Assembly (NCBI GenBank): GCA_947630325.1
Contig: CANRHB010000005.1
Coordinates: 52,261-116,260, forward strand
From: an uncultured Clostridia bacterium
Lineage (GTDB): Bacteria > Bacillota > Clostridia > Christensenellales > Borkfalkiaceae
DNA length: 64,000 nt
Direction of reading: 5' to 3'
The notes beneath the pieces were generated by a model. It was not told the origin of the DNA. It was given only the letters and a program-made list of their open reading frames with translations, and made no database searches. Shown piece by piece: positions 1 through 64,000 of this stretch (positions are counted from its first letter, which is position 1; every line of letters starts with the position of its first letter). Both the position numbers and the translations under genes were made by a program.

Positions 1-828
1 GCCCGCTGTATGAGCGCGAGGGCGGAGCGGCTCGTGAAGGACTTCCCCGAGATCCCGCCCCAAAATATCATGATCGGCACCCGCAAGGACGTGCTCTCCC
101 TCGACATCATGCTCGACGACGGCGCGCACAACATTTCGAGTTCCCGCGCCGCCTATCCCGTCCTCTTCCGCAAGCCGTGGAACGCCAATCTGTCCGGCCT
201 GCTTTCGGTGAACAGCTACGACGACTTTCTGCATTTTTGCGAGATGGTGCGCAATTCCTTCGCCGAAAACTTCCCCAGCCTGTCCGAGGGGGGCGTGCTC
301 TGCCTCGTGGGGCCGTCGGGTTCCTCCAAAACGGAGATCGCAAACGGGCTTACCGCGCTTGAGGGGTTCGAAAAGCCGCTCACTTCCACCACCCGCCCCC
401 GCCGCAAGACGGAGGATGACGCCGCCTACCGCTTTATCAGCGAGGATCGCTTCATCCGCGAGATGAAGGAGGGGCACTACATCGAGACGACCGTCTACAG
501 CGGTTATCACTTCGGCACCTCGGAAAAGGACATCGAGCCCATTGTCAAGAGGGGTCATGTCGCCGTGCTTCCCATCGACATCTGCGGCGCCATCACCTTG
601 AAAAATTTGTACCGCCAACGCGCCATGCTCGTGTTCACGCGCAGGGATCGCGCCGAGGCGATCAAGAGCATCATCAAGCGGGACATCGACATCGACGACA
701 AGACGCGGCGCATCATGTCCCTCGACTTTGAGTACCGCAACAGCGAGGTGTGCGACGTGGAGATCAACGTCGGGAACGACGTGGACGCGGCGGTCAAGCA
801 TATCGCCGAACTTGCAAGGCAAAAATAG
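1..828 (+). CDS. 5'-deoxyribonucleotidase / guanylate kinase fusion (5' end outside window)
   Basis: The frame is open to the first base of the window, so the gene begins upstream. The visible N-terminal 80 or so residues look like the C-terminal half of a HAD-family 5'(3')-deoxyribonucleotidase (NT5C type): the acidic motif DIMLDD around residue 35 and the segment VLFRKPWNAN that usually follows it. From about residue 92 a guanylate kinase domain starts: P-loop GPSGSSKTE, then the GMP-binding run TSTTRPRR, and TVYSGYHFGTS. The kinase would phosphorylate GMP or dGMP and the nucleotidase would dephosphorylate (d)NMPs. Joining the two in one chain is unusual. Domain calls are by motif recognition. 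An in-frame ATG at position 10 is probably internal. Confidence 0.75.
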   Translation, partial: ARCMSARAERLVKDFPEIPPQNIMIGTRKDVLSLDIMLDDGAHNISSSRAAYPVLFRKPWNANLSGLLSVNSYDDFLHFCEMVRNSFAENFPSLSEGGVLCLVGPSGSSKTEIANGLTALEGFEKPLTSTTRPRRKTEDDAAYRFISEDRFIREMKEGHYIETTVYSGYHFGTSEKDIEPIVKRGHVAVLPIDICGAITLKNLYRQRAMLVFTRRDRAEAIKSIIKRDIDIDDKTRRIMSLDFEYRNSEVCDVEINVGNDVDAAVKHIAELARQK

Positions 829-913
829 GCCGCACTTGGGTGGCTTCGATAGGGAAAAAAGACGATTTCCCGTTATATCAAGAATTTTCGAGGAGGGAGA
901 GCTTGAACGCAAT

Positions 914-942
914 GCAGTTGTTGCAAATTTTGCAACAACTGC
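914..942. promoter_or_regulatory. Perfect 14-1-14 inverted repeat
   Basis: The arm GCAGTTGTTGCAAA is repeated exactly inverted across a single central base. There is no T-run, so it is not an intrinsic terminator. It lies about 80 bp upstream of the -35 of the surface-protein promoter, in the 829-1105 gap, which otherwise holds no gene. A protein-binding operator is the simplest reading; an mRNA 3'-end hairpin of the preceding gene is the alternative. Confidence 0.5.
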
Positions 943-1023
943 CTCGGACGGAAAAAAATATGCGTTATTGCGCGGTGAACAGTAAAAATTTTTAAGAAAA
1001 TTTCATAACCGTGCTAAAAATCT

Positions 1024-1052
1024 TTGACTTGCTCAAAATAATATGCTACAAT
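1024..1052 (+). promoter_or_regulatory. Sigma-A promoter of the MBG surface protein
   Basis: TTGACT at 1024-1029 and TACAAT at 1047-1052 are separated by 17 bp. A TG dinucleotide precedes the -10 (TGCTACAAT, extended -10 type). It reads toward the start codon at 1106. Confidence 0.7.
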
Positions 1053-1105
1053 TCTTTTGATAAAAAAATACAAAAGCTGTTTAGAAGCACGGTCGAAGGT
1101 ATGCA

Positions 1106-4100
1106 ATGATCTCCCATAGAGTTCTTTTAATATCCACTGTTTGTTTGGCGGTTTCGGCGATTGCCGCCATCGCAACGGGCGCAAGTGTGGGTTCGGCAGA
1201 CGATCTGCCACCCTGCACCGCGCCTTTTTCTTTGCCCGAAAATTCGTATGTTGAGACCGCTTTTGAGGAGGAAGGCACGCCGCTTACTCTCCGCGAAGAG
1301 GTATGTCCGCTCTCGGCAAGCGAAGAATGCACCCTGATCTCCTTTCATGAAGAGGAGCTCAGCGTCTCGGTCGTGATGGAGAGTTGGATCTATGACGGCG
1401 CGCCCCGCCTTCCGACGGTGACGGTCAAGAGCCCCTCCGCCTACAGTGTGGAGTTTGAATATGAGCGCACGGATAAGGCGGGCTACGTGTCCGCAGCGGC
1501 GCCCATAGCGGCGGGGGAATATCGCCTTACCGTCACCGTAACGCTCTTGGCCGAACGGCGGGTAGAGCGCGTCACAGAGGTCTTTTCGGTGCTAAAACGC
1601 CCTCTTACCCTCTCAGCCGGTGCGGACTGCATTTATGACGGATACGACCATTCCCGCAATTTTTCTCTCAGCGGATTTGTGCCGGGAGAGGAGGTTGGGC
1701 AGGACGCCGTTATCGTAAGCGGGGAGGCGCGCCTTGCGGGAGAATACCGCTATGCGAAGTCAAGCGGTGCGGGAAGGCTTGCCGTCTCCCTCGAAAAGAA
1801 AGAGGGGACGTTCGATCCCGCAAACTACCGTCTGCAAATTTCGGAATCGGACGGGCAGTTCTGCGTCAAAAAAGCGACCGCGACGATCGGCGGGACCTTT
1901 GTGCGGAACAGCGTTCCCTATCGTGGGAGTATCTTCGAGGAGAGTTATTTTATCGGGGAGAACGGCGAAACCGCTCCCGCTTTATCCAAGTCCGATACGG
2001 TGATCGACCTTACCGTCTCCTATGACAATGGCGGCGCGGTAAAGACGACGTTTACGATGGAGGTAAAAACTTCCTCCAAGAATGCGGGCACCTATTCGCT
2101 CGACGGGGAACGGACCCTTTTAGTGGAGTTGACGCCCGCAGACGCAGATAACTTTACCGCCGTCATCGACGAAGAGGAGGCCCATTTTCTTTTTTTGGTC
2201 TTTCCGCGGCAACTTCTGCTCGAGGCGGGCGACGACTTAGTGTACGACGGTGAAGATCACAGCGATCATTTCCGTCTTTCTGGTTTTCTTGCGGGGGAAG
2301 AGCCGCAGGATATGGCGATCGTCGATATTAGGGGGATCGCAAGAAATGCGGGGACTTATCGGTTTGCTGTCTATCCCGAAAAGGAGAACGACATTATCGT
2401 CTCCTTGAAGGAGGAAGTGCAGGGTGCGTTCGATCCCCAAAATTACGAGATCGTACCCGTTGCGGGAGGGAGATTTACGATTGAAAAGCGCCCGTTCACC
2501 CTTGCCTTGGAGAGCGTTTCCCTGCATTACACGGGGAAGGGGATCGGAGCACGGCTGTCCGTCACGGGCGTAAAGGGGGAACGCTTTGAGGTTGGAGACT
2601 ACACTCTGTCTTACAGTGCGAACGGGCAGAGGAGCGTGTTCGAAGAGGGTACGGGACTTCCGCTCTTGCCTGGCCGCTACACGGTGACGGCGACCCCTGT
2701 TGCGGGCGGAGCCGCAGAGCAAAACTATTGCGCGGGGAGCGCGGAATTCGAGATCCTCGCGTCAGACATGGCTGTGTTGTGCACCATGGAGAGCAGGACT
2801 TACGACGGCACCCCGCCTGTCCCCAAAATTACGGTAAACGGCGGGGAGCCGTTCGAAGGTCTGTCCGTCACCTTCTCTTATACGGACGCGGGCGGAAACA
2901 AACTCATCGCGCCGCCCGTCGATGCGGGCAGTTATCGCGTGTCTGCCACGGTGATCGACGAAGAAGGCAGATTCCACCCCTGCAACACCGACCCCGTTCC
3001 CTTTGTCATCTACCCGAGAGAACTTGTCTTGGTTGCGGGAGAGGATAAACTATACGATTTGACCGATCACGGGCGGAATTTTACCGTGACGGGCTTTCTT
3101 GCGGGCGAGGAAGTGGGAGACGAAGCGGTGTCTGTCCGCGGCGCGGCAAAAAATGCGGGCGAGTACCGCTATACCGCGGGCGGGGGAGAGGGGAACCTTC
3201 TCGCCGCGCTCGTGACGGAGGACATTTTTTCGGGCGGAAAGCGGTTTCATCCCGCCAACTATAAACTTTCGGTGGACGCGGAGTTGGGCGCGTTCCGCAT
3301 TCTTCCCGCGGAGACGGAGGCAGTCTTTCCCCAATTTTCGGAGGGCGGCTTCACCGTTGCTTACAACGGGACCGACCGCTACCTCGAACTGTGCGCCGTG
3401 CGCGTTGTCGGGGTCGCGGGCGAAGAGGTGGCGCATTCGGTGCGGGTGTTGCGGGGAGAGACCGCGTGCGCCGAGGCGAAGGACGCGGCGGTGTACACCG
3501 TAACGGTTGAGGTGAGCGATTCCAACTATGTCTTGAAAGGGGAGGAGGCGCAGACGTTTGAGATCCGCCGCGCTGTGCTCCTTGTCTCGGGCGTCTCCGT
3601 CAAGGACAAGCGTTATGACGGGACGGACGCCGCGGAGGTGACGCAGGGCGACCTTGCGTTTGCCGACGCCACGGGGGAAGAGGTGCGCTATGCGCTCGAG
3701 GCGCGGTTCGTGCAGACGGACGCAAGCAAGGAGCCGATCCGGGTTGACGTGACCGTCTCCTACCTCCTTGCAAACGGCAAGGACGGGCGGGGCAACTATC
3801 TTCTCCTCTTTGAAGCGGAGGGGGAGCGCGCCGAAGAGCTGTCCGTTTGGGCGCACATCGAAGCGGCGAACATCTCCCTGTCGGGAACCCGCTCCAAAAT
3901 TTACACGGGCGAAGATCTCTATCGCGCGTTTGCGGAGGAGATCGTGCCCGTCAATTTCAATAATGCTACTCTTCTGCCGAGGCTCGAAGTGGAGAAACAG
4001 CCGATGAAAGACGCGGGCAGTTACGCGCTCGGGGTCAGGATCGCGGCCGCGGACAGGCAGAATTTCACCTTCGAAGAGGGGGAGCGCACGGTGTTCACGG

Positions 4101-6238
4101 CGCAGATCGAGGCGGCCGAGATCGTCGGTATCGTCTGGCGGGTCGGCGGCGCGGAAGCGGAGGAACGCTATCCCTATCTCGGCGCGGAGGGCTACACCCT
4201 CATGGCGGAGGGGACCTGGTATCCCGCGAACGACCGCGCAAACGACCCGAAAACGCAGAAACTTTCTCTTCTTTCGGACGGCGCGCCTTCCAACGGCGTT
4301 TTTTCCCGCTACCGCGAGGAGGGGTATCTCTTCACCGCCGTTGCGCAGTCTGAAAATTTCACCCTCGCGCCCGCGCTCACACTTCGGCGCAAACTCTTCG
4401 TCGCAAAGCGCGAACTTACCGTCTCGGCCGAACAGCTTGCGGCGGAGGGGAAGGTGTACGACGGGACGACCGCCGCGCAAGTGCGCTGTCTCGGCGTGGA
4501 GGGCGTTGCGGCGGGGGACGACCTCTTTGTGAACGCGCACGGCGTGTTCGAAAGCGCAAGGACGGGCGAAAACCGTGTGGACGTCTCTCTTTCCCTCGCG
4601 GGAAGGGACGCGGGCAATTACGAACTTTCAAACGCCGAATTTACCTTGACCGCCGGGATCGCCAAGCGGAAACTTACCCTTTTCGGGCTCTCGGTTCTGC
4701 CCAAGAAATATGACGGAGAGAGGACGGCAAGCCTTGCCTATGCGGGTACGGACGCCCTCCCGGGGGACGACGTGCGGGTCGGGTTCGACGCAAGGTTTCT
4801 TGCAAAGGATGTGGGTGTTGAAGAGCCCGTGCGGATCGCCGCCATCCGCCTGCTTGGGGAGGACGCCGACTGTTACACGGCGGAATATCTGCTCGGGGAG
4901 AGCCTTATGGGGAAGATCGAGCCCGCCGAACTTCGGGTCATTCCGCAGAGCGCAACGGACAGGGTATACGACGGTTCGGACTTGGTGGAGGTGCGCGTCC
5001 GTCTCGAGGAGAGCGGCATCGTGGCGGGAGACGACGTCTTTTTGCGGAGCGAACTCGCGCTGGGAAGAGCGCGCTCCGCGGAGGCGGGCAGGAGGGAGGT
5101 CGTGCTCGAGGGCACGGTCGCCCTGGCGGGACGGAGCGCGGGCAACTATGTCGCCGTGCTTGCGCAGGAGCCCCTCAGCGTGAACATTCTTAGGGCGGAG
5201 ATCGTTGTGTGCTGTTTCGTCTCCGAGACGAGTATCGTGTACGGCGACAGCGCGCCCGTTCTCGCCATAACATACAGCGGCTTTGTGAACGGAGAGAAGG
5301 AGGATGTGATCGTCCCCGCCGTTTATGCCGCCGATTACGACCAAACCGACCCCGCAAAGAGGGGAAGGGGCCGCTACCGCTATTCCCGCATTCGGGAGGC
5401 GTCCGCGGCAAACTATACCTTTGTCTATATGGAAGAGGAACTCTCTTTCACGGTGGAGGCGCGTCCGCTTGCGGTGGAATGGGGAGCCCTCGCTCTTTCG
5501 TATAACGGAAGGGTGCAAACGCCGTCGGCAACGGTTGCGGGCACGGTGTATGGAGAGGAGACGCCCCTTATCGTGGAGGGAGGACAGAGGAGCGTGGGGG
5601 TGTACCGCGCCACGGCCTTTCTCGGCGTCGGCTCGGAGAACTATTACCTCGAAAACGGCGACGCCGAATTCGCCATCGTCAAGGCGACCCCCGTCGTGAC
5701 GGCCGAGGAACTGAATTTTGTGTATGACGGCGCGGCGCACGGGCTCTTTCCCCATGTTCCCGAATGGGTGCGGGAGATGAGTATCACCTACAACGGCAAA
5801 GAGGAACTTCCCGTGGAGGCGGGCGAATACGAGGCGGCCGTCGTTGTGCCCGAAAGCGCCGACTACCACGGGGTGCGCGTTGTTTTCCCCTTGAAAATAG
5901 AACAAAAATCGGTCTTTGCGCAGTGGAGCGAGGAGAAATTCACCGCGGACGGGAAGGAGCATACCCCCTTCCTCGGGCTGAGCGGCGGCGCAGAGGCGAA
6001 CGTCGTCTATTCCACCGTCGACGGCGTCGTGCTTTCGGGGACGCCCACCGCCCCGGGGACGTACAGGGCAGTCGTGCGGCCCGCCGATGAGAACAATTAC
6101 CGCCTCGAGGGAGAGAGCGAGAGGACGTTCGTCATCGAGGCAAAACGGAGCGCGGTGCGCTGGGTCTTTCCCGCCTTTGTCTTTTTCGTCTTGGCGCCCG
6201 TGTGCGTCGTTTGGACAAAACGCAGAAAACGCCGTTAA
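1106..6238 (+). CDS. Giant MBG/YDG-repeat cell-surface protein
   Basis: This is a 1,710-residue secreted protein. Residues 1-32 form a signal peptide, and a single membrane segment near residues 1684-1702 is followed by the basic tail TKRRKRR. No LPXTG motif is seen, so it is probably membrane-anchored at its C terminus. Between these lie tandem immunoglobulin-like units of about 80-100 residues, marked by YDG motifs near residues 95, 176, 379, 566, 836, 1117, 1201, 1288 and 1538 and by recurring GFxxGEE and NYxL phrases. These match the MBG and YDG stalk domains of bacterial adhesins. No enzymatic domain is visible. The ATG at 1106 follows GAAGG at about 8 nt. A stalk or adhesin role is inferred from architecture. 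Confidence 0.85.
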   Translation: MISHRVLLISTVCLAVSAIAAIATGASVGSADDLPPCTAPFSLPENSYVETAFEEEGTPLTLREEVCPLSASEECTLISFHEEELSVSVVMESWIYDGAPRLPTVTVKSPSAYSVEFEYERTDKAGYVSAAAPIAAGEYRLTVTVTLLAERRVERVTEVFSVLKRPLTLSAGADCIYDGYDHSRNFSLSGFVPGEEVGQDAVIVSGEARLAGEYRYAKSSGAGRLAVSLEKKEGTFDPANYRLQISESDGQFCVKKATATIGGTFVRNSVPYRGSIFEESYFIGENGETAPALSKSDTVIDLTVSYDNGGAVKTTFTMEVKTSSKNAGTYSLDGERTLLVELTPADADNFTAVIDEEEAHFLFLVFPRQLLLEAGDDLVYDGEDHSDHFRLSGFLAGEEPQDMAIVDIRGIARNAGTYRFAVYPEKENDIIVSLKEEVQGAFDPQNYEIVPVAGGRFTIEKRPFTLALESVSLHYTGKGIGARLSVTGVKGERFEVGDYTLSYSANGQRSVFEEGTGLPLLPGRYTVTATPVAGGAAEQNYCAGSAEFEILASDMAVLCTMESRTYDGTPPVPKITVNGGEPFEGLSVTFSYTDAGGNKLIAPPVDAGSYRVSATVIDEEGRFHPCNTDPVPFVIYPRELVLVAGEDKLYDLTDHGRNFTVTGFLAGEEVGDEAVSVRGAAKNAGEYRYTAGGGEGNLLAALVTEDIFSGGKRFHPANYKLSVDAELGAFRILPAETEAVFPQFSEGGFTVAYNGTDRYLELCAVRVVGVAGEEVAHSVRVLRGETACAEAKDAAVYTVTVEVSDSNYVLKGEEAQTFEIRRAVLLVSGVSVKDKRYDGTDAAEVTQGDLAFADATGEEVRYALEARFVQTDASKEPIRVDVTVSYLLANGKDGRGNYLLLFEAEGERAEELSVWAHIEAANISLSGTRSKIYTGEDLYRAFAEEIVPVNFNNATLLPRLEVEKQPMKDAGSYALGVRIAAADRQNFTFEEGERTVFTAQIEAAEIVGIVWRVGGAEAEERYPYLGAEGYTLMAEGTWYPANDRANDPKTQKLSLLSDGAPSNGVFSRYREEGYLFTAVAQSENFTLAPALTLRRKLFVAKRELTVSAEQLAAEGKVYDGTTAAQVRCLGVEGVAAGDDLFVNAHGVFESARTGENRVDVSLSLAGRDAGNYELSNAEFTLTAGIAKRKLTLFGLSVLPKKYDGERTASLAYAGTDALPGDDVRVGFDARFLAKDVGVEEPVRIAAIRLLGEDADCYTAEYLLGESLMGKIEPAELRVIPQSATDRVYDGSDLVEVRVRLEESGIVAGDDVFLRSELALGRARSAEAGRREVVLEGTVALAGRSAGNYVAVLAQEPLSVNILRAEIVVCCFVSETSIVYGDSAPVLAITYSGFVNGEKEDVIVPAVYAADYDQTDPAKRGRGRYRYSRIREASAANYTFVYMEEELSFTVEARPLAVEWGALALSYNGRVQTPSATVAGTVYGEETPLIVEGGQRSVGVYRATAFLGVGSENYYLENGDAEFAIVKATPVVTAEELNFVYDGAAHGLFPHVPEWVREMSITYNGKEELPVEAGEYEAAVVVPESADYHGVRVVFPLKIEQKSVFAQWSEEKFTADGKEHTPFLGLSGGAEANVVYSTVDGVVLSGTPTAPGTYRAVVRPADENNYRLEGESERTFVIEAKRSAVRWVFPAFVFFVLAPVCVVWTKRRKRR

Positions 6239-6242
6239 AAAG

Positions 6243-6269
6243 AACGCCCGCGCAAAATGCGCGGGCGTT
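6243..6269. terminator. Convergent bidirectional terminator
   Basis: A 12-bp stem (AACGCCCGCGCA and its complement) with an AAA loop sits between the convergent surface-protein and GH31 genes. The minus-strand reading has the better T-run after the hairpin (TTCTTTTT). Confidence 0.8.
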
Positions 6270-6283
6270 TCCGTATCGTGTCA

Positions 6284-8251
6284 TCATAATTTTTCAAAGA
6301 CGGGAATTATTTCGAGGGGAGCCGCAACGGTCACGGTCTTGCCCCCGCCGCAGACTTCCCCGCTGTGGAGATCCCGCCACCTTCCGTGCGGCAGATACAC
6401 TTTCCGCTCCGTCATGCCCTGCCAAAGGACGGGAGCCACGAGATAGCGCGGGCCGAACATGTATTGCTCCTTGCATTCCCAGCATTTTTCATCTTCGGGG
6501 AATTCGAAGAACATCGTCCTCATCACGGGATAGCCCTTTTCACTCGCCTCTTTCATCACCTCTTTGAGATAGCCGCGGAGGGATAGGCGGAGATCGAGGT
6601 ATTTTTTGAGGATAGAGTACACCTCTTCGCCATAGCTCCACAGTTCGTTGGGTCTGCCCGTCGGGGAGAACCCGCCGCCATAGTCGAGTTCGGAGAGCGG
6701 GGGAATGTCGTGCGGGCCGCGGTCGCCGTGCATCCGAAGAACGGGGCAGAAAACCGAAAATTCGAACCAGCGCACGAGCAGTTCGCGGAAATCGGGAGAA
6801 GTCACTTCCCCGAAAAAGCCGCCCGTGTCCGTCGTCCACCACGGGATCCCCGCGATGCCGATGTTGAGCCCCGCGGCGAATTGGTCGCGCAGGGTCGCAA
6901 AGTTGGAGCGGATGTCTCCCGACCACACCACGGCGGCATATTTTTGGCTTCCCGCCCACGCACTGCGGAGCAAATTGACGATGTCCGTCTGTCCCGCTTT
7001 TTTCATGCCCTCGTAAAAGGCTTTCGCGTGCTCCTTGGGATAGAGGTTCCCCACTTTGAGCGCGGGACCCGTAAAGTGGCGGTAATGTTCGTGGTCGTAT
7101 GCCGAATATTCGGGCTCCGCCTCGTCCAGCCAGAACATGTCTATGCCTTTGTCATAGTAATTTTGCTTGGCTTTTCCCCAGAGATAATCTCGCGCCGCGG
7201 GGTTGAGGGCGTCGTAAATGACGGTATCCCCCTGGAAATCGAAACACTGCATGGAGCCGCGCTCCGTTCTGACAAACAGCCCCTCGTCGAACATGGGCGG
7301 GAAATTCACGCTCTTGCGGTCCACTGTCGGCCATATGGAGACCATGCACCGCGTGCCCATCTCTTTGAGTTCTTTCGTCATGGCCGCGGGGTCGGGGAAG
7401 TAGAGGGGGTCGAAACTCCAATCTCCCTGCCGCACCCAATGGAAGAAGTCGATGACGATGACGTCGAGCGGGATCCCTCTTCTGTGATATTCGCGGGCGA
7501 CGCTCAAAACTTCCTCCTGCGTGCGGTAGCGCAGTTTGCACTGCCAAAGTCCCAGCGCGTTTTCGGGGAATTCGGGCGCGCGCCCCGTCACCTCGGTGTA
7601 ATGTTCGAGGATCTCTTTTGGAGTATCGCCCGCGGTGATCCAATAGTCGATCTCCTCCGAGAGTTTGCCGTGCCATTCGGTATAGTTCGCGCCGAACACC
7701 GCCGTGCCGATCCCGGGGTTGTTCCAGAGGAAGCCGTATCCCTTGCTCGAGAGGCAGAAGGGAATGCTGACTTGCGAGTTGCGCTGGGCGAGTTCGAGGA
7801 TGCAGCCCTTCAAATCAAAGTTGGGCTGTTGGTATTGCCCCATGCCGAAGAGTTTTTCCTCCCCCGCCTCGAAGCGCAGAAAGATCTCATAGTCGTTTCC
7901 GCTCACGGGCTTATATTCGCGGGCGGCGAATTTCATGCTCGGGCTGTGCTCGTTCGCGCCCCGCCAATCGCGGGAATATTCTTTGAGCAGGGGAGTATCC
8001 CCACGGAAGAATTGCAAAAACCCGCGCGCCGACACTTCACAGCGGAGCGTGCCGTTTGCAATGCTCGCGCCCTCCTCGCCGATGTGCACCTCGCCCCTTC
8101 CCGCACTTCCGTCGAGCGCGCCGTTGCCGCCCGAAAAGAGGGCGTTTTTCGTCGACCTTACGCGCAGGGAATTCGTGCCCCACGCCTCCAAGAGGAGCGT
8201 CTCGTTCTGTTCCTTTGCCACGAGTTTGCCGTCCTGTTCGAAAAACCGCAT
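6284..8251 (-). CDS. Glycoside hydrolase family 31 (alpha-xylosidase/alpha-glucosidase)
   Basis: This 655-residue enzyme has the GH31 signature with likely nucleophile Asp376 in FWLDEAEPEY and likely acid/base Asp446 in VVWSGDIRSNF. The long motif WLDEAEPE and the following PWWTTDTGGFFG resemble the alpha-xylosidase (YicI) branch more than maltase-type enzymes, so an alpha-linked xyloside or glucoside from plant polymers is the likely substrate. An N-terminal beta-sandwich precedes the barrel. No signal peptide is seen, so it is cytoplasmic. The start at 8251 is chosen because GGAGACA lies 3-9 nt upstream; the open frame extends further but runs into repeat DNA. The gene is alone on its strand, with no sugar transporter beside it. 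Confidence 0.9.
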   Translation of the reverse strand: MRFFEQDGKLVAKEQNETLLLEAWGTNSLRVRSTKNALFSGGNGALDGSAGRGEVHIGEEGASIANGTLRCEVSARGFLQFFRGDTPLLKEYSRDWRGANEHSPSMKFAAREYKPVSGNDYEIFLRFEAGEEKLFGMGQYQQPNFDLKGCILELAQRNSQVSIPFCLSSKGYGFLWNNPGIGTAVFGANYTEWHGKLSEEIDYWITAGDTPKEILEHYTEVTGRAPEFPENALGLWQCKLRYRTQEEVLSVAREYHRRGIPLDVIVIDFFHWVRQGDWSFDPLYFPDPAAMTKELKEMGTRCMVSIWPTVDRKSVNFPPMFDEGLFVRTERGSMQCFDFQGDTVIYDALNPAARDYLWGKAKQNYYDKGIDMFWLDEAEPEYSAYDHEHYRHFTGPALKVGNLYPKEHAKAFYEGMKKAGQTDIVNLLRSAWAGSQKYAAVVWSGDIRSNFATLRDQFAAGLNIGIAGIPWWTTDTGGFFGEVTSPDFRELLVRWFEFSVFCPVLRMHGDRGPHDIPPLSELDYGGGFSPTGRPNELWSYGEEVYSILKKYLDLRLSLRGYLKEVMKEASEKGYPVMRTMFFEFPEDEKCWECKEQYMFGPRYLVAPVLWQGMTERKVYLPHGRWRDLHSGEVCGGGKTVTVAAPLEIIPVFEKL

Positions 8252-8628
8252 ATTGTCTCCTTTTGTCATTTTGCGGGACAGCGTTCCCTTCCTTTCCCCC
8301 GCGTTGCACAGACAGTATAACATAAAAAACGCAATTTTCCATATTTTTTTAGATAAAATTCCGAACACAAAATCACCCCTCCATCGGAGGGGGTGAGTAA
8401 ACACTTGGCGCCCCTGTAGGGGAGCTGTCGCGCTCCGCGCGACTGAGGGGTTTTCGAGAGTCTTCCAAAAACCCTTTCCCCCTCGCGTTGCTCGGGTACT
8501 TTCCCTAAAGGGGACAGCGAGAGTTTCCCCTTGCCCACCCCCCTACCCCCTCCAACGGAGGGGGCAAGAAAGAGGAACCTCCACGGAGGGGGCAAGAATA
8601 AACCCCCTCCGAGGAGGGGGCGGATAAT
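8252..8628. repeat. Intergenic tract: R1 palindromic repeat plus R6 G/C runs
   Basis: This gap lies between GH31 and spoIIE. A TATACT -10 for the GH31 gene (minus strand, 8314-8319) sits near its left end. From about 8403 to 8530 runs an R1 unit: a GGCGCCCCTGTAGGGGAGC arm, a CGCGCTCCGCGCG hairpin, then an arm ending in GGGTACTTTCCCTAAAGG. Short R6 units of the CCCCCTCCN(4-6)GGAGGGGG type follow. There is no gene. Confidence 0.75.
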
Positions 8629-10914
8629 TTACGCTGTTTTCAAAAGTTTTACGGCGAGTACCGTCATGTCGTCCTCGGCGGCGCCGCGGTAGCGGGAGAG
8701 GGCGGTCTGCAAAATTTGCTCCGCAAGCGATTGGGGATTGACGGGCTGCAACGCGCTCAAATAGTCGAACAGTTCTGCCGACGACCCAAACGCCGCGGTC
8801 ACGCCGTCGCTCATAAAGAGCATAAAGTCGTTCTCGCCCATCTTCGCGCGCATGGTGGCGGGGTGGACGGCGTCGAGCATGCCCATGGGCAGGGACTGTC
8901 CCTCCAGCACCCTCAACTCTTCCCCCGAGAGGATAAAGCCGATGGGGGAGCCGATCTTCACGATGTCCGCCTCCCCCGTGTCGAGGTTGACGGCGGCAAG
9001 ATCGAGGCAGGAGAAGTTCTCCTCGGGCGGGTAGGCGATGAGGCGGTTGACGGTCGAAAGCACGGTGTCGGAGGGCATTTTCGCCTTATAAAAGCTCTCC
9101 AAGAGGGTAAGAGTGCGGTCGGAGATGTCCCGCGCGTTCTCCCCGCTCCCCATGCCGTCCGAGAGGGCGATAAGGAACCGCCGCTCGTCGATGCGCAGAA
9201 TGGAGTAGGCGTCACCGCACGCCGTCTCTCCCTGTTTGGGGCGGCAGGCGACCCCGAATGCCGCGTCGAACGTGGGCTTTCTCTTCAAAATGAAGCAGGC
9301 CCTTCCCGCCGCAAGGGGGATCTTTTCGGCGAGAGCGAGGGGGGTGCCGAGCGCCTGCCCCGCCACCGCGCAGAGCGTTTTCCCGTTCACGTCGGGGGAG
9401 AGGGTCATGGAGACGGTGAGCGTCTCTCCTTCGCCGTACACAAAGATCTCCGAACTCATCATGCCGCTCTGGGCAAGGGCGCGCGCAAGGCGGCTCTCCC
9501 CCTCCGAAAAGGAGTATTCCTCGCTCTGCTCGAGGGCGATGTCCTTTAAGATCTCGCTTACGCCGTGGGCTTGTTCGGCAAGCAGTTGCCTCCCCTCGCG
9601 TGCGCTCTGCATTTCTCGTGCGGCCGAACGGTAACTTGCCAGCAGTTTGTTGCAGGCGAACAGGAGCCCCGCCGTATTGCCGCAACGGGAGCCCACGCTC
9701 TCGGGAAGGTCCACAAGGCTTACCTGTCCCTTGGCGCAACCGACGGCGATCAGCTTGTCCAAGCCCTCCGCAATATTGTCCGCCTCGCAACGGAAGCGGT
9801 TGGGGCAATCTCTACAGAGGGTCCCCGTAAGTTTGTCGCGGATGAGGAGCATGGAGTTGTCCTCGGGCAGATTTCCGAGAAAGGCCCCCTCGATCTCGCG
9901 GAAGAGGGCAGAAACTTCATACAACCGTTCGCCGACGGCGCGGCGGTTGCGGTTGATGGCAACGCGGGGCAGGGAGTTTTCGCGGTAAAAAAGGAGGCTC
10001 TTTTTGGCCTGCGCATACAGTTTTTCGGGAAAGCAGAGGGAGAGCGCCACGGCCACTCCGCAGGGGAGCAGGGCAAGAAAGATCTCCATGCCGCCGAGGT
10101 AGAACGTCCCCCGCAAAAATTCGGCGCCGAGGAAGGAGACGAAGAAGGCGAGTGCGGCGGGGAGTTTCCCATAAGAGGAAAGGAGCACGGCGGCGCAGGC
10201 ATATACGGCATAGAGGGCGAGAGGGAGGTAGTCCGCCGAGACGAAGCAGAGAGGGACCGCCAGCACAATGGCAAAGGGGACGGCGGTGGCGTTCCGCAGG
10301 AGAACGGCGCCGATGAGAAGTAAACTGAGGGCGATGCAGGAATAGGCCACTTCCCCCAATGCGCCGCACAGCCCCAGCCCGAGCACGAGCCAGAGGAGAA
10401 GGAGTTCGGAGAGCTGTCCCGCCGAGAGACGGCAACGGAAAACACGCTTCAAAACAGAGGTAAGCGCGCCCTCGAAGAAGGCGGAGAGGAAAAAGAGAAA
10501 GGCGGAGATCACCAACTTTTGAAGAAAAGGGGAGAAGGGAAAGATCTCGTATCCCATATGCGGAAAGAGGAAGAGAAAAGGGAGTTGCGCAAGCGCGATG
10601 TATAAAAGGCGTTCCAGCCGCATCGTCCGTTTGAATTTGCGGTAAACGGTGAAGAGTAAAAGGAGATATGCCGCTTGTACGGCGGCGACGAGGGTGGCAT
10701 ACGCGTTCATGGCGGCGGAGGAGGCAATGAGATAGCCCGCGCTCATCACAAGAGGATCGAACCCGCAACAGAGGGCGGCATAGTAGAGGGGAAAGGCCAG
10801 CGGCTCGTGTTGCGGCAGGGCGAAGTTCATAAAGATCATGGCGGCAAAGAGCGCCGCATATCTGCCCGCGGCCTTCAAAGAGAAGGGCGGGAGTTTGAAT
10901 TTGGGAGCTTTCAT
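8629..10914 (-). CDS. spoIIE: Stage II sporulation protein E (SpoIIE), PP2C phosphatase
   Basis: This 761-residue protein has about ten hydrophobic N-terminal segments (roughly residues 15-320), a central regulatory region and a C-terminal PP2C-type phosphatase domain. Metal-binding motifs are DGMGSG at residues 586-591, SDGVT near 702 and EDDMTV near 748. In Bacillus and Clostridium SpoIIE dephosphorylates SpoIIAA in the forespore to release sigma-F and also associates with the polar septum. A central cluster CRDCPNRFRCE (four Cys) is typical of the clostridial family. The start follows a GAGGTGA Shine-Dalgarno at a 3-nt gap. Its upstream region carries a -10 and a 0A-like box, so Spo0A control is likely. 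Confidence 0.95.
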   Translation of the reverse strand: MKAPKFKLPPFSLKAAGRYAALFAAMIFMNFALPQHEPLAFPLYYAALCCGFDPLVMSAGYLIASSAAMNAYATLVAAVQAAYLLLLFTVYRKFKRTMRLERLLYIALAQLPFLFLFPHMGYEIFPFSPFLQKLVISAFLFFLSAFFEGALTSVLKRVFRCRLSAGQLSELLLLWLVLGLGLCGALGEVAYSCIALSLLLIGAVLLRNATAVPFAIVLAVPLCFVSADYLPLALYAVYACAAVLLSSYGKLPAALAFFVSFLGAEFLRGTFYLGGMEIFLALLPCGVAVALSLCFPEKLYAQAKKSLLFYRENSLPRVAINRNRRAVGERLYEVSALFREIEGAFLGNLPEDNSMLLIRDKLTGTLCRDCPNRFRCEADNIAEGLDKLIAVGCAKGQVSLVDLPESVGSRCGNTAGLLFACNKLLASYRSAAREMQSAREGRQLLAEQAHGVSEILKDIALEQSEEYSFSEGESRLARALAQSGMMSSEIFVYGEGETLTVSMTLSPDVNGKTLCAVAGQALGTPLALAEKIPLAAGRACFILKRKPTFDAAFGVACRPKQGETACGDAYSILRIDERRFLIALSDGMGSGENARDISDRTLTLLESFYKAKMPSDTVLSTVNRLIAYPPEENFSCLDLAAVNLDTGEADIVKIGSPIGFILSGEELRVLEGQSLPMGMLDAVHPATMRAKMGENDFMLFMSDGVTAAFGSSAELFDYLSALQPVNPQSLAEQILQTALSRYRGAAEDDMTVLAVKLLKTA

Positions 10915-10940
10915 AGGTCACCTCAAAGCGGTTTTTCACA

Positions 10941-10995
10941 ATTATAAAGGACGGCGGCGGGCGAGTGCGCGGAGTTTCCGTCTTTGTTTGTCGAA
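10941..10995 (-). promoter_or_regulatory. spoIIE promoter region with candidate Spo0A box
   Basis: A minus-strand TATAAT lies at 10941-10946, 26 bp before the spoIIE start, with no recognisable -35 at the normal spacing. A TGTCGAA motif, identical to the core 0A box, lies at 10989-10995 (plus-strand orientation). A strong -10 with an upstream 0A box and a missing -35 is the pattern of Spo0A-activated sigma-A promoters such as spoIIE and spoIIG of Bacillus. Direct binding is inferred. Confidence 0.55.
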
Positions 10996-11091
10996 GGATG
11001 GGAAATTTCGAAAGCCGCTGTAAAAGGGGGAGGATTGAAGCCATTTCTTTTGGAAAGAAAAAATTTCCGCAAAAAATTTTTCCGAAAACGC

Positions 11092-11119
11092 TTGACAAAT
11101 TCCGAATACGTGTTATAAT
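11092..11119 (+). promoter_or_regulatory. Strong sigma-A promoter of the orphan RNA unit
   Basis: TTGACA at 11092-11097 and TATAAT at 11114-11119 are both consensus matches, with a 16-bp spacer. Transcription would start near 11126. No ordinary coding gene lies downstream before the terminator at 11506. Confidence 0.85.
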
Positions 11120-11309
11120 GTAACCAGAAAAGGAAAATAACAACCAAAAAATGTTAGATTCCAACAAGGAGACCACTCCAATGGACAGGAAAGCCTAAAC
11201 AGTCGGAGTACACCTTACGAGAGAAAAGGACGGAAAAGTTCAAGATCGCAGGGTGACCGGTGAGGAGGTCAGGTCGCCACCACAACATCATAACGGGAGG
11301 TACAACGTT

Positions 11310-11342
11310 ATGAAAAATCCCATTTACTTGAAGATCAGGTAG
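11310..11342 (+). CDS. Micro-ORF MKNPIYLKIR inside the orphan RNA
   Basis: The frame is ten codons plus TAG. GGGAGG lies 8 nt before the ATG. Its TAG stop overlaps the next ribosome-binding site (TAGGAGGAGG), so termination here would place a ribosome at the following micro-ORF. Whether it is translated is unknown; the reading frame and ribosome-binding site are seen directly. Confidence 0.4.
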   Translation: MKNPIYLKIR

Positions 11343-11357
11343 GAGGAGGACACACCA

Positions 11358-11390
11358 ATGTACTATCAACTCATGGGGGCAGGAAAGTAA
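11358..11390 (+). CDS. Micro-ORF MYYQLMGAGK inside the orphan RNA
   Basis: The frame is ten codons plus TAA, preceded by GGAGGAGG and an 8-nt spacer, which is close to an ideal ribosome-binding site. It is apparently coupled to the micro-ORF ending at 11342. No homology is known to me; it may instead be a conserved structural part of the RNA. Confidence 0.4.
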   Translation: MYYQLMGAGK

Positions 11391-11505
11391 ACCCGACGAA
11401 CCGAATCATGCGGAGGATGTAGGTGCCGCAACGGGAATGTGTCCCGAAAAAGGTCGAGTTTGCCCCGAAAGAAACGGCTGCCCGACACAACTGAATTGAC
11501 GAATG

Positions 11506-11533
11506 CCCTCTGTACGCAGTACGGAGGGTTTTT
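11506..11533 (+). terminator. Intrinsic terminator of the orphan RNA
   Basis: A 10-bp stem (CCCTCTGTAC pairing with GTACGGAGGG) has a 3-nt loop and is followed by TTTTT. Confidence 0.85.
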
Positions 11534-11636
11534 CGCTGTGTCTTGCCCCCTCCGTGGGAGGGGGTAGGGGGTGGGGCGTGTTTGAAATTACTCAAATAAA
11601 GAGGCGCGGGCAATTTTGCCCGCGCCGCGTTTACGT

Positions 11637-11843
11637 TTATTTATCAGAGATCCCAAGCAGATAATCTGATGAAATTTCAAAGTATTTTGCGATCTTTACC
11701 AGCGTTTTTAAGTCGGGCTGATGCGCGCCCTGCTCATAGCCGGCATAACAAGTGACCGAGATCCCAAGTTCGGCCGCTATTTCCGCTTGTGTACGGTGTT
11801 CTTTTTTGCGTAATTCCCGTAATCTTTGTGCGAAGATTTCCAT
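11637..11843 (-). CDS. Small XRE-family transcriptional regulator
   Basis: This 68-residue protein is essentially one lambda-repressor-type helix-turn-helix: QRLRELRKKEHRTQAEIA, then ELGISVTCYAGYEQG and the tail YFEISSDYLLGI typical of SinR/Xre-like proteins. It would bind DNA as a dimer. A GTG at 11849 is possible, but ATG 11843 is preferred because the minus-strand TATACT (11850-11855) puts the predicted +1 on that ATG, giving a leaderless transcript; no Shine-Dalgarno is present. Twin palindromes lie just upstream, so autoregulation is likely. No partner gene follows on either side. Confidence 0.85.
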   Translation of the reverse strand: MEIFAQRLRELRKKEHRTQAEIAAELGISVTCYAGYEQGAHQPDLKTLVKIAKYFEISSDYLLGISDK

Positions 11844-11860
11844 ACGCACAGTATAACAAA

Positions 11861-11905
11861 ACTACGAGAAATTCGTTGACAAACTACGAGAAAATCGTAT
11901 ATAAT
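11861..11905 (+). promoter_or_regulatory. Divergent promoter with tandem XRE operators
   Basis: Two copies of the half-palindrome TACGAGAAA(A/T)TCGT lie at about 11862-11875 and 11885-11899; the second is an exact TACGA-N5-TCGTA palindrome. They flank and overlap a plus-strand promoter, TTGACA 11876-11881 and TATAAT 11900-11905, with an 18-bp spacer. The arrangement is that of an XRE regulator repressing a divergent gene, but no convincing gene lies downstream on the plus strand. Confidence 0.65.
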
Positions 11906-12680
11906 AAAATTGCGGTCATGTTTGCAACAACATTCTTGCCCACCCCCATGATCCCCCTCCGTGGGAAGGGGTTCCGTTTTCCCCTTTGTGGGGGGAGGGG
12001 GTGGATGGCGATAAAGTTACTCTAAAGCGTCATACTGAGCCGAAATGTGTTTATGTAGTCCCATTAGCAAGTCTGCGAAGGCATCTTGGTACGTTTCGGT
12101 TTGGTTTTGAACGCACCTTAACGTAACAAGATTCCCTCGGAGAATTGCCATGTCGGACTTCGTAATTGTTTGTGCGGCTCGGAATGACGCATTACTGTCA
12201 TTTCGCCCCGTGCTTCAAATATGTCATTTCGACCAAGCGAAGCGCGTGGAGAAATCTCACATTATGAAAACTAAGGTAGAGATGTCTCCACTTCGGTACT
12301 TCGTCGCAGGCTCCTCGTGCCGCCCTTAGACAACATAGAACGTGCGGGCGGGGCGACATGACATTTGGAAATGGTGTTCCGTATCCCCCTTGCTGTCCCT
12401 TTTAGGTGGAGCATTGCATTCTGCCAACGGTTGATAACCGTTGGCGCAATGCGACATGAGTGAGCGCATCAGAGGCGCGAACGGTGACCGAATGCGGGGC
12501 TCTACCCGCATGAGACAGTACCCGAGCGAAGCGAGGGGGAAAGGGTTTATGTCAGGTTTTATGAAAACCCCTCAGTCGCGCGGAGCGCGACAGCTCCCCT
12601 ACAGGGGCGCCGAGGGGAACCCCCACCTGACGCCTGCGGCGCCACCCTCCCCCCCCAATAAGTTGGGGGGGGAAGGGGAT
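11906..12680. repeat. Repeat mosaic: R6, R3, R2 with R5, R1 with R8
   Basis: There is no gene here. An R3 MITE-like unit (12027-12190) begins GCGTCATACTGAGCCG and ends with the near-complement CGGCTCGGAATGACGC. An R2 palindrome carrying the R5 module in its right arm follows (12222-12363). An R1 unit interrupted by the R8 module (about 12399-12614) contains the hairpin GCCAACGG-N6-CCGTTGGC. R6 runs sit at both ends. The last R1 arm stops about 50 bp before the gerAC stop codon. Confidence 0.75.
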
Positions 12681-13880
12681 TCACTTCATCGACTTTACGT
12701 CGGCGGAGATGTCGGGGCGCACGGAGGTGAGCAAAAACTCCTCCCATTCCTCGTATTTCTTCAAAGAGGAGCGGTACAGCTTGCGCTTCAACTCCAAAAC
12801 ATCACACTTCGCCTCCTTGCAGGTGTTCCAAAGCCCCTCGATATAGCCTTTAAGCACGTTCTTCGCATCCTCCAAAATTTCGGGCGAGACGGCGTCGGAG
12901 GAGATGTCCTCGATGGGGGCGGTGGTGCCGCGGCAACAGAGCCTGCACGTCACATCCACCGTAAGTTTCGCCGTGGGCGCGCCCTTCATATCGAGGGAGA
13001 CCCCGCCGCTGTTGCGCACAACGGTAAGGGTCACGGGCTTCCCCTTCTCCTTTGCGTTAAAGGTGCCCGCAAGCACGTTCCCCTCCAAGAGGGAGAGGGC
13101 AAGCGTCTGCTCGGCGGGGAGTTTTCCCACCATCTTTCCCTCCGCAAAGAGCGCCGTCTCCTCCGCCGTGTAAATCTGCTCCTCGCTCTCCGAGCCACCC
13201 GAGCCGCCCGAGCCGCCCGCAGAGCCGCTCCCGACGCTGTCTCCTCCCGGGATTGCGCCCTTCTGGGGGGACATTTTCACATAGGGGAGATAACTTGACT
13301 TTCCCACGTCGTAATAGTCGATGGCAAAGTCTTTCAAGGTATTCGTCATCACCTTGCCCGATTTTTCTGCGGCGTCCGAAAAGAGTTTTTCAATGGCGAG
13401 GGAAGAGGCGTCGTCGATGGCGCTCGTGGAGGTGATGAGCTTTTCCGCCTTCCCCTCGCATACGGCAAGCAGACAGTTGTCGGGCATATATTCGTTGCGC
13501 AGAAAGTAGTTGAGGTAAGAGATGACGTCCTCCTTCGCGGCCTCCTCGCCCAGGACGATGAGGTCGCAGAACACGAGTTTGGGCACCCAGCCCGTCTTGC
13601 CGAAGAGAGCGGTGACGCAGTCGGAGACCGTCTCCCCCTGCGTGGTGATGTTCACGCTCGAGGTGCCGCCCTGCGCGCGGTCGCTCCCCTTGGGCACGGC
13701 GATCTGAGAAGTAAGGGAAAAGCCCTCCTCCGTCTTGTCGACCCCCGCCGCCAGGATGATCGCCGTCTTTTGAATGTCCACGAGCCCGAAGTCGTTGGAG
13801 AAGAAGGAGAAGAGGATGACCGCAAGCAGGATGAGATAGAGTTTCATGGGCACCGTCTTGAGAAATTTATGCAGTTTCAT
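12681..13880 (-). CDS. gerAC: Spore germination protein, Ger(x)C family (GerAC-like)
   Basis: This 399-residue protein has an N-terminal hydrophobic segment (residues 12-28) and the family phrase DIQKTAIILAAGVDKTEEGF. Bacillus GerAC proteins are lipoproteins with a lipobox Cys before this phrase. Here the equivalent region (ILFSFFSNDFGLVD) has no Cys, so the protein is probably held by its N-terminal helix instead. A low-complexity Gly/Ser stretch near residue 220 (SGSAGGSGGSGGSESEE) interrupts the family fold. It is the third gene of the operon, overlapping the permease gene by 14 bp. The germinant is unknown. Confidence 0.9.
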   Translation of the reverse strand: MKLHKFLKTVPMKLYLILLAVILFSFFSNDFGLVDIQKTAIILAAGVDKTEEGFSLTSQIAVPKGSDRAQGGTSSVNITTQGETVSDCVTALFGKTGWVPKLVFCDLIVLGEEAAKEDVISYLNYFLRNEYMPDNCLLAVCEGKAEKLITSTSAIDDASSLAIEKLFSDAAEKSGKVMTNTLKDFAIDYYDVGKSSYLPYVKMSPQKGAIPGGDSVGSGSAGGSGGSGGSESEEQIYTAEETALFAEGKMVGKLPAEQTLALSLLEGNVLAGTFNAKEKGKPVTLTVVRNSGGVSLDMKGAPTAKLTVDVTCRLCCRGTTAPIEDISSDAVSPEILEDAKNVLKGYIEGLWNTCKEAKCDVLELKRKLYRSSLKKYEEWEEFLLTSVRPDISADVKSMK

Positions 13881-14946
13881 GCTTCCCTCCTATCAACAAA
13901 AAGAGCAACAGCGGCGGCAGGAGCAGGGCGAAGGCGGGGAAGAGGTAGAACGCCTGCTCGGCGATCGCCCTCATCACGTCGCCGAAGCGGAAGTCGAGCA
14001 GGTAGGTAAGGAGAAAGTAGCCCGCCGCAAGAAACACGGAGAGCAGGGTGGGCAGATATTTTTTTTGCCCGAACGCTTGAACGATGCTTTCGATCGCCCC
14101 CGACACGGGCAGGGCGGTATAGAAGGACGATGCAAGGGAGAGCAAAAAAATGAACAGATAGTCCACCCGCCCGAGCACGGTGAAGCCCGAAAAATATTTG
14201 CTCGTCTTGGTAAAGGCGAAAAATTGGTTGACGGCGGTCCCCCCGAAGATGCCGTAAAACACGACGAGGAAAAAGACGACAGCCGCCCCGCCCGCAAGGT
14301 AGCACACCGCACCCTTCCACGCCATGCCTTTTTTGTAGTCGAACTTGCCGAGCATCATCAGAAGAAGAGCGGAATCGTAAAACCAGGCAAAGGAGTAGGC
14401 AGTCCCCTTCAAGAGCCCGCGCGCGCCCGAAGCGCCCACGGGGAGGATCGCGCCGTAATCGGCATTCCCCACCGAAAAGAGGAGCACGCCTGCAAGTCCC
14501 ACAAGCGCGATGGGGGCGAGGAGGTCGAACACCCGCCCATAGCTTGCAAGGGGTTTACTGCACAGGTAGGCGAGAAAGAGGAAGAAGGGCGCAAAGGAGA
14601 GGATGGAGGGGAGGGTGTCATAGAACACCCCCTGCACAAAGAGTTTTTGTTCGAGCAGGGGCAAAATGCCCGCAAAGAGCAAAAACGCTCCCACGAGAAG
14701 CACCACGATCTTTGCGAAAATCGTTCCCGTTCTGTCTGCGAGGAGGTCGTAAAGGCTCTTCCCCCGCTTTGCAAGGAGCAGGGCGCAGAACACCGCAAGC
14801 GACTGCACCGCGAATTGGAAGAGGGCGGGGAGCCACAGGTCGTTGCCGCAGTAACCCGCAAGGCGGGCGGGCATGACAATGAGTTTTGCCACGGGCGCAA
14901 TGCAGGCGAGGAAGAAATAGATCTGCCGCTCTGAAATTTTATTCAT
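13867..14946 (-). CDS. gerAB: Spore germination permease, GerAB family
   Basis: This 359-residue integral membrane protein has about ten hydrophobic segments and belongs to the endospore-germination branch of the APC transporter superfamily. In Bacillus the B subunit holds the germinant-binding pocket of the inner-membrane Ger receptor. The ATG at 14946 overlaps the end of gerAA by 8 bp, and its own 3' end overlaps gerAC, so the three are translationally coupled. The length is normal for the family. Confidence 0.93.
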   Translation of the reverse strand: MNKISERQIYFFLACIAPVAKLIVMPARLAGYCGNDLWLPALFQFAVQSLAVFCALLLAKRGKSLYDLLADRTGTIFAKIVVLLVGAFLLFAGILPLLEQKLFVQGVFYDTLPSILSFAPFFLFLAYLCSKPLASYGRVFDLLAPIALVGLAGVLLFSVGNADYGAILPVGASGARGLLKGTAYSFAWFYDSALLLMMLGKFDYKKGMAWKGAVCYLAGGAAVVFFLVVFYGIFGGTAVNQFFAFTKTSKYFSGFTVLGRVDYLFIFLLSLASSFYTALPVSGAIESIVQAFGQKKYLPTLLSVFLAAGYFLLTYLLDFRFGDVMRAIAEQAFYLFPAFALLLPPLLLFLLIGGKHETA

Positions 14947-16375
14947 GTTTGAGCCTCCGTTTGTTTTTGCTTTTCAAAGTGCGCGGGCGCGTCTCGAGGG
15001 AGCCGAGGTTGTATTTTACGAGGCTGTCTCTCAAATCTCTTCCCACCATGGGGGAGAAAGGGGCGAGGACGGGGGCGCCGAGGTTCTCCGCCGTCACGAG
15101 GTAGAAGAGGAGAAAGGCGGTCGCAAGAATGATGCCATAGGTGCCCACGCTCCCAGCCACGAGGAGCATGATGAGGCGGAGCACGCTCGTCTGTTCGATG
15201 AGGTTGGGCACGGCGTACAGCCCGATCCCGCTGAAGGCGATGATGATGATCGCGGGGGTGGACACGAACCCTGCGGAGACGGCAGTCTCGCCGAGCACGA
15301 GCGCGCCCACCACCGAGAGCGCCATGCCCACGTATTTCGGCATACGGATGCTTGCCTCGTTCAACACTTCGAGCACGAAGAGCACGAGGAGCATCTCGAG
15401 GGAGGGAGAAAAGGGAATGTCGCGGATGCTCCCCGAAATGGTCATGAGCAGTTTTATGGGGAAGAGTTGCAGCTTAAAGAGTTGCGCCGCAATGTAAAAG
15501 GCGGGGAGATAGATGGCGACGAGCAGGGCAAGGAGCCGCAGAACGCGGGTAAAGGTGGCGCGGTAGGGGGGCACGAAGTAGTCCTCGCTCGATTGGAAGT
15601 CCTCCACCAAAAGGTAGGGGGCGGTAAGGGCGATGGGGGAGCCGTCCACGAGGATCCCTACCCTCCCCTCGGCGATCTTCGCGCAGAAGATGTCCGGCTT
15701 TTCGGTGGTGCCAATTTGCTTTAAGAGGGAATAGGGGCGGGAGGCGAGAAAGTGGGTAAGGTAGGAACTGTCTGGCACGATGTCGATGTCGATCTCCTTG
15801 AGTTTTTGTTTGACCTCATCCACCGTCTTTTGGGGAGTCGTGCCTTCGAGGTAGCACACCGCCACAAAGGTATCGGAGCGGCGGCCCACGTTTAGGAAGT
15901 CCATGCGCAGTTCGGGCGTTTTGAGGCGGCGGCGGACGAGGGAGGTGTTGATCTTGATGTCCTCGATGAACCCTTCGCGGGGGCCTTTTACGGCGACGTC
16001 GGTGGAGGGCTCGGCAATGGCGCGCACGAACACCTTTTTGGTGCCGACGATGATCGCCTCGTCCATACCCTCGAAAAAGAGCACGGGGTTGCCCGCAAGC
16101 ACCTCTTCGGAGAGCTTATTGAGGTCGCTCTCGGTGCGCTTTTCGGGGGAGGTGATCTTTTTGCCCACGTCCTCCGCCTTGGGCGTTCCCTCATAGCGGA
16201 GGAGGGGACGGATCACCTGTTCGCCCAGGAGCTCTTTGTCGGTAATGGGGTCGGCGAAGAGCACGGTAAAGGCGAGCCCCTTTTGGGAGACGAAATCGAA
16301 GGATAAAATGTCCTCGGCGGGCAGAAGTTTTTTGAATGCCGCAACGTCTTTTTGCAAGTTGCCCGAAATTTTCAT
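14939..16375 (-). CDS. gerAA: Spore germination protein, GerAA family
   Basis: This 478-residue protein has a soluble N-terminal half and four or five membrane segments in the C-terminal half (from about residue 290), the standard GerAA layout. The family phrase RVGILVDGSPIALTAPYLLVE is present near residue 240. It is the first gene of the A-B-C receptor operon. The start at 16375 is chosen because the frame further upstream would translate an R1 repeat. There is no Shine-Dalgarno, and a sigma-G-like -10 ends only 6 nt upstream, so a leaderless mRNA is predicted. Confidence 0.92.
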   Translation of the reverse strand: MKISGNLQKDVAAFKKLLPAEDILSFDFVSQKGLAFTVLFADPITDKELLGEQVIRPLLRYEGTPKAEDVGKKITSPEKRTESDLNKLSEEVLAGNPVLFFEGMDEAIIVGTKKVFVRAIAEPSTDVAVKGPREGFIEDIKINTSLVRRRLKTPELRMDFLNVGRRSDTFVAVCYLEGTTPQKTVDEVKQKLKEIDIDIVPDSSYLTHFLASRPYSLLKQIGTTEKPDIFCAKIAEGRVGILVDGSPIALTAPYLLVEDFQSSEDYFVPPYRATFTRVLRLLALLVAIYLPAFYIAAQLFKLQLFPIKLLMTISGSIRDIPFSPSLEMLLVLFVLEVLNEASIRMPKYVGMALSVVGALVLGETAVSAGFVSTPAIIIIAFSGIGLYAVPNLIEQTSVLRLIMLLVAGSVGTYGIILATAFLLFYLVTAENLGAPVLAPFSPMVGRDLRDSLVKYNLGSLETRPRTLKSKNKRRLKHE

Positions 16376-16381
16376 AAAAAA

Positions 16382-16410
16382 AGTATGGATGTCGGAAAAA
16401 TTTTTATGCA
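16382..16410 (-). promoter_or_regulatory. Sigma-G-like promoter of the gerA operon
   Basis: On the minus strand TGCATA (16405-16410) and CATACT (16382-16387) are 17 bp apart, close to the forespore sigma-G consensus TGnATA-N17-CATACTA. GerA operons in Bacillus are sigma-G-dependent, which fits. The predicted +1 falls on or next to the gerAA ATG. Confidence 0.65.
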
Positions 16411-16764
16411 CGCCCACACGGAGGGGGTAAGAGAACCCGCTCTTGGCGCCCCTGTAGGGGAGCTGTCGCGCTCCGCGCGACTGAGGGGTTTTCCGAGAAT
16501 TTGCAGAAACCACCCTCGCTTCGCTCGGGTACTTTCCCTAAAATGGACAGCAGGGGCTTGCCCACCCCTTGAGGGGTGGGTGTCGCGCGCTCCGCGCGTG
16601 ACAGAAGGGGTGTCTGCACATAGAAACAAAACACCCCCTCAGTCTCGCTCCGCTCGACAGCTCCCCCTCAAGGGGCAGCCAAGAGAATTCCCCAAATGTC
16701 GTTCTGCCACGCCCGCACGTTCTATGTTGTCGAAGGGTGTCCGCAGGATAGATCCCCTTTTTAC
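16411..16764. repeat. Repeat tract: R1 (two partial units), R6, R5 fragment
   Basis: There is no gene. An R1 unit starts near 16443 (GGCGCCCCTGTAGGGGAGC) and runs to about 16560. A second R1-like segment follows near 16640-16680, then an R5 fragment ending in GCACGTTCTATGTTGTC near 16710-16732. The tract begins directly behind the sigma-G promoter of gerAA and ends at the promoter of the beta-helix protein. Confidence 0.7.
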
Positions 16765-16794
16765 TTGCCTTTTTCGGGGTGCCTGTGATATAAT
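16765..16794 (+). promoter_or_regulatory. Sigma-A promoter of the beta-helix surface protein
   Basis: TTGCCT at 16765-16770 and consensus TATAAT at 16789-16794 have an 18-bp spacer, 19 bp before the ATG at 16813. Confidence 0.65.
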
Positions 16795-16812
16795 GGAGAA
16801 AACGGAGAAAAA

Positions 16813-18747
16813 ATGCTTATGAAACACGCGATGATAAAATACGCTTTGGCGGCGGTGTGTGCGCTACTGTTTGCGGGAGCGCTCTTCGGCGCACCGTTTG
16901 CAATGCGCGTCTCTGCGGACGAGATTCAACATGTCGCAAAAGTAGAAGAAATCGAATATTCCACTTTTGAAGAAGCCCTTACGGCTTGGACGAACGATTC
17001 CACCCTCATGTTGTTGGAGAACATCGAAGTAGAAACAACGGTCGAAGTTACGGAAAGCAAAACTCTCGATCTCAATCAGCACACCCTTACGCTCAAATCG
17101 GAGGCGAGTGCCATGAAAGTGTCGTCAGGCACGCTTACGGTAAAGAACGGCACCATTACGGGCGGCAACGCTTCGCAAGGGGGCGGAATTTATGTCGACG
17201 TCCTCGGAGAACTTACCCTCGAAAACTGCACGGTTTCGGGGAATACGGCTCCGCAGGGGGGCGGGGTGTTCGTCACGGGCACGCTTACCCTTGTGGGGGA
17301 TACCGTCGTGGAGAATAACACCGACGGGAATGGCAACGCGAGCAATATATTTCTCTCGCCTCGCAACAAAATTCTCTTAAATAATTTCACGGGCCGCGCG
17401 GGGGTCACGGTCATCTCCGAAAGCGAACCCTTCGCCGATATAGGCGAGGGGGATACGGGCACGTTTTTCTCAGACGACAAAAAGTTCGTTACCGAAGACG
17501 GCAAACTCAAAACCGCTCCCCTTGACACCGTTACGGCGGTCTATGAAAACGAGGGGAAGGTTTTTCCCTCTACCCCGCTCGAGGAGTTGAAGCAATTCAT
17601 CACGGTGTCGGGGGTCAACGTCAACGGCATCGCGTACACAAAACAACTTACGTTCGAACTTTCGGGCACGCTTGCGGTCGGCACCTCCGCTATCACCGTC
17701 ACGGCGACGGGAGAGGGCGGCGAGACGGCGCAGACCGAAGTTTCAGTTGAAGTTTCAAAGCCGACCCTTCAAGCCATCGAGGTGGTCGCGCCCGAGCTCC
17801 AACCTAAAGTGTATTTCGACAGTCCGCTCTCTTCTCTTACGGGAGAGGGGGGATATACCTTTAAGGGAATTTACGACGATGGGAGCCGCAAATTCCTCTC
17901 CGCAGGCACGGGAGAGGACGAGTACACCCTCGAGGGCGATTTTACAAAACGCACGGAGGGGAAAACGACGGTCACCGTCCGCGCGGGTAGCGTTACCCAA
18001 ACGTTTGAGGTGGAGGTAAGCAAGTATGCGCTCTCCCTTTCGCAGGCGGATATTCAAGAGATCATGACGCTCGAGGGCGAACCCGTCTCTCCGCGCGCCT
18101 TTGCGCCCACCCTTCCCGCGGGTCTTGATGTGATCGCGGTCGCAAAGGAGGGGGCCCTCTCCGCCCTTCCTCCCGGGGTTTACGAAGTAAAAATTTCCTT
18201 CGCCGTCACGGACGCGGAGAATTACGAGGAAGTCACGACGCAGTTTACCACTCATCTTACCGTTTTGCGCAAGGCCCTTTCGGCGACCGCGGGAAAAGAG
18301 GGAAGTTGCTCTGTGGAAAAGGAGGGCGGACTTCTGCCCGCATGGAGTTTGTCTGCGGAGGAGATCACGAACGCTGTCACGGTGAACATCGAGGGGAGCC
18401 TCGAGGCGCACGCGGTGTATGAACTTACCCTCGAAGAGGGGGGCATGGCGGTGGAAGAGCCGGGGCCCCTTACCGTGCGGCTTACCCTCGAAGAGGATCT
18501 CAAAGGAGAGGACGTCACCCTCTATCTGTTGCGGGCGGACGGAAGCCTCGTGAAGGTGGACGCAACGCGGGAGGAGAACGACCTGCTGTTCACGGCGGAT
18601 TCCCTCGCCCATGCGCGGTATGTTGTCGCGGTGGAGACGGCGTCGCAAGTCTACCTCATTCTGTCCATTGTGTTCGGCGTGGCGTGCGTGCTCGGCGCGG
18701 CGGCGGTCATCACCTATCTTGCCGTCAAGCGCAAGAGGGGGAAATAA
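16813..18747 (+). CDS. Beta-helix / Ig-like membrane-anchored surface protein
   Basis: This 644-residue secreted protein has a signal peptide at residues 1-36 (AMRVSADE cleavage region). A right-handed beta-helix segment near residues 95-170 carries the repeated phrases NGTITGGNASQGGGIYV and NCTVSGNTAPQGGGVFV, of the type seen in polymorphic outer-membrane and pectate-lyase-like proteins. Several Ig-like units follow, then a membrane helix near 612-636 and the basic tail KRKRGK. There is no LPXTG. The C-terminal anchor design matches the giant MBG protein at 1106-6238, so both may be displayed the same way. GGAG lies 5 nt before the first ATG; the second ATG at 16819 is an alternative. Confidence 0.8.
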   Translation: MLMKHAMIKYALAAVCALLFAGALFGAPFAMRVSADEIQHVAKVEEIEYSTFEEALTAWTNDSTLMLLENIEVETTVEVTESKTLDLNQHTLTLKSEASAMKVSSGTLTVKNGTITGGNASQGGGIYVDVLGELTLENCTVSGNTAPQGGGVFVTGTLTLVGDTVVENNTDGNGNASNIFLSPRNKILLNNFTGRAGVTVISESEPFADIGEGDTGTFFSDDKKFVTEDGKLKTAPLDTVTAVYENEGKVFPSTPLEELKQFITVSGVNVNGIAYTKQLTFELSGTLAVGTSAITVTATGEGGETAQTEVSVEVSKPTLQAIEVVAPELQPKVYFDSPLSSLTGEGGYTFKGIYDDGSRKFLSAGTGEDEYTLEGDFTKRTEGKTTVTVRAGSVTQTFEVEVSKYALSLSQADIQEIMTLEGEPVSPRAFAPTLPAGLDVIAVAKEGALSALPPGVYEVKISFAVTDAENYEEVTTQFTTHLTVLRKALSATAGKEGSCSVEKEGGLLPAWSLSAEEITNAVTVNIEGSLEAHAVYELTLEEGGMAVEEPGPLTVRLTLEEDLKGEDVTLYLLRADGSLVKVDATREENDLLFTADSLAHARYVVAVETASQVYLILSIVFGVACVLGAAAVITYLAVKRKRGK

Positions 18748-18781
18748 TTTCATAAAGATAGGGAACGCGCTCTCGGGCGCA

Positions 18782-18809
18782 GTCATAACCTCCTTTTTTC
18801 CTTCATACC
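18782..18809 (+). promoter_or_regulatory. Candidate sporulation promoter of the P-type ATPase
   Basis: CATACC at 18804-18809 has GTCATA at 18782-18787 with a 16-bp spacer. It resembles a weak sigma-G/F-type promoter, and the predicted +1 is at 18816-18817, directly on the ATG. The -35 match is poor, so this is a hypothesis. Confidence 0.35.
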
Positions 18810-18816
18810 ATGAACT

Positions 18817-21450
18817 ATGAAGGAAATGTACAAGCTCGAGAAGAGCGAAGTGTTGCAAAAGCTATCCGCGGGAAGCGGCGGGCTGAGTTCTGCCGAAGCG
18901 GAAACGCGGCTTGGGATATACGGCGAGAACAGACTCGGTGAAGGCAAAAAAATCAGCCTCGCGGGTCTGTTTTTTGCACAGTTCAAGGACCTCATGACGA
19001 TCATTCTCCTCTGCGCCGCCCTTCTTTCGGGGGTGATCGCATACGTCACGCATACCCCCTCGGAGATCGCCGACGTGGGCATTTTGCTTGCCGTCATTCT
19101 CCTCAACGCGGTGGTGGGGTTCGTCCAGCAGTACCGCGCCGACGCCGCCATCGAAAAACTCAAAAAACTTTCGGCCGAAACTGCCAAGGCGGTGCGGGAC
19201 GGCAAGGTGCAGGTCGTCGAGGCGGGAAAACTCGTCCCGGGGGATGTGATCGAACTCTCGGAGGGGGATCGCGTGCCCGCCGATTGCCGCATTCTCGAGG
19301 CGGAGGGGTTCCGCGCCGACGAATCTTCCCTTACGGGGGAGAGCAAACCCGTCACAAAGTGCGATTGCACGGTGACTTCCACCGCCCTTGCGGAGCGCAA
19401 AAACACGGTGCACATGGGCACCTTTTGCGTGGGCGGCACGGCGCGTTGCGTCGTCACGGAGACGGGCATGAACACCGAGATGGGGCGGATCGCCCACCTT
19501 CTGCACACCTCTGCGCCCGCACCCTCTCCCCTTGATAGGACGGTCGCAAAACTCGGAAAAATTATCACCGTCACCGTGCTGTCGGTGGCGGCTTTGCTCT
19601 TTCTGTGCGGAATTTTCGCAAGGCGGGTGAGTTTCCTCGACAATCTCATGACGTCGGTCGCAGTCGCAGTGGCGGCGATCCCCGAGGGCATGGGAGCGGT
19701 CGTCACCGTCATTCTCGCCATGGGAGTCCGCCGCATGAGCCGTGCGCGCGCGGTGATGCGGAAACTCTCCGCGGTGGAAACGCTCGGCAGTTGCACCTGC
19801 ATCTGTTCGGACAAGACGGGCACCCTTACCGAAAACAAGATGACGGTGACGGCGATTGCTACCTCCTTTTCGCAGGGAGAGGGCGTGCGGGAGGAGTATG
19901 CGGGAACAAGTCTGCAACAGCGGCTCCTTACCTGCGTGCGCATGTGTCACAGCGTAAAGGGGAGCGCGGGCGGCTACCTCGGCGACCCCACCGAGATCGC
20001 CCTCCTCGAATACGCCGACCGCGTGGGCTATGCCTGCACGGGAAAGCGGCTCGGCGGGCTTCCATTCTCCTCCGAGCGCAAGCGCATGAGCGTTGCGGCG
20101 GACTGCGGAAAGGGGGCGAAACTATATGTAAAAGGGGGCGCGGAGGTGGTGCTTGCGCGCTGTTCCCGCATGGCGGAAGAGGGGGGCGACCGCTCCTTAA
20201 CGCAAGCCGAAAAAGAGCGCATTTTGCAATACGTATCCCGTTTTGCGCGGGAAGGACAGCGCGTTCTCGCCTTTGCGGAGGGAGAATTTTCGGGTACGGT
20301 CAAGGAGGAGGGGCTCGTCTTTTTGGGACTTGCGGCGATGTACGACCCGCCCAAAAAGGGCGCAAAAGAGGCGATCGCGGCGTGCAGGCGGGCGGGGGTC
20401 AGAACGGTGATGATCACGGGGGACAGCCCCGAGACCGCCTTTGCCGTCGCGCGCCAACTCGGCATTGCCAAAAACCGCGGCGAGGTCGTCACGGGCGCGG
20501 AACTCGACGAAATGGGGGAAAAACTCTCCTCCCGCGCCGAAAAGATCTCCGTCTATGCGCGCGTGTCGCCCGGGCACAAACAGCAGATCGTCAAGGCGTT
20601 GCAGGCGAACGGGGAGATCGTCGCCATGACGGGGGACGGGGTGAACGACGCTCCCTCGGTGCGGGCGGCGGACATCGGGGTCGCCATGGGCGGCGGGACG
20701 GACGTCACCAAAAATGCCGCCGACATGGTGCTCGAGGACGGGGACTTTTCCACCATGGTGAAGGCGGTGGAGGAGGGGAGGAACGTGTTTGCGGGCATCA
20801 AGCGCACGATCTCCTTCTTTTTGAGCACCAATCTTGCCGAAGTCCTCGCCGTGCTCATCGCCACCCTGTGCCTCTGGAAATACAACTTTCTTACCTCCAC
20901 CCAGCTCCTTTGGATCAACCTCATCACCGACAGCCTGCCCGTGCTGGCGCTCGGCGCGGAGCGGACGGAGGGGACGATGACCCGCCCGCCCGTCTCCACG
21001 GGGGAGATCTTCTCGGCGCGCTCCCTGCTCTTTATGCTTACCTTCGGTGTGTTGCAGGCGGGCATTACGGTGGGGCTGTATCTCTATGGCCTTGCCCATT
21101 GGGGGAACGAAGTCGCCTCCACCTGCGCCTTTTTCACCCTCTCCTTCCTCGAACTCTTCCACGCGTTCAACGTGCGAAAAGAGCGCGGCAGGACCGCGCC
21201 CAAGGAGTTTTTTGCAAACCGTATGATGTTTTTCACGGCGGCGCTCGGTATTGCGCTCAATCTGATGCTCGTGTTCGTGCCCTTCCTCGCTGGGGCGTTC
21301 GACCTCGTGCCCCTCAATATTGCGCAGTGGGCGGCCGTGTTCGGCTGTTCACTCGCCATTCTCCCGTTGGGGGAACTTTACAAGGCGTTAGAGGGCGCGG
21401 TGCGCGGGAAAAAGGTCAAAACTTGCAGAAAGTGTATCCCTGCGACTTAA
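18817..21450 (+). CDS. Ca2+-type P-type ATPase (PIIA)
   Basis: This 877-residue cation pump has all P-type landmarks: actuator TGES at 174-177, the membrane motif AIPEGM near 287-292, the phosphorylated Asp in DKTGTLT at 332-338, and the hinge motif GDGVNDAPS near 605. A PEG-containing fourth helix and a C-terminal cation-ATPase domain place it with SERCA/PMCA-like bacterial Ca2+ exporters. The Bacillus homologue YloB is expressed during sporulation, which fits the promoter suggested here. The start is 18817 (no good Shine-Dalgarno); ATG 18826 with AAGGA just upstream is an alternative. Its last 35 bp overlap the convergent deacetylase gene. Confidence 0.92.
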   Translation: MKEMYKLEKSEVLQKLSAGSGGLSSAEAETRLGIYGENRLGEGKKISLAGLFFAQFKDLMTIILLCAALLSGVIAYVTHTPSEIADVGILLAVILLNAVVGFVQQYRADAAIEKLKKLSAETAKAVRDGKVQVVEAGKLVPGDVIELSEGDRVPADCRILEAEGFRADESSLTGESKPVTKCDCTVTSTALAERKNTVHMGTFCVGGTARCVVTETGMNTEMGRIAHLLHTSAPAPSPLDRTVAKLGKIITVTVLSVAALLFLCGIFARRVSFLDNLMTSVAVAVAAIPEGMGAVVTVILAMGVRRMSRARAVMRKLSAVETLGSCTCICSDKTGTLTENKMTVTAIATSFSQGEGVREEYAGTSLQQRLLTCVRMCHSVKGSAGGYLGDPTEIALLEYADRVGYACTGKRLGGLPFSSERKRMSVAADCGKGAKLYVKGGAEVVLARCSRMAEEGGDRSLTQAEKERILQYVSRFAREGQRVLAFAEGEFSGTVKEEGLVFLGLAAMYDPPKKGAKEAIAACRRAGVRTVMITGDSPETAFAVARQLGIAKNRGEVVTGAELDEMGEKLSSRAEKISVYARVSPGHKQQIVKALQANGEIVAMTGDGVNDAPSVRAADIGVAMGGGTDVTKNAADMVLEDGDFSTMVKAVEEGRNVFAGIKRTISFFLSTNLAEVLAVLIATLCLWKYNFLTSTQLLWINLITDSLPVLALGAERTEGTMTRPPVSTGEIFSARSLLFMLTFGVLQAGITVGLYLYGLAHWGNEVASTCAFFTLSFLELFHAFNVRKERGRTAPKEFFANRMMFFTAALGIALNLMLVFVPFLAGAFDLVPLNIAQWAAVFGCSLAILPLGELYKALEGAVRGKKVKTCRKCIPAT

Positions 21451-22102
21451 AGTGGGCGATGATCGCGGGCAGGGCGGCGGCGGTCTCTTTGTGGGGCGCC
21501 GAGTCGTGCAACAAAAGCACCACGGGCTGTTTGCCGCGGGCGGTTTTCACGCTCTCGCAAAGAAGGGTTTCCGCGCTGGCGTTGGGGATCTCTTCATCCC
21601 CGCAGACGGCGTTCCATGCGACCACGCGGTAACCCTTTTCCTGCAGTAATTTTGCATACGTATTGCGTTTTGCGCCTCCTCCGCCGGGGAAACGGTACAC
21701 GTCCGGCGTGACCCCCGTCACCCGCTTTATTACTTTGGCGCACCGCTCCACGTCACTTAAAAAGGCCTCCTCGGAGGCGTAAATTTGCTCATAAACGTGG
21801 TTTGCGGAGTGCACGCCGAGGGTGTGTCCTTCCTTCGCGGCGCGGCGCAGAACGTCCTCCCTTCCCGCCACGCGGTCGCTTACGATAAAGAAGGTGGCCT
21901 TCACCCCCTCCTCCTTGAGCACGTCGAGCACCTTCCCCGTCACCACGGTGCTGGGACCGTCGTCGAATGTAAGATAAATTTGTTTTTCCGCGGCGAGCCC
22001 GATGGTGGGCGCGGTGCGCGTGTTCGTTCGGTAACCCATCACGGCAAGCAGGGCAAGGAGTACCGCCAGCACGAGGGTGATCGGCAGATATTTTTTGTGC
22101 AT
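21416..22102 (-). CDS. Polysaccharide deacetylase (NodB domain), membrane-anchored
   Basis: This 228-residue protein has an N-terminal membrane helix (residues 6-24) and a NodB-type carbohydrate esterase domain: motif 1 TFDDGPS with its metal Asp, motif 2 HSANH, motif 3 RFPGGGGAKRNTY and the late LLLHD. The family removes N- or O-acetyl groups from peptidoglycan or chitin-like glycans. In sporeformers PdaA/PdaB-like members act in cortex synthesis. A CATACAT -10 (minus strand, 22112-22118) of the sigma-E type lies 10 nt before the start with no Shine-Dalgarno, which favours a sporulation role. The gene is convergent with the ATPase gene and overlaps it at the 3' end. Confidence 0.88.
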   Translation of the reverse strand: MHKKYLPITLVLAVLLALLAVMGYRTNTRTAPTIGLAAEKQIYLTFDDGPSTVVTGKVLDVLKEEGVKATFFIVSDRVAGREDVLRRAAKEGHTLGVHSANHVYEQIYASEEAFLSDVERCAKVIKRVTGVTPDVYRFPGGGGAKRNTYAKLLQEKGYRVVAWNAVCGDEEIPNASAETLLCESVKTARGKQPVVLLLHDSAPHKETAAALPAIIAHFKSQGYTFCKF

Positions 22103-22134
22103 ATTTTCAGCATGTATGTTTTTGCCTCAGATTA

Positions 22135-22163
22135 TTTACTTTTGCGCCCGAATGTGATATAAT
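22135..22163 (+). promoter_or_regulatory. Sigma-A promoter of galK
   Basis: TTTACT at 22135-22140 and consensus TATAAT at 22158-22163 have a 17-bp spacer, about 65 bp before the galK start. Confidence 0.65.
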
Positions 22164-22227
22164 CGAATTGCGTCGGCTCATCGGCGTGCCCCGCCCCTTT
22201 GAATGGGGGAGGCTTACGGAGGTCGCT

Positions 22228-23406
22228 ATGCCCGACATTTTCATCGACAATAAGCGTCTTGGCGCATTGGAAAGCAGTTTCAAAGCAGAATTCGGCGAGG
22301 CTCCCAAGCGGCTCTTTTCCTCGCCGGGAAGGGCGGAGATCGTGGGCAACCACACCGACCACAACCGCGGAAAGGTGCTCGTTTCGGCCATCTCCTGTGA
22401 TATTTTGTCTTTCGTCTCCCCCCGCACGGACGGCATCATCGACATTCGCGCCGAGGCGTTTTCTCCCGTCCGCTTTTCGGTGACCGACCTCGCGGGACGG
22501 GAGCGGGAAAAGGGGAAGTCCGTCTCCTTGGCGCGCGGCGTGTGCCGCTATTTTGTGTCGCACGGCTATCCCGTCGGCGGTTTTTCGGCAGTCACCCACA
22601 GCACGGTGTTCCGCGGCGCGGGCGTCTCCTCTTCGGCGGCGTTCGAGGTGCTCGTGGCCGAAATTCTCAATACCCTCTATTGCGGGGGAAGGATCTCTCC
22701 GCTCGAGTGCGCGCGGGCGGCGCAGTACGCCGAGAACGTGTATTTCGGCAAACCGTGCGGGCTTCTGGACCAGTGCGGCGTCGCCTTCGGCGGGTTGAAC
22801 AAGATCGACTTTTTCGACCTTTCCGCTCCCGCCGTGGAACCCGTTCCCGCGCCCGCCGGCTATGAGATCGTGCTTACCAACACGGGCGGCTCCCATGCGG
22901 CGCTCACTTCCCACTATGCGGACATCCGCCGCGAGATGGGGGAGGTGGCGTGCGCGCTCGGCAAGAGCGTGCTCCGCGAAACTTCAGAAGAGGAACTTCT
23001 TTCGGAACTTCCCCGTCTGCGCAAAAAGGTGAGCGACCGCGCCCTTTTGAGAGCCTTTCATTACTTTGAAGAAAACGAGCGGGTGGACCGCGCGGCGGCC
23101 TCTCTCAAAGAGGGGGATGTTGCGGGTTTCCTTGCGGCAGTTAGGCAGAGCGGGGAGAGCAGTCTTGCGTTTTTGCAGAATTGCTATGTGCCAGGGGACA
23201 CCGCCCAACCCCTCGCCCTTGCGTTGAAACTTAGCGAAAAACTCATCAAAGAGGGGGCGTTCCGCATGATGGGCGGCGGCTTCACGGGAGCCGTGATCGC
23301 CTTTGTGCGTGACGGCGAGGAATACGGCAGGGCAATGGCGCGCATATTCGGCCGCGAAAACGTGTTCTATACGACCATCCGCGAACAGGGCTCCTGCGAG
23401 GTGTAA
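22228..23406 (+). CDS. galK: Galactokinase
   Basis: This 392-residue GHMP kinase phosphorylates galactose at C1. The galactokinase signature appears as SPGRAEIVGNHTDHN near residue 31, the ATP-binding motif as GVSSSAAFEVL, the catalytic region as GLLDQCGVAFGG, and the C-terminal GHMP motif as MMGGGFTGAVIAF. The start at 22228 follows ACGGAGG; the open frame begins earlier without a ribosome-binding site. It is followed, after a DUF559 cassette, by galactose mutarotase, so the two serve the first steps of galactose use. galT and galE are not in the window. Confidence 0.93.
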   Translation: MPDIFIDNKRLGALESSFKAEFGEAPKRLFSSPGRAEIVGNHTDHNRGKVLVSAISCDILSFVSPRTDGIIDIRAEAFSPVRFSVTDLAGREREKGKSVSLARGVCRYFVSHGYPVGGFSAVTHSTVFRGAGVSSSAAFEVLVAEILNTLYCGGRISPLECARAAQYAENVYFGKPCGLLDQCGVAFGGLNKIDFFDLSAPAVEPVPAPAGYEIVLTNTGGSHAALTSHYADIRREMGEVACALGKSVLRETSEEELLSELPRLRKKVSDRALLRAFHYFEENERVDRAAASLKEGDVAGFLAAVRQSGESSLAFLQNCYVPGDTAQPLALALKLSEKLIKEGAFRMMGGGFTGAVIAFVRDGEEYGRAMARIFGRENVFYTTIREQGSCEV

Positions 23407-23482
23407 CGAAGGCAGAGCCCTACCCCAACTTGTTGGATGGAGGGGCGCGAACAAAGAGAGATAGGTGGGGCAAATACCTCGC

Positions 23483-23536
23483 CCCCCACCACCCGCTGAC
23501 GCGGGAGCCTCCCCCTGAAAAGGGGTATGCCTTAGC
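23483..23536 (+). repeat. Left copy of 53-54 bp direct repeat (R10) flanking the DUF559 gene
   Basis: It begins CCCCACCACCCGCTGACG and ends in TATGCCTTAGC. A nearly identical copy lies at 23946-23998 on the same strand. Parts of the same family recur near 42875-42905 and 58007-58050. Confidence 0.75.
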
Positions 23537-23591
23537 CCTACCCCAACTTGTTGGGGGAGGGTGGCGCCGAAGGCGACGGATGGGGGTATTT

Positions 23592-23945
23592 ATGAGAATA
23601 TTCCACAATTCTGATTTAACTGACCGCGCGACCGATTTGCGTAACAATCCGACGAAAGAAGAAAAGAAGTTATGGTATGATTTCCTTCGCACTCTTCCGA
23701 TACATTTCTCCCGTCAAAAAGTTATCGGCAATTACATCGCAGACTTCTATTGCGCGTCGCAAAAACTTGTTATCGAACTTGACGGCTCCCAACATTACGA
23801 GGACGAGGGGCAGGAGTATGATCGGCGGCGGGATGAATATATGCAAAGTCTCGGCTTGACGGTCGTGCGGTATTCTAACTTGGAGATCGATCGGAATTTC
23901 AAGAATATCTGCCAAGATATTTTGAACCGTCTCGGGTTGGAATGA
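23592..23945 (+). CDS. DUF559 (Vsr/endonuclease-fold) protein
   Basis: This 117-residue protein shows the DUF559 core: NNPTKEEKKLWYDFLR, then FSRQKVIGNYIADFYC and KLVIELDGSQHY, ending with the typical VVRYSNLEID. The D..ELDG pattern corresponds to the PD-(D/E)XK-like active site of very-short-patch-repair endonuclease relatives, so DNA cleavage is possible but unproven for DUF559. The start at 23592 is chosen because conserved sequence begins there; 23580 is an in-frame alternative inside repeat DNA. The gene sits between two direct repeats and between galK and galM, as an inserted cassette would. Confidence 0.82.
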   Translation: MRIFHNSDLTDRATDLRNNPTKEEKKLWYDFLRTLPIHFSRQKVIGNYIADFYCASQKLVIELDGSQHYEDEGQEYDRRRDEYMQSLGLTVVRYSNLEIDRNFKNICQDILNRLGLE

Positions 23946-23998
23946 CCCCCACCACCCGCTGGCGCGGGAGCCTCCCCCTAAAAGGGGTAGGCCTTAGC
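23946..23998 (+). repeat. Right copy of the R10 direct repeat flanking the DUF559 gene
   Basis: It matches 23483-23536 except for a few substitutions and one missing base in the A run. It begins 1 bp past the DUF559 stop codon. Confidence 0.75.
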
Positions 23999-24049
23999 TG
24001 AGGGGAGATTTCAAAACATCAAAAAATAAAAAACAGGGGAAATAAAAGT

Positions 24050-25087
24050 ATGATCACAACAAAAGTATTCGGAAAAACTTCGGACGGGCAGGAGGTGCTT
24101 GCCTTCACCCTTCAAGATGGAGAACGCCATGCAACCGTTTTGAACTTCGGCGGCATTTTGCAGAGCCTCGTCGTTCCCGACAAGAACGGGAAGCCCACCG
24201 ACGTCGTGCTCGGCTATAACACCGTCGAAGAGTACGAGAAGAACGGCGGCTATCTCGGCGCGCTCATCGGGCGGTTCGGCAACCGCATCGGCGAGGGTAA
24301 ACTCACCGTGGACGGCAAACAGTATCAACTCTATTGCAACGACCGCGGCAACCATCTCCACGGCGGCAAGGAGGGCTTCAACAAAAAGATCTGGGCGCAC
24401 GAAATTTGCGGCGACGAACTTGCGCTCACCTATCTCTCCCCCGACGGCGAGGAGAATTACCCCGGGAATCTCTCCGTAAAGGTCGTATATTCCTTCCGCG
24501 GCGGGGAACTCAAGATCGAATACCATGCCGTAAGCGACAAAAAGACGGTCGTAAACCTCACCAACCACGCTTATTTCAATCTGAGCGGCGAGGGGGACGG
24601 CACCGTGCTCGACCATCTCCTCTGGATCGACTGCGACGAGATCGTGCCCACCAACCCCACCATGATCCCCGTGGGCGGCTTCCGCAAGGTGGCGGGAACT
24701 CCCTTCGATTTCAATACGCCCAAAAAAATCGGGCAGGACGTCGAGGCGGATGACATCGACCTCAAGCAGGGCAACGGGTACGATCATTGCCACGTTCTCA
24801 AAAACAGGGATCGCGCGTTTGTGAAATACGCCGTTGCAAAGAGCCCCAAGACGGGCATTTCGATGAGTTGTTTTACCGACCTTCCCGCCGTCCAGCTCTA
24901 CACGGGAAACGGCTTGCACCAGCAGGGCAAGACGGCCTACTATGGCAAGCGGGCGGCGTTCTGCCTCGAGACGCAGGCGATCCCCAACAACGTGAACGTG
25001 TCCGAGTATGCGGCGATCTTCTCCTCTTACCTCGGCGCGGGGGAGGAGTACAAGTCGGTCACTTCCTATAAGTTCGAAATTGAATAA
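24050..25087 (+). CDS. galM: Galactose mutarotase (aldose 1-epimerase)
   Basis: This 345-residue enzyme interconverts alpha and beta anomers of galactose or glucose. Family motifs include GALIGRFGNRIGEGK near residue 66, NRGNHLHGG-type (here CNDRGNHLHGGKEGF) with a catalytic His, NLTNHAYFNL with the second His, and the late GKRAAFCLETQAIPN carrying the catalytic Glu. AGGGGAA lies 8 nt before the ATG. The length is normal. It works upstream of GalK in galactose catabolism. Confidence 0.93.
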   Translation: MITTKVFGKTSDGQEVLAFTLQDGERHATVLNFGGILQSLVVPDKNGKPTDVVLGYNTVEEYEKNGGYLGALIGRFGNRIGEGKLTVDGKQYQLYCNDRGNHLHGGKEGFNKKIWAHEICGDELALTYLSPDGEENYPGNLSVKVVYSFRGGELKIEYHAVSDKKTVVNLTNHAYFNLSGEGDGTVLDHLLWIDCDEIVPTNPTMIPVGGFRKVAGTPFDFNTPKKIGQDVEADDIDLKQGNGYDHCHVLKNRDRAFVKYAVAKSPKTGISMSCFTDLPAVQLYTGNGLHQQGKTAYYGKRAAFCLETQAIPNNVNVSEYAAIFSSYLGAGEEYKSVTSYKFEIE

Positions 25088-25100
25088 GAAGGACATGAAA

Positions 25101-25134
25101 AAGCGCCCGCGCGGGAATTCCCGCGCGGGCGCTT
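25101..25134. terminator. Perfect bidirectional terminator, galM / membrane protein
   Basis: A 15-bp perfect stem (AAGCGCCCGCGCGGG) with an AATT centre lies between two convergent genes, with A- and T-rich flanks on both sides. Confidence 0.85.
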
Positions 25135-25147
25135 AAATTTTATCAAA

Positions 25148-25669
25148 TTACAGAACAGTAGCAAGTGCGGCCGTTTCCACCGCACCGATGGAGTTGATGC
25201 CGCTCACAAGACCAAGCACCATCCAAACGAGCAGGAGTTCGATGAAGAGCCCCCAGATACCCGCTTTCCCGCAGAGGAGGGCGCGCTCGTGGTCGGAGTT
25301 ATAGAACACGAAGAAGAGCACGATGCCCACGGGCGAAAGGATGAAGCAGAGGAGGGTCCAAGGAAGGGTCGCGGCGTCGCAGAAAACCTTTTTGAACCAA
25401 CCGCCGATGGAACTGTAGAAGGCGATGGAGCCGTGGAGGTCGATCGCAAATCCGACGCCGAGGAATACAAGCGCAATGATGAGATAGAGGATCGAAAGGA
25501 CAGCCGCGCTTGCGCTCATATTGGTGAAGAGATTCATCACGATGGAGATGATCCCCACACTGAAGAAGAAGGAAACGTCATGATCGGTGTTTTTGAAAAG
25601 GTAGCCGTAATAGATGACCATGAAACTCGTCAAAAACAGCGTGACGATGCCGATTGCCAAAAATGCCAT
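25148..25669 (-). CDS. Hypothetical five-helix membrane protein
   Basis: This 173-residue protein is almost wholly hydrophobic, with about five membrane segments (near residues 3-25, 33-50, 55-76, 100-122 and 136-158). I do not recognise a family. The loop NSDHERALLCGKAG between helices 4 and 5 is the only markedly polar part. It has its own promoter (TTGACA at 25727-25732 and TATAAT at 25704-25709, minus strand, 17-bp spacer) and a GGGGGAAAG ribosome-binding site. It is monocistronic. Confidence 0.7.
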   Translation of the reverse strand: MAFLAIGIVTLFLTSFMVIYYGYLFKNTDHDVSFFFSVGIISIVMNLFTNMSASAAVLSILYLIIALVFLGVGFAIDLHGSIAFYSSIGGWFKKVFCDAATLPWTLLCFILSPVGIVLFFVFYNSDHERALLCGKAGIWGLFIELLLVWMVLGLVSGINSIGAVETAALATVL

Positions 25670-25703
25670 AAAAACTTTCCCCCAATTTGTTTTGTTTTAT
25701 CCT

Positions 25704-25732
25704 ATTATAGAACACATTTTTCGAAATGTCAA
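25704..25732 (-). promoter_or_regulatory. Consensus sigma-A promoter of the five-helix protein
   Basis: On the minus strand TTGACA and TATAAT are both perfect, with a 17-bp spacer. Confidence 0.8.
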
Positions 25733-25903
25733 TATCATAGATGAATTTTTTGTGAAAAATTTCACCGCCGAAATTTGTGCAGGTTGTTCTATTTTGACCT
25801 CCTCAGGTCGCGGGAAGCCGCCCCTTCGGTGCACCCGCCTTCCCCTTTTTTGCATAGCATAAAGTGACTGCGCCGCAAGAAAAAGCGGCGGGAGGTTTTA
25901 CGA

Positions 25904-26662
25904 ATGCAATCCGATCCTGTTCTTCAAGCCTTTCTTGTCTCTCTCTTCATGTACTTTATGACGGCGCTCGGGGCCGCCGCCGTGTTTTTCTCCCGCAAGG
26001 GAGGGGGAAAGGCGTTCGTCTTTCTCACGGGAGCCGCCGCGGGGATCATGATCGCGGCAAGTTTCTTTTCCCTGCTTCTGCCCGCCATCGACTATCAGAC
26101 CGCGCTCCCGTCCTATGTCACCGTCACCCTCGGCTTTCTGCTCGGCGGGGGGTTCATCGTCCTTTCGGACGTCCTTCTCTCCCGCTCCCAATTCCGCTTC
26201 AAAAGGATAGGGGACAGAAAGTGCGCCCTTTTGTATCTTGCCGTCACCCTCCACAACATTCCCGAGGGCATGGCGGTGGGGGTGGCGTTCGCGCAGGCGG
26301 CGGGGGGAGCGGGGACCCTCTCCGCGCTTCTGCTCGGCGTGGGGATCGCCGTACAGAACTTCCCCGAGGGCATGTGCGTCGCCTTTCCCCTCCGCGCAAA
26401 GGGAATGAGCCCGCTTAAAAGTTTCCTCTTTTCGCAGGGCTCGGGCGCGGTGGAGATCCCCGCCTGTATCTTAGGGGCGCTCGCCGCCTCCTTCATCGCG
26501 GGGCTCATGCCGTGGGCGCTCTCCTTTTCGGCGGGCGCGATGATCGCCGTCGTCTGCTCCGAGCTCATTCCCGAGTGCTTTGAAAAGAGCAAGACCCTCG
26601 CCTCGGCGGGCGTCATCTTTGGTTTTTGCGTGATGATGCTCCTCGACGTCGCCCTCGGTTGA
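25904..26662 (+). CDS. ZIP-family divalent metal transporter
   Basis: This 252-residue protein has about eight membrane helices. The ZIP metal-site motifs are on helices IV and V: TLHNIPEGMAVGVAF and AVQNFPEGMCVAFPL, including the HNxPEG and NxPEG residues that coordinate Zn2+ or Fe2+. The bacterial ZupT/GufA type imports zinc or iron. GGAGG lies 8 nt before the ATG, just behind a small hairpin (GCCGC/GCGGC) that could modulate initiation. It is followed closely by the SDR gene, which appears to have its own promoter inside this gene's 3' end. Confidence 0.9.
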   Translation: MQSDPVLQAFLVSLFMYFMTALGAAAVFFSRKGGGKAFVFLTGAAAGIMIAASFFSLLLPAIDYQTALPSYVTVTLGFLLGGGFIVLSDVLLSRSQFRFKRIGDRKCALLYLAVTLHNIPEGMAVGVAFAQAAGGAGTLSALLLGVGIAVQNFPEGMCVAFPLRAKGMSPLKSFLFSQGSGAVEIPACILGALAASFIAGLMPWALSFSAGAMIAVVCSELIPECFEKSKTLASAGVIFGFCVMMLLDVALG

Positions 26663-26688
26663 ATAGAAATTTTTTCCTTGCCCATAAT
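26660..26688 (+). promoter_or_regulatory. Sigma-G-like promoter of the SDR gene
   Basis: TGAATA at 26660-26665 is a perfect sigma-G -35. CATAAT at 26683-26688 is a good -10 after a 17-bp spacer. The -35 overlaps the stop codon of the ZIP gene. The predicted +1 is at or 1 nt before the ATG at 26696. Confidence 0.6.
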
Positions 26689-26695
26689 TCATGTT

Positions 26696-27562
26696 ATGAA
26701 ACGGGAAATCAAAGAGCAGACGGAAGAAAAAGCGGAGCCCGCGGCGGAAGCGCACCCTCCGCGCAAGGGAAGGCGGGTCGCCGTCGTCGTGGGCGGCTCG
26801 TCTGGCATCGGCAGGGAGACCGCCTTGAAACTGCACGCAAAGAGTTATACGGTCATCAATCTCTCCCGCACTCCCTTTAAGGGGGAGCGCATTCTCTCCC
26901 GCACCGCGGACGCCGCGCAGGAAGGGGAGCTCGAAAAGGCGATCGCAGAGATCGGGGAGGAGTACGGCGGGATCGACCTTCTCATTTATTCGGCGGGCTT
27001 TTCCATGGCCGCGCCTCTCGAACACGCCAAGAGCGGGGACTACCGCTATCTCTTCGAGGTGAACTATTTCGGCGCGATCGAGGCGATCAAGGCGGCGGCG
27101 CCCTACCTCAAAAAGCGGGAGGGGAGGGCGATCCTCGTCGGCTCCATGGGGGGAGATTTCCCCATTCCATACGACGGGTTCTATTCCTCCTCCAAGGCGG
27201 CGCTGAGTATGCTTGCGCGGGAGGCGGACATGGAACTCCGCCGCCAAGGGGTGCGGGTGTTGGCGCTTCTTCCCGGGGGGACTTCCACCGACTTCACCTA
27301 CAGCCGCAAAGTATACAATGCGGAGGAGAGCAAGGGATATACCTCCTCGGTGAAAAAAGCCTCCGCCGCGCTTGCGAACATGGAGCAGGGGGGAATGACC
27401 CCCTCCCTCGTTGCGGACAGCATCATCAGGCTTACGCAAAAGCGCAACCCGCCCACCGTCTCGGCGGCAGGCGGGAAGAACAACTTTTTGCGGCTTGCGG
27501 GAAGAATGCTCCCCGAGCGGGTCACCGATTGGTTCGTGCGCAAAAAGTTTAACCAAAAATAA
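26696..27562 (+). CDS. Short-chain dehydrogenase/reductase
   Basis: This 288-residue SDR protein has a charged 24-residue N-terminal extension and then the NAD(P)-binding motif VVGGSSGIGRE. The active site Tyr and Lys sit in YSSSKAAL, with the preceding Ser in GSMGG; the NNAG-type motif is YSAG. The substrate is not predictable. No Shine-Dalgarno precedes ATG 26696, and the sigma-G-like -10 lies 7 nt upstream, so a leaderless forespore transcript is proposed. TTG 26678 is a less likely start. Confidence 0.85.
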   Translation: MKREIKEQTEEKAEPAAEAHPPRKGRRVAVVVGGSSGIGRETALKLHAKSYTVINLSRTPFKGERILSRTADAAQEGELEKAIAEIGEEYGGIDLLIYSAGFSMAAPLEHAKSGDYRYLFEVNYFGAIEAIKAAAPYLKKREGRAILVGSMGGDFPIPYDGFYSSSKAALSMLAREADMELRRQGVRVLALLPGGTSTDFTYSRKVYNAEESKGYTSSVKKASAALANMEQGGMTPSLVADSIIRLTQKRNPPTVSAAGGKNNFLRLAGRMLPERVTDWFVRKKFNQK

Positions 27563-27573
27563 AGAAAAAGCAG

Positions 27574-27602
27574 GGGCTCCCGCGGGCGTGCGGAGCCCTT
27601 TT
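27574..27602 (+). terminator. Terminator of the SDR gene
   Basis: The stem GGGCTCC/GGAGCCC (27574-27598) is followed by TTTTC. Confidence 0.7.
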
Positions 27603-27667
27603 CAATGTCACAAAAAGCGAACGTTTCATGTCACAAAATGAGAACAATATTTTCACTCGCCGAACGC

Positions 27668-27697
27668 TTGACTTATTTCGCCGCCGTGTACTATAAT
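27668..27697 (+). promoter_or_regulatory. Promoter of the purine gene string
   Basis: TTGACT at 27668-27673 and TATAAT at 27692-27697 have an 18-bp spacer. Two CGAAC pentamers (27618 and 27661) lie upstream on the same strand. They recall the core of Bacillus PurR boxes, but their orientation and spacing do not match that site, so PurR control is uncertain. Confidence 0.65.
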
Positions 27698-27703
27698 GGT
27701 GAC

Positions 27704-27766
27704 ATGAAAAGAGTGGGCTCCCGCTTGAAGCGGGATAAAAAGACCAATGGGTTCGTTCTCAGATAG
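27704..27766 (+). CDS. Candidate leaderless leader peptide upstream of purE
   Basis: The frame is 20 codons (MKRVGSRLKR...) plus TAG. The ATG coincides with the predicted transcription start, and the stop ends exactly where the terminator hairpin begins at 27767. A small hairpin CCCGC-TTGAA-GCGGG lies inside it. The peptide is rich in Lys and Arg. Translation is a hypothesis; the same stretch could instead be a ligand-sensing RNA. Confidence 0.35.
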   Translation: MKRVGSRLKRDKKTNGFVLR

Positions 27767-27803
27767 GCAGTTTTTTTCGCGCAGAGAAAAACTGCTCTTT
27801 TTT
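27767..27803 (+). terminator. Leader terminator (attenuator) before purE
   Basis: A 9-bp stem (GCAGTTTTT pairing with AAAAACTGC), an 11-nt loop and TCTTTTTT follow. It lies between the promoter and purE, so read-through must be regulated or inefficient. This is the layout of an attenuator or riboswitch. Confidence 0.75.
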
Positions 27804-27822
27804 ATTGTTTAAGGAGAAAAGT

Positions 27823-28317
27823 ATGAAGAAAGTTGCTGTCATCATGGGAAGCGATTCCGATCTTCCCGTTGCGGAAAAGGCGCTCGGCGTTCTCAAAGAG
27901 TTCGGCATTCCCTATGTGGTGCATGTTTATTCGGCACATCGCACCCCCGAGGCCGCAAAGACGTTTGCGGAGGGGGCGGCGGAGAACGGCGTCGGCGTCA
28001 TCATCTGCGTTGCGGGAATGGCGGCGCACCTTGCGGGCGCATTTGCGGCGAATTGCGTCTTGCCCGTCATCGGCGTTCCCGTGGGCGGCGGCACATTGGG
28101 CGGTATGGACGCGCTTCTCTCTACCGTGATGATGCCCTCGGGGATCCCCGTTGCCACAGTCGCCATCGACGGGGGAAAGAACGCCGCCTATCTCGCGGCC
28201 GAAATTTTGGCTGTGGGGGATGAAGAACTTTCCAAAAAACTTGTTGCGTTCCGCAAAAAGACCGTCTCCGAAGTCCTCCAAAAGGACAGCGCAGTATTTG
28301 GAAAGTATACGAAATAA
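27823..28317 (+). CDS. purE: N5-carboxyaminoimidazole ribonucleotide mutase (PurE)
   Basis: This 164-residue enzyme carries out the CAIR-forming step of purine synthesis. It has the PurE phosphate-binding motif GSDSDLPVAEKAL and the active-site phrase YSAHRTPE with its His. GMAAHLAG, LPVIGVPV and GMDALLSTVMMPSGIPVAT complete the family pattern. The start at 27823 follows AAGGAG at 6 nt; earlier in-frame starts would be inside the attenuator. Class I enzymes need PurK, which is not seen here, so this may be a class II-type (CO2-using) enzyme. Confidence 0.95.
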   Translation: MKKVAVIMGSDSDLPVAEKALGVLKEFGIPYVVHVYSAHRTPEAAKTFAEGAAENGVGVIICVAGMAAHLAGAFAANCVLPVIGVPVGGGTLGGMDALLSTVMMPSGIPVATVAIDGGKNAAYLAAEILAVGDEELSKKLVAFRKKTVSEVLQKDSAVFGKYTK

Positions 28318-28983
28318 GGGGCGCCAAAAAGGCTCTTTTTAGCGTCATGCTGAGCCGAAATGTATTTACGCAGTCCCGATAGCGAATCCGCGAAGGCATC
28401 TTGGTACGTTTGGGTCTGGTTTTAAGCGTACTTGGACGTAGCAAGATTCCCTCGGAGAGTTGCCATGTCGGACTTCGTAATTTCTGTTACGGCTACTTCG
28501 TCGCAGGCTCCTCGTGCCGCCCTTAGACAATACAGAACGCGCGGGCGGGGCGGAATGACGCGGGCAGGTCGCGCAAACCCCCTCCGTGGGAGGGGGATTA
28601 AGGGGGTGGGCGGCGCCTTGCTGTCCCTTTTAGGGAAAGTACCCGAGCGAAGCGAGGGGGAAAGGGTTCCCAACCCCTCAGTCTCGGCTGGCGCCTCGAC
28701 AGCTCCCCTACAGGGGCGCCGAGAGGGCATTCCCCAATTACTGCGCGGAGCAGGGTCCCCCTGCGGCAACGCCCACAATTTGCCGCATTCTTACGGCTTA
28801 TTGTCTGACAAGGCGAACGAGAGGATAATTTAAGTTAAACCGTCAAAGAAAGTTTCTTCACGGCGTTTATTTTCGGCTGACACCCCTTCCGTCACGCGCA
28901 AAGCGCGCGACACCCACCCTCAAGGGGTGGGCAAGGGGAGAAGGAGAAAATAAACGCGTGAAAACAAAAGGAGAATAAACATC
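28318..28983. repeat. Repeat mosaic between purE and purC: R3 with R5, R6, R1, R7
   Basis: There is no gene. R3 with the R5 module inserted in its right arm spans 28342-28561 (220 bp). R6 runs and an R1 unit (28617-28722) follow, then R7 (about 28736-28830), which contains ATTTGCCGCATTCTTACGG and reappears inverted near 40800-40918. The final 60 bp hold the AAGGAG-type ribosome-binding site of purC. Confidence 0.75.
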
Positions 28984-29694
28984 ATGGAAAAGAAAGAACA
29001 GCTCTATGAAGGCAAGGCGAAGAAGGTTTTCGCCACCGAGGACGAGACCCTTTGCATCGTCTCCTACAAGGACGACGCCACCGCTTTCAACGGGCTCAAA
29101 AAGGGCACCATTGCGGGCAAAGGCGTCGTCAACAACCGCATGTCCAACATGCTCATGCAACTTCTCGAGAAGAAGGGGGTTCCCACCCACTTTGTCAAAG
29201 AACTCTCCGAACGCGACACCCTCGTCAAAAAGGTGAAGATCGTCCCGCTCGAAGTCATCATCCGCAACGTCTCCGCGGGTTCCTTTGCAAAGCGTTACGG
29301 CGTTCCCGAGGGCATCGTGTTCGACGAGCCCACCATCGAATTCTCCTATAAGTGCGATGCGCTCGACGATCCGCTCCTCAACAGCTATCACGCGCTCGCC
29401 TTAAAACTCGCCACCAAAGAGGAGATCGAAACCATCAAACAGTACGCGTTCAAAGTCAACGAAGTGTTGAAGGAATACTTCCTGCACTTGGGGGTGCGGC
29501 TCATCGATTTCAAACTCGAATTCGGGCGTCTGCCGAGCGGCGAGATCGTGCTTGCCGACGAAATTTCCCCCGACACCTGCCGTTTCTGGGATGCGCAGAC
29601 GGGCGAAAAACTCGACAAAGACCGTTTCCGCCGCGACATGGGCGGCGTGGAGGCGGCTTATCAGGAAATTTTCAAGCGCGTGACGGGAGAGTAA
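28984..29694 (+). CDS. purC: SAICAR synthetase (PurC)
   Basis: This 236-residue enzyme condenses CAIR with aspartate using ATP. It has the N-terminal [10 protein letters not shown], the family signatures [15 protein letters not shown] and [10 protein letters not shown], and the metal-binding [12 protein letters not shown]. The length is normal for bacterial PurC. A repeat-filled 666-bp gap separates it from purE. Confidence 0.97.
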
Positions 29695-29945
29695 AATAAA
29701 CTTGTCATGTCGCCTCGCGTACCTTTCCTAAAATGTCATGTCGCCTCGCGCATTTTTCTTAAAATGTCATGTCGAGCTTGTCGAGACATCTCTACCTTGT
29801 TTTAATAATGTGAGATTTCTCGATTCCGCTTCGCTCCACTCGAAATGACATATTGGAAATACGCACCACCCCCTACCCCCTCCTTAGGAGGGGGCAAGGC
29901 CAAATCATGCTCCGTCCCATGGAGGGACGTTCATCAGGAGTTGTT
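29695..29945. repeat. R2 palindrome and R6 run between purC and purF
   Basis: Two truncated starts of the TGTCATGTCG type (from 29706 and 29736) precede a full R2 palindrome at 29765-29850 (TGTCATGTCGA ... TCGAAATGACA). An R6 unit and the purF ribosome-binding site follow. No gene is seen. Confidence 0.7.
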
Positions 29946-31391
29946 ATGTCGCAAATTCATGAAGAATGCGGGGTGTTCGGCATTTTCGCACCCCAAAAGC
30001 AGGACGTTGCCTCTACCGCATACTATGCTCTCTTCGCCCTCCAACACCGCGGGCAGGAGTCGGCAGGGATCGTCGTCAACGACGACGGCGTCTTTCACAC
30101 CTATAAGGACGCGGGGCTCGTCAACGACGTGTTCACCGAGGACATTCTCAAAAAACTCGGCGAGGGGAATTTGGCGATCGGACACGTGCGCTATTCCACC
30201 ACGGGAAGCGGGGGAAGGGAGAACGCCCAGCCCATTGTCGTCAACCACCTGAAGGGGAACATGGCGCTTGCCCACAACGGCAACCTCGTCAACGCCTCCG
30301 AACTGCGCGACGAACTCGAGAGCGAAGGCAGTATCTTCCACTCCACGTCGGACAGCGAGGTCATCTCCTACATCATCACCAAAGAGCGTGTCAAGCGCGG
30401 CTCCATCGAGGAAGCGGTCCTCGCCGCCATGGACAGGCTCAAGGGGGCGTATTCCCTCCTCGTGATGTCCCCGAGCAAACTCCTCGCCGTGCGCGATCCC
30501 TTCGGCTTCCACCCCCTCTGCTATGGAAGGCGGGAGGACGGGGCGTACATCGTCGCCTCCGAGAGCTGCGCGCTCGACAGCGTGGGCGCGACCCTCATCC
30601 GCGAAGTAGAGCCCGGCGAAATGCTCGTCTTTACCAAGGACGGCGTTTTTTCCGACCGCTCCCACTGCGGCAGGGGGAAGCATCTGTGTGTGTTCGAATA
30701 TCTCTACATCGCCCGTCCCGATTCGGTCATCGAGGGCTGTTCGGTGCACGAGGCACGGAAGCAGGCGGGTCGGTTCCTTGCTAGGCAATATCATCTCGAC
30801 GCGGACATCGTGGTCGGCGTGCCCGATTCGGGCTTAGACGCCGCTTACGGCTATGCCGAGGCGTCGGGCATTCCCTATGGCATCGGCTTTATCAAAAACA
30901 AGTACATCGGCAGGACGTTCATCGCTCCGGGACAGGCCGCCCGCGAGGACAGGGTGCGCATCAAACTCAATGTGTTGAAGTCTGCGATCGCGGGGAAGCG
31001 GGTCGTCCTCGTGGACGATTCCATCGTCCGCGGCACCACCTGCGCGCGCATTGTGAAGATGCTTCGAAGCGCGGGAGCGAAGGAAGTGCACATGCTCTCG
31101 TCCGCGCCCGCCTTTCTCAACCCCTGCTACTATGGCACGGACATCGACTCGCGGGAAAATCTCATCGCCTGCCACCACAGCGTGGAGGAGATCGCCGCCA
31201 TCATCGGCGCGGACAGCGTGGGGTATCTCGATCTTTCCAAAGTCGCCTATTTAACGGGGGGCGACGGCACGGGATTTTGCACGGCGTGTTTCGACGGCAA
31301 CTATCCCACCGAGGAGCCCACGGTCTCGGCAAAGAGCCGTTTCGAACGCTGGGAACGCCCCATTTCGGAAAACCCGAAATATAGGAAATAA
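29946..31391 (+). CDS. purF: Amidophosphoribosyltransferase (PurF)
   Basis: This 481-residue enzyme makes phosphoribosylamine from PRPP and glutamine, the committed step. A short propeptide MSQIHEE precedes the N-terminal nucleophile Cys8 of CGVFGIF, exposed after processing. The N-terminal glutaminase domain is followed by a PRTase domain with the PRPP loop VVLVDDSIVRGTT. Four or more Cys in the C-terminal half (CARI, CYYG, CHHS, CTACF) are consistent with the 4Fe-4S-containing Bacillus-type enzyme. The start at 29946 follows CAGGAG. Confidence 0.97.
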   Translation: MSQIHEECGVFGIFAPQKQDVASTAYYALFALQHRGQESAGIVVNDDGVFHTYKDAGLVNDVFTEDILKKLGEGNLAIGHVRYSTTGSGGRENAQPIVVNHLKGNMALAHNGNLVNASELRDELESEGSIFHSTSDSEVISYIITKERVKRGSIEEAVLAAMDRLKGAYSLLVMSPSKLLAVRDPFGFHPLCYGRREDGAYIVASESCALDSVGATLIREVEPGEMLVFTKDGVFSDRSHCGRGKHLCVFEYLYIARPDSVIEGCSVHEARKQAGRFLARQYHLDADIVVGVPDSGLDAAYGYAEASGIPYGIGFIKNKYIGRTFIAPGQAAREDRVRIKLNVLKSAIAGKRVVLVDDSIVRGTTCARIVKMLRSAGAKEVHMLSSAPAFLNPCYYGTDIDSRENLIACHHSVEEIAAIIGADSVGYLDLSKVAYLTGGDGTGFCTACFDGNYPTEEPTVSAKSRFERWERPISENPKYRK

Positions 31392-31818
31392 GTTCACGCG
31401 TTTCTTTTCTCCCTCCCCCATGGGGATCTCAAGCGGGGGAGCGAAGCCGCCTTTTACGGAACCCCCTCCATTGGAGGGGGACTAAGGGGTGGGCAAACTC
31501 GTCCGTCTGCGTCATTCCGAGCCGTAAGGGAAATTACGAAGTTCGACATGGCAATTCCCCGAGGGAATCTTGTTACGTTCAAGTACGTTTTAACCGACCA
31601 AACCTGCGTCATTCCGAGCCGTAAGGGAAATTACGAAGTCCGACATGGCAATTCCCCGAGGGAATCTTGTTACGTTCAAGTACGTTCAAAACCAAACCCA
31701 AACGTACCAAGATGCCTTCGCGGATTCGCTTTTACGAACTGCGTACCTACATTACGGCTCAGCATGACGCGTTGAGAGCGTGCTTTTCGACCCCAATCAT
31801 CACAAAAAAGGAAGAATT
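31392..31818. repeat. Repeat tract: R6, partial R3, full R3 in tandem
   Basis: There is no gene. A truncated R3 copy (31509-31605) is immediately followed by a full 165-bp copy (31606-31770) in the same orientation. Terminal arms read GCGTCATTCCGAGCCGTAA and, inverted, GCGTCATGCTGAGCCGTAA. The purM ribosome-binding site AAGGAAG lies in the last 15 bp. Confidence 0.8.
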
Positions 31819-32856
31819 ATGATAAAAGACAGTTACAGCGAAAGTTACAAGGAGGCGGGGGTGGACATCACCGCGGGATACCGCTCGGTGGAACTCATGA
31901 AGGGGCACATCCGCCGCACCCTTGCCGAGGGGCTCGAAAACGTCGGCGACTTCGGCGGTCTCTTTCCCCTGCACGTTGCGGGAATGAAGGAACCCGTGCT
32001 CGTCTCGGGGACCGACGGCGTGGGCACCAAACTCCGCCTCGCCATTCTCATGAACAAGCACGACACGATCGGCATCGACTGCGTTGCCATGTGCGTGAAC
32101 GACGTCATCTGTTGCGGCGCAAAGCCTCTCTTCTTTCTCGACTACATCGCCTGCGGGAAGAACGTCCCCGAAAAGATCGCTACAATCGTCGGCGGCGTTG
32201 CGGAGGGGTGCGTGCAAGCGGGTTGCGCCCTCATCGGCGGGGAGACTGCCGAGCACCCCGGGATCATGCCCGAGGAGGATTACGACCTCGCGGGTTTCAC
32301 CGTGGGGATCGCCGATAAATGCAACATGGTCGATAAAAACGCGGTAAAAGAGGGGGACGTCATGCTCGCCCTTCCCTCGAGCGGGGTGCACTCCAACGGC
32401 TTTTCCCTCGTGCGGAAGGTGTTCGACGTCGAGCGTTGCGACCTTCGCGCTCCCGTAAAAGAACTCGGGGGAAAATCGCTCGGCGAAACCCTTCTTACCC
32501 CCACGAAAATCTATGTAAAAACCGTGCTTGCTCTTCTTGAACAGGTCAAGGTAAAGGGCATTTCGCACATCACGGGCGGCGGCTTCTATGAAAACATGCC
32601 CCGCTCCCTGCCCAAGGGTTTGGGGGTAAAGATACAAAAGCGCAACGTTCAAACGCCCCCGATCTTCTCGCTTCTCGAGGAGCGCGGGAAGATCCCGCAA
32701 CACGACATGTTCAACACCTTCAACATGGGGGTCGGGATGAGCATTACGGTGGCGAGAGAGGACGTCGACCGTTCGCTTGAAATTTTGCACGCGCACGGCG
32801 AAAACGCCTACATCTTGGGCGAGATCGTCTCGGGCGGCGGCGTGGAACTTTTGTAA
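31819..32856 (+). CDS. purM: AIR synthetase (PurM)
   Basis: This 345-residue enzyme closes the imidazole ring of FGAM to form AIR. Its motifs are SGTDGVGTKL near residue 57, CVNDVICCGAKPLFFLDY, LIGGETAEHPG, LPSSGVHSNGFSLVR and HITGGGFYEN. The start at 31819 follows AAGGAAG; the earlier in-frame TTG/ATG would lie in the R3 repeat. purN begins 15 bp after its stop. Confidence 0.97.
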   Translation: MIKDSYSESYKEAGVDITAGYRSVELMKGHIRRTLAEGLENVGDFGGLFPLHVAGMKEPVLVSGTDGVGTKLRLAILMNKHDTIGIDCVAMCVNDVICCGAKPLFFLDYIACGKNVPEKIATIVGGVAEGCVQAGCALIGGETAEHPGIMPEEDYDLAGFTVGIADKCNMVDKNAVKEGDVMLALPSSGVHSNGFSLVRKVFDVERCDLRAPVKELGGKSLGETLLTPTKIYVKTVLALLEQVKVKGISHITGGGFYENMPRSLPKGLGVKIQKRNVQTPPIFSLLEERGKIPQHDMFNTFNMGVGMSITVAREDVDRSLEILHAHGENAYILGEIVSGGGVELL

Positions 32857-32871
32857 CGCGGAGCTGATATC

Positions 32872-33483
32872 ATGTCACATAAGGTAAAGATCGCTGTGTT
32901 GTGCTCGGGCGGCGGCACCAACTTCCAAGCCGTCTACAACGCGTGGGAGGCGGGGCTCTTGCCCCACGGCGAAATCGTCCTTCTCATCTCTGACCGTGCG
33001 GACGCATACGCCATCACCCGCGCAAACAGAGTGGGACTTCCCACCGCCGTGTTCGACCGCAAAGAAATTCCCGACCGCGCGGAGCGGGAGGAGAAGATGT
33101 TATCCTTGCTCAAAGAACGGGGGATAGAGCTTGTCGTTCTTGCGGGCTTTCTGTCCGTTTTGAGCCCTGCGTTCGTCTCTCGTTATCAAAACCGCATTCT
33201 CAACATTCATCCCGCGCTTCTGCCGAGTTTCGGCGGCGTGGGCTACTATGGGTTGCACGTGCACGAGGCGGCGCTCAAAGCGGGGGTCAAGGTGACGGGC
33301 GCGACGGTGCACTTTGTCACGGCGGAGTGCGACGGGGGCCCCATCCTCGCGCAAAAGGCGGTGGAGGTCAAGGAGGGCGACACCCCCGAGACCTTGCAAA
33401 AGCGGGTCATGCGCGAGGCGGAGTGGGTCATCTATCCCGCCGCCATCGAAGAAGTCTGTAAAAAACTTTCGGGAGAAAAGTAA
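32872..33483 (+). CDS. purN: Glycinamide ribonucleotide formyltransferase (PurN)
   Basis: This 203-residue enzyme transfers formyl from 10-formyl-THF to GAR. It has CSGGGTNFQA for the phosphate loop, the catalytic Asn-His in RILNIHPALLPSF, and GATVHFVTAECDGGPIL with the catalytic Asp. It overlaps the next gene by one base (TAATG). The formyl donor is made with help from Fhs, encoded downstream. Confidence 0.96.
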   Translation: MSHKVKIAVLCSGGGTNFQAVYNAWEAGLLPHGEIVLLISDRADAYAITRANRVGLPTAVFDRKEIPDRAEREEKMLSLLKERGIELVVLAGFLSVLSPAFVSRYQNRILNIHPALLPSFGGVGYYGLHVHEAALKAGVKVTGATVHFVTAECDGGPILAQKAVEVKEGDTPETLQKRVMREAEWVIYPAAIEEVCKKLSGEK

Positions 33484-34208
33484 TGCCATATATCAGAAAA
33501 AACATCGGACGTATTCTCAAAAACAATGTCTATCCCGGGCGCGGGATCGTGGTGGGGAAGTCGAGCAACGGCAGAAAAGCAATGTTTGCTTACTTCATCA
33601 TGGGCAGGAGCGAAAACTCCCGCAACCGCGTGTTTACCGCATACGGAGACGAGATCAGGACGGAGCCCTTCGACCCTTCCAAGGTCACCGATCCCTCCCT
33701 CATTCTCTATTCCCCCGTCAAAGTGGTGGGGAAGAACGTCATCGTCACCAACGGCGACCAGACGGACACCATCGAGCAGTCGCTAAAAGCGGGGCATTGC
33801 TTCCGCCACGGGCTGATGGGGCGCGCCTTCGAACCGGACGCTCCCAACTTCACCCCCCGCATCAGTGCTCTTTTGCACCTGCCCCAAAAGGCGTCGGCGT
33901 TCGTGTATGAAATGTCCATTCTAAAGAGCGCCGAAAAGACGGGCAAAAAGTGCAACCGCTTCTTCTTTGTGTACGAAGGAGTGAACGGAACGGGGCATTT
34001 TTTACATACGTATGAGAAAAACGGCGACCCGTTGCCCTCCTTCCAGGGGGAGCCCGAGGCGGTGATCATACCGAACGACCTCAACGAGTTCGCAGGTGAA
34101 ATTTGGGAGAACCTCAACGAAGAGAACAAAATTTCCCTCGTCTGCCGCGCTTACGACCTCAAAACGGGGGAGAGCGAACAGGTGATCTTCAACAAGAACG
34201 GGAGGTAG
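33483..34208 (+). CDS. IMP cyclohydrolase, PurO-like family
   Basis: This 241-residue protein matches the stand-alone IMP cyclohydrolase family first known from archaeal PurO. Characteristic stretches are NNVYPGRGIVVGKSSNGR at the N terminus, AYFIMGRSENSRNR, GDQTDTI and FPRISALLHL-type (here TPRISALLHLP). It would close FAICAR to IMP, the last step. It sits directly between purN and the separate AICAR transformylase gene, so the usual bifunctional PurH is replaced by two proteins. Family identity is by recognition. Confidence 0.88.
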   Translation: MPYIRKNIGRILKNNVYPGRGIVVGKSSNGRKAMFAYFIMGRSENSRNRVFTAYGDEIRTEPFDPSKVTDPSLILYSPVKVVGKNVIVTNGDQTDTIEQSLKAGHCFRHGLMGRAFEPDAPNFTPRISALLHLPQKASAFVYEMSILKSAEKTGKKCNRFFFVYEGVNGTGHFLHTYEKNGDPLPSFQGEPEAVIIPNDLNEFAGEIWENLNEENKISLVCRAYDLKTGESEQVIFNKNGR

Positions 34209-34211
34209 ATC

Positions 34212-35396
34212 ATGAAAGAATTCACCCTCAAATACGGTTGCAACCCCAACCAGACGCCCGCGAAAATTTTTATGGCAAACGGGAGCGATCTCCCCGTGGA
34301 AATTCTCAACGGCAGGCCGGGATATATCAACTTTCTCGACGCCTTCAACGCGTGGCAGCTCGTCAAAGAGATCAAGGAGAGCACGGGGCAGGTCGCGGCG
34401 ACGAGTTTCAAGCACGTCTCGCCCACGTCGGCGGCGATCGGAAAACTCCTGCCCCCCGACCTCAAAAAGAGTTGTTTTGCGGAGGACATCGAGGGCTTGG
34501 ACGACAGCCCGCTTGCCTGCGCCTATGCACGGGCGCGGGGGACGGACAGAATGTCCTCCTTCGGCGACTTCATCGCCCTTTCGGACGAGTGCGACGAGGT
34601 GACGGCAAGAATCATCGCGCGCGAGGTGTCGGACGGCATCATCGCGCCCGCATATTCCCCCAAGGCGCTTGAAATTTTGAAAGGCAAGCGGAAGGGGGGA
34701 TATAACATCGTCAAGATCGACCCTTCCTACACTCCCGAGCCCATCGAACGCAAGCAGGTGTTCGGCATTACGTTTGAACAGGGGCGCAACAATTTCAAGA
34801 TCGACAAAGAACTCCTTACCAACATCGTCACCGCAAATAAAAATCTGCCCGAGGAGAAGGCGACCGACCTCATCATCGCCCTCATCACCCTCAAATACAC
34901 GCAGAGCAATTCGGTGTGCTTTGCCGCGGACGGACAGGCGATCGGCGTGGGCGCGGGCCAGCAATCGCGCATCCATTGCACCCGTCTTGCCGCGCAGAAG
35001 GCGGACCTTTGGCATTTGCGCCGCCACGAGAAGGTGCTCTCCCTGCAATTTGCGGAGGGGGTCGGACGGCCCGAAAAGAACAACATCATCGACTTATATC
35101 TTTCGGACAACCCCGAGGAGGTGACGGGGGAGGGGGTTTGGCGGCAGAACTTTGCCGTGCGGCCCGCGCCCTTCACCAAGGAGGAGAAAGAGGAGTATCT
35201 TGCGGGGATCACGGGGGTTTCTCTCGGGAGCGACGCCTTTTTCCCGTTTGCGGACAACATCGAGCGCGCGCATATGAGCGGGGTCACCTATGTGGCCGAA
35301 CCGGGCGGGTCAGTCAGGGACGATCTCGTCATCGAAGCGGCCGACCGCCACAACATGGTCATGTGCTTTACGGGAATGAGACTGTTTCACCACTGA
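34212..35396 (+). CDS. AICAR transformylase (PurH C-terminal domain only)
   Basis: This 394-residue protein corresponds to the transformylase half of PurH. It has the catalytic Lys-His in TSFKHVSP near residue 76, and the late signature LKYTQSNSVCFAADGQAIGVGAGQQSRIH. The N-terminal MGS-like cyclohydrolase domain (about 200 residues) is absent. It formylates AICAR with 10-formyl-THF and passes FAICAR to the neighbouring PurO-like enzyme. The start is 3 bp after the previous stop, with GGGAGG nearby. Confidence 0.93.
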   Translation: MKEFTLKYGCNPNQTPAKIFMANGSDLPVEILNGRPGYINFLDAFNAWQLVKEIKESTGQVAATSFKHVSPTSAAIGKLLPPDLKKSCFAEDIEGLDDSPLACAYARARGTDRMSSFGDFIALSDECDEVTARIIAREVSDGIIAPAYSPKALEILKGKRKGGYNIVKIDPSYTPEPIERKQVFGITFEQGRNNFKIDKELLTNIVTANKNLPEEKATDLIIALITLKYTQSNSVCFAADGQAIGVGAGQQSRIHCTRLAAQKADLWHLRRHEKVLSLQFAEGVGRPEKNNIIDLYLSDNPEEVTGEGVWRQNFAVRPAPFTKEEKEEYLAGITGVSLGSDAFFPFADNIERAHMSGVTYVAEPGGSVRDDLVIEAADRHNMVMCFTGMRLFHH

Positions 35397-35686
35397 GAGT
35401 TTCGCACAATTCTTTGCTTTTCCCCCCTTGCCCACCCCTTGAGGGGTGGGTGTCACGCGAAGCGTGACGGAAGGGGTGTGTGCAATTTGAACAAAACACC
35501 CCCTCAGTCTCGGCTGGCGCCTCGACAGCTCCCCCTCAAGGGGCAGCCAAGAGAGTCACCTGTCTCACTGCGTTCGCCACTTTCCCCCGCTCCGCGGAGG
35601 ACAGCAGGCGGAACCCCCTCCACCGGAGGGGGACTAAGGGGGTGGGCAAAACCCAACAACATAACACACGAAAAAAGGAGCAGAGT
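35397..35686. repeat. R9 left end, R1 and R6 repeats before purD
   Basis: An R9 left end (TTTCGCACAATTCTTTGC) starts 4 bp after the AICAR transformylase stop, with no matching right end. R1/R6 segments of the CCCCTTGAGGGGTGGG type and a partial R1 arm follow. AAGGAG at 35675 serves purD. Confidence 0.7.
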
Positions 35687-36955
35687 ATGAACCTTTTAGT
35701 GATCGGGGGAGGCGGAAGAGAACACGCCGTCATAAAATCCCTCAAAAAAAACAAAACGGTCGAAAAAATCTGGTGTCTGCCCGGCAACGGCGGTATCGCG
35801 CAGGACGCGGAATGTTTTCCGATAAAGGCGACCGACATCGAGGGCATTGTCGCCTTTGCCAAGGAGCATAAACCCGATTTTGCCGTCGTCACCCCCGACG
35901 ATCCGCTCTGTTTGGGGCTCGTGGACAGGTTAGAGGAGATCGGCGTGCCCTGCTTCGGCCCCACAAAAAACGCCGCCATTCTCGAAGGCAGTAAGGTATT
36001 TTCCAAACAACTCATGGAAAAATACAACATTCCCACGGCGAAGGCTTGTGTCTTTACCCAGCCCGACGCGGCGCTCTCCTACCTTAAAACCTGCGACTAT
36101 CCCACCGTTGTCAAGGCGGACGGGCTTGCGCTCGGCAAGGGGGCGGTCATCGTGAACTCCTTCGAGGAGGCGAAGGGGGCGGTCGAGGACATGATGGTAA
36201 AAAAGATCTTCGGCGAAAGCGGGAGCCGCGTCCTCATCGAGGAATTTTTAACAGGGCCCGAAGTCTCCGTTCTCTCCTTTACGGACGGCAATGCCGTTGT
36301 CCCCATGGTCTCCTCCATGGACCACAAGCGCGCGAAGGACGGCGACAAGGGGCTCAACACGGGCGGCATGGGAACGGTCGCGCCCAACCCCTATTACACC
36401 CCCGAAATCGCAGACGTATGCATGAAAACCATCTTTCTGCCCACCGTCCGCGCGATGAAGGAGGAGGGGAGGACCTTCAAAGGGTGCCTCTATTTCGGGC
36501 TCATGCTGACCCCCAAGGGACCAAAGGTCATCGAGTATAACTGCCGCTTCGGGGACCCCGAAACGCAGGTCGTGTTGCCTCTTCTCAAGAGCGACCTTCT
36601 TACCGTCATGCAGGCGTGCAGAGAGGGGACCCTCAAAGAGGAAGAGGTGGAATTCGAAAAAGGAGCTGCCTGTTGCGTGGTGCTTGCAAGCGACGGCTAC
36701 CCCCAAAAATACGATACAGGTTACGAAATCACCCTTCCCAAGACGTCGGAAGGGGAGGAAATTTACATTGCGGGCGCAAAGCGCGACGGGGAAAAACTTC
36801 TCACGGCAGGCGGCAGGGTGCTCGGCGCGGTGGCGAAGGCGGAGACGCTCGAAAAAGCGGTTACGCGCGCCTATGAACTTGCGGGGCGCATCTCGTTTGC
36901 AAACGCCTACATGCGCCGCGACATCGGCAAACGCGCCCTCGACGCATTGAAATAA
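35687..36955 (+). CDS. purD: Glycinamide ribonucleotide synthetase (PurD)
   Basis: This 422-residue ATP-grasp ligase joins phosphoribosylamine and glycine. The N terminus MNLLVIGGGGREHA is typical, followed by ATP-grasp motifs YPTVVKADGLALGKGAV, LIEEFLTGPEVS and the signature RFGDPETQVVLPLL. The start at 35687 is fixed by AAGGAG; the longer open frame would translate repeat DNA. The length matches the family. Confidence 0.97.
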   Translation: MNLLVIGGGGREHAVIKSLKKNKTVEKIWCLPGNGGIAQDAECFPIKATDIEGIVAFAKEHKPDFAVVTPDDPLCLGLVDRLEEIGVPCFGPTKNAAILEGSKVFSKQLMEKYNIPTAKACVFTQPDAALSYLKTCDYPTVVKADGLALGKGAVIVNSFEEAKGAVEDMMVKKIFGESGSRVLIEEFLTGPEVSVLSFTDGNAVVPMVSSMDHKRAKDGDKGLNTGGMGTVAPNPYYTPEIADVCMKTIFLPTVRAMKEEGRTFKGCLYFGLMLTPKGPKVIEYNCRFGDPETQVVLPLLKSDLLTVMQACREGTLKEEEVEFEKGAACCVVLASDGYPQKYDTGYEITLPKTSEGEEIYIAGAKRDGEKLLTAGGRVLGAVAKAETLEKAVTRAYELAGRISFANAYMRRDIGKRALDALK

Positions 36956-36987
36956 AAACCGAATTTTACGCATGGCGGGATAAAATC

Positions 36988-39900
36988 ATGGTTTTCAGAA
37001 TTTACGTTGAAAAGAAACAGGGATTCGACAGTGAAGCGCAAAAACTGCTTGCGGACGTGCGCGAGTTTTTGGGCGTGGCGGCCGAACGCATTCGCATCGT
37101 CAACCGTTACGACGCCGAGGACATCTCTCCCGAACTCTTCGAAAGGGCGGTAAAGCGGGTGTTTTCGGAGCCGCAGATGGACGAAACCTCCGAAAAACTC
37201 GATCTTGCGGGCGCGCAGGCATTCTGCGTGGAATATCTGCCGGGGCAGTTCGACCAGCGCGCGGACAGCGCGGCACAGTGCATCCAGCTTCTTTCGAAGG
37301 GGGACCGCCCCCTCGTGCGCACCGCGAAGATATACGCCCTTTACGGCCAAATCTCCGAGCAAGAACTCGAAACGGTAAAACGGTACGTCATCAACCCCGT
37401 GGAGAGCCGCGAAGCGAGTTTCGAAAAGCCCGAAACGCTCAAACTCTCCCACGCCGTTCCCACCGAAGTGGAGACCTTGCATGGCTTTTTGCAAATGGAC
37501 CGCGCCGCGCTGGAAAGGTTTCTCGAAAAGTACGGCCTTGCCATGGACGGCGACGACATCGCCTTCTGCCAAAAATATTTCAAGAGCGAACGGCGCGACC
37601 CCACGCTTACCGAGATCCGCATGATCGACACCTATTGGTCCGATCACTGCCGCCATACCACCTTTCTCACCACCATCGACAAAGTTTCCTTCGTCGACCC
37701 CCTTTTACAGCATACGTATGAAGAATATCTTTCGGCACGGGAGGAGATCGGCCGCACAAAGCCCGTCAATCTGATGGACATCGGCACGATCGCGGCGAAG
37801 GTCCTCAAGAAGAGGGGACTGCTCGAAAAGCTCGACGAGAGCGAGGAGATCAACGCCTGCACCGTCAAAATAAAGGCGGACGTGGACGGCAAAGAGGAGG
37901 ACTATCTACTCCTCTTCAAAAACGAAACGCACAACCATCCTACCGAGATCGAGCCCTTCGGCGGAGCCGCCACCTGCATCGGCGGGGCGATCCGCGACCC
38001 TCTCTCGGGGAGAAGTTACGTCTATGCCGCCATGCGCGTGACGGGCGCGGGCGACCCCACAAGGCCCGTTTCGGAGACGATGGAGGGGAAACTTCCCCAG
38101 CGCAAACTCGTGACGACGGCGGCGGCGGGCTATTCCTCCTATGGCAACCAGATCGGGCTCGCCACGGGGCAGGTGGACGAAATTTATCATGAGGGGTACA
38201 CCGCAAAGCGGCTCGAGATCGGCGCCGTCATCGCGGCGACGCCCGAGAAGAACGTGCGTCGGCAGACGCCCGTCCCCGGCGATAAAGTCATTCTGCTCGG
38301 CGGCAGAACGGGCAGAGACGGTTGCGGGGGAGCCACGGGTTCCTCCAAGTCCCACACTCTCCAATCGCTCTCCCACTGCGGCGCGGAGGTGCAAAAGGGG
38401 AACGCCCCCGAGGAACGGAAACTCCAACGCCTCTTCCGCAACAGCGAGGCGACCCTCCTTATCAAGCGTTGCAACGACTTCGGCGCGGGCGGGGTGTCCG
38501 TTGCGATCGGCGAACTTGCCGACGGGCTCGACATCGACCTCGACCGCGTGCCCAAAAAGTACGACGGGCTCGACGGCACAGAGCTGGCCATCTCCGAATC
38601 GCAGGAGCGCATGGCGGTCGTCGTGGAGGAAAAGGACGCCGAAAAATTCATCGCCCTTGCGGGAGCCGAAAATCTCGAGGCGACGGTGGTTGCGACCGTT
38701 ACAGAGGAGCCCCGCCTTAAAATGCGGTGGAAGGGCAGGACGGTTGTCGACATTGCGCGCACCTTTTTGAACTCCAACGGCGCGGAGAAGCACATCTCCG
38801 TCGCCCCCGAAAAATATCAAGATTATCAAAGGGAGGTCCCGCAAAACTTCACACAGGGTCACATTTCGCTTGCGGGCGACCTCAACGTCTGCTCCAAGCG
38901 GGGGCTTTCGGAGCGGTTCGATTCGACCATCGGCGCGGGCACCGTGCTCATGCCCTTTGGCGGAAGATACCAGATGACCCCTCCGCAGGCGATGGTGCAT
39001 CTCCTGCCCGTCGAAGAGGGGCACACCGACACCGTCTCCTATATGGCGTGGGGCGGAAACCCCTATGTTCTCGAAAAGAGCCCCTACCACGGCGCATACC
39101 TTGCGGTGGTGGAGAGCCTTTGCAAACTCATTGCAACGGGCGCGAGTTTCGAGGATGTTTATCTCAGTTTCCAGGAATATTTTTTGAAGCCGCAAAAGGA
39201 CCCCAAGCGTTGGGGACAGCCCCTTGCCGCCCTTCTCGGCGCGTTCAAGGCGCAACTCGATTTGGGCGTCGCCGCAATCGGCGGAAAGGATTCCATGAGC
39301 GGCACCTTCGAGCACATCGACGTTCCGCCAACCCTCGTCTCCTTTGCCGTGACCACGGGGAAGGCGGCAGAGGTCGTCTCGCCCGAATTCAAATCGGCGG
39401 GGCACAAGGTCGTTCTGCTTTCGCCCGAATACGATGAAAACGGCCTGCCCGTGCCCTCCTCTTTGCTCGAAAATTTCGCTACCGTCACCCGCCTCATGAG
39501 GGAGGGGAAGGTCGCCTCCGCATTCACGCCCACCTATGGCGGCGTGGCGGAGGGGGTGCTCAAAGCGGCGCTCGGCAATAAAATCGGCTTTGCTTACGGC
39601 GCAAAAGTCGATATGGTTCGCATTTTCGGCTATCTCTATGGGTCGTTCGTGCTCGAACTCCGCGCGCCCTGCAGGGTGGGAATTCTCCTCGGAGAGACGA
39701 CGGAGGAGCCCGTCATCTCCCGCGGCAAGGAGAGGCTGTCCCTCGAAGAATTGCAAAAAATTTACGAGGACAGGCTGGAGGGAGTGTACCCCTGCAACAT
39801 CCAAACGCCGCAGGGGAAGGTGGAAAAGTGCACCTATTCCCGTCCTTCCCTCCTCGTGCCCGACGTGCGCTACACCCGCCCGCGCGTGCTCATTCCCGTT

Positions 39901-40674
39901 TTCCCCGGCACCAACTGCGAATACGACACCGCCAAGGCGTTTGAGGACGCGGGCGCAAAGGCCACGGTGTTCGTCGTGCGCAACAACACGGCGGACGAGG
40001 TGGCGCGCTCGGTGGAGGAGTTCGCACAGCTGTGCAAATATACCGAGATCGTCTTTCTCCCGGGCGGATTTTCGGGCGGGGACGAACCGGACGGCTCGGG
40101 CAAGTTCATTACGGCGTTCTTCCGCAACCCCGAGGTGAAGTTCGAGGTGGAGACCCTTCTTGACCAGCGTTCGGGGCTCATGGGCGGCATCTGCAACGGC
40201 TTCCAGGCGCTCATCAAACTCGGCCTCGTGCCATATGGGAAGATCATCGATACAGACGAAACATGTCCTACCCTCACCTATAACACGATCGGGCGGCACC
40301 AATCTCGCATCGTGCAAGTAAGGGTAAGTTCGGTCAATTCGCCTTGGCTTGCGGGGGTGAACCCGGGCGAGATCTACTCGGTGCCCATCTCCCACGGCGA
40401 GGGGAAATTTGTTGCAAGCGAGGACCTCGTCAAAAAACTCGCCGCAAAAGGACAGATCATGACGCAGTACGTCGATCTCAGGGGAGAGCCCACCATGGAC
40501 GTGCGGTTCAACCCCAACGGGAGCGCGTTTGCGGTGGAAGGGATCCTCTCTCCCGACGGCCGTGTGTTCGGCAAAATGGGGCACGCGGAGCGGAAGGGCA
40601 GGGGGCTCTATCAAAACGTCCTCGGCAAGTACGATATGAAACTTTTCGAAAGCGCAGTGAGATATTTTAAGTAA
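36988..40674 (+). CDS. purL: Single-chain FGAM synthase (PurL with fused glutaminase)
   Basis: This 1,228-residue large-type PurL converts FGAR to FGAM. It has an N-terminal PurS-like region, the synthetase core with FKNETHNHPTEIEPFGGAAT near residue 312 and MDTYWSDHCRHTTF (here IDTYWSDHCRHT), and a C-terminal class I glutaminase with nucleophile Cys1069 in GGICNGFQAL. It replaces the PurS-PurL-PurQ trio of Bacillus and is the form common in many Clostridia. An R9 element begins at its stop codon. Confidence 0.97.
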   Translation: MVFRIYVEKKQGFDSEAQKLLADVREFLGVAAERIRIVNRYDAEDISPELFERAVKRVFSEPQMDETSEKLDLAGAQAFCVEYLPGQFDQRADSAAQCIQLLSKGDRPLVRTAKIYALYGQISEQELETVKRYVINPVESREASFEKPETLKLSHAVPTEVETLHGFLQMDRAALERFLEKYGLAMDGDDIAFCQKYFKSERRDPTLTEIRMIDTYWSDHCRHTTFLTTIDKVSFVDPLLQHTYEEYLSAREEIGRTKPVNLMDIGTIAAKVLKKRGLLEKLDESEEINACTVKIKADVDGKEEDYLLLFKNETHNHPTEIEPFGGAATCIGGAIRDPLSGRSYVYAAMRVTGAGDPTRPVSETMEGKLPQRKLVTTAAAGYSSYGNQIGLATGQVDEIYHEGYTAKRLEIGAVIAATPEKNVRRQTPVPGDKVILLGGRTGRDGCGGATGSSKSHTLQSLSHCGAEVQKGNAPEERKLQRLFRNSEATLLIKRCNDFGAGGVSVAIGELADGLDIDLDRVPKKYDGLDGTELAISESQERMAVVVEEKDAEKFIALAGAENLEATVVATVTEEPRLKMRWKGRTVVDIARTFLNSNGAEKHISVAPEKYQDYQREVPQNFTQGHISLAGDLNVCSKRGLSERFDSTIGAGTVLMPFGGRYQMTPPQAMVHLLPVEEGHTDTVSYMAWGGNPYVLEKSPYHGAYLAVVESLCKLIATGASFEDVYLSFQEYFLKPQKDPKRWGQPLAALLGAFKAQLDLGVAAIGGKDSMSGTFEHIDVPPTLVSFAVTTGKAAEVVSPEFKSAGHKVVLLSPEYDENGLPVPSSLLENFATVTRLMREGKVASAFTPTYGGVAEGVLKAALGNKIGFAYGAKVDMVRIFGYLYGSFVLELRAPCRVGILLGETTEEPVISRGKERLSLEELQKIYEDRLEGVYPCNIQTPQGKVEKCTYSRPSLLVPDVRYTRPRVLIPVFPGTNCEYDTAKAFEDAGAKATVFVVRNNTADEVARSVEEFAQLCKYTEIVFLPGGFSGGDEPDGSGKFITAFFRNPEVKFEVETLLDQRSGLMGGICNGFQALIKLGLVPYGKIIDTDETCPTLTYNTIGRHQSRIVQVRVSSVNSPWLAGVNPGEIYSVPISHGEGKFVASEDLVKKLAAKGQIMTQYVDLRGEPTMDVRFNPNGSAFAVEGILSPDGRVFGKMGHAERKGRGLYQNVLGKYDMKLFESAVRYFK

Positions 40675-40794
40675 AGTTTCGCACAATTCTTTTCCTTGTG
40701 CTATGCGCAAATCGCTCTAAATGTCATTTCGAGCGGAGCGCGAAGCGCGGAGTCGAGAAATCTCACATCGGGAAATAATTGTGCGAGGAAACTT
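40675..40794. repeat. R9 element with terminal inverted repeats, carrying a half R2
   Basis: The left end AGTTTCGCACAATTCTTTTCC and the inverted right end (AAGTTTCCTCGCACAATTATTT on the complement) pair over about 20 bp. The interior holds the left half of an R2 unit (TGTCATTTCGAGCGG ... GAGAAATCTCAC). It begins at the stop codon of purL. Confidence 0.65.
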
Positions 40795-41198
40795 GCACGC
40801 ACGTCTCAACTTACTTGTTGTCTCGTTCGTTTCATCGGACACTAAGCCGTAAGCATACGGCAAATTGAGGGCGCTGCGCAGGGAAACCCTGCTCCGCGCA
40901 GTAATTGGGAAGCCACCGAAGCCATTCTAAATCACGTCATTCCGAGCGCAGTCGAGGAATGTCCTTATTACAATGCGGACACCCTTCGACAAGCTACTTC
41001 GTCGCAGGCTCCTCGTGCCGCCCTTAGACAACATAGAACGTGCGGGTGGGGCAGGGTGACGTGATTAGAACAATGTGAGATTTCTCCACGCGCTTCGCTT
41101 GGTCGAAATGACAATAAAGGAAAGCGTGGGGCGAAATGACAGATTAGAGCGCGGGGCGAAATGACAATAAGACAAAAAACCGAAACAGGAGATAAAAT
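40795..41198. repeat. Repeat tract between purL and fhs: R7 (inverted), R4 with R5, R2 fragments
   Basis: R7 in inverted orientation (about 40800-40918) is followed by an R4 palindrome extended by the R5 module (40935-41061) and by short R2 fragments. CAGGAG before 41199 is the fhs ribosome-binding site. There is no gene. Confidence 0.7.
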
Positions 41199-42863
41199 AT
41201 GAAAACCGACATTGAAATCGCACAGGAAGCAAACCTTCTCCACATCCGCGACGTGGCGGAAAAAGTCGGCCTGACAGAGGACGACATCGAGTATTATGGC
41301 AAAAATAAAGCAAAAGTCTCTTTGGACGTCATGAAACGCGGCGGCAAAGAGGGAAAGCTCATTCTCGTGACGGCGATCACCCCCACCCCCGCGGGCGAGG
41401 GAAAGACGACCACCACCATCGGGCTTGCCGACGGGCTCTCCCGCATCGGCAAAAAAGTCGTCGTCGCCCTGCGCGAACCCTCTCTCGGCCCCGTGTTCGG
41501 CATCAAAGGGGGAGCCGCGGGCGGCGGCTATGCGCAAGTCGTGCCCATGGAGGACATCAATCTCCATTTCACGGGGGACTTCCACGCGATCGGCGCGGCG
41601 AACAATCTCCTCTGCGCCATGCTCGACAATCATATTTTCCAGGGGAATGAACTCGACATCGACCCCGAAAGCATCACCCTCCACCGCTGTGTGGACATGA
41701 ACGATCGCCAGCTCCGTTTCCTCGAGGACGGCTTGGGCGGCGGAAAGAACGGCGTGCCGCGGAAGGACAGCTTCGACATCACCGTCGCCTCCGAAGTGAT
41801 GGCGGTTCTTTGCCTTGCCACCTCTTTGAGCGATTTGAAAACTCGCCTTTCGCGCATCATCGTGGGCTACACGCGTGGGGGGAAGCCCGTCACGGCGGGC
41901 GATCTCAAGGCGGCGGGGGCGATGTGCGCCCTCCTCAAGGACGCCTTAAAGCCCAACCTCGTGCAAACTTTGGAGGGCACCCCCGCCTTTGTGCACGGCG
42001 GGCCGTTCGCCAACATCGCGCACGGTTGCAATTCGGTCGTCGCCACCAAGACGGCGTTAAAGCTCGGCGATTACGTCGTCACCGAGGCGGGCTTCGGCGC
42101 GGACCTCGGCGCGGAGAAATTTCTCGACATCAAGTGCCGCTTTGCGAATTTGAAGCCGAGCGCGGTCGTCGTGGTCGCCACGGTGCGCGCCCTCAAAATG
42201 CACGGCGGGGTTCCGAAAACCGAACTCTTTTGCGAAAACCTGCCCGCGCTTGAAGAGGGGCTTCCCAACCTTCTGCGCCACGTCTCCAACATCAAAAACG
42301 TGTACGGTCTGCCCGCGGTCGTGGCGGTCAACCGCTTCCCCACCGATACCGACGCGGAGATCTCGCTCGTCATCGAACGTTGCAAGGAACTCGGCGTAAA
42401 CGTCTGTCTTTCCACCGTCTGGGCGGAGGGCGGCAAGGGGGGTGAAGAGCTCGCCCGCGAGGTCGTGCGCCTCTGCAAGGAGAAGAGCGATTTCAAGTTC
42501 TGCTATGACGCGGCCCTTCCCATCAAGGAGAAGATCGAGGCGATCGTCACGAAAATTTACGGCGGGAGCGGGGTCGCCTACACGCCCGAGGCGGAAGAAG
42601 AGATCGCACGGCTCGAAAATCTCGGTTTCGGCAATACCCCCGTGTGCATGGCAAAGACGCAATATTCTTTCTCGGACGACGCAACAAAACTCGGCGCGCC
42701 GCGCGGCTTTACGGTGACGGTGCGGCAGGTAAAAATTTCGGCGGGCGCGGGGTTTGTGGTCGCGCTCACGGGGAACATTTTAACGATGCCGGGGCTACCA
42801 AAGGTCCCCGCTGCGGAGAAGATCGACGTGGACGAAAACGGCGTCATTTCCGGACTGTTTTAA
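41199..42863 (+). CDS. fhs: Formate-tetrahydrofolate ligase
   Basis: This 554-residue enzyme makes 10-formyl-THF from formate, THF and ATP. The P-loop is [15 protein letters not shown] near residue 66. Further family motifs are [34 protein letters not shown] and [14 protein letters not shown]. It is placed after the pur genes, and so would feed 10-formyl-THF to PurN and the AICAR transformylase. It is also the entry enzyme of the methyl branch of the Wood-Ljungdahl pathway in acetogens, but no other gene of that pathway is here. Confidence 0.97.
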
Positions 42864-43249
42864 GTTCCTTTAAGGGGTAGGCTCCCGCATTAGCGGGTGG
42901 TGGGGTGTCTCTAAATTGTCATTTCGCCCCGCGTATTCCTTTATTTGTCATTTCGCCCCGCGCTTCTTATTTGTCATTTCGACCAAGCCGCTATGCGGCG
43001 CGTGGAGAAATCTCGCCTTATTATAATGCGGTAGAGATTTCTCGACACGCCTCGTTCCTCGGCGGCTCGAAATGACATTTGGGAATTCTCTTGGCTCCCC
43101 CTTGGGGGCGAGCTGTTGAGCGAAGCGAAACTGAGGGGGTGTTCTTTCCAAAATGTAGACACCCCTTCCGCCTCCTTCGTCGGCACCCACCCCTCAAGGG
43201 GTGGGCAAGAGGACATCGGGGCGCCAAGTGCCTTTTTCACTTTTTCATC
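42864..43249. repeat. R10 fragment, R2 palindrome and R1 unit between fhs and mutY
   Basis: A short R10 fragment lies right after fhs. Two truncated TGTCATTTCGCCCCGCG starts precede a full R2 palindrome at 42972-43077 with a loop reading TTATTATAATGCGG. R1/R6 segments follow up to about 43215. There is no gene. Confidence 0.75.
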
Positions 43250-44251
43250 ATGCAAAATGCAATACAGGTATTAAAAAACGCCGTGGAGCCGCTCTTAAAG
43301 TGGTACGGCGAAAATAAGCGGGATCTCCCTTGGCGGGGCACGCACGACCCATACAAGATATGGGTCTCCGAGATCATGCTCCAACAGACGCGCGTGGAGG
43401 CGGTCAAGGGCTACTATGCCGCCTTTTTGCAAAAATTTCCCACCGCGGAGGCCTTGGCAAACGCCTCCGAAGAGGAGGTTTTCAAGGCGTGGGAGGGGCT
43501 CGGCTACTATTCCCGCGCACGCAACCTGCATAAGGCGGCAAAAATCATCGCGGAGAGGGGCTTTCCGCGCGACTTCGAGGGGGTGCGCGCACTCCCCGGG
43601 GTGGGGGACTACACCGCGGGCGCGATCTGCTCCATTGCATACGGTCTGCCCTGTCCCGCCGTGGACGGCAACGTGTTGCGCGTGCTTACCCGCCTTACCG
43701 CCGACGGGCGAAATATCGACGAAAACGCAACACGTATTGCATTTTCCGCGCTCTTGCGGGAAGTTTACCCCAAGGAGGCGGGGGAGTTTTGCCAATCGCT
43801 CATGGAACTCGGGGCGATCGTGTGCGTGCCCAACGGCGAACCGATGTGCGCGCTCTGCCCGTGGCAAACAATGTGCCTTGCCCACCTTGCGGGGGAAGAG
43901 GAAAAGTTCCCCGTCCATAGCGAGAAAAAGGCGCGCAAGATTGAGGAGATTTTTGTATACGTTCTCAAAAAAGAGGGGAAATTCGCCCTCCGCAAGCGGG
44001 GGAAGAAGGGGCTCCTTGCGGGGCTTTGGGAGTTTCCCAACGGCGCGGAAAACGAGAGCGCAATTTACGGAAAAGTCCTTGCCGAAAAGAGGGCAAAGCA
44101 CATCTTCACCCACGTGGAGTGGCACATGACGGGCTACCTCGTGGAAGCGGCGGAGTTCTTCCCGCAGTTCCTCTGGGCAACTCCCGAGGAGATCGCGCAA
44201 AGTTACGCCCTCCCTTCGGCCTTCAAAGCGTTTCGAGAATGGGTAAAGTAA
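43250..44251 (+). CDS. mutY: A/G-specific adenine glycosylase (MutY)
   Basis: This 333-residue base-excision enzyme removes adenine opposite 8-oxoguanine. The helix-hairpin-helix LPGVGDYTAGAI carries the catalytic Asp in the following VDGN, and the N-terminal MLQQTRVEAV has the catalytic Glu-side pattern. The 4Fe-4S cluster ligands are CVPNGEPMCALCPWQTMC, with seven residues between the first two Cys where Escherichia coli has six. The NUDIX-like C-terminal domain that reads 8-oxoG follows. There is no Shine-Dalgarno before ATG 43250; upstream frame is repeat DNA. Confidence 0.94.
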   Translation: MQNAIQVLKNAVEPLLKWYGENKRDLPWRGTHDPYKIWVSEIMLQQTRVEAVKGYYAAFLQKFPTAEALANASEEEVFKAWEGLGYYSRARNLHKAAKIIAERGFPRDFEGVRALPGVGDYTAGAICSIAYGLPCPAVDGNVLRVLTRLTADGRNIDENATRIAFSALLREVYPKEAGEFCQSLMELGAIVCVPNGEPMCALCPWQTMCLAHLAGEEEKFPVHSEKKARKIEEIFVYVLKKEGKFALRKRGKKGLLAGLWEFPNGAENESAIYGKVLAEKRAKHIFTHVEWHMTGYLVEAAEFFPQFLWATPEEIAQSYALPSAFKAFREWVK

Positions 44252-44594
44252 TAAAGAACCCTTTGCCCACCCCCTTGATCCCCCTCCAATGGAGGGGGTT
44301 TTGTTGAATGCCCCACTGTTCTAATCACGTCACCCTGAGCGAAGTCGAAGGGTGGCCGCATTGTAATAAGGACATGTTTCGACTACACTCAACATGACGT
44401 GATTGTGAATGGTTTACGCATTCCTCCTTGCTGTCCCTTTTAGGGAAAGTACCCGCGAAGCGGGGGAAAGGGTTCTCGATAGGCTTTTGTAAAACCCCTC
44501 AGTCTCGGCTGGCGCCTCGACAGCTCCCCTACAGGGGCGCCGAGGCTACCCACCCCCTTGATCCCCCTCCCGAGGAGGGGGTTTTATACAAAAA
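44252..44594. repeat. R6, R4 palindrome and R1 unit after mutY
   Basis: R4 at 44328-44399 has arms CGTCACCCTGAGCGAAGTCG and, inverted, CGTCATGTTGAGTGTAGTCG, around a CATTGTAATAAGG loop. R1 spans about 44427-44545. R6 units bracket both. No gene. Confidence 0.75.
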
Positions 44595-44625
44595 AGCGGC
44601 GCGCAAGAAATGCTTGCGCGCCGCT
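44595..44625 (-). terminator. Terminator of the secreted-protein operon
   Basis: A 13-bp stem (AGCGGCGCGCAAG) with a 5-nt loop is followed on the minus strand by TTTTTT. Confidence 0.8.
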
Positions 44626-44648
44626 CGTTTGTTGAACGTTACTTAGCG

Positions 44649-44846
44649 TTACTTTTTGTCGGACGGAGCGTCCGAGTTTTCGGGCTCGTCGAAGAAGGAG
44701 CGCGGTTTTTCCTCGGGCTCCGCTTTCAACTTCCGCGCGAGGAACAGGCAGACGAGCGCTCCCGCAAGCACGACCGCGTTCACAATCGCAACGGCAAGCG
44801 CCGTCCCCTTGAGCGCCGAAAATGTCACTGCAATCAAAGTAAACAT
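44649..44846 (-). CDS. Small membrane protein (65 aa)
   Basis: The N-terminal half is one long hydrophobic stretch (residues 2-37), followed by a Lys-Pro-Glu-rich cytoplasmic-type tail ending PSDKK. I recognise no family. It is the last gene of a four-gene operon, 17 bp after the preceding stop and just before the operon terminator. There is no clear Shine-Dalgarno, so translation may depend on coupling. A role as a holder or partner of the secreted proteins is only a guess from position. Confidence 0.6.
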   Translation of the reverse strand: MFTLIAVTFSALKGTALAVAIVNAVVLAGALVCLFLARKLKAEPEEKPRSFFDEPENSDAPSDKK

Positions 44847-44862
44847 AGTGCTTGTCTAAGGT

Positions 44863-45399
44863 TTAGGCGGCATCATCGACGACTTCGACGGAGAAATTGA
44901 GCGTATCGCTGTAAGGGTCCTCGCCTGTGGCGGGAGAACCCGAGACCTCGCCCTTGATGCTTGCTTCGCCGGTTACGGTGCCCGCCTTTACCTCGAGGAC
45001 CGTGCCGTTGTCCTCAAGAGCCGGTGCAGAGGTAAGCCCGCTTTCGTCGGAGGCGGCTTTCAACGTATAGTCGATGGTCTTGTCGCCGCTGCCGTTATCA
45101 CTCTTCAATTTCCAGCCGCCGGAGTAGTTGTCGCTCGAAACCGTGACCTTGAGCGTCGTGCTGTTTTCAATGCTTACATCGCTTGCCGAAACTTTTGCGG
45201 CTGTTCCGATGACCATAGAATCGGGGATCGTGACCGTCCAGGCGTTGTCTTGTTGGTAAGTGATCTGCACGGTTCCCTCTGTAGTGCCGCCCGAACTGAG
45301 GGTTTGATCGGCAAAAGCCGTAACGGCGCCGATCGAGCCGGCGAGCACCAGCGAGAGCATGGCAGCAGAGCCGAAAAGTACCAAGTTTCTCTTTTTCAT
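44863..45399 (-). CDS. Secreted beta-sandwich protein, unknown function
   Basis: This 178-residue protein has a clear signal peptide (MKKRNLVLFGSAAMLSLVL..., cleavage near AFADQ). The mature part is Ser/Thr/Gly-rich with alternating hydrophobics, as in an Ig-like or WxL-like sandwich, and ends DTLNFSVEVVDDAA. The same closing pattern (SDTLTFSAELI) ends the first gene of this operon, so the two are probably structural relatives. The start at 45399 follows GAGGTG. No catalytic motif is visible. Confidence 0.7.
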   Translation of the reverse strand: MKKRNLVLFGSAAMLSLVLAGSIGAVTAFADQTLSSGGTTEGTVQITYQQDNAWTVTIPDSMVIGTAAKVSASDVSIENSTTLKVTVSSDNYSGGWKLKSDNGSGDKTIDYTLKAASDESGLTSAPALEDNGTVLEVKAGTVTGEASIKGEVSGSPATGEDPYSDTLNFSVEVVDDAA

Positions 45400-45451
45400 A
45401 AAAACACCTCTAAAAAATTTTATTATGACGCGGGCTCTGCCCGTTGTCACC

Positions 45452-45958
45452 TCATTTCACCTTCAACCTTACCGCCGCCGAAACGTTGTTGGTGGGGGAG
45501 AGGTCCCTCATGCGGTAAGGTTGAATGAGCAGTTGCGCATCGTATTCTCCCGCGGGAAGGCTGTGCGAGAGGGTCACCTGATAGATGTGCTTCCCGGGCG
45601 CCACATATCCCGTTTTGAAGAGTACTTCATAGCCCTGTTCGCTCTCATCGAGGAGGCGAAGTTCAAAGGTCATATAGTAGTAGCCGTTGTTTTCGGCGGG
45701 GTTGTAGAGGTCGATGGCGATGGCGTCCACATCGGGCGGGATCGTAAGCGAGGAGAACCCTGCGACTGTTACGCCGGGCATGGTCGTCGGGGTCTCGGTC
45801 GGCCGCTCGTCCTGCGCGCTCGGGTCGAGCACAACGCCGCCCGTAAAACGCGCTTCCTCCTTCATGCTCGCAATGCAAAAGAGCATAATGAGGTCGAACA
45901 CGAAAAGGAGCGCAAGGGCAATGTAGGATGATAAAAATAGAATACGCTTTGTCTTCAT
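45452..45958 (-). CDS. Membrane-anchored extracellular protein, unknown function
   Basis: This 168-residue protein has one N-terminal helix (residues 8-30), a Thr/Pro linker (RPTETPTTMPG) and a C-terminal beta-rich domain whose end (LPAGEYDAQLLIQPY) resembles Ig-like or fibronectin-like folds. No Cys follows the helix in a lipobox, so it should remain as a signal anchor with the domain outside. GGAGGAG lies 5 nt before the start, inside the 3' end of the upstream gene, so the two are coupled. Confidence 0.7.
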   Translation of the reverse strand: MKTKRILFLSSYIALALLFVFDLIMLFCIASMKEEARFTGGVVLDPSAQDERPTETPTTMPGVTVAGFSSLTIPPDVDAIAIDLYNPAENNGYYYMTFELRLLDESEQGYEVLFKTGYVAPGKHIYQVTLSHSLPAGEYDAQLLIQPYRMRDLSPTNNVSAAVRLKVK

Positions 45959-45961
45959 ACG

Positions 45962-46993
45962 TTACTCCTCCGCGTCAAGCGTTATCAACTCTGCCGAAAA
46001 GGTCAACGTGTCGGAAAATGTGCCGCAACCGGGAAGCACGGTCAGGGTGATCGTGATCGTGCCCGAAAAGTTTGCCACTAAACTGGCGGGATCGAGGCTG
46101 TCGAGGTCGCCTTCGTATTCCGTCGGCGCTGTGTACGTCCAAATTGCCGTTTTACTATCGTCCTCCACTGGGGAATCAGTTGTTAGAGAGCCGCTTGAAG
46201 GAACATCCTCACAAGAGACCTCTATGGTATAGGGAATGTTTGCGTCGCCCGCCGTGAGCGCACCGCCGCATTGCAAGTAAAGCGTTAAAGTGCTCCCCAA
46301 AAAGAGATCGGCTGTGAATTCTATCTCAAATGTTGCGACGTCATCTTCGATGTTCACCACTAACATATCCGTTGAATCAATATCTTCGGGAGTGTTGGTG
46401 ATATAATCGGGAATGCCGCTGAACGTATAGGTATTGGCGGATGTGACGAGCTTATAACCGCAGTCCATGCAAACGCCGTTGCCGTTGAGGCGGTGGGCGA
46501 CTTGAATCTTAAAATCGCCACTGCTACACTCCGCCCAGTGGGTCTTGTCATCAATGGAGGTCCAACTTCCGTCGCCGCCCGCGATGAAGTCGTGTGCGCA
46601 GTCCTCGGTCGTATCCAAAGGTTTTTCATATACAAGTTTGGAATAGTCATCCGTGTTCGTTGTTACACTACCGTTACTGTCTGTGGTGAAGGTGTAAAAA
46701 TTATTGTCTTCGTCGACAACTTCAATTGTTGCCGTGCCGATTGTGCCGTCGTCCGTTTCGTAGGATATTTCCGTCAACAGCTCTATGCCGCGATAAAAAA
46801 TCCCCCAATCACATAAAGTATCGTCTCCCACGCTGGCGAGCGTGGAATATACCTTTATCCCGATCTCATCGTTCATCTCTTCCATCGAAAAGGCCTTCGC
46901 CGTTACGGCACGGAAGGCGACAGAGGCCGTCAGGGCGAACACCGCCCAGGCGCACGCAAAAAGCAATGCCGCCGTTTTCTTCTTGATTTTCAT
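45962..46993 (-). CDS. Secreted protein with Cys-pair module, unknown function
   Basis: This 343-residue protein has a signal peptide (residues 1-34) and then a module with paired Cys and His: CAHDF ... HWAECSS ... AHRLNGNGVCMDCGY (about residues 131-180). A similar CxxCG pattern occurs in the lipoprotein at 53609. The C-terminal 150 residues look like a beta-sandwich and end TFSDTLTFSAELI, like the operon's third gene. It is the first gene of the operon, with its own strong promoter. Function is unknown; a cell-surface or pilus-like assembly is one possibility. Confidence 0.7.
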   Translation of the reverse strand: MKIKKKTAALLFACAWAVFALTASVAFRAVTAKAFSMEEMNDEIGIKVYSTLASVGDDTLCDWGIFYRGIELLTEISYETDDGTIGTATIEVVDEDNNFYTFTTDSNGSVTTNTDDYSKLVYEKPLDTTEDCAHDFIAGGDGSWTSIDDKTHWAECSSGDFKIQVAHRLNGNGVCMDCGYKLVTSANTYTFSGIPDYITNTPEDIDSTDMLVVNIEDDVATFEIEFTADLFLGSTLTLYLQCGGALTAGDANIPYTIEVSCEDVPSSGSLTTDSPVEDDSKTAIWTYTAPTEYEGDLDSLDPASLVANFSGTITITLTVLPGCGTFSDTLTFSAELITLDAEE

Positions 46994-47029
46994 CGCTGTG
47001 CACCCTCCCTTTTGAAAAAGTCCACGATT

Positions 47030-47083
47030 ACTATACTAAAGTATTTTTAATTTGTCAACTAAATTTTTACGATAGTATTGTAA
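47030..47083. promoter_or_regulatory. Divergent promoter region with palindromic operator
   Basis: The minus-strand promoter has TTGACA (47053-47058) and TATAGT (47030-47035), 17 bp apart, driving the secreted-protein operon. Just beyond it an imperfect 19-bp palindrome (TTTACGATA-N-TATTGTAAA, 47066-47084) covers the region where a plus-strand promoter for the XRE gene would lie. This is the layout of a regulator controlling both directions. Confidence 0.6.
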
Positions 47084-47134
47084 AAATTGACTAAAAGGGC
47101 AAAATTTTTTCTTGGAAAGGGGGGAAAAGCCGCC

Positions 47135-47425
47135 ATGCTGTACGAAAATATCAGAAAATTGCGGAAACTTCGGCACCTGAGCCAGGTGGAACTCGCCGAA
47201 TGTCTGCACGTAAGCAAACAGTGCGTTTCGAATTGGGAGAACGACAACATTTTGCCGTCCGTGGAAATGTTGGTGAAGATCGCAAAGTTCTTCGGCGTTT
47301 CCACAGACGCCCTCCTCGGGATCGAAACGCATAATACCGTCTGCGTGGACGGGCTGACCGAGGAGGAGGTCGATCACATCAAACTGTTCATCGCCGATTT
47401 GAAGCACGCGCGCGGGGTGGAGTAA
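47135..47425 (+). CDS. XRE-family transcriptional regulator
   Basis: This 96-residue protein has an N-terminal helix-turn-helix: MLYENIRKLRKLRHLSQVEL, then LHVSKQCVSNWENDNILPS and KFFGVSTDALLGI. A short C-terminal tail (TEEEVDHIKLFIADL) may dimerise. It is divergent from the secreted-protein operon, with a palindrome between, so it is probably that operon's repressor. The start at 47135 follows an AAGGGGGG ribosome-binding site. Confidence 0.88.
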   Translation: MLYENIRKLRKLRHLSQVELAECLHVSKQCVSNWENDNILPSVEMLVKIAKFFGVSTDALLGIETHNTVCVDGLTEEEVDHIKLFIADLKHARGVE

Positions 47426-47483
47426 GGGGCGCGGATATATATAATAATGTTATAGAATTTTCCCCGAATGATGAGGGGAAGCG

Positions 47484-47519
47484 GCGTCGGGCGGTTTCCC
47501 AAAGGAAACCGCCCGACGC
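47484..47519. terminator. Long perfect hairpin after the XRE gene
   Basis: A 16-bp perfect stem (GCGTCGGGCGGTTTCC) with a CAAA loop. The downstream T-run on the plus strand is weak (ATTAAAATTT), so it may be a rho-independent terminator with a poor tail or a processing/stability hairpin. Confidence 0.6.
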
Positions 47520-47533
47520 ATTAAAATTTCCGA

Positions 47534-47562
47534 TTGACATTTCCTCTCTAATCTGTTATACT
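47534..47562 (+). promoter_or_regulatory. Sigma-A promoter of tmk
   Basis: TTGACA at 47534-47539 and TATACT at 47557-47562 are 17 bp apart. The predicted +1 is 47569-47570, with the tmk ATG at 47571, so the mRNA would have no leader. Confidence 0.75.
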
Positions 47563-47570
47563 GTCTCTGT

Positions 47571-48197
47571 ATGGCTACAAAAGGGAAATTCATCGTATTC
47601 GAGGGGTGCGACGGGAGCGGCAAGAGCACCCAACTCAAACTCCTCGCTAATTATCTCGAGAGCAAGGGGGAGGAAGTTTACCTTACCCGCGAACCCACCG
47701 ATTCGCCCTTCGGCTCTCTCATCCACACCTGCCTTACGGGCAGGATCTCCGCCGACGAGCACACGATCGCCGCCATGTTCGCCGCGGACAGGCTCGACCA
47801 TATCCGCAACGGGCTCAACGGTATTCTCAAAAAGTTGGACGAGGGCGTCACCGTGCTGTGCGATCGGTTCTATCTCTCCTCATTTGCCTACAACGGCGGG
47901 TTTGTGCCCCTCGAGTGGGTGATTTCGCTCAATATGCCCGCGATGGAGGCGGTCACCCCCGATCTTACGGTGTTCATCGACCTTCCTCCCGAGGAGGGGA
48001 TGCAACGCGTTTCCCGCCGCGGCGACAAGGAACGCTATGAGACGCTCGAGAAGCAAAAACTCATACGGGAGAACTATTTCGCCCTCTTCGAGCGGTTCAA
48101 GGCGCGGGAAAAGGTCGCCGTCGTGCGCAGTGAAAAAGATAAGGAGACGACGCAGGCGAATATCCGCAAGATCGTCGACGGCGTATTCGGCTTTTGA
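47571..48197 (+). CDS. tmk: Thymidylate kinase
   Basis: This 208-residue enzyme makes dTDP from dTMP. The P-loop is FEGCDGSGKST near residue 10. The TMP-binding DR(F/Y) motif appears as CDRFYLSS, with RRGDKERYE in the lid region. No Shine-Dalgarno precedes the ATG, consistent with a leaderless transcript. It is followed 2 bp later by rimM. Confidence 0.95.
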   Translation: MATKGKFIVFEGCDGSGKSTQLKLLANYLESKGEEVYLTREPTDSPFGSLIHTCLTGRISADEHTIAAMFAADRLDHIRNGLNGILKKLDEGVTVLCDRFYLSSFAYNGGFVPLEWVISLNMPAMEAVTPDLTVFIDLPPEEGMQRVSRRGDKERYETLEKQKLIRENYFALFERFKAREKVAVVRSEKDKETTQANIRKIVDGVFGF

Positions 48198-48199
48198 GT

Positions 48200-48700
48200 A
48201 TGGAAAAAAATCTTACGATCGGCCTCATCGTGAAGCCGCAGGGCATTCGCGGCGAGGTAAAAGTAAAACCCTATACGGACGGCGCGGAGAACTTCCAAGG
48301 CTTAAAGCGGGTGTTCATCGACGGCGAGGAGGTGAAAATTCTCTCCGTGCGCTTCGGCGCGGACGCCGTGTTTTTGGGGCTCAAGGGAGTGCCCGACCGC
48401 AACGCCGCCGAACTTCTGCGCGGAAAGGAGCTTACCGTCCCCCGCGAAGAGGCGCCCGACCCGGGCGAGGGGAGGTATTATATCGCCGACCTCTTGGGGC
48501 TCGAAGTTTTCTCCGAAGAGGGGGAAAAGTTGGGCGTTTTGAAGGAGATCAGAAACGCCGCCACCGATATTTATTTTCTCGACCGCGACGGCAAGGAGTT
48601 GCTGTTTCCCGCGGTGAAAGGGGTCATCGCGGACATCGATCTTGCCGCAAAACGCATTACGGTTTGCAAAAAGCGGTTCGATGAGGTCGTGGTGGAGTAA
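48200..48700 (+). CDS. rimM: Ribosome maturation factor RimM
   Basis: This 166-residue 16S rRNA-processing factor binds ribosomal protein S19 and aids 30S head assembly. The N-terminal RimM domain begins LTIGLIVKPQGIRGEVKV, and the PRC-barrel half contains YIADLLGLEVF and LLFPAVKGVIADIDL. The start is 2 bp after the tmk stop; a TTG at 48194 overlapping the tmk stop is possible. It is separated from trmD by a repeat tract. Confidence 0.95.
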   Translation: MEKNLTIGLIVKPQGIRGEVKVKPYTDGAENFQGLKRVFIDGEEVKILSVRFGADAVFLGLKGVPDRNAAELLRGKELTVPREEAPDPGEGRYYIADLLGLEVFSEEGEKLGVLKEIRNAATDIYFLDRDGKELLFPAVKGVIADIDLAAKRITVCKKRFDEVVVE

Positions 48701-49105
48701 AGTATTTCGCACAATTCTTTGCTCGTGCCACCCCTTGGCTCCCCCTTGAGGGGTGGGTGGCGCCCCGCCCGCAAGCGCGTCATTCCGAGCCGTAAGGGAA
48801 ATTACGAAGTCCGACACGGCAATTCTCCGAGGGAATCTTGTTACGTTCAAGTACGCTTAAAAAACCAAACCCAAACGTACCAAGATGCCTTCGCGGACTT
48901 GCTTACGAGGACTACGTAAATACAATACGGCTACTTCGTCGCAGGCTCCTCGTGCCGCCCTTAGACAACATAGAACGTGCGGGCGGGGCAGCATGACGCT
49001 TTGGAGGAGTTTTTCGCCGCCCCACCCCCTCCCCCCCTCCCACGGAGGGGGCAAGCGGCCCGCTCCGCGGGGACAACAAGGGAACACAACACATTCAAAC
49101 AGACC
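48701..49105. repeat. R9 left end, R1/R6, R3 with R5 between rimM and trmD
   Basis: An R9 left end (TTTCGCACAATTCTTTGC) starts 4 bp after the rimM stop. R6 follows, then an inverted R3 copy with the R5 module in its right arm (48777-48999). Short R6 runs reach the trmD start. There is no gene. Confidence 0.75.
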
Positions 49106-49771
49106 ATGAAAATCACCATATTAACGCTATTTCCCGAAATGTTCACGCCGCTGTTTGGCAGTATCGTCGGCAGAGGGGTGAAAGAGGGGAAACTTACCAT
49201 CGAAACGGTCAACATCCGCGACTACACCGAAAATAAGCAGAAAAAGTGCGACGACTATCCCTTCGGCGGCGGCGCGGGGCTCGTGATGACCGCCCAGCCC
49301 ATCGGTAGCGCCATCGAGGCCGTCGACCCCGACCACAAAGCCCTCCGCATCTACCTTTCGCCCAAGGGGAAGGTCTTTAAGCAGGAGATGGTGTACTCCC
49401 TTGTCGAGCGCGAACACATCGTCCTCCTCTGCGGGCACTATGAGGGGATCGACCAACGCGCCATCGACCTTTTTATCGATGAGGAGCTCTCCATCGGCGA
49501 CTATGTTTTGACGGGAGGGGAACTCCCCGCCATGGTGGTGGCCGACTGCGTGGCGCGCTATGTGGACGGCGTGCTCTCGCCCGAGAGTTTGGTGCAGGAG
49601 AGTTTTTCTGAGAATTTGCTCGAATATCCGCACTACACCCGACCCGTGGAGTATCGCGGGCTGACGGTGCCCGAAGTGCTCAGAAGCGGCAATCATGCCG
49701 AGATCGATAAGTGGCGCCGCGAACAGTCGGTTGCGATCACAAAGAAAAACCGGCCCGATCTGTTGAAGTAA
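49106..49771 (+). CDS. trmD: tRNA (guanine37-N1)-methyltransferase (TrmD)
   Basis: This 221-residue SPOUT methyltransferase methylates G37 of tRNAs with SAM. It has the N-terminal ITILTLFPEMF, the knot region LLCGHYEGIDQRAIDL and IGDYVLTGGELPAMVV, and the late YTRPVEYRG. The start at 49106 is set by homology; there is no Shine-Dalgarno and the upstream frame is repeat DNA. Its usual partner rplS is not next to it. Confidence 0.95.
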   Translation: MKITILTLFPEMFTPLFGSIVGRGVKEGKLTIETVNIRDYTENKQKKCDDYPFGGGAGLVMTAQPIGSAIEAVDPDHKALRIYLSPKGKVFKQEMVYSLVEREHIVLLCGHYEGIDQRAIDLFIDEELSIGDYVLTGGELPAMVVADCVARYVDGVLSPESLVQESFSENLLEYPHYTRPVEYRGLTVPEVLRSGNHAEIDKWRREQSVAITKKNRPDLLK

Positions 49772-49773
49772 AA

Positions 49774-50129
49774 TTTCGCACAATTCTTTGCTCGTCGCCT
49801 GTAAGCCCTCCCCTTCGCTTGCGAGGGGGAGGGTGGCGAGCGAAGCGAGACGGGTGGGGGTTGTCTCGGCGCCCCTGTAGGGGAGCTGTCGCGCTCCGCG
49901 CGACTGAGGGGTTTTCCCGAGAGCAGTTCAAAACCCTTTCCCCCTCGCTTCGCTCGGGTACTGTCTCATGCGGGTGGAATCCCGCATTCGGTCACCGTTC
50001 GCGCCTCTGATGCGCTCACTCCTGTCGCATTGCGCCAACAGTTATCAACTGTTGGCAGAATGCAATGCTCCACCTAAAAGGGACAGCAAGGGAGAAAAAG
50101 AAGTGGAACAAGCAAAGAATTGTGCGGAA
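49774..50129. repeat. R9 composite element with terminal inverted repeats around R1/R8
   Basis: The ends TTTCGCACAATTCTTTGC and, inverted at 50108-50129, TCCGCACAATTCTTTGCTTG match over about 20 bp. The interior is an R1 unit (49868 on) interrupted by R8 (about 49962-50085, hairpin GCCAACAG-N7-CTGTTGGC). It begins 3 bp after the trmD stop and ends 14 bp before the rbgA start. Confidence 0.7.
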
Positions 50130-50143
50130 CATGGAGTAATTTC

Positions 50144-50998
50144 GTGAAACTCATTCACTGGTTCCCGGGGCACATGGCAAAGGCCATGCGGCTCATGGAG
50201 GACAACTTAAAACTCTGCGACGCGGTGGTGTTCGTGCTCGACGCGCGCGCCCCCGCCTCTACTTATAACCCCAAGCTAAAAGAGCTCGTGGGGCAAAAAC
50301 CCGTGCTCTTTCTCTTCAACAAGTGCGACCTTGCGGACGGCAAAGCCGACGAACTTCTTACCCTCTTGAAAGAGAGTGGCAAAAACGCCGTCAAACTCAA
50401 CGCGACCGCGCAAAACGTCCGTCCGTTGCAGTCCGCCATGGAGGATCTCGTCGCGGAAAAGGCCGCCCGTCTCAAAGAAAAGGGCTCCAAAAAGCCGTTG
50501 CGCTTTCTCATTGCGGGCGTTCCCAACACGGGCAAGAGCACCGTCATCAACGCGCTCTCGGGCAGTAAAAAGGCACAGGTGGGGGATAAAGCGGGGGTCA
50601 CTCGCGGCAAACAGTGGGTGAAGTGCGGCAGTTTCGAACTCATGGATACCCCCGGCACCATGCCGCCCTCCTTTTCTGACCAGACCCTCGCCCGCCGCCT
50701 TGCCTATATCGGGAGCGTCAACGACGACATTCTCGAAACAGACGAGATCGCCCTCTGCCTCTTGGAGGAGCTGAGCGAAAAATATCCGCAGGGCCTCAAA
50801 GAGCGGTTTGAAATTTCGGGCGGCGCTCCCCTTGAAATGCTCGAACAGGTGTGCAAAAAGAGGGGATTTTTGCTCCGCGGCGGGGAATTCGATTACGAGC
50901 GCGGGGAGCGCGCCCTCATCGACGATTTCCGCAAGGGCAAACTCGGAAGGGTCTGTCTCGACACGAAAGAGGACATGCAAAACGCGGGACTGATTTAA
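50144..50998 (+). CDS. rbgA: Ribosome biogenesis GTPase RbgA (YlqF)
   Basis: This 284-residue circularly permuted GTPase is needed for late 50S assembly. The G motifs occur in permuted order: G4 NKCD near residue 58, then G1 GVPNTGKST near 126, and G3 DTPG near 171. The N-terminal IHWFPGHMAKA is the family hallmark. The start is taken as GTG 50144, with GGAG 9 nt upstream; TTG 50120 lies in the R9 arm. It is followed by rnhB after 3 bp. Confidence 0.94.
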   Translation: MKLIHWFPGHMAKAMRLMEDNLKLCDAVVFVLDARAPASTYNPKLKELVGQKPVLFLFNKCDLADGKADELLTLLKESGKNAVKLNATAQNVRPLQSAMEDLVAEKAARLKEKGSKKPLRFLIAGVPNTGKSTVINALSGSKKAQVGDKAGVTRGKQWVKCGSFELMDTPGTMPPSFSDQTLARRLAYIGSVNDDILETDEIALCLLEELSEKYPQGLKERFEISGGAPLEMLEQVCKKRGFLLRGGEFDYERGERALIDDFRKGKLGRVCLDTKEDMQNAGLI

Positions 50999-51001
50999 GC
51001 T

Positions 51002-51628
51002 ATGGACGAACTGACTTACGAAAGAGAATATTTCGCGCAGGGCTACACCGCCGTGGCGGGGGTGGACGAAGTGGGCAGAGGTCCTTTGGCGGGGCCTGTC
51101 GTCTGCGCCGCCGTCATTCTCCCCCTCGACGAGGAAAAGCGGGTGCTGGGCGTGGACGACAGCAAGAAACTCTCCAAAAAGAAGAGGGAGACGCTTGCCG
51201 AGCAGATCAAAGAGGTCGCGCTTGCCTACTCCGTGTCCGAAGTGGACGAGGGGACCATCGATGAGATCAACATCTTGCAGGCGACCCGTCTATGTATGAA
51301 GAAGGCGGTGGAGGGGCTCAAACTTTCCCCCGATTTCGTGCTTACGGACGGCAACATGACCCTCGACATCGCCCAGCCGCAAAGGAGCGTCGTCAAGGGG
51401 GACGCCCTCGTCTGCTCGATCGGCGCGGCGAGTATCCTTGCCAAGGTGTACCGCGATAAGCTCATGGAGGAGTACGCGCGGGAGTATCCCGGCTATGGGT
51501 TCGAGCGCAACGTCGGCTATGGCACAGCCGAGCACATCAGGGCGATCAGGGAGAAGGGGATATGCAAAATTCACAGAAAGACTTTCGTAAAAAACTTCTT
51601 GGACGAACCGGGGAAGAACTTACCGTAA
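51002..51628 (+). CDS. rnhB: Ribonuclease HII
   Basis: This 208-residue enzyme cuts RNA in RNA/DNA hybrids and at single ribonucleotides. The active-site motif GVDEVGRGPLAGP gives the first Asp-Glu pair, with further Asp in LTDGNM and in IGAASILAKVYRDKLM. The order rbgA-rnhB-yraN is the Bacillus/Clostridium norm. Its 3' end overlaps the next gene by 67 bp. Confidence 0.95.
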   Translation: MDELTYEREYFAQGYTAVAGVDEVGRGPLAGPVVCAAVILPLDEEKRVLGVDDSKKLSKKKRETLAEQIKEVALAYSVSEVDEGTIDEINILQATRLCMKKAVEGLKLSPDFVLTDGNMTLDIAQPQRSVVKGDALVCSIGAASILAKVYRDKLMEEYAREYPGYGFERNVGYGTAEHIRAIREKGICKIHRKTFVKNFLDEPGKNLP

Positions 51629-51921
51629 AATATCTCAAAAAGCACAGGTACAAGATCCTCGAGCGAAATTATAAGACCCCCTTCGGCGAGGCGGACATCA
51701 TTGCCTTCAAAGAGGGGACCTATTGCTTTGTGGAGGTCAAGACGCGCACGGACGACGAGCACGGCCTCCCCTCCGAGGCGGTGGACTACAAAAAGCGGGA
51801 ACGCTACCGCAAGATCGCATGGAGTTATTGCAATCTTCTGCGCAAGGAGGTACCCTGCCGCTTCGACGTCGCCTCCGTCATGAACGGAGAAGTCGAGTAC
51901 TTCGAGGGCGCGTATATTTGA
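51562..51921 (+). CDS. yraN: YraN/UPF0102 family protein
   Basis: This 119-residue protein has the endonuclease-like fold of UPF0102. It carries GRTGEELTVKYLKKHRYKILERNY, then GEADIIAF and FVEVKTR, the D-x(n)-ExK residues of the PD-(D/E)XK superfamily. Cellular function is unclear in the family. GAAGGGG lies 4-10 nt before the start, inside rnhB. It is the last gene before a strong terminator. Confidence 0.9.
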   Translation: MQNSQKDFRKKLLGRTGEELTVKYLKKHRYKILERNYKTPFGEADIIAFKEGTYCFVEVKTRTDDEHGLPSEAVDYKKRERYRKIAWSYCNLLRKEVPCRFDVASVMNGEVEYFEGAYI

Positions 51922-51937
51922 AAATAACCGTGTAAGA

Positions 51938-51975
51938 AGGGCGGCGTCCGCGGAAACTTCCGCGGACGCCGCCCT
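51938..51975. terminator. Bidirectional terminator after yraN
   Basis: A stem of about 18 bp (AGGGCGGCGTCCGCGGAA) with a 2-nt loop lies between the convergent yraN and TerB-like genes. Confidence 0.75.
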
Positions 51976-51987
51976 CTTCCGATATTT

Positions 51988-52440
51988 TTATTTCACCAAT
52001 TTTTTGATCCAATTCTTTTCCTTGAGGGAAATTTTTCCGTCGAGGGCGCAGATCATGAGGCAGACGATCACGATGTCATCCTTGAGCTCTTCGGAGAGTT
52101 CCCCCAAAACGTCCACGATCTCGTCGAGGGACTTCTTGAAGGCGCGGCTCTCGGAGCGGAGCAGTTTTGCCGCGGTTTTGCAGTCGTCATAGTTGACCTC
52201 GTCGCCGAAGAAGGCGTGGAGCAGGGGATAGCAGAGGAGATATTCGTCCTCCGAAAGTTTCCCGTCTGCCGCGATCGCCCCAAGCACGAAGGAGGCAAAC
52301 AGGGCGGCGCCGTCCACACCGTCTCCCGTCACCGCATGGAGGGCGGGCAGAAGTTTGAGGGACTTCTCGGCAAGGAGGGCGGTATAAGTCGCCGCGTCGA
52401 GTTGTTCGAATTCTTTGCAAAGTTCGTTAAATTCTTTCAT
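51988..52440 (-). CDS. TerB-like helical protein
   Basis: This 150-residue protein is all-helical and acidic. It has two TerB/DjlA-type phrases: FVLGAIAADGKLSEDEY near residue 50 and LMICALDGKISLKEKNWI near the C terminus, each with the hydrophobic-DGxxxxxE pattern. TerB domains are linked to tellurite and stress responses and metal sensing, but no ter genes are near. It has its own promoter (minus strand TTGACA 52495-52500, TACAAT 52472-52477) and AAGGAG 8 nt before the start. Confidence 0.75.
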   Translation of the reverse strand: MKEFNELCKEFEQLDAATYTALLAEKSLKLLPALHAVTGDGVDGAALFASFVLGAIAADGKLSEDEYLLCYPLLHAFFGDEVNYDDCKTAAKLLRSESRAFKKSLDEIVDVLGELSEELKDDIVIVCLMICALDGKISLKEKNWIKKLVK

Positions 52441-52471
52441 GTATGAGTTCTCCTTTTTGAATTCGACGGAT

Positions 52472-52500
52472 ATTGTAACAGAACGCCCCCGCTTTGTCAA
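52472..52500 (-). promoter_or_regulatory. Sigma-A promoter of the TerB-like gene
   Basis: TTGACA and TACAAT on the minus strand are 17 bp apart. Confidence 0.75.
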
Positions 52501-52610
52501 GAGTTTAACGAAATTTCCCCCGCAAACTTTCGAGGGAAATTCCATTCATGTCTTGCAATTTGCGCGCGGGTATGCTATCATAGGGGCGAACAACAAATCG
52601 GGAGAGGAAA

Positions 52611-53249
52611 ATGAAACATTTCGACAACGTATTTATCTTCGATCATCCGCTCATCAGGCACAAGGTAAGTTTTCTCAGGGACAAGAACACGGGCATGAAG
52701 GAGTTCCGCGAACTCATCGAGGAGATCACCACGGTGATGACTTACGAGAGCATGAAGGACCTCCCGCTCGTTCCCGTGGAAGTGGAGACGCCGCTCGAGC
52801 GGACGGTGCAATACCGTGTTCCCGAGGAGAGCGTCGCCGTCGTGCCCATTTTGCGGGCGGGGCTCGGCATGGTGAACGGCGTGCACAAAGTATTTCCCAC
52901 GGCGCGGGTGGGGCACATCGGCATGTACCGCGACGAAGAGACGTTAGAGCCGCGCGAATATTACTGCAAACTTCCCGAGGGGATCGAAAACGACGCGGTT
53001 TTGTTGGTCGACCCCATGCTTGCGACGGGCGGTTCGGCGTGCGACGCGCTGTCTGCGCTCAAAAAGCGCGGGTGCAAGAAGATCAAGTTCATGTGCATCA
53101 TTGCGGCGCCCGAGGGGATCGAGGCGGTGGCGACGGCGCATCCCGACGTGCCCATTTACGCCTCCACGCTCGACAGATGTTTGAATGAGCATGGGTACAT
53201 TTTGCCCGGTCTCGGCGACGCAGGCGACCGTCTTTACGGCACCAAGTAA
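52611..53249 (+). CDS. upp: Uracil phosphoribosyltransferase
   Basis: This 212-residue salvage enzyme forms UMP from uracil and PRPP. The PRPP-binding loop is [14 protein letters not shown] near residue 129. The N-terminal [18 protein letters not shown] and the late [17 protein letters not shown] are family signatures. A GGGAGAGGAAA ribosome-binding site precedes it, with a weak promoter (TTGCAA near 52554, TATCAT near 52575) upstream. Confidence 0.96.
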
Positions 53250-53522
53250 CTTTTTCCTCCTTCGGGAGGAATTTTTTTTGCGCTCGGGGGCATTCACTCG
53301 CCCCGCATTCTTAATATGTCATTTCGAGCGCAGTCGAGAAATCTCACCTTATTTTACCCCTCCCGAGGGGGGGGGGTTAATGTGCCCCCTCCTAAGGAGG
53401 GGGGTAGGGGGGTGGTGTCCCTTGCCTCTCCTTTCCTCCCTTCTACACGCGCGAACAATATAATAACATTCTCCGCACAAAGTCTCAAAAACAAAAAACG
53501 TGCAAATTTTTCCGAAAAAGTA
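53250..53522. repeat. R2 half-unit and R6 runs after upp
   Basis: A half R2 (TGTCATTTCGAGCGC ... GAGAAATCTCAC, 53317-53347) and R6 runs lie here. Nothing else is recognisable before the promoter at 53523. Confidence 0.6.
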
Positions 53523-53551
53523 TTGACATCACAAAAAAATTGTTGTAAAAT
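53523..53551 (+). promoter_or_regulatory. Sigma-A promoter of the large lipoprotein
   Basis: TTGACA at 53523-53528 and TAAAAT at 53546-53551 are 17 bp apart, close to consensus. Confidence 0.7.
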
Positions 53552-53608
53552 GTTGCTTGCCATAAAAAGAAAGTGGCAAAAAATAACTTTTTTAGGGGGA
53601 AAGTAACT

Positions 53609-56600
53609 ATGAAGAAGCTCAAAGTTGTTCTCACGCTTCTGCTTGCTCTTTGTTGTTCGCTGTGCATGTTCGCGTGCGGCGGGGAAAAGACCATTGCAGA
53701 CGGTGAGGTCACAGGGCAAACCAAGAACTTCAAAGAGCACGAAGATTTCTCCTTGGGCAGTAATGCCAAAGTTGTTGTCTACTATCAGGGCGACGACGAA
53801 GCGCATGAGCTCAAACCGGAGGAATACGAAGTCGATTCCAGCGCTTACGACAAAGACTTGGCTGGGGAATATGCAATTTATATTATCCCGAAGAATCAGC
53901 CCAAGAGTTTGACGGAAGGCGGAAAGGACAACCGTTGGAAGTATTATTATTCGGTCACCGTCGATCACGATTGGCAGGATAAAGGCAACGGTCAGTACAC
54001 CTGCTCCTGCGGTGCGGTGCGTAATGAATATACCGGGCTCAACGACCAGATCAAAACGGTAGCATGGGGCACACCCGCGACCTTCACGCCGGGCGGCGAA
54101 GGCAAGACCTATCCCGACGCAAAGGCTCCCATCCCTGGCGAAAACCATGTTTCCTATGGCAGCCTTGTCAAGGGGCAGAGCCTCAAACTCAACATCCAGA
54201 TCACAGGCCTTACGAGAACGGATAACCCCGCGACCGCAAGCGCATGGGATACCCCTCTTATGGGCATCCGTAACGCAAGCGTCGGTATGCTCCCCCGTGA
54301 AGACGGATGGATCATCGCAACGGCGGCGGGCTTTGCGCTTCCTTCCACCTCCAACATCCCTTCGGCCGGCGCAGGTCCCGCAAGCGGGCTTGCAACTGCG
54401 AACGATGCCGAGTGGACCGTTTACGGACAGGGCACCACTTGGAGCGCGGGTAGCGCGTTCCCCAAGACGGGCGCCAAGGTCGGTGAAAATCTCGACACCG
54501 ATTGGTCGAAGGTCGACGTTGAATACATCTATCAGTCCGATGACGTATTCATGATCCGTCATACCCTTCATAAATTCGACGGTTCGGCCGATACTGTCTA
54601 CACCGTTACGACCAAGGTTCCCGATAACGCTTACGAAGTAGTGGTTTACGGCGAATACTGCAACTTCACCATCACCGGTGCGGACTTTGTTGCAGGCCGT
54701 GCGATTACGGACTTCCAGGTCACCAAGGATCCCACCAAGACCGTCCAGCCCGAAGGCAAACTCTTCGACACGACGGGACTTGATACCAAGGCGACCTTCT
54801 CCGACGGCAACTCGCTTACCGGTTCCTACAACGCGTATGCATTCCACGATGTAGTTCCCACAGGCGGCACCGAAGCCGTCAAGACGAGAGTTTCCCTCGG
54901 CACCACGCCTCTTACGGCCGACTTGTACGACTTCATGGTCGAGTTCAACGGCAAGCAGGCATGGCTTACGAAGGACGGCAAAGAATCCACCGCAGAGAAC
55001 AAGGCGACCAACCAGAAGATCAAAGTTGTTGCAACTCCCATTACGGGCGCGAACACCTCTGTGATCAAGTCCGGCGATGTTGCATTCGAAGCGCCCGACG
55101 TCGCTTACGATTACACCGTCACCAGCACCACCGATACGAACGCGTACATCAAACTCGTTGCTACCGGCTCTGCTACAAAGGCGACGACTGCTCAGGCAAC
55201 CGCACTCGGCAGTGGCTCCACGCACTTCGTTGCATTCAAACTTGTTACCAATCTTGCGGATATTGCGGATACGGTTACCGCTTCCACCGCATCGAACGTT
55301 GTCGTCAAGGCGACCAAGGCGGGTAAGACGGTCGACGTCGTGCTCGGTCTCAAAGACGGGTTCGCAAAGACCTTCGACCTTACCTTGAAGGACGGCACCA
55401 AGGTCCAGATCGACCTCAGCGGCATTGCGGCGCTCTCCAAGTATGGCGCTGAAGTTACGGCAAGCAACTTCTTCCTCGATGTCGGCGGTACCTACACCGT
55501 TGAATACACCGGCCTCGGCGACGCGGCGGCGATCAACAAGCTGACCCTTCCCGTTGTTGCAAAGCGCGACACCGTGGAAACGGTTGCGAAGGCGGCAAAG
55601 GGCACCTACACCACAGGTACGCCTACCGAGGACAATTCCTACAAGGCGTCCAACAACCTCTATGTTACCGCTGTCAAGGTCGAAACGGGCAAACTTACCG
55701 TCACCTATTGGCTTGCGGCTCCCGAACTCGGCAACCTTACCGCAGAGGCTTGCACCACCGCAGTCAGCTTGCGTGATGGCGATACCACTCTTGCGACCGC
55801 AAACCTTACCTACACCCTTGCAGTGTCCAGCGCGGCTACCAAGATCGCGGAAGGCGTCTATGTCAAGGCGAACGGCAACAAGTTGCAGGTTTACACGTTT
55901 GGCGCCACCACCGAAATTAAGAGCGGGACTTCCTTCGCGGCGTCCCTCAACATTGAGAACGAAACCGCAGCTTCCTACAATGTAGGCGTTACGATTTCGG
56001 CGGCGACCGATACCACTCCCATTATGGCGAACTGGCTCGATCTCAACGATCTTACCTCGAACACCTCTTCTGCGGCGAAACTTGTCGCTCTCGGCACGGT
56101 CGATGACGTTACCGACTATGATAAGGGTTATATCCTTGTTGCGAACCTTCACCTTCCTGCAATTGGGTTGAGAGAGGGTAGCGCGCATAGAGCGGATGTC
56201 TATCACTTCACGGTAAACGAAGACGCTGATTATCCTACCGATACGTACACCGTTTACACGGTCGGTTCGGCGGACGACAGCAACAAGATCACTTCGGAGG
56301 AGAAGGCTGTTGCAGGCCTTACGCTCAGAGAGAACGTTGTCAAATTCACCTGCTTGCAGGATGGCAGAAACGCTTATGAGTATAAGTACAAAGCAGGCGA
56401 TGAGGATAAGGTATTCTTGTTCGGCGCACGGGCAGTCAAGGCAAGCGGTGAACACACTTGGGAACCTGCCGATGGCAACGACAGAAATTGCACGGTTTGC
56501 GGCGCGCACTATATGAAGTTTACCGATAGCGACGGTACCGTCCGCGAACTTACCGACCTTCCTACCATCACGAGAGTTGTCAACCCCGATGCCGATAAGG

Positions 56601-57751
56601 ATGATTGGTGGAGAAGTCCTACAGCGGATATCCCTGTTACGGGTGATTTCGTTGTCCGTTACAGCTGGACGAACACCGATGCAAATTATCCCGGCGACGG
56701 CGCAGTTGAATTGCACGACGCAGACAGCAACTACTTCGGTTATCGTACCTTCGAAGCTGACTTCAACCCGGGTACTCCCGATGGCGACAGCACGAGTGCG
56801 CTTCACGCGAGTGACAAGGTCATGACGACGGTTTACAAGAAGGACGGCGAAACGGTCGATGACATTTTGGGTGTTGATGGCGTTTCCGCTTCCGATTGGA
56901 AGGGCGAGGCATATGTCTCGGTGTACAGATACGGCACCACTTTGGTGATTGACGCGCATCTAACCCTTGCTGACGGCAAGACCACCTACCAGGTGACCAC
57001 TACTATCACCAAGTTCACCACGAAGGATCTCATCCTTCACATCAACGGCAACCACTATTGGTGCGATAAGCTCATGGTCGGTATCGGTTCTGCTACTACA
57101 ACAAGCACCACCTCTACCACTAAGACCGTTGTCTCCACCGGTGACCTTGGAATGACCATCGGTAAACCCGACAACTCGACCGGTTATACCGCCGAGGCTC
57201 CTATTTGGGTGTTTGGGCAAGACTTCAAGCCCGGCATGAAGGTAGAGGCTGTTGGTACGATGACGAACAACAAGGGCGGCGTGTACATGAGCGGCTTGGC
57301 GTATATCGACACCTATTTGAACTTGCGCCCCGATAACTATATCAACGGCACGGATTCGAACAATGAACCGCCGGCGAAGAACGTTGTGAGCGGAAATAAA
57401 GACTTGGCCGTTGAAAAGAATTGTCTTGGGTTCTACACCTTGAACGATAAAGGCGAATGGGCGTCAGAGACCACTCTTGCAGATTGGTTCCCGACATATC
57501 GTGATAACTTCATCAATAACGGTCAAACCTTTACCCAAACCACCATTTGGGATTGGACGGATGCTTCCAAGATTGTTGTAACCTATTACATCCAAGGCTT
57601 GGTTGGCACTCAACTTGTGCAATTCCGCCAGGGTTACATCGTTACCGCTGTCGAAGGAAAGACGCTTGCGGCAAGCTATAAGATCGGCCTTGGTACCGAC
57701 CATGCCTGCTACAACGTCAACAGCTTGACTGTTGTTACGCCTGTTTCGTAA
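53609..57751 (+). CDS. Large secreted lipoprotein, unknown function
   Basis: This 1,380-residue protein has a lipoprotein-type signal: a hydrophobic run after KKLKVV, then CMFACGGEK with the likely lipid-modified Cys. The mature part is rich in Thr, Ala, Asp and Lys, with strand-forming repeats. Two Cys/His modules occur, DHDWQDKGNGQYTCSCGA near residue 125 and EHTWEPADGNDRNCTVCGA near residue 955, similar to the module in the secreted protein at 45962. No enzyme motif is recognised. Codon use differs from its neighbours, with more GTT, ACC, GCG and AAG, as in highly expressed genes. The start at 53609 follows AGGGGGAAAG. Confidence 0.8.
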   Translation: MKKLKVVLTLLLALCCSLCMFACGGEKTIADGEVTGQTKNFKEHEDFSLGSNAKVVVYYQGDDEAHELKPEEYEVDSSAYDKDLAGEYAIYIIPKNQPKSLTEGGKDNRWKYYYSVTVDHDWQDKGNGQYTCSCGAVRNEYTGLNDQIKTVAWGTPATFTPGGEGKTYPDAKAPIPGENHVSYGSLVKGQSLKLNIQITGLTRTDNPATASAWDTPLMGIRNASVGMLPREDGWIIATAAGFALPSTSNIPSAGAGPASGLATANDAEWTVYGQGTTWSAGSAFPKTGAKVGENLDTDWSKVDVEYIYQSDDVFMIRHTLHKFDGSADTVYTVTTKVPDNAYEVVVYGEYCNFTITGADFVAGRAITDFQVTKDPTKTVQPEGKLFDTTGLDTKATFSDGNSLTGSYNAYAFHDVVPTGGTEAVKTRVSLGTTPLTADLYDFMVEFNGKQAWLTKDGKESTAENKATNQKIKVVATPITGANTSVIKSGDVAFEAPDVAYDYTVTSTTDTNAYIKLVATGSATKATTAQATALGSGSTHFVAFKLVTNLADIADTVTASTASNVVVKATKAGKTVDVVLGLKDGFAKTFDLTLKDGTKVQIDLSGIAALSKYGAEVTASNFFLDVGGTYTVEYTGLGDAAAINKLTLPVVAKRDTVETVAKAAKGTYTTGTPTEDNSYKASNNLYVTAVKVETGKLTVTYWLAAPELGNLTAEACTTAVSLRDGDTTLATANLTYTLAVSSAATKIAEGVYVKANGNKLQVYTFGATTEIKSGTSFAASLNIENETAASYNVGVTISAATDTTPIMANWLDLNDLTSNTSSAAKLVALGTVDDVTDYDKGYILVANLHLPAIGLREGSAHRADVYHFTVNEDADYPTDTYTVYTVGSADDSNKITSEEKAVAGLTLRENVVKFTCLQDGRNAYEYKYKAGDEDKVFLFGARAVKASGEHTWEPADGNDRNCTVCGAHYMKFTDSDGTVRELTDLPTITRVVNPDADKDDWWRSPTADIPVTGDFVVRYSWTNTDANYPGDGAVELHDADSNYFGYRTFEADFNPGTPDGDSTSALHASDKVMTTVYKKDGETVDDILGVDGVSASDWKGEAYVSVYRYGTTLVIDAHLTLADGKTTYQVTTTITKFTTKDLILHINGNHYWCDKLMVGIGSATTTSTTSTTKTVVSTGDLGMTIGKPDNSTGYTAEAPIWVFGQDFKPGMKVEAVGTMTNNKGGVYMSGLAYIDTYLNLRPDNYINGTDSNNEPPAKNVVSGNKDLAVEKNCLGFYTLNDKGEWASETTLADWFPTYRDNFINNGQTFTQTTIWDWTDASKIVVTYYIQGLVGTQLVQFRQGYIVTAVEGKTLAASYKIGLGTDHACYNVNSLTVVTPVS

Positions 57752-57781
57752 GTAACAAACCCTGCTCTTACGAGCAAACCG

Positions 57782-57809
57782 AAAAAAGAACCCCTCGGGG
57801 TTCTTTTTT
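57782..57809 (+). terminator. Terminator of the large lipoprotein
   Basis: The stem AAAAAAGAACCCC pairs with GGGGTTCTTTTTT around a 2-nt loop and is followed by C and T bases. Confidence 0.85.
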
Positions 57810-58451
57810 CATGCCCGCCCTACTTATGCCCTTATTATGACCTGCCCCCATTTATGGGGGCGGGTGGCACCGCAGGTGACGGGTGGGGGTCATTCTCGGC
57901 TCCCCTGTAGGGGAGCTGTCACCGTAGGTGACTGAGGGGTTTTCCGAGAACCCTTTCGGCATTCGCTACGCTCATGCCACTTTCCCTTAAAGGGACAGCA
58001 AGAACCCCCACCACCCGCTGGCGCGGGAGCCGCCCCCTTCAACGGGGGCAGCTCTTTTGTGTCCGCCGTTCTCAATTTGTCATTTCGACCAAGCGAAGCG
58101 CGTGGAGAAATCTCACATTGTTCTAATCACGTCACCCTGCCCCACCCGCACGTTCTATGTTGTCTAAGGGCGGCACGAGGAGCCTGCGACGAAGTAGCTT
58201 GTCGAAGGGTGTCCGCATTGTAATAAGGACATTCCTCGACTGCGCTCGGAATGACGTGATTTAGAACACGCCCCACCCCCCACTACCCCCCTCCCACGGA
58301 GGGGGCAAGCGGAACCCCCTCCATTGGAGGGGGACTAAGGGGGTGGGCAAATGCTCGCCCTCCCCCGCCTCGGCGGGGGAGGGGTAGGGGAGGGGGCTCC
58401 TTCGTCCCGCGCATTTTTCCGCAAAAAATCATATTTTCCACCCAAAAATCG
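57810..58451. repeat. Repeat mosaic: R1, R10, R2 half, R4 with R5, R6
   Basis: There is no gene. R1 (about 57897-57995), an R10 copy (58007-58050), half an R2 (58077-58120), an R4 palindrome with R5 in its left arm (58130-58256), and R6 runs to about 58400 follow one another. Confidence 0.75.
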
Positions 58452-58480
58452 TTGACAAGCCCTTGCTTTTCTGTTATACT
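58452..58480 (+). promoter_or_regulatory. Sigma-A promoter of rpmG-secE-nusG
   Basis: TTGACA at 58452-58457 and TATACT at 58475-58480 are 17 bp apart. Confidence 0.8.
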
Positions 58481-58532
58481 TTCCTTACGCACCAAAAAGG
58501 GGTGTAATTTTTTTGTATGGAGTTTTCTCACC

Positions 58533-58697
58533 ATGGCTGTTAAATCCACGCGTCTCAAAGTCACCTTCGAGTGCACCGAATGCAAAAACCGCAATTACGA
58601 CAGCTTCAAGAATAAGAGAAACGATCCCGATCGCCTCGAACTCAAGAAGTACTGCCCCACTTGCAAAAAACATACCGTCCATAAGGAATCCAAGTAA
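58533..58697 (+). CDS. rpmG: 50S ribosomal protein L33
   Basis: This 54-residue zinc-type L33 has two CxxC pairs, CTECKNRNY and CPTCKKHT. The presence of all four Cys marks the Zn-requiring C+ form. The position before secE and nusG is the classic one. Confidence 0.93.
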
Positions 58698-58714
58698 TTC
58701 CACGGAGAATCATC

Positions 58715-59002
58715 ATGCCCAAATCCAAAGATCCCGAAACCGAGAAGAACCAAAAACCTGTTGAACAGAAAAAGTCCAAAAAACAGGATAAAAACAAGAA
58801 ACCAAATTTCTTCGTCCGCATCGGCAGAAAATTTAAGGAAACTTTCTCCGAACTCAAGCGCGTTACCTGGCCCACCCTCCCGCAGGCTCTCAAAGCGACG
58901 GGCGTGGTCATCGTCATCGTGCTCATCTTCCTCGTTGTCACTACCGGCGTGAACTATGGTTTCTCCGCCCTCTTAGACCTCTTGACCAAAACAGGAGCAT
59001 AA
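58715..59002 (+). CDS. secE: Preprotein translocase subunit SecE
   Basis: This 95-residue protein has a Lys/Glu-rich N-terminal half, then the SecE signature FKETFSELKRVTWPT and one membrane helix (about residues 66-88). It stabilises SecY in the translocon. CGGAG lies 8-9 nt before the start. Confidence 0.95.
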   Translation: MPKSKDPETEKNQKPVEQKKSKKQDKNKKPNFFVRIGRKFKETFSELKRVTWPTLPQALKATGVVIVIVLIFLVVTTGVNYGFSALLDLLTKTGA

Positions 59003-59005
59003 CTT

Positions 59006-59572
59006 ATGGCGATCACAGATACCGTCCCCCAATGGTATATTTTGCATACCTACTCGGGGTACGAATCGATGGTGAAAGACTCTCTTTTGCGCCTCATCGA
59101 GAACAATAACCTCAGCGACAGCATTGTAGACGTCAAAATTCCCACCGAACAGACAATCGAAGAAAAGGCCAACGGCAAAAAGAAGGTTGTGGAACGCAAA
59201 CTTCTGCCTTGCTATGTCTTTATCAAGATGATCTATTCCAACCAGCTTTGGTACCTCATCACCAACACGAGAGGGGTCACGGGCTTTGTCGGCCCGCAGG
59301 GAAGGCCCATTCCCATGAAGGAAGAGGAGATCCGCAAAATGCGCCTCGAAGAGTTCGTCGTGGACGCCGATTTCAAACAGGGCGACAGAGTTTCCATCGA
59401 CAGCGGCCCCTTGGAGGGCTTCATCGGCACCATCGCCGCCGTCAACGACGAAACCCAGCGCGCCAAGGTGGAGATCGTCATGTTCGGCAGAAACCAGGAG
59501 GTCGAGGTCGAATATATCCAAATGACGAAGATCTCCGACACCGCCGTGGAAATTCCCAAGTCGGAGGAGTAA
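59006..59572 (+). CDS. nusG: Transcription termination/antitermination factor NusG
   Basis: This 188-residue protein has the NGN domain start WYILHTYSGYE, the signature FIKMIYSNQLWYLITNTRGVTGFVG and a C-terminal KOW domain (GDRVSIDSGPLEGFIGTI). It binds RNA polymerase. It is separated from rplK by an R2 palindrome. Confidence 0.96.
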   Translation: MAITDTVPQWYILHTYSGYESMVKDSLLRLIENNNLSDSIVDVKIPTEQTIEEKANGKKKVVERKLLPCYVFIKMIYSNQLWYLITNTRGVTGFVGPQGRPIPMKEEEIRKMRLEEFVVDADFKQGDRVSIDSGPLEGFIGTIAAVNDETQRAKVEIVMFGRNQEVEVEYIQMTKISDTAVEIPKSEE

Positions 59573-59592
59573 AGATACGCGCCGTCCTAAAA

Positions 59593-59669
59593 TGTCATGT
59601 CGACCGAAGTGGAGACATCTCTACCGCATTATAATAATGTTGAGATTTCTCGACAAGCTCGAAATGACA
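59593..59669. repeat. R2 palindrome between nusG and rplK
   Basis: The ends TGTCATGTCGA and TCGAAATGACA are complementary (one mismatch), and the inner arms GAGACATCTC and GAGATTTCTC flank a TTATAATAATG loop. Confidence 0.7.
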
Positions 59670-59759
59670 TTTGGAAATGGCACTCTGATTGCCTCTTCGA
59701 GGGGCAACCAAGGAAAACACATTATCAATTCGGCGATAACGCATTAACGCGTTTTCGAT

Positions 59760-59810
59760 AGAGTGGGAGGCGGCAAAAACTCAACCGCCGCCGCAGAAAC
59801 CACAGAAGGA
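59760..59810 (+). promoter_or_regulatory. Candidate L1-binding leader of rplK-rplA
   Basis: A GTGGGAGGCGGC arm pairs with GCCGCC across an A-rich loop, just upstream of the rplK ribosome-binding site. Firmicutes L11/L1 operons carry a GUGGGAGG-containing L1-binding site in this place, so autoregulation by L1 is likely. Match is by recognition of the motif only. Confidence 0.5.
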
Positions 59811-59816
59811 GTAAAA

Positions 59817-60242
59817 ATGGCAAAGAAAATTACCGCAGTCGTGAAGCTCCAGCTTCCCGCAGGTAAAGCCACCCCCGGTCCCCCCGTCGGTTCCACGCTG
59901 GGCCCGCACGGGATCAACATCCCCGGCTTTACCAAAGAATTCAACGCGAAAACAGCGGGACAGGAAGGTCTCATCATCCCCGTCGTCATGACGATCTATG
60001 CGGACCGTTCCTTCACGTTCGTCCTCAAAACGCCGCCCGCACCCGTCCTCATCAAGAAGGCGCTCGGGCTCGAGACCGCTTCCTCCACCCCCAACAAGGT
60101 GAAGGTCGGCAAACTTACCAAGGCGCAGGTCGAGGAGATCGCAAAAACCAAGATGCCCGACCTCAACTGCTCCACGCTCGAGAGCGCGATGAGCATGATC
60201 AAGGGCACGGCGCGCAGTATGGGCGTCACGGTAGAGGAGTAA
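59817..60242 (+). CDS. rplK: 50S ribosomal protein L11
   Basis: This 141-residue protein binds the GTPase-associated centre of 23S rRNA. It begins [20 protein letters not shown] and carries the L11 signature GTARSMGV at the end. The start at 59817 follows GAAGGAG. Confidence 0.97.
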
Positions 60243-60254
60243 GGAGGTTATATC

Positions 60255-60938
60255 ATGGGTAAGAAATATGTAGACAGCCTTAAATCCTATAACCGCGCCG
60301 AACAGTACACGCCCGACAAGGCGCTCGAGATCGTCATCGACAACGCAAAGGCGAAGTTCGACGAAACCATCGAGATCCACGTAAAACTCGGCATCGACCC
60401 CCGCCAGGCTGACCAGCAGGTCCGCGGCGTGTTGGTCCTTCCAAACGGCACCGGTAAAACCAAGAAAGTGCTCGTCATCGCCAAGGGCGAGAGAGCGGAC
60501 GCGGCGCAGGCCGCAGGCGCGGATTTCGTCGGCGCAGAGGAGATGATCCAGAAGATCCAGACCGAGAATTGGTTCGGGTTCGACGTCATGATCACCACTC
60601 CCGATATGATGGGCGTTGTCGGCCGCATCGGTCGTTTGCTCGGCCCCAAGGGCTTGATGCCCAACCCCAAGTCGGGGACCGTCACGATGGACGTGCAGAG
60701 AGCCGTCGCCGAAGTGAAAGCAGGTAAGGTCGAGTACCGTCTCGATAAGACGGCGATCATCCACTGCCCGATCGGCAAGAAGTCCTTCGGCAAGGAGAAG
60801 CTCCTCGAGAACTTCACCGCCCTCATGGACGCGATCGTCAAGGCAAAACCCGCCGCTGCAAAGGGCCAATACTTAAAGAGCATCGCGCTTACGAGCACGA
60901 TGGGCCCCGGCGTCAAGGTAAATTATACCAAAATGTAA
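60255..60938 (+). CDS. rplA: 50S ribosomal protein L1
   Basis: This 227-residue protein forms the L1 stalk at the E site and can bind its own mRNA. Its signature [19 protein letters not shown] is present near residue 121. The start is 12 bp after the rplK stop, with AAGGAGG. Confidence 0.97.
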
Positions 60939-60948
60939 GGAAAATCGC

Positions 60949-60977
60949 TTGACGAATTTCTCTTGATTTGGTAAACT
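60949..60977 (+). promoter_or_regulatory. Promoter of the rplJ-rplL unit
   Basis: TTGACG at 60949-60954 and TAAACT at 60972-60977 are 17 bp apart, starting 11 bp after the rplA stop. Confidence 0.65.
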
Positions 60978-60996
60978 GTCACTGTAAACATTCTAT

Positions 60997-61104
60997 GCCG
61001 CAGACAACGGGTGCGTTTTCGCTCAATATCCCGTCGAGGTAAGGAAAGTTTTTCAAATGCGAAAAGCTGCTCCGTATCCGTCTGTGGTACGGAGCATTTG
61101 TTTT
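60997..61104 (+). promoter_or_regulatory. L10 leader (autoregulatory r-protein leader) with terminator
   Basis: It contains the conserved L10-leader phrases GCCGCAGACAACGGGTGCG and ATCCCGTCGAGG. It ends in an intrinsic terminator (GCTCCGTA/TACGGAGC stem at 61068-61095, then TTTGTTTT). In Firmicutes the L10(L12)4 complex binds this leader and lowers rplJL expression. Confidence 0.85.
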
Positions 61105-61154
61105 CCCGCAAGGGGAAACGCAAAATCGGGCTTTTAGCCTAATGGAGGATTTCA

Positions 61155-61652
61155 ATGTCGGCAAATTTTGAAGCAAAAAAAGTCGTCGTAGAGGAGATCA
61201 AAGAGAAGATCGGCGCAAGCAAGTCGGTTCTCATCGCCCATTACGACAGACTCACCGTCAAGGAAGTTACCGACCTTCGCAACAAGTTCCGCGAAATTTC
61301 CTGCGAATACAAGGTGTACAAAAACACGCTTGTGCGCAAGGCGTTCGACGAGCTTGACGTCAAGGACTTCGATAACGACCTCAACGGCGCGACGGCATTC
61401 ATCTTCTGCCCCGACGAGACGAGCGCGTGCTCCACTCTCGCCAAGGCGGTAAAGGAAAACCCCGCGCTGACGGACAAGATCGTGCCCAAGTGCGCCTATG
61501 TGAGCGGCGCCTATGTGGACGCGGAAGGGGTAAAGAAACTCGCGGCGATCCCTTCGAGAGAGGTGCTCATCGCAAAGATGCTCGGCTGCCTGCAGTCGCC
61601 CATCGTGAACCTTGCGTTTGTGTTAAAGGCAATCGCAGACCAAAAATCATAA
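61155..61652 (+). CDS. rplJ: 50S ribosomal protein L10
   Basis: This 165-residue protein is the base of the L7/L12 stalk. The N-terminal VVEEIKEKIGASKSVLIAHY and central EYKVYKNTLVRKAF are typical. It is preceded by the L10 leader and TGGAGG, and followed 21 bp later by rplL. Confidence 0.96.
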   Translation: MSANFEAKKVVVEEIKEKIGASKSVLIAHYDRLTVKEVTDLRNKFREISCEYKVYKNTLVRKAFDELDVKDFDNDLNGATAFIFCPDETSACSTLAKAVKENPALTDKIVPKCAYVSGAYVDAEGVKKLAAIPSREVLIAKMLGCLQSPIVNLAFVLKAIADQKS

Positions 61653-61673
61653 TTTATTCGGAGGTAATCAAAA

Positions 61674-62051
61674 ATGGATGTTCAGAAATTTATCGAAGAA
61701 GTCAAGGGTATGACGGTCGTCGAGCTCAACGACTTTGTAAAGGCGCTTGAAGAGGAATTCGGCGTAAGCGCGGCGGCGGCTGTTGCAGTCGGCGGCGGTG
61801 CAGGCGCGGGTGCGGCGGAAGCGGCTCCCCAGGAAGAGGAAAAGACGGAGTTCGATATCGTCCTCAAAGAGATCGGCGCGAACAAGATCGCTGTCATCAA
61901 GGCGGTGCGCGAATTCACGGGTCTCGGCCTTGCCGAAGCGAAGAAGGCTGTCGAGGCGCTCGGCGTGTTGAAGGAAGCAGTTCCCAAGGCAGACGCAGAG
62001 GCCGCTCTTGCCAAGCTCAAGGAAGCAGGCGCAACCGCGGAACTCAAATAA
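61674..62051 (+). CDS. rplL: 50S ribosomal protein L7/L12
   Basis: This 125-residue stalk protein recruits translation factors. It has an N-terminal dimerisation domain, an Ala/Gly hinge (residues 36-50), and a C-terminal domain with [17 protein letters not shown] and [16 protein letters not shown] terminator follows, and rpoB is not adjacent. Confidence 0.97.
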
Positions 62052-62072
62052 GTTTATATCGAAAAACGAATC

Positions 62073-62102
62073 AAAAAAGCCGCTCAGCCGAGCGGCTTTT
62101 TT
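62073..62102. terminator. Terminator after rplL
   Basis: The stem AAAAAAGCCGCT pairs with AGCGGCTTTTTT around CAGCCG, usable from both strands. Confidence 0.85.
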
Positions 62103-62104
62103 GA

Positions 62105-62554
62105 TTATTTTAGAGGAAGTTGTTCGGACGAATAGCGGTAAGGCGTGGTTGCCGAAGGGGAAAGGGGGAGGTCGGCGCCACTCAAATCGAGGTCGCCCTC
62201 CGAGAGGACGAGAAGCACCGCAAGGACGACAAACAAGAGTGCGGCGTAAGAGGCGACGGTCAAGTTGAAAGCCTGTTCGTTGCGGTCTAATGAGGGGACG
62301 GCGAGCATCAACAGGAAGGCGGCAAAGAGGACGAACAGCAGAATTCCGAGCCAAAAGATTTTCAAAAAGCACGCGCCTGACCTTTCTTTTTGACAGAAAG
62401 GACGACAAATATGATGAGGGAGAAAAGGAGGACTGCGCCGCCGATACTTACGCGACCCATTTATCTGCAACAAAAGGAAAAGGTGCATTGCAAAGAGCGC
62501 AACGCCCGAAAAGAGAGAATACACGCCCCAGGTGAAGAGACACTTTTTGCTCAT
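62105..62554 (-). CDS. Hypothetical membrane protein, possibly frame-disturbed
   Basis: This 149-residue open frame has hydrophobic segments at residues 9-30, 63-85 and 97-115 and a polar tail ending EQLPLK. Residues 33-60 (RKYRRRSPPFLPHH and on) are oddly polar and Cys/His/Pro-rich. The alternative frame over the same bases reads a clean membrane helix (GAVLLFSLIIFVVLSVKKK). Both frames return to the same phase at TTTTTGAAAATC. The gene may be a normal four-helix protein with two compensating indels, or three short overlapping genes. No family recognised. Confidence 0.5.
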   Translation of the reverse strand: MSKKCLFTWGVYSLFSGVALFAMHLFLLLQINGSRKYRRRSPPFLPHHICRPFCQKERSGACFLKIFWLGILLFVLFAAFLLMLAVPSLDRNEQAFNLTVASYAALLFVVLAVLLVLSEGDLDLSGADLPLSPSATTPYRYSSEQLPLK

Positions 62555-63645
62555 GCCTGCATTTTATCACCGTCGAAAGAAATTGTCAAGTTTGTTAAGA
62601 TATTTCAAAAAAGGAGATGCGTATTCCTTTGCTGTCTTCTATCTGTCATTTCGACCAAGCCGCTATGCGGCGCGTGGAGAAATCTCGCCTTATTATAATG
62701 CGGTAGAGATTTCTCGATTCCGCTTCGCTCCACTCGAAATGACATTTTGGAATGCATTTTGACTTTCTCGCCCTCCCCCCGCAACGCGGGGGAGGGGGGC
62801 ATCTTGTTTACCCCCTCCGTGGGAGGGGGATTAAGGGGGTGGGGCGTGTTTTAATTATGTCATTTTGCCTCGCACCGTTCTTAATTATGTCATTTCGACC
62901 AAGCCGCTATGCGGCGCGTGGAGAAATCTCGCTTTATTATAATGCGGTAGAGATTTCTCGACAGGCTCGAAATGACATTTGAGAACGGCGTTCCGATTTA
63001 CGTCACCCTGAGCGAAGTCGAAGGGTGTCCGCATTGTAATAAGGACATGTCAACTTCGCTTTGCTCGTGCCGCCCTTAGACAACATAGAATGTGCGGGCG
63101 GGGCAGAATGACGTGATTTGATAATGCGGTAGAGATGTCTCGACTTCGCTCGACATGACAATTAGAATGGGGGTGTCGTTTCAATCATGCAGACACCCCT
63201 TCCGCCTCCTTCGTCGGCACCCACCCCTCAAGGGGTGGGCAAGCCCCCCTCAGGAGGGGGGTAGGGAAGGGGCGGCAACAAGGCTCTTTTTAAGCGTCAT
63301 GCTGAGCCGCAATTTGTGTAGTCTGCGGAAGCAAGTCCGCGAAGGCATCTTGGTACGTTTCGGTGTGGTTTTATACGTACTTGGACGTAACAAGATTCCC
63401 TCGAAGAATTGCCATGTCGGACTTCGTTATTGCCTTCTCGGCTACTTTGTCGCTCCGCTCCTCGTGCCGCCCTTAGGCAACATAGAACGTGCGGGCGGGG
63501 CGGAATGACGCGCTTACGCGCGGGTGTTACCCACCCCCTTAGTCTCCTTCCCGAGGAGGAGGTTCGTTTGTGCGGGTTCCGCCTTTCCCTTGCTCCCCTC
63601 CATGCCCCCCCAAAAAAGAATTTCTGCAAACACCCCGAAAATGCT
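62555..63645. repeat. Large repeat mosaic: two R2, R4, R6, R3 with R5
   Basis: There is no gene in this 1.1-kb stretch. Full R2 palindromes lie at 62644-62744 and 62888-62977. R4 with a shortened R5 lies at 63001-63113, a half R2 near 63120-63165, R1/R6 runs near 63180-63270, and R3 with R5 in its right arm at 63294-63511. R6 follows to about 63570. Confidence 0.75.
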
Positions 63646-63674
63646 TTGACATTCTCCTTGGAATGTGCTATTCT
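63646..63674 (+). promoter_or_regulatory. Sigma-A promoter of rpsO
   Basis: TTGACA at 63646-63651 and TATTCT at 63669-63674 are 17 bp apart. The 75-nt leader that follows could hold the S15 autoregulatory structure, but I could not recognise it. Confidence 0.7.
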
Positions 63675-63755
63675 ATAAAAGACGTCCGCGAGGAATAGCG
63701 CTCTCCACGCTTCTCTTGGCGGAACGCGAATACTTCCATAGGAGGATAAACGCAA

Positions 63756-64000
63756 ATGGAAAAGAACGAGATCATCAAAAAGTACGCTCAGCACGAGGGT
63801 GATACCGGTTCTCCCGAGGTTCAGATCGCGCTCCTCACCGAACGCATCAACCACCTCAACGAGCACCTGCAGATCCACAAGCATGACAACCACTCCCGTC
63901 GCGGTCTTTTGAAGATGGTCGGTAAACGCCGCGGTCTTTTGGACTACCTCAAAGCAAAAGACATCGAGCGTTACCGTGCGATCGTTGCGGCTTTGGAACT
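63756..64000 (+). CDS. rpsO: 30S ribosomal protein S15 (3' end outside window)
   Basis: The visible 81 codons encode [20 protein letters not shown], then the S15 signature [20 protein letters not shown] and [19 protein letters not shown]. Only the last few residues are missing. AGGAGG lies 10-15 nt before the ATG. S15 binds 16S rRNA early in 30S assembly. It has its own promoter and is not linked to an upstream gene here. Confidence 0.95.

Follow-up and report, generated by a model that had tools for sequence, protein, structure and literature searches.

A conserved structured RNA with a row of Shine–Dalgarno-led micro-ORFs in uncultured Clostridia, possibly acting in trans through translation

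The DNA analysed here (a stretch of 64,000 nucleotides, referred to as the window) contains, at positions 11092–11533, a transcription unit belonging to a conserved RNA family that lies outside all the Rfam 15 families searched. Comparison of the homologous sequences supports a promoter and a terminator of its own, conservation of the unit, upkeep of the reading frame of the second of its tiny open reading frames (ORF2), a nearly fixed spacing between the stop of ORF2 and the start of ORF3, and several covarying helices. From these features we infer that the RNA is transcribed, translated in cells and able to switch between states, and that it has a partner and an effect. We assign a probability of roughly one half to the reading in which the RNA belongs to a new family of structured RNAs that are transcribed on their own, bear a row of Shine–Dalgarno (SD)-led micro-ORFs and would act in trans by letting translation control the fold of the 3′ part. 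Structured bacterial RNAs as a broad kind are already known; we count the architecture as new because a search of an open-access library listed no RNA resembling this array of SD-led micro-ORFs. An earlier note on this DNA had proposed an orphan structured RNA with micro-ORFs and had named the raiA motif as the first identity to test; the orphan structured RNA is retained here, with its micro-ORFs proving conserved, and raiA is abandoned.

The transcription unit, its spread and its surroundings

The unit occupies the plus strand as a single promoter-to-terminator module, with a predicted transcript of about 408 nt (11126–11533, +) whose start is placed from the −10 box and whose extent agrees with the fold and the homologues. 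Its sigma-A-type promoter (11092–11119, +) consists of a −35 box TTGACA (11092–11097), a 16-nt spacer and a −10 box TATAAT (11114–11119) with TG ahead of it, i.e. an extended −10, and matches the consensus at 12 of 12 positions. The same full score is reached by 85 of 99 homologues and 11/12 by another 13, the spacer being 16 nt in all of these, and the TG is present in 97 of the 99; the sole promoter scoring 9/12 is that of locus L153, the contig of which begins 181 nt upstream of the core. An intrinsic terminator with a T tail closes the unit (11505–11533, +; stem 11505–11529, T tail to 11533), and a terminator-like stem with a T-run lies 3′ of the conserved 3′ motif described below in 88 of the 96 homologues in which that motif was placed. 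The consensus promoter and clean terminator described in the earlier note are thus confirmed, as is the absence of an ordinary gene between them: of the three tested frames of 42–80 aa that overlap the unit in full or in part, two being antisense, none has a match in Pfam. Antisense stop-free stretches in the homologues have a median length of 95 aa, which is equalled by 31% of dinucleotide shuffles, and the reverse register that is open in the window is open in just 50 of the 99 homologues. An ordinary or antisense gene was therefore rejected, there being no Pfam match and no reverse stop-free stretches beyond those of the shuffles. By blastn the source genome carries one copy; the core model gave two additional weak matches in it, which appear unrelated when read. 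No DNA relatives were matched in collections of plasmid and phage records.

The Rfam search that the earlier note had suggested yielded no family at 11092–11533 at the gathering thresholds of Rfam 15, the only match in the window being a distant ribosomal protein L10 leader (RF00557, 60.5 bits, 60980–61110, +), itself ordinary. With E values up to 10, the segment 11080–11560 gave only two matches, both far below threshold and on the opposite strand. Ten further loci at E ≤ 0.5, of which eight hold homologues, yielded only an adjoining 5S rRNA, and no family reached its gathering threshold in 20 more homologue loci, 18 of which come from other genera. The raiA model (RF03072) did not match the unit even at E up to 10. 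It matched 0 of 21 genomes of the host genus, in a search whose control genomes were likewise without a match; across the order it matched 52 of 151 genomes, none of the 52 belonging to the host family, of which nine members were listed without a match. We consequently rejected identity with raiA, the model being negative at the unit and in the host family and positive elsewhere in the order. The raiA motif is common in sister families, and many other listed families also go without it. A substitute for tmRNA, another structured RNA that is about as long and contains a short coding frame, was also rejected: the tmRNA model had no match at the unit and found tmRNA elsewhere in 25 of 26 genomes (in 23 above the cut-off), including an ordinary match at a separate locus of the source genome (G000:C34:7976-8354).

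Relatives of the unit, the collection of which had likewise been proposed, were gathered by blastn and then by two models. The blastn search matched 23 of 61 genomes, the source genome counted, some of them through the promoter alone (L013, L016, L021, L029 and L030). A model of the core from hairpin 2 to ORF3 (R1) matched 96 of 103 genomes of the host genus at E ≤ 0.1, and 58 of the 60 good ones; this is the opposite of the absence of homologues with conserved stems or frames that the earlier note had named as fatal to its proposal. Among 297 genomes of the order, R1 matched 15 at E ≤ 0.01, of which nine belong to the host genus and four to other members of the family, and two were judged chance matches. 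At E ≤ 0.01 the second, sequence-only model (R2) matched 189 of 301 genomes of the taxonomic family, 13 of the 18 genera being represented according to the tool; these counts contain chance matches such as the ordinary-looking gene start in G064 (L196). At E < 1e-5 there were 117 R2 matches, 50 in the host genus and 67 outside it, spread over six genera (g1, g26, g28, g29, g128 and g134). Beyond the family, three genomes were matched at E ≤ 0.001 among 391 genomes of the class, a set that includes six or more family members. The records that have titles are metagenome-assembled genomes of uncultured Clostridia or Firmicutes, and the isolate name contains ‘Lapin’ in 21 of 26, from which we would guess a rabbit-gut origin.

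Most comparisons below use a set of 99 homologues; the host genus contributes 94 of the 98 genomes in which they lie. The set was drawn from 105 loci by dropping L151 (partial), L157 (partial, later recognised as a true array), L155, L158, L159 and L160, the last four on their core sequence, with L155 and L160 being second weak matches in two genomes. Reading also led to the exclusion of the weak matches L071–L074; L194, L195 and L198 were excluded by score alone, and L197 and L199 were set aside uninspected.

In the window the RNA has the gene for SpoIIE (PF07228, PF19732) on one side and, on the other, a gerA-type operon (GerA, Spore_permease, GerAC); a small HTH gene adjoins it. The adjacency to spoIIE pointed out in the earlier note is real but loose: in 61 of 95 RNA-bearing genomes of the host genus the gene is found no more than 3 kb from the core, downstream on the same strand in 43 and divergent in 18, the window itself showing the divergent arrangement. 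In the other 34 genomes spoIIE is farther away on the same contig (seven cases, 3.6–33 kb), on another contig (24) or without a match (three), and at 24 loci from other genera, with flanks of up to about 2.5 kb, similarity to GerAC was seen at nine and to SpoIIE at one. As the orientation to spoIIE flips, we regard the RNA as an independent unit rather than just a leader of spoIIE, which would lie upstream of the gene and be co-oriented with it; a role in sporulation would be a guess from position. A second perfect promoter, TTGACA-18-TATAAT (11876–11905, +), is surrounded by a direct repeat, ACTACGAGAAAWTCGT (region 11861–11905, +), and points away from the small HTH gene (11637–11849, −); no ordinary gene was seen directly behind it.

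Micro-ORFs and signs of their translation

Three SD-led micro-ORFs of 5, 10 and 10 codons had been described in the earlier note, and all three were located. The first (ORF1, MDRKA*, 11181–11198, +) sits behind AAGGAG..CUCCA. If a first frame is defined by an AUG located 50–80 nt past the −10 box that opens at most 11 aa behind a loose SD, 79 of the 99 homologues have one, which in 48 of the 79 is exactly M-x-x-stop, and 20 lack it. The second (ORF2, MKNPIYLKIR*, 11310–11342, +) encodes a cationic peptide and stands out by frame upkeep, substitution pattern and charge. Its TAG stop codon (11340–11342) runs into the SD of the third frame (SD3, AGGAGGAGG, 11341–11349, +), so that the overlap claimed earlier is borne out, and ORF3 (MYYQLMGAGK*, 11358–11390, +) follows with its second codon being UAC in 92 of 93 sequences. 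In 73 of 99 homologues 15 nt separate the stop of ORF2 from the start of ORF3, and the length of ORF2 stays between 8 and 14 residues in all but two of the 93 non-fused cases.

From sequence comparison, these conserved micro-ORFs are very probably translated, and one argument comes from length changes between the start codons of ORF2 and ORF3 (AUG2 and AUG3), where 19 of 26 events, inferred on a tree made from the RNA itself, are multiples of three (binomial 4e-5) and seven break the frame. The corresponding proportion in the leader is 25 of 76 (Fisher 5e-4 against the AUG2–AUG3 interval), or 18 of 52 when only leader changes of up to 12 nt are considered (Fisher 2e-3), and in the gap between SD2 and AUG2 it is merely 5 of 22. 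In L105, an insertion and a deletion within ORF3 cancel each other on reading. The stop codons of ORF2 interchange (TAG 41, TAA 41, TGA 11; n = 93). For the same 93 of the 99 sequences, i.e. omitting six with fused ORFs, the pN/pS ratio of ORF2 is 0.57 (23 independent pairs), a value as low occurring in one of 300 column shuffles and the shifted frames giving 0.73 and 0.94; for ORF3 it is 0.78 (36 pairs), matched or undercut by 28 of 300 shuffles and thus not significant. These ratios speak for peptide-level constraint on ORF2. ORF3 seems to be maintained at the RNA level, since its second codon is nearly always UAC and its later codons form a strand of the long-range helix described below.

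Of 67 distinct ORF2 peptides, 55 have a predicted net charge of at least +2, as do 18 of the 20 that other genera contribute (73 of 87 together); the means are +2.6 and +3.0, respectively, compared with +0.7 for nucleotide-shuffled ORF2. Part of this charge can be ascribed to the purine-rich composition of the RNA, because the +1 frame is basic too (mean +1.6, with 42 of 75 reaching at least +2); in the +2 frame the mean is −1.1. The peptides themselves drift almost fully across genera, as illustrated by MKNPIYLKIR, MYRSDLRKLTK and MIKLYARTKKGKGR.

The number of SD-led units varies. A set of 136 RNAs, which leaves out L217 and L235 (no recognised promoter) and the duplicate L223, averages 2.36 SD-led micro-ORFs, whereas dinucleotide shuffles average 0.31 and the reverse strands 0.02. 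The count takes SD-led frames of 2–22 codons, admits GTG starts and is strict to the point of undercounting (L157 scores one, against seven by eye). At least two micro-ORFs are found in 116 of the 136 RNAs and in 63 of 1360 shuffles, and a single one in 20 of the 136. There are usually two or three per RNA, up to seven by eye, the window RNA having three. L157 carries, by eye, five extra units (MGRKTA, MGHEL, MGHDF, MGQILT and MGR) ahead of an ORF2-like MAKKFFPKIL and an ORF3 in which ACG replaces AUG. In one subclade, six sequences have three ORF1-like units and an in-frame fusion of ORF2 and ORF3, with AUG changed to ACG, and the RNAs of genus g28 are longer, with repeated ORF2/ORF3-like pairs (partly by eye). 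What multiplies thus looks like the docking unit and not one particular peptide. Tandem units with similar 14-codon frames (MKAVTSRRGETRAG and MMQKTPRRGETRAG), each followed by a CCCGAS..STCGGG hairpin, were seen in L219/L223 of g28.

RNA fold and the 3′ motif

The predicted fold of the window RNA has a free energy of −117.7 kcal/mol (z −3.34), none of 100 shuffles being equally stable with the terminator included; together with several covarying helices this upholds the earlier proposal of a structured RNA. Helices were tested by comparing the best pairing inside each RNA with that obtained when partners were swapped among RNAs, a design chosen because the MAFFT alignment of the 3′ domain failed, by eye, to align helix Pa (see below); swapped partners control for lineage composition in part only. 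In the 5′ half, hairpin P1 of the minimum free energy fold (GGAA..UAACA / UGUUA..UUCC, 11132–11162, +) gave z 3.1 (0/300), a middle hairpin (GGUGACC / GGUCGCC, 11252–11278, +) z 5.6 (0/300) and hairpin 2 (CAUAACG / CGUUAUG, 11289–11312, +) z 4.7 (0/300). A small hairpin, GGAC-GGAAAA-GUUC (11228–11241, +), was recognised by eye in the window and in homologues. Hairpin 2 presents SD2, GGAGGU, in its loop and holds the ORF2 start codon within its 3′ arm; its stem is missing or altered in one subclade (by eye). The GGAG/CTCC hairpin that the earlier note had placed over the first SD can be drawn but does not covary (own 7.23, swapped 7.59, z −1.1), and we do not retain it.

The most telling pairing is a long-range helix between GGGCAG in the second half of ORF3 (11377–11382, +) and CUGCCC (11478–11483, +), just before the conserved 3′ motif ACAACUGAAU (11487–11496, +), which is exact in 67 of 99 homologues and could be placed in a relaxed form in 96. 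Own partners score 15.76 against 13.71 for swapped ones (z 6.3, 0/200), five alternative partner segments giving z −3.9 to 1.2. In 38 sequences from other genera, four of which (L067–L070) are also among the 99, the helix reached z 8.2 (0/500), with L157 and near-duplicates left out, and with the mis-anchored L212 and the probably mis-anchored L214 and L222 staying in the count. Dissimilar sequences pair at this position, such as AAGGATCG/CGATCCTT, AGAATACA/TGTATTCT and GGGTGTA/TACACCC, and the distance between the ORF3 stop and the motif ranges from 78 to 577 nt in the well-placed rows of a separate comparison, the count of which retained four rows with a probably misplaced motif (L070, L129, L131 and L144).

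A further helix, Pa, joins the sequence around the ORF3 stop (11387–11397, +) to 11453–11463 (+) with one mismatch in the window (by eye); two tests gave z 6.6 and z 8.0, and five alternative segments z −1.9 to 1.2. The controls pairing ORF3 with ORF2 (z −3.9) and the segment after ORF3 with that at the transcription start (z −1.9) are negative, which indicates that effects of composition or lineage are present and that they act in the opposite direction. Two hairpins of the 3′ domain, A (GCGG / CCGC, 11410–11429, +) and B (CGGGA / UCCCG, 11432–11446, +), were drawn by eye.

No trans partner was found when the genome was searched for the complement of the 3′ motif: the exact complement of ACAACUGAAU occurs at one other site, where it is the motif itself that follows an HTH-like gene in sense orientation. 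The sequence CCGACAACTGAAT, which also occurs at the 3′ end of the RNA, is located 3′ of that gene at about 1498–1510 of L161.

Possible modes of action and related systems

An initiating ribosome has its leading edge at about +20 from the AUG. The 5′ strand of the long-range helix starts at +20 from AUG3, so that initiation at ORF3 could coexist with the helix, while elongation would have to open it. The following scheme may be proposed. Ribosomes would dock at SD2 within the hairpin 2 loop and read the cationic ORF2, then stop on SD3 and re-initiate at ORF3; the ribosome initiating at AUG3 would abut the long-range helix and, on elongating, melt it. The RNA would thereby exist in two states, one loaded with ribosomes and with an open 3′ domain, the other free and with the 3′ domain closed, and the 3′ domain, together with ACAACUGAAU, might pass on a signal in trans. 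In a more far-reaching version, which we consider less probable than not, the docking units of a dedicated trans-acting RNA vary in number, and ribosome occupancy, read by the helix between ORF3 and the 3′ end, reports translation capacity, in a family without any raiA match among the genomes searched. The constraint on the ORF2 peptide and its positive charge exceed what a pure ribosome-docking model needs. Other points that weigh against the scheme are the 20 of 99 homologues lacking ORF1, the missing or altered hairpin 2 of one subclade, the non-significant constraint on ORF3, the seven frame-breaking length changes and the 20 of 136 RNAs with a single scored micro-ORF.

The most serious rival is a dual-function RNA or micropeptide mRNA whose product is the cationic ORF2 peptide, perhaps with that of ORF3, and whose structure merely controls synthesis or stability. 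The low pN/pS of ORF2 (0.57, as low in 1/300 shuffles), the mean charge of +2.6 and +3.0 against +0.7 after shuffling, and the upkeep of its frame all agree with it, but the +1 frame is fairly basic as well, so that part of the charge stems from RNA composition, the peptide sequence drifts nearly completely across genera, the constraint on ORF3 is not significant and the extra units of L157 encode dissimilar peptides. We thus consider this rival unlikely; in our judgement, of the two roles suggested in the earlier note, a regulatory RNA that loads ribosomes is better supported than a dual-function RNA, both being viable. A simpler possibility is passive titration or parking, in which strong SDs only soak up 30S subunits. 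The strong promoter, the strong tandem SDs with very short frames and the multiplication of the units would fit, but such a sink has no need for a conserved long-range helix, helix Pa or 3′ motif, and we find it improbable.

Two other readings seem to us very improbable. Were the RNA a leader or attenuator of spoIIE, the 43 of 95 RNA-bearing host-genus genomes that have a co-oriented spoIIE no more than 3 kb downstream would be explained, but the gene is divergent in 18 of the 95, and in the window too, lies 3.6–33 kb off on the same contig in seven and is represented at only one of the 24 loci from other genera (flanks up to about 2.5 kb), and a terminator-like stem comes after the motif in 88 of 96 homologues. 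An untranslated structured RNA with GGA motifs binding a protein, in the manner of a CsrB-like sponge or scaffold, would leave the frames incidental; the predicted fold does place several GGA motifs in loops or in single-stranded stretches, yet the triplet-sized length changes and low pN/pS of ORF2, and the occurrence of start codons in register with SDs far beyond that in shuffles, argue against it. Relative to these rivals, translation-dependent action in trans remains the reading that we prefer.

Among known systems, the nearest in kind is the raiA motif/ModT RNA (RF03072), described in the cited paper as a structured, trans-acting RNA of Clostridia that affects sporulation in Clostridioides difficile (PMC11706538). 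Both are structured RNAs of Clostridia, but no model match is shared; in the main text of that paper the term ‘ORF’ is absent and ‘Shine-Dalgarno’ and ‘ribosome’ occur once each. Bacillus subtilis SR1, according to the account cited, is both a small RNA with a regulatory role and the message for a short protein (PMC8501984). Our RNA resembles such dual-function sRNAs in having a promoter and terminator of its own, by sequence evidence, and a short ORF that, by comparative evidence, is very probably translated. Set against SR1 as described there, it has several tandem frames, from a few to about 14 codons long, one of them interlocked with a long-range helix, and no base-pairing target was found for it in a search of the genome for exact complements to its 3′ motif. 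In structured uORF motifs, the fthC uORF candidate among them, a conserved SD-like region and an AUG between stems are reportedly combined with an in-frame stop that is often borne by a stem (PMC11109978), and the present RNA similarly has an SD, an AUG and a stop in a stem. However, these motifs, as portrayed in the source, and the leader peptides of attenuators precede the gene they are thought to control, whereas here the transcript contains no main gene and the RNA is found in either orientation to spoIIE. Minigenes, i.e. SD-bearing ORFs of two to a few codons, can affect translation, the example in the cited source being a cis element of a toxin–antitoxin mRNA (PMC8708949). ORF1, often M-x-x-stop behind an SD, is reminiscent of them; the minigene of that example acts in cis within an mRNA, in contrast to the present case, where minigenes are arranged in tandem within a structured RNA dedicated to them.

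The unit thus combines, in one transcript and without a main gene, a covarying fold and tiny, very probably translated frames, which are usually separate. The frames are far shorter than usual gene-length cut-offs, and the RNA is absent from Rfam 15. If the translation-dependent reading is true, the RNA would be a sensor or controller of ribosome availability, and the presence of micro-ORFs of such size hidden in other large RNAs deemed ‘non-coding’ becomes a testable matter.

Two further elements may be mentioned separately. A different orphan-like transcript with a very similar promoter is found at L026 and L027, with no evident gene in the part read and no Rfam match. L160 (G000:C13:97-192, −) and L155 (G125:C3:42731-42826, −) represent a near-identical element of ~100 nt with small SD-led frames, which in G000 has a terminator-like stem and is perhaps a mobile or shared small RNA.
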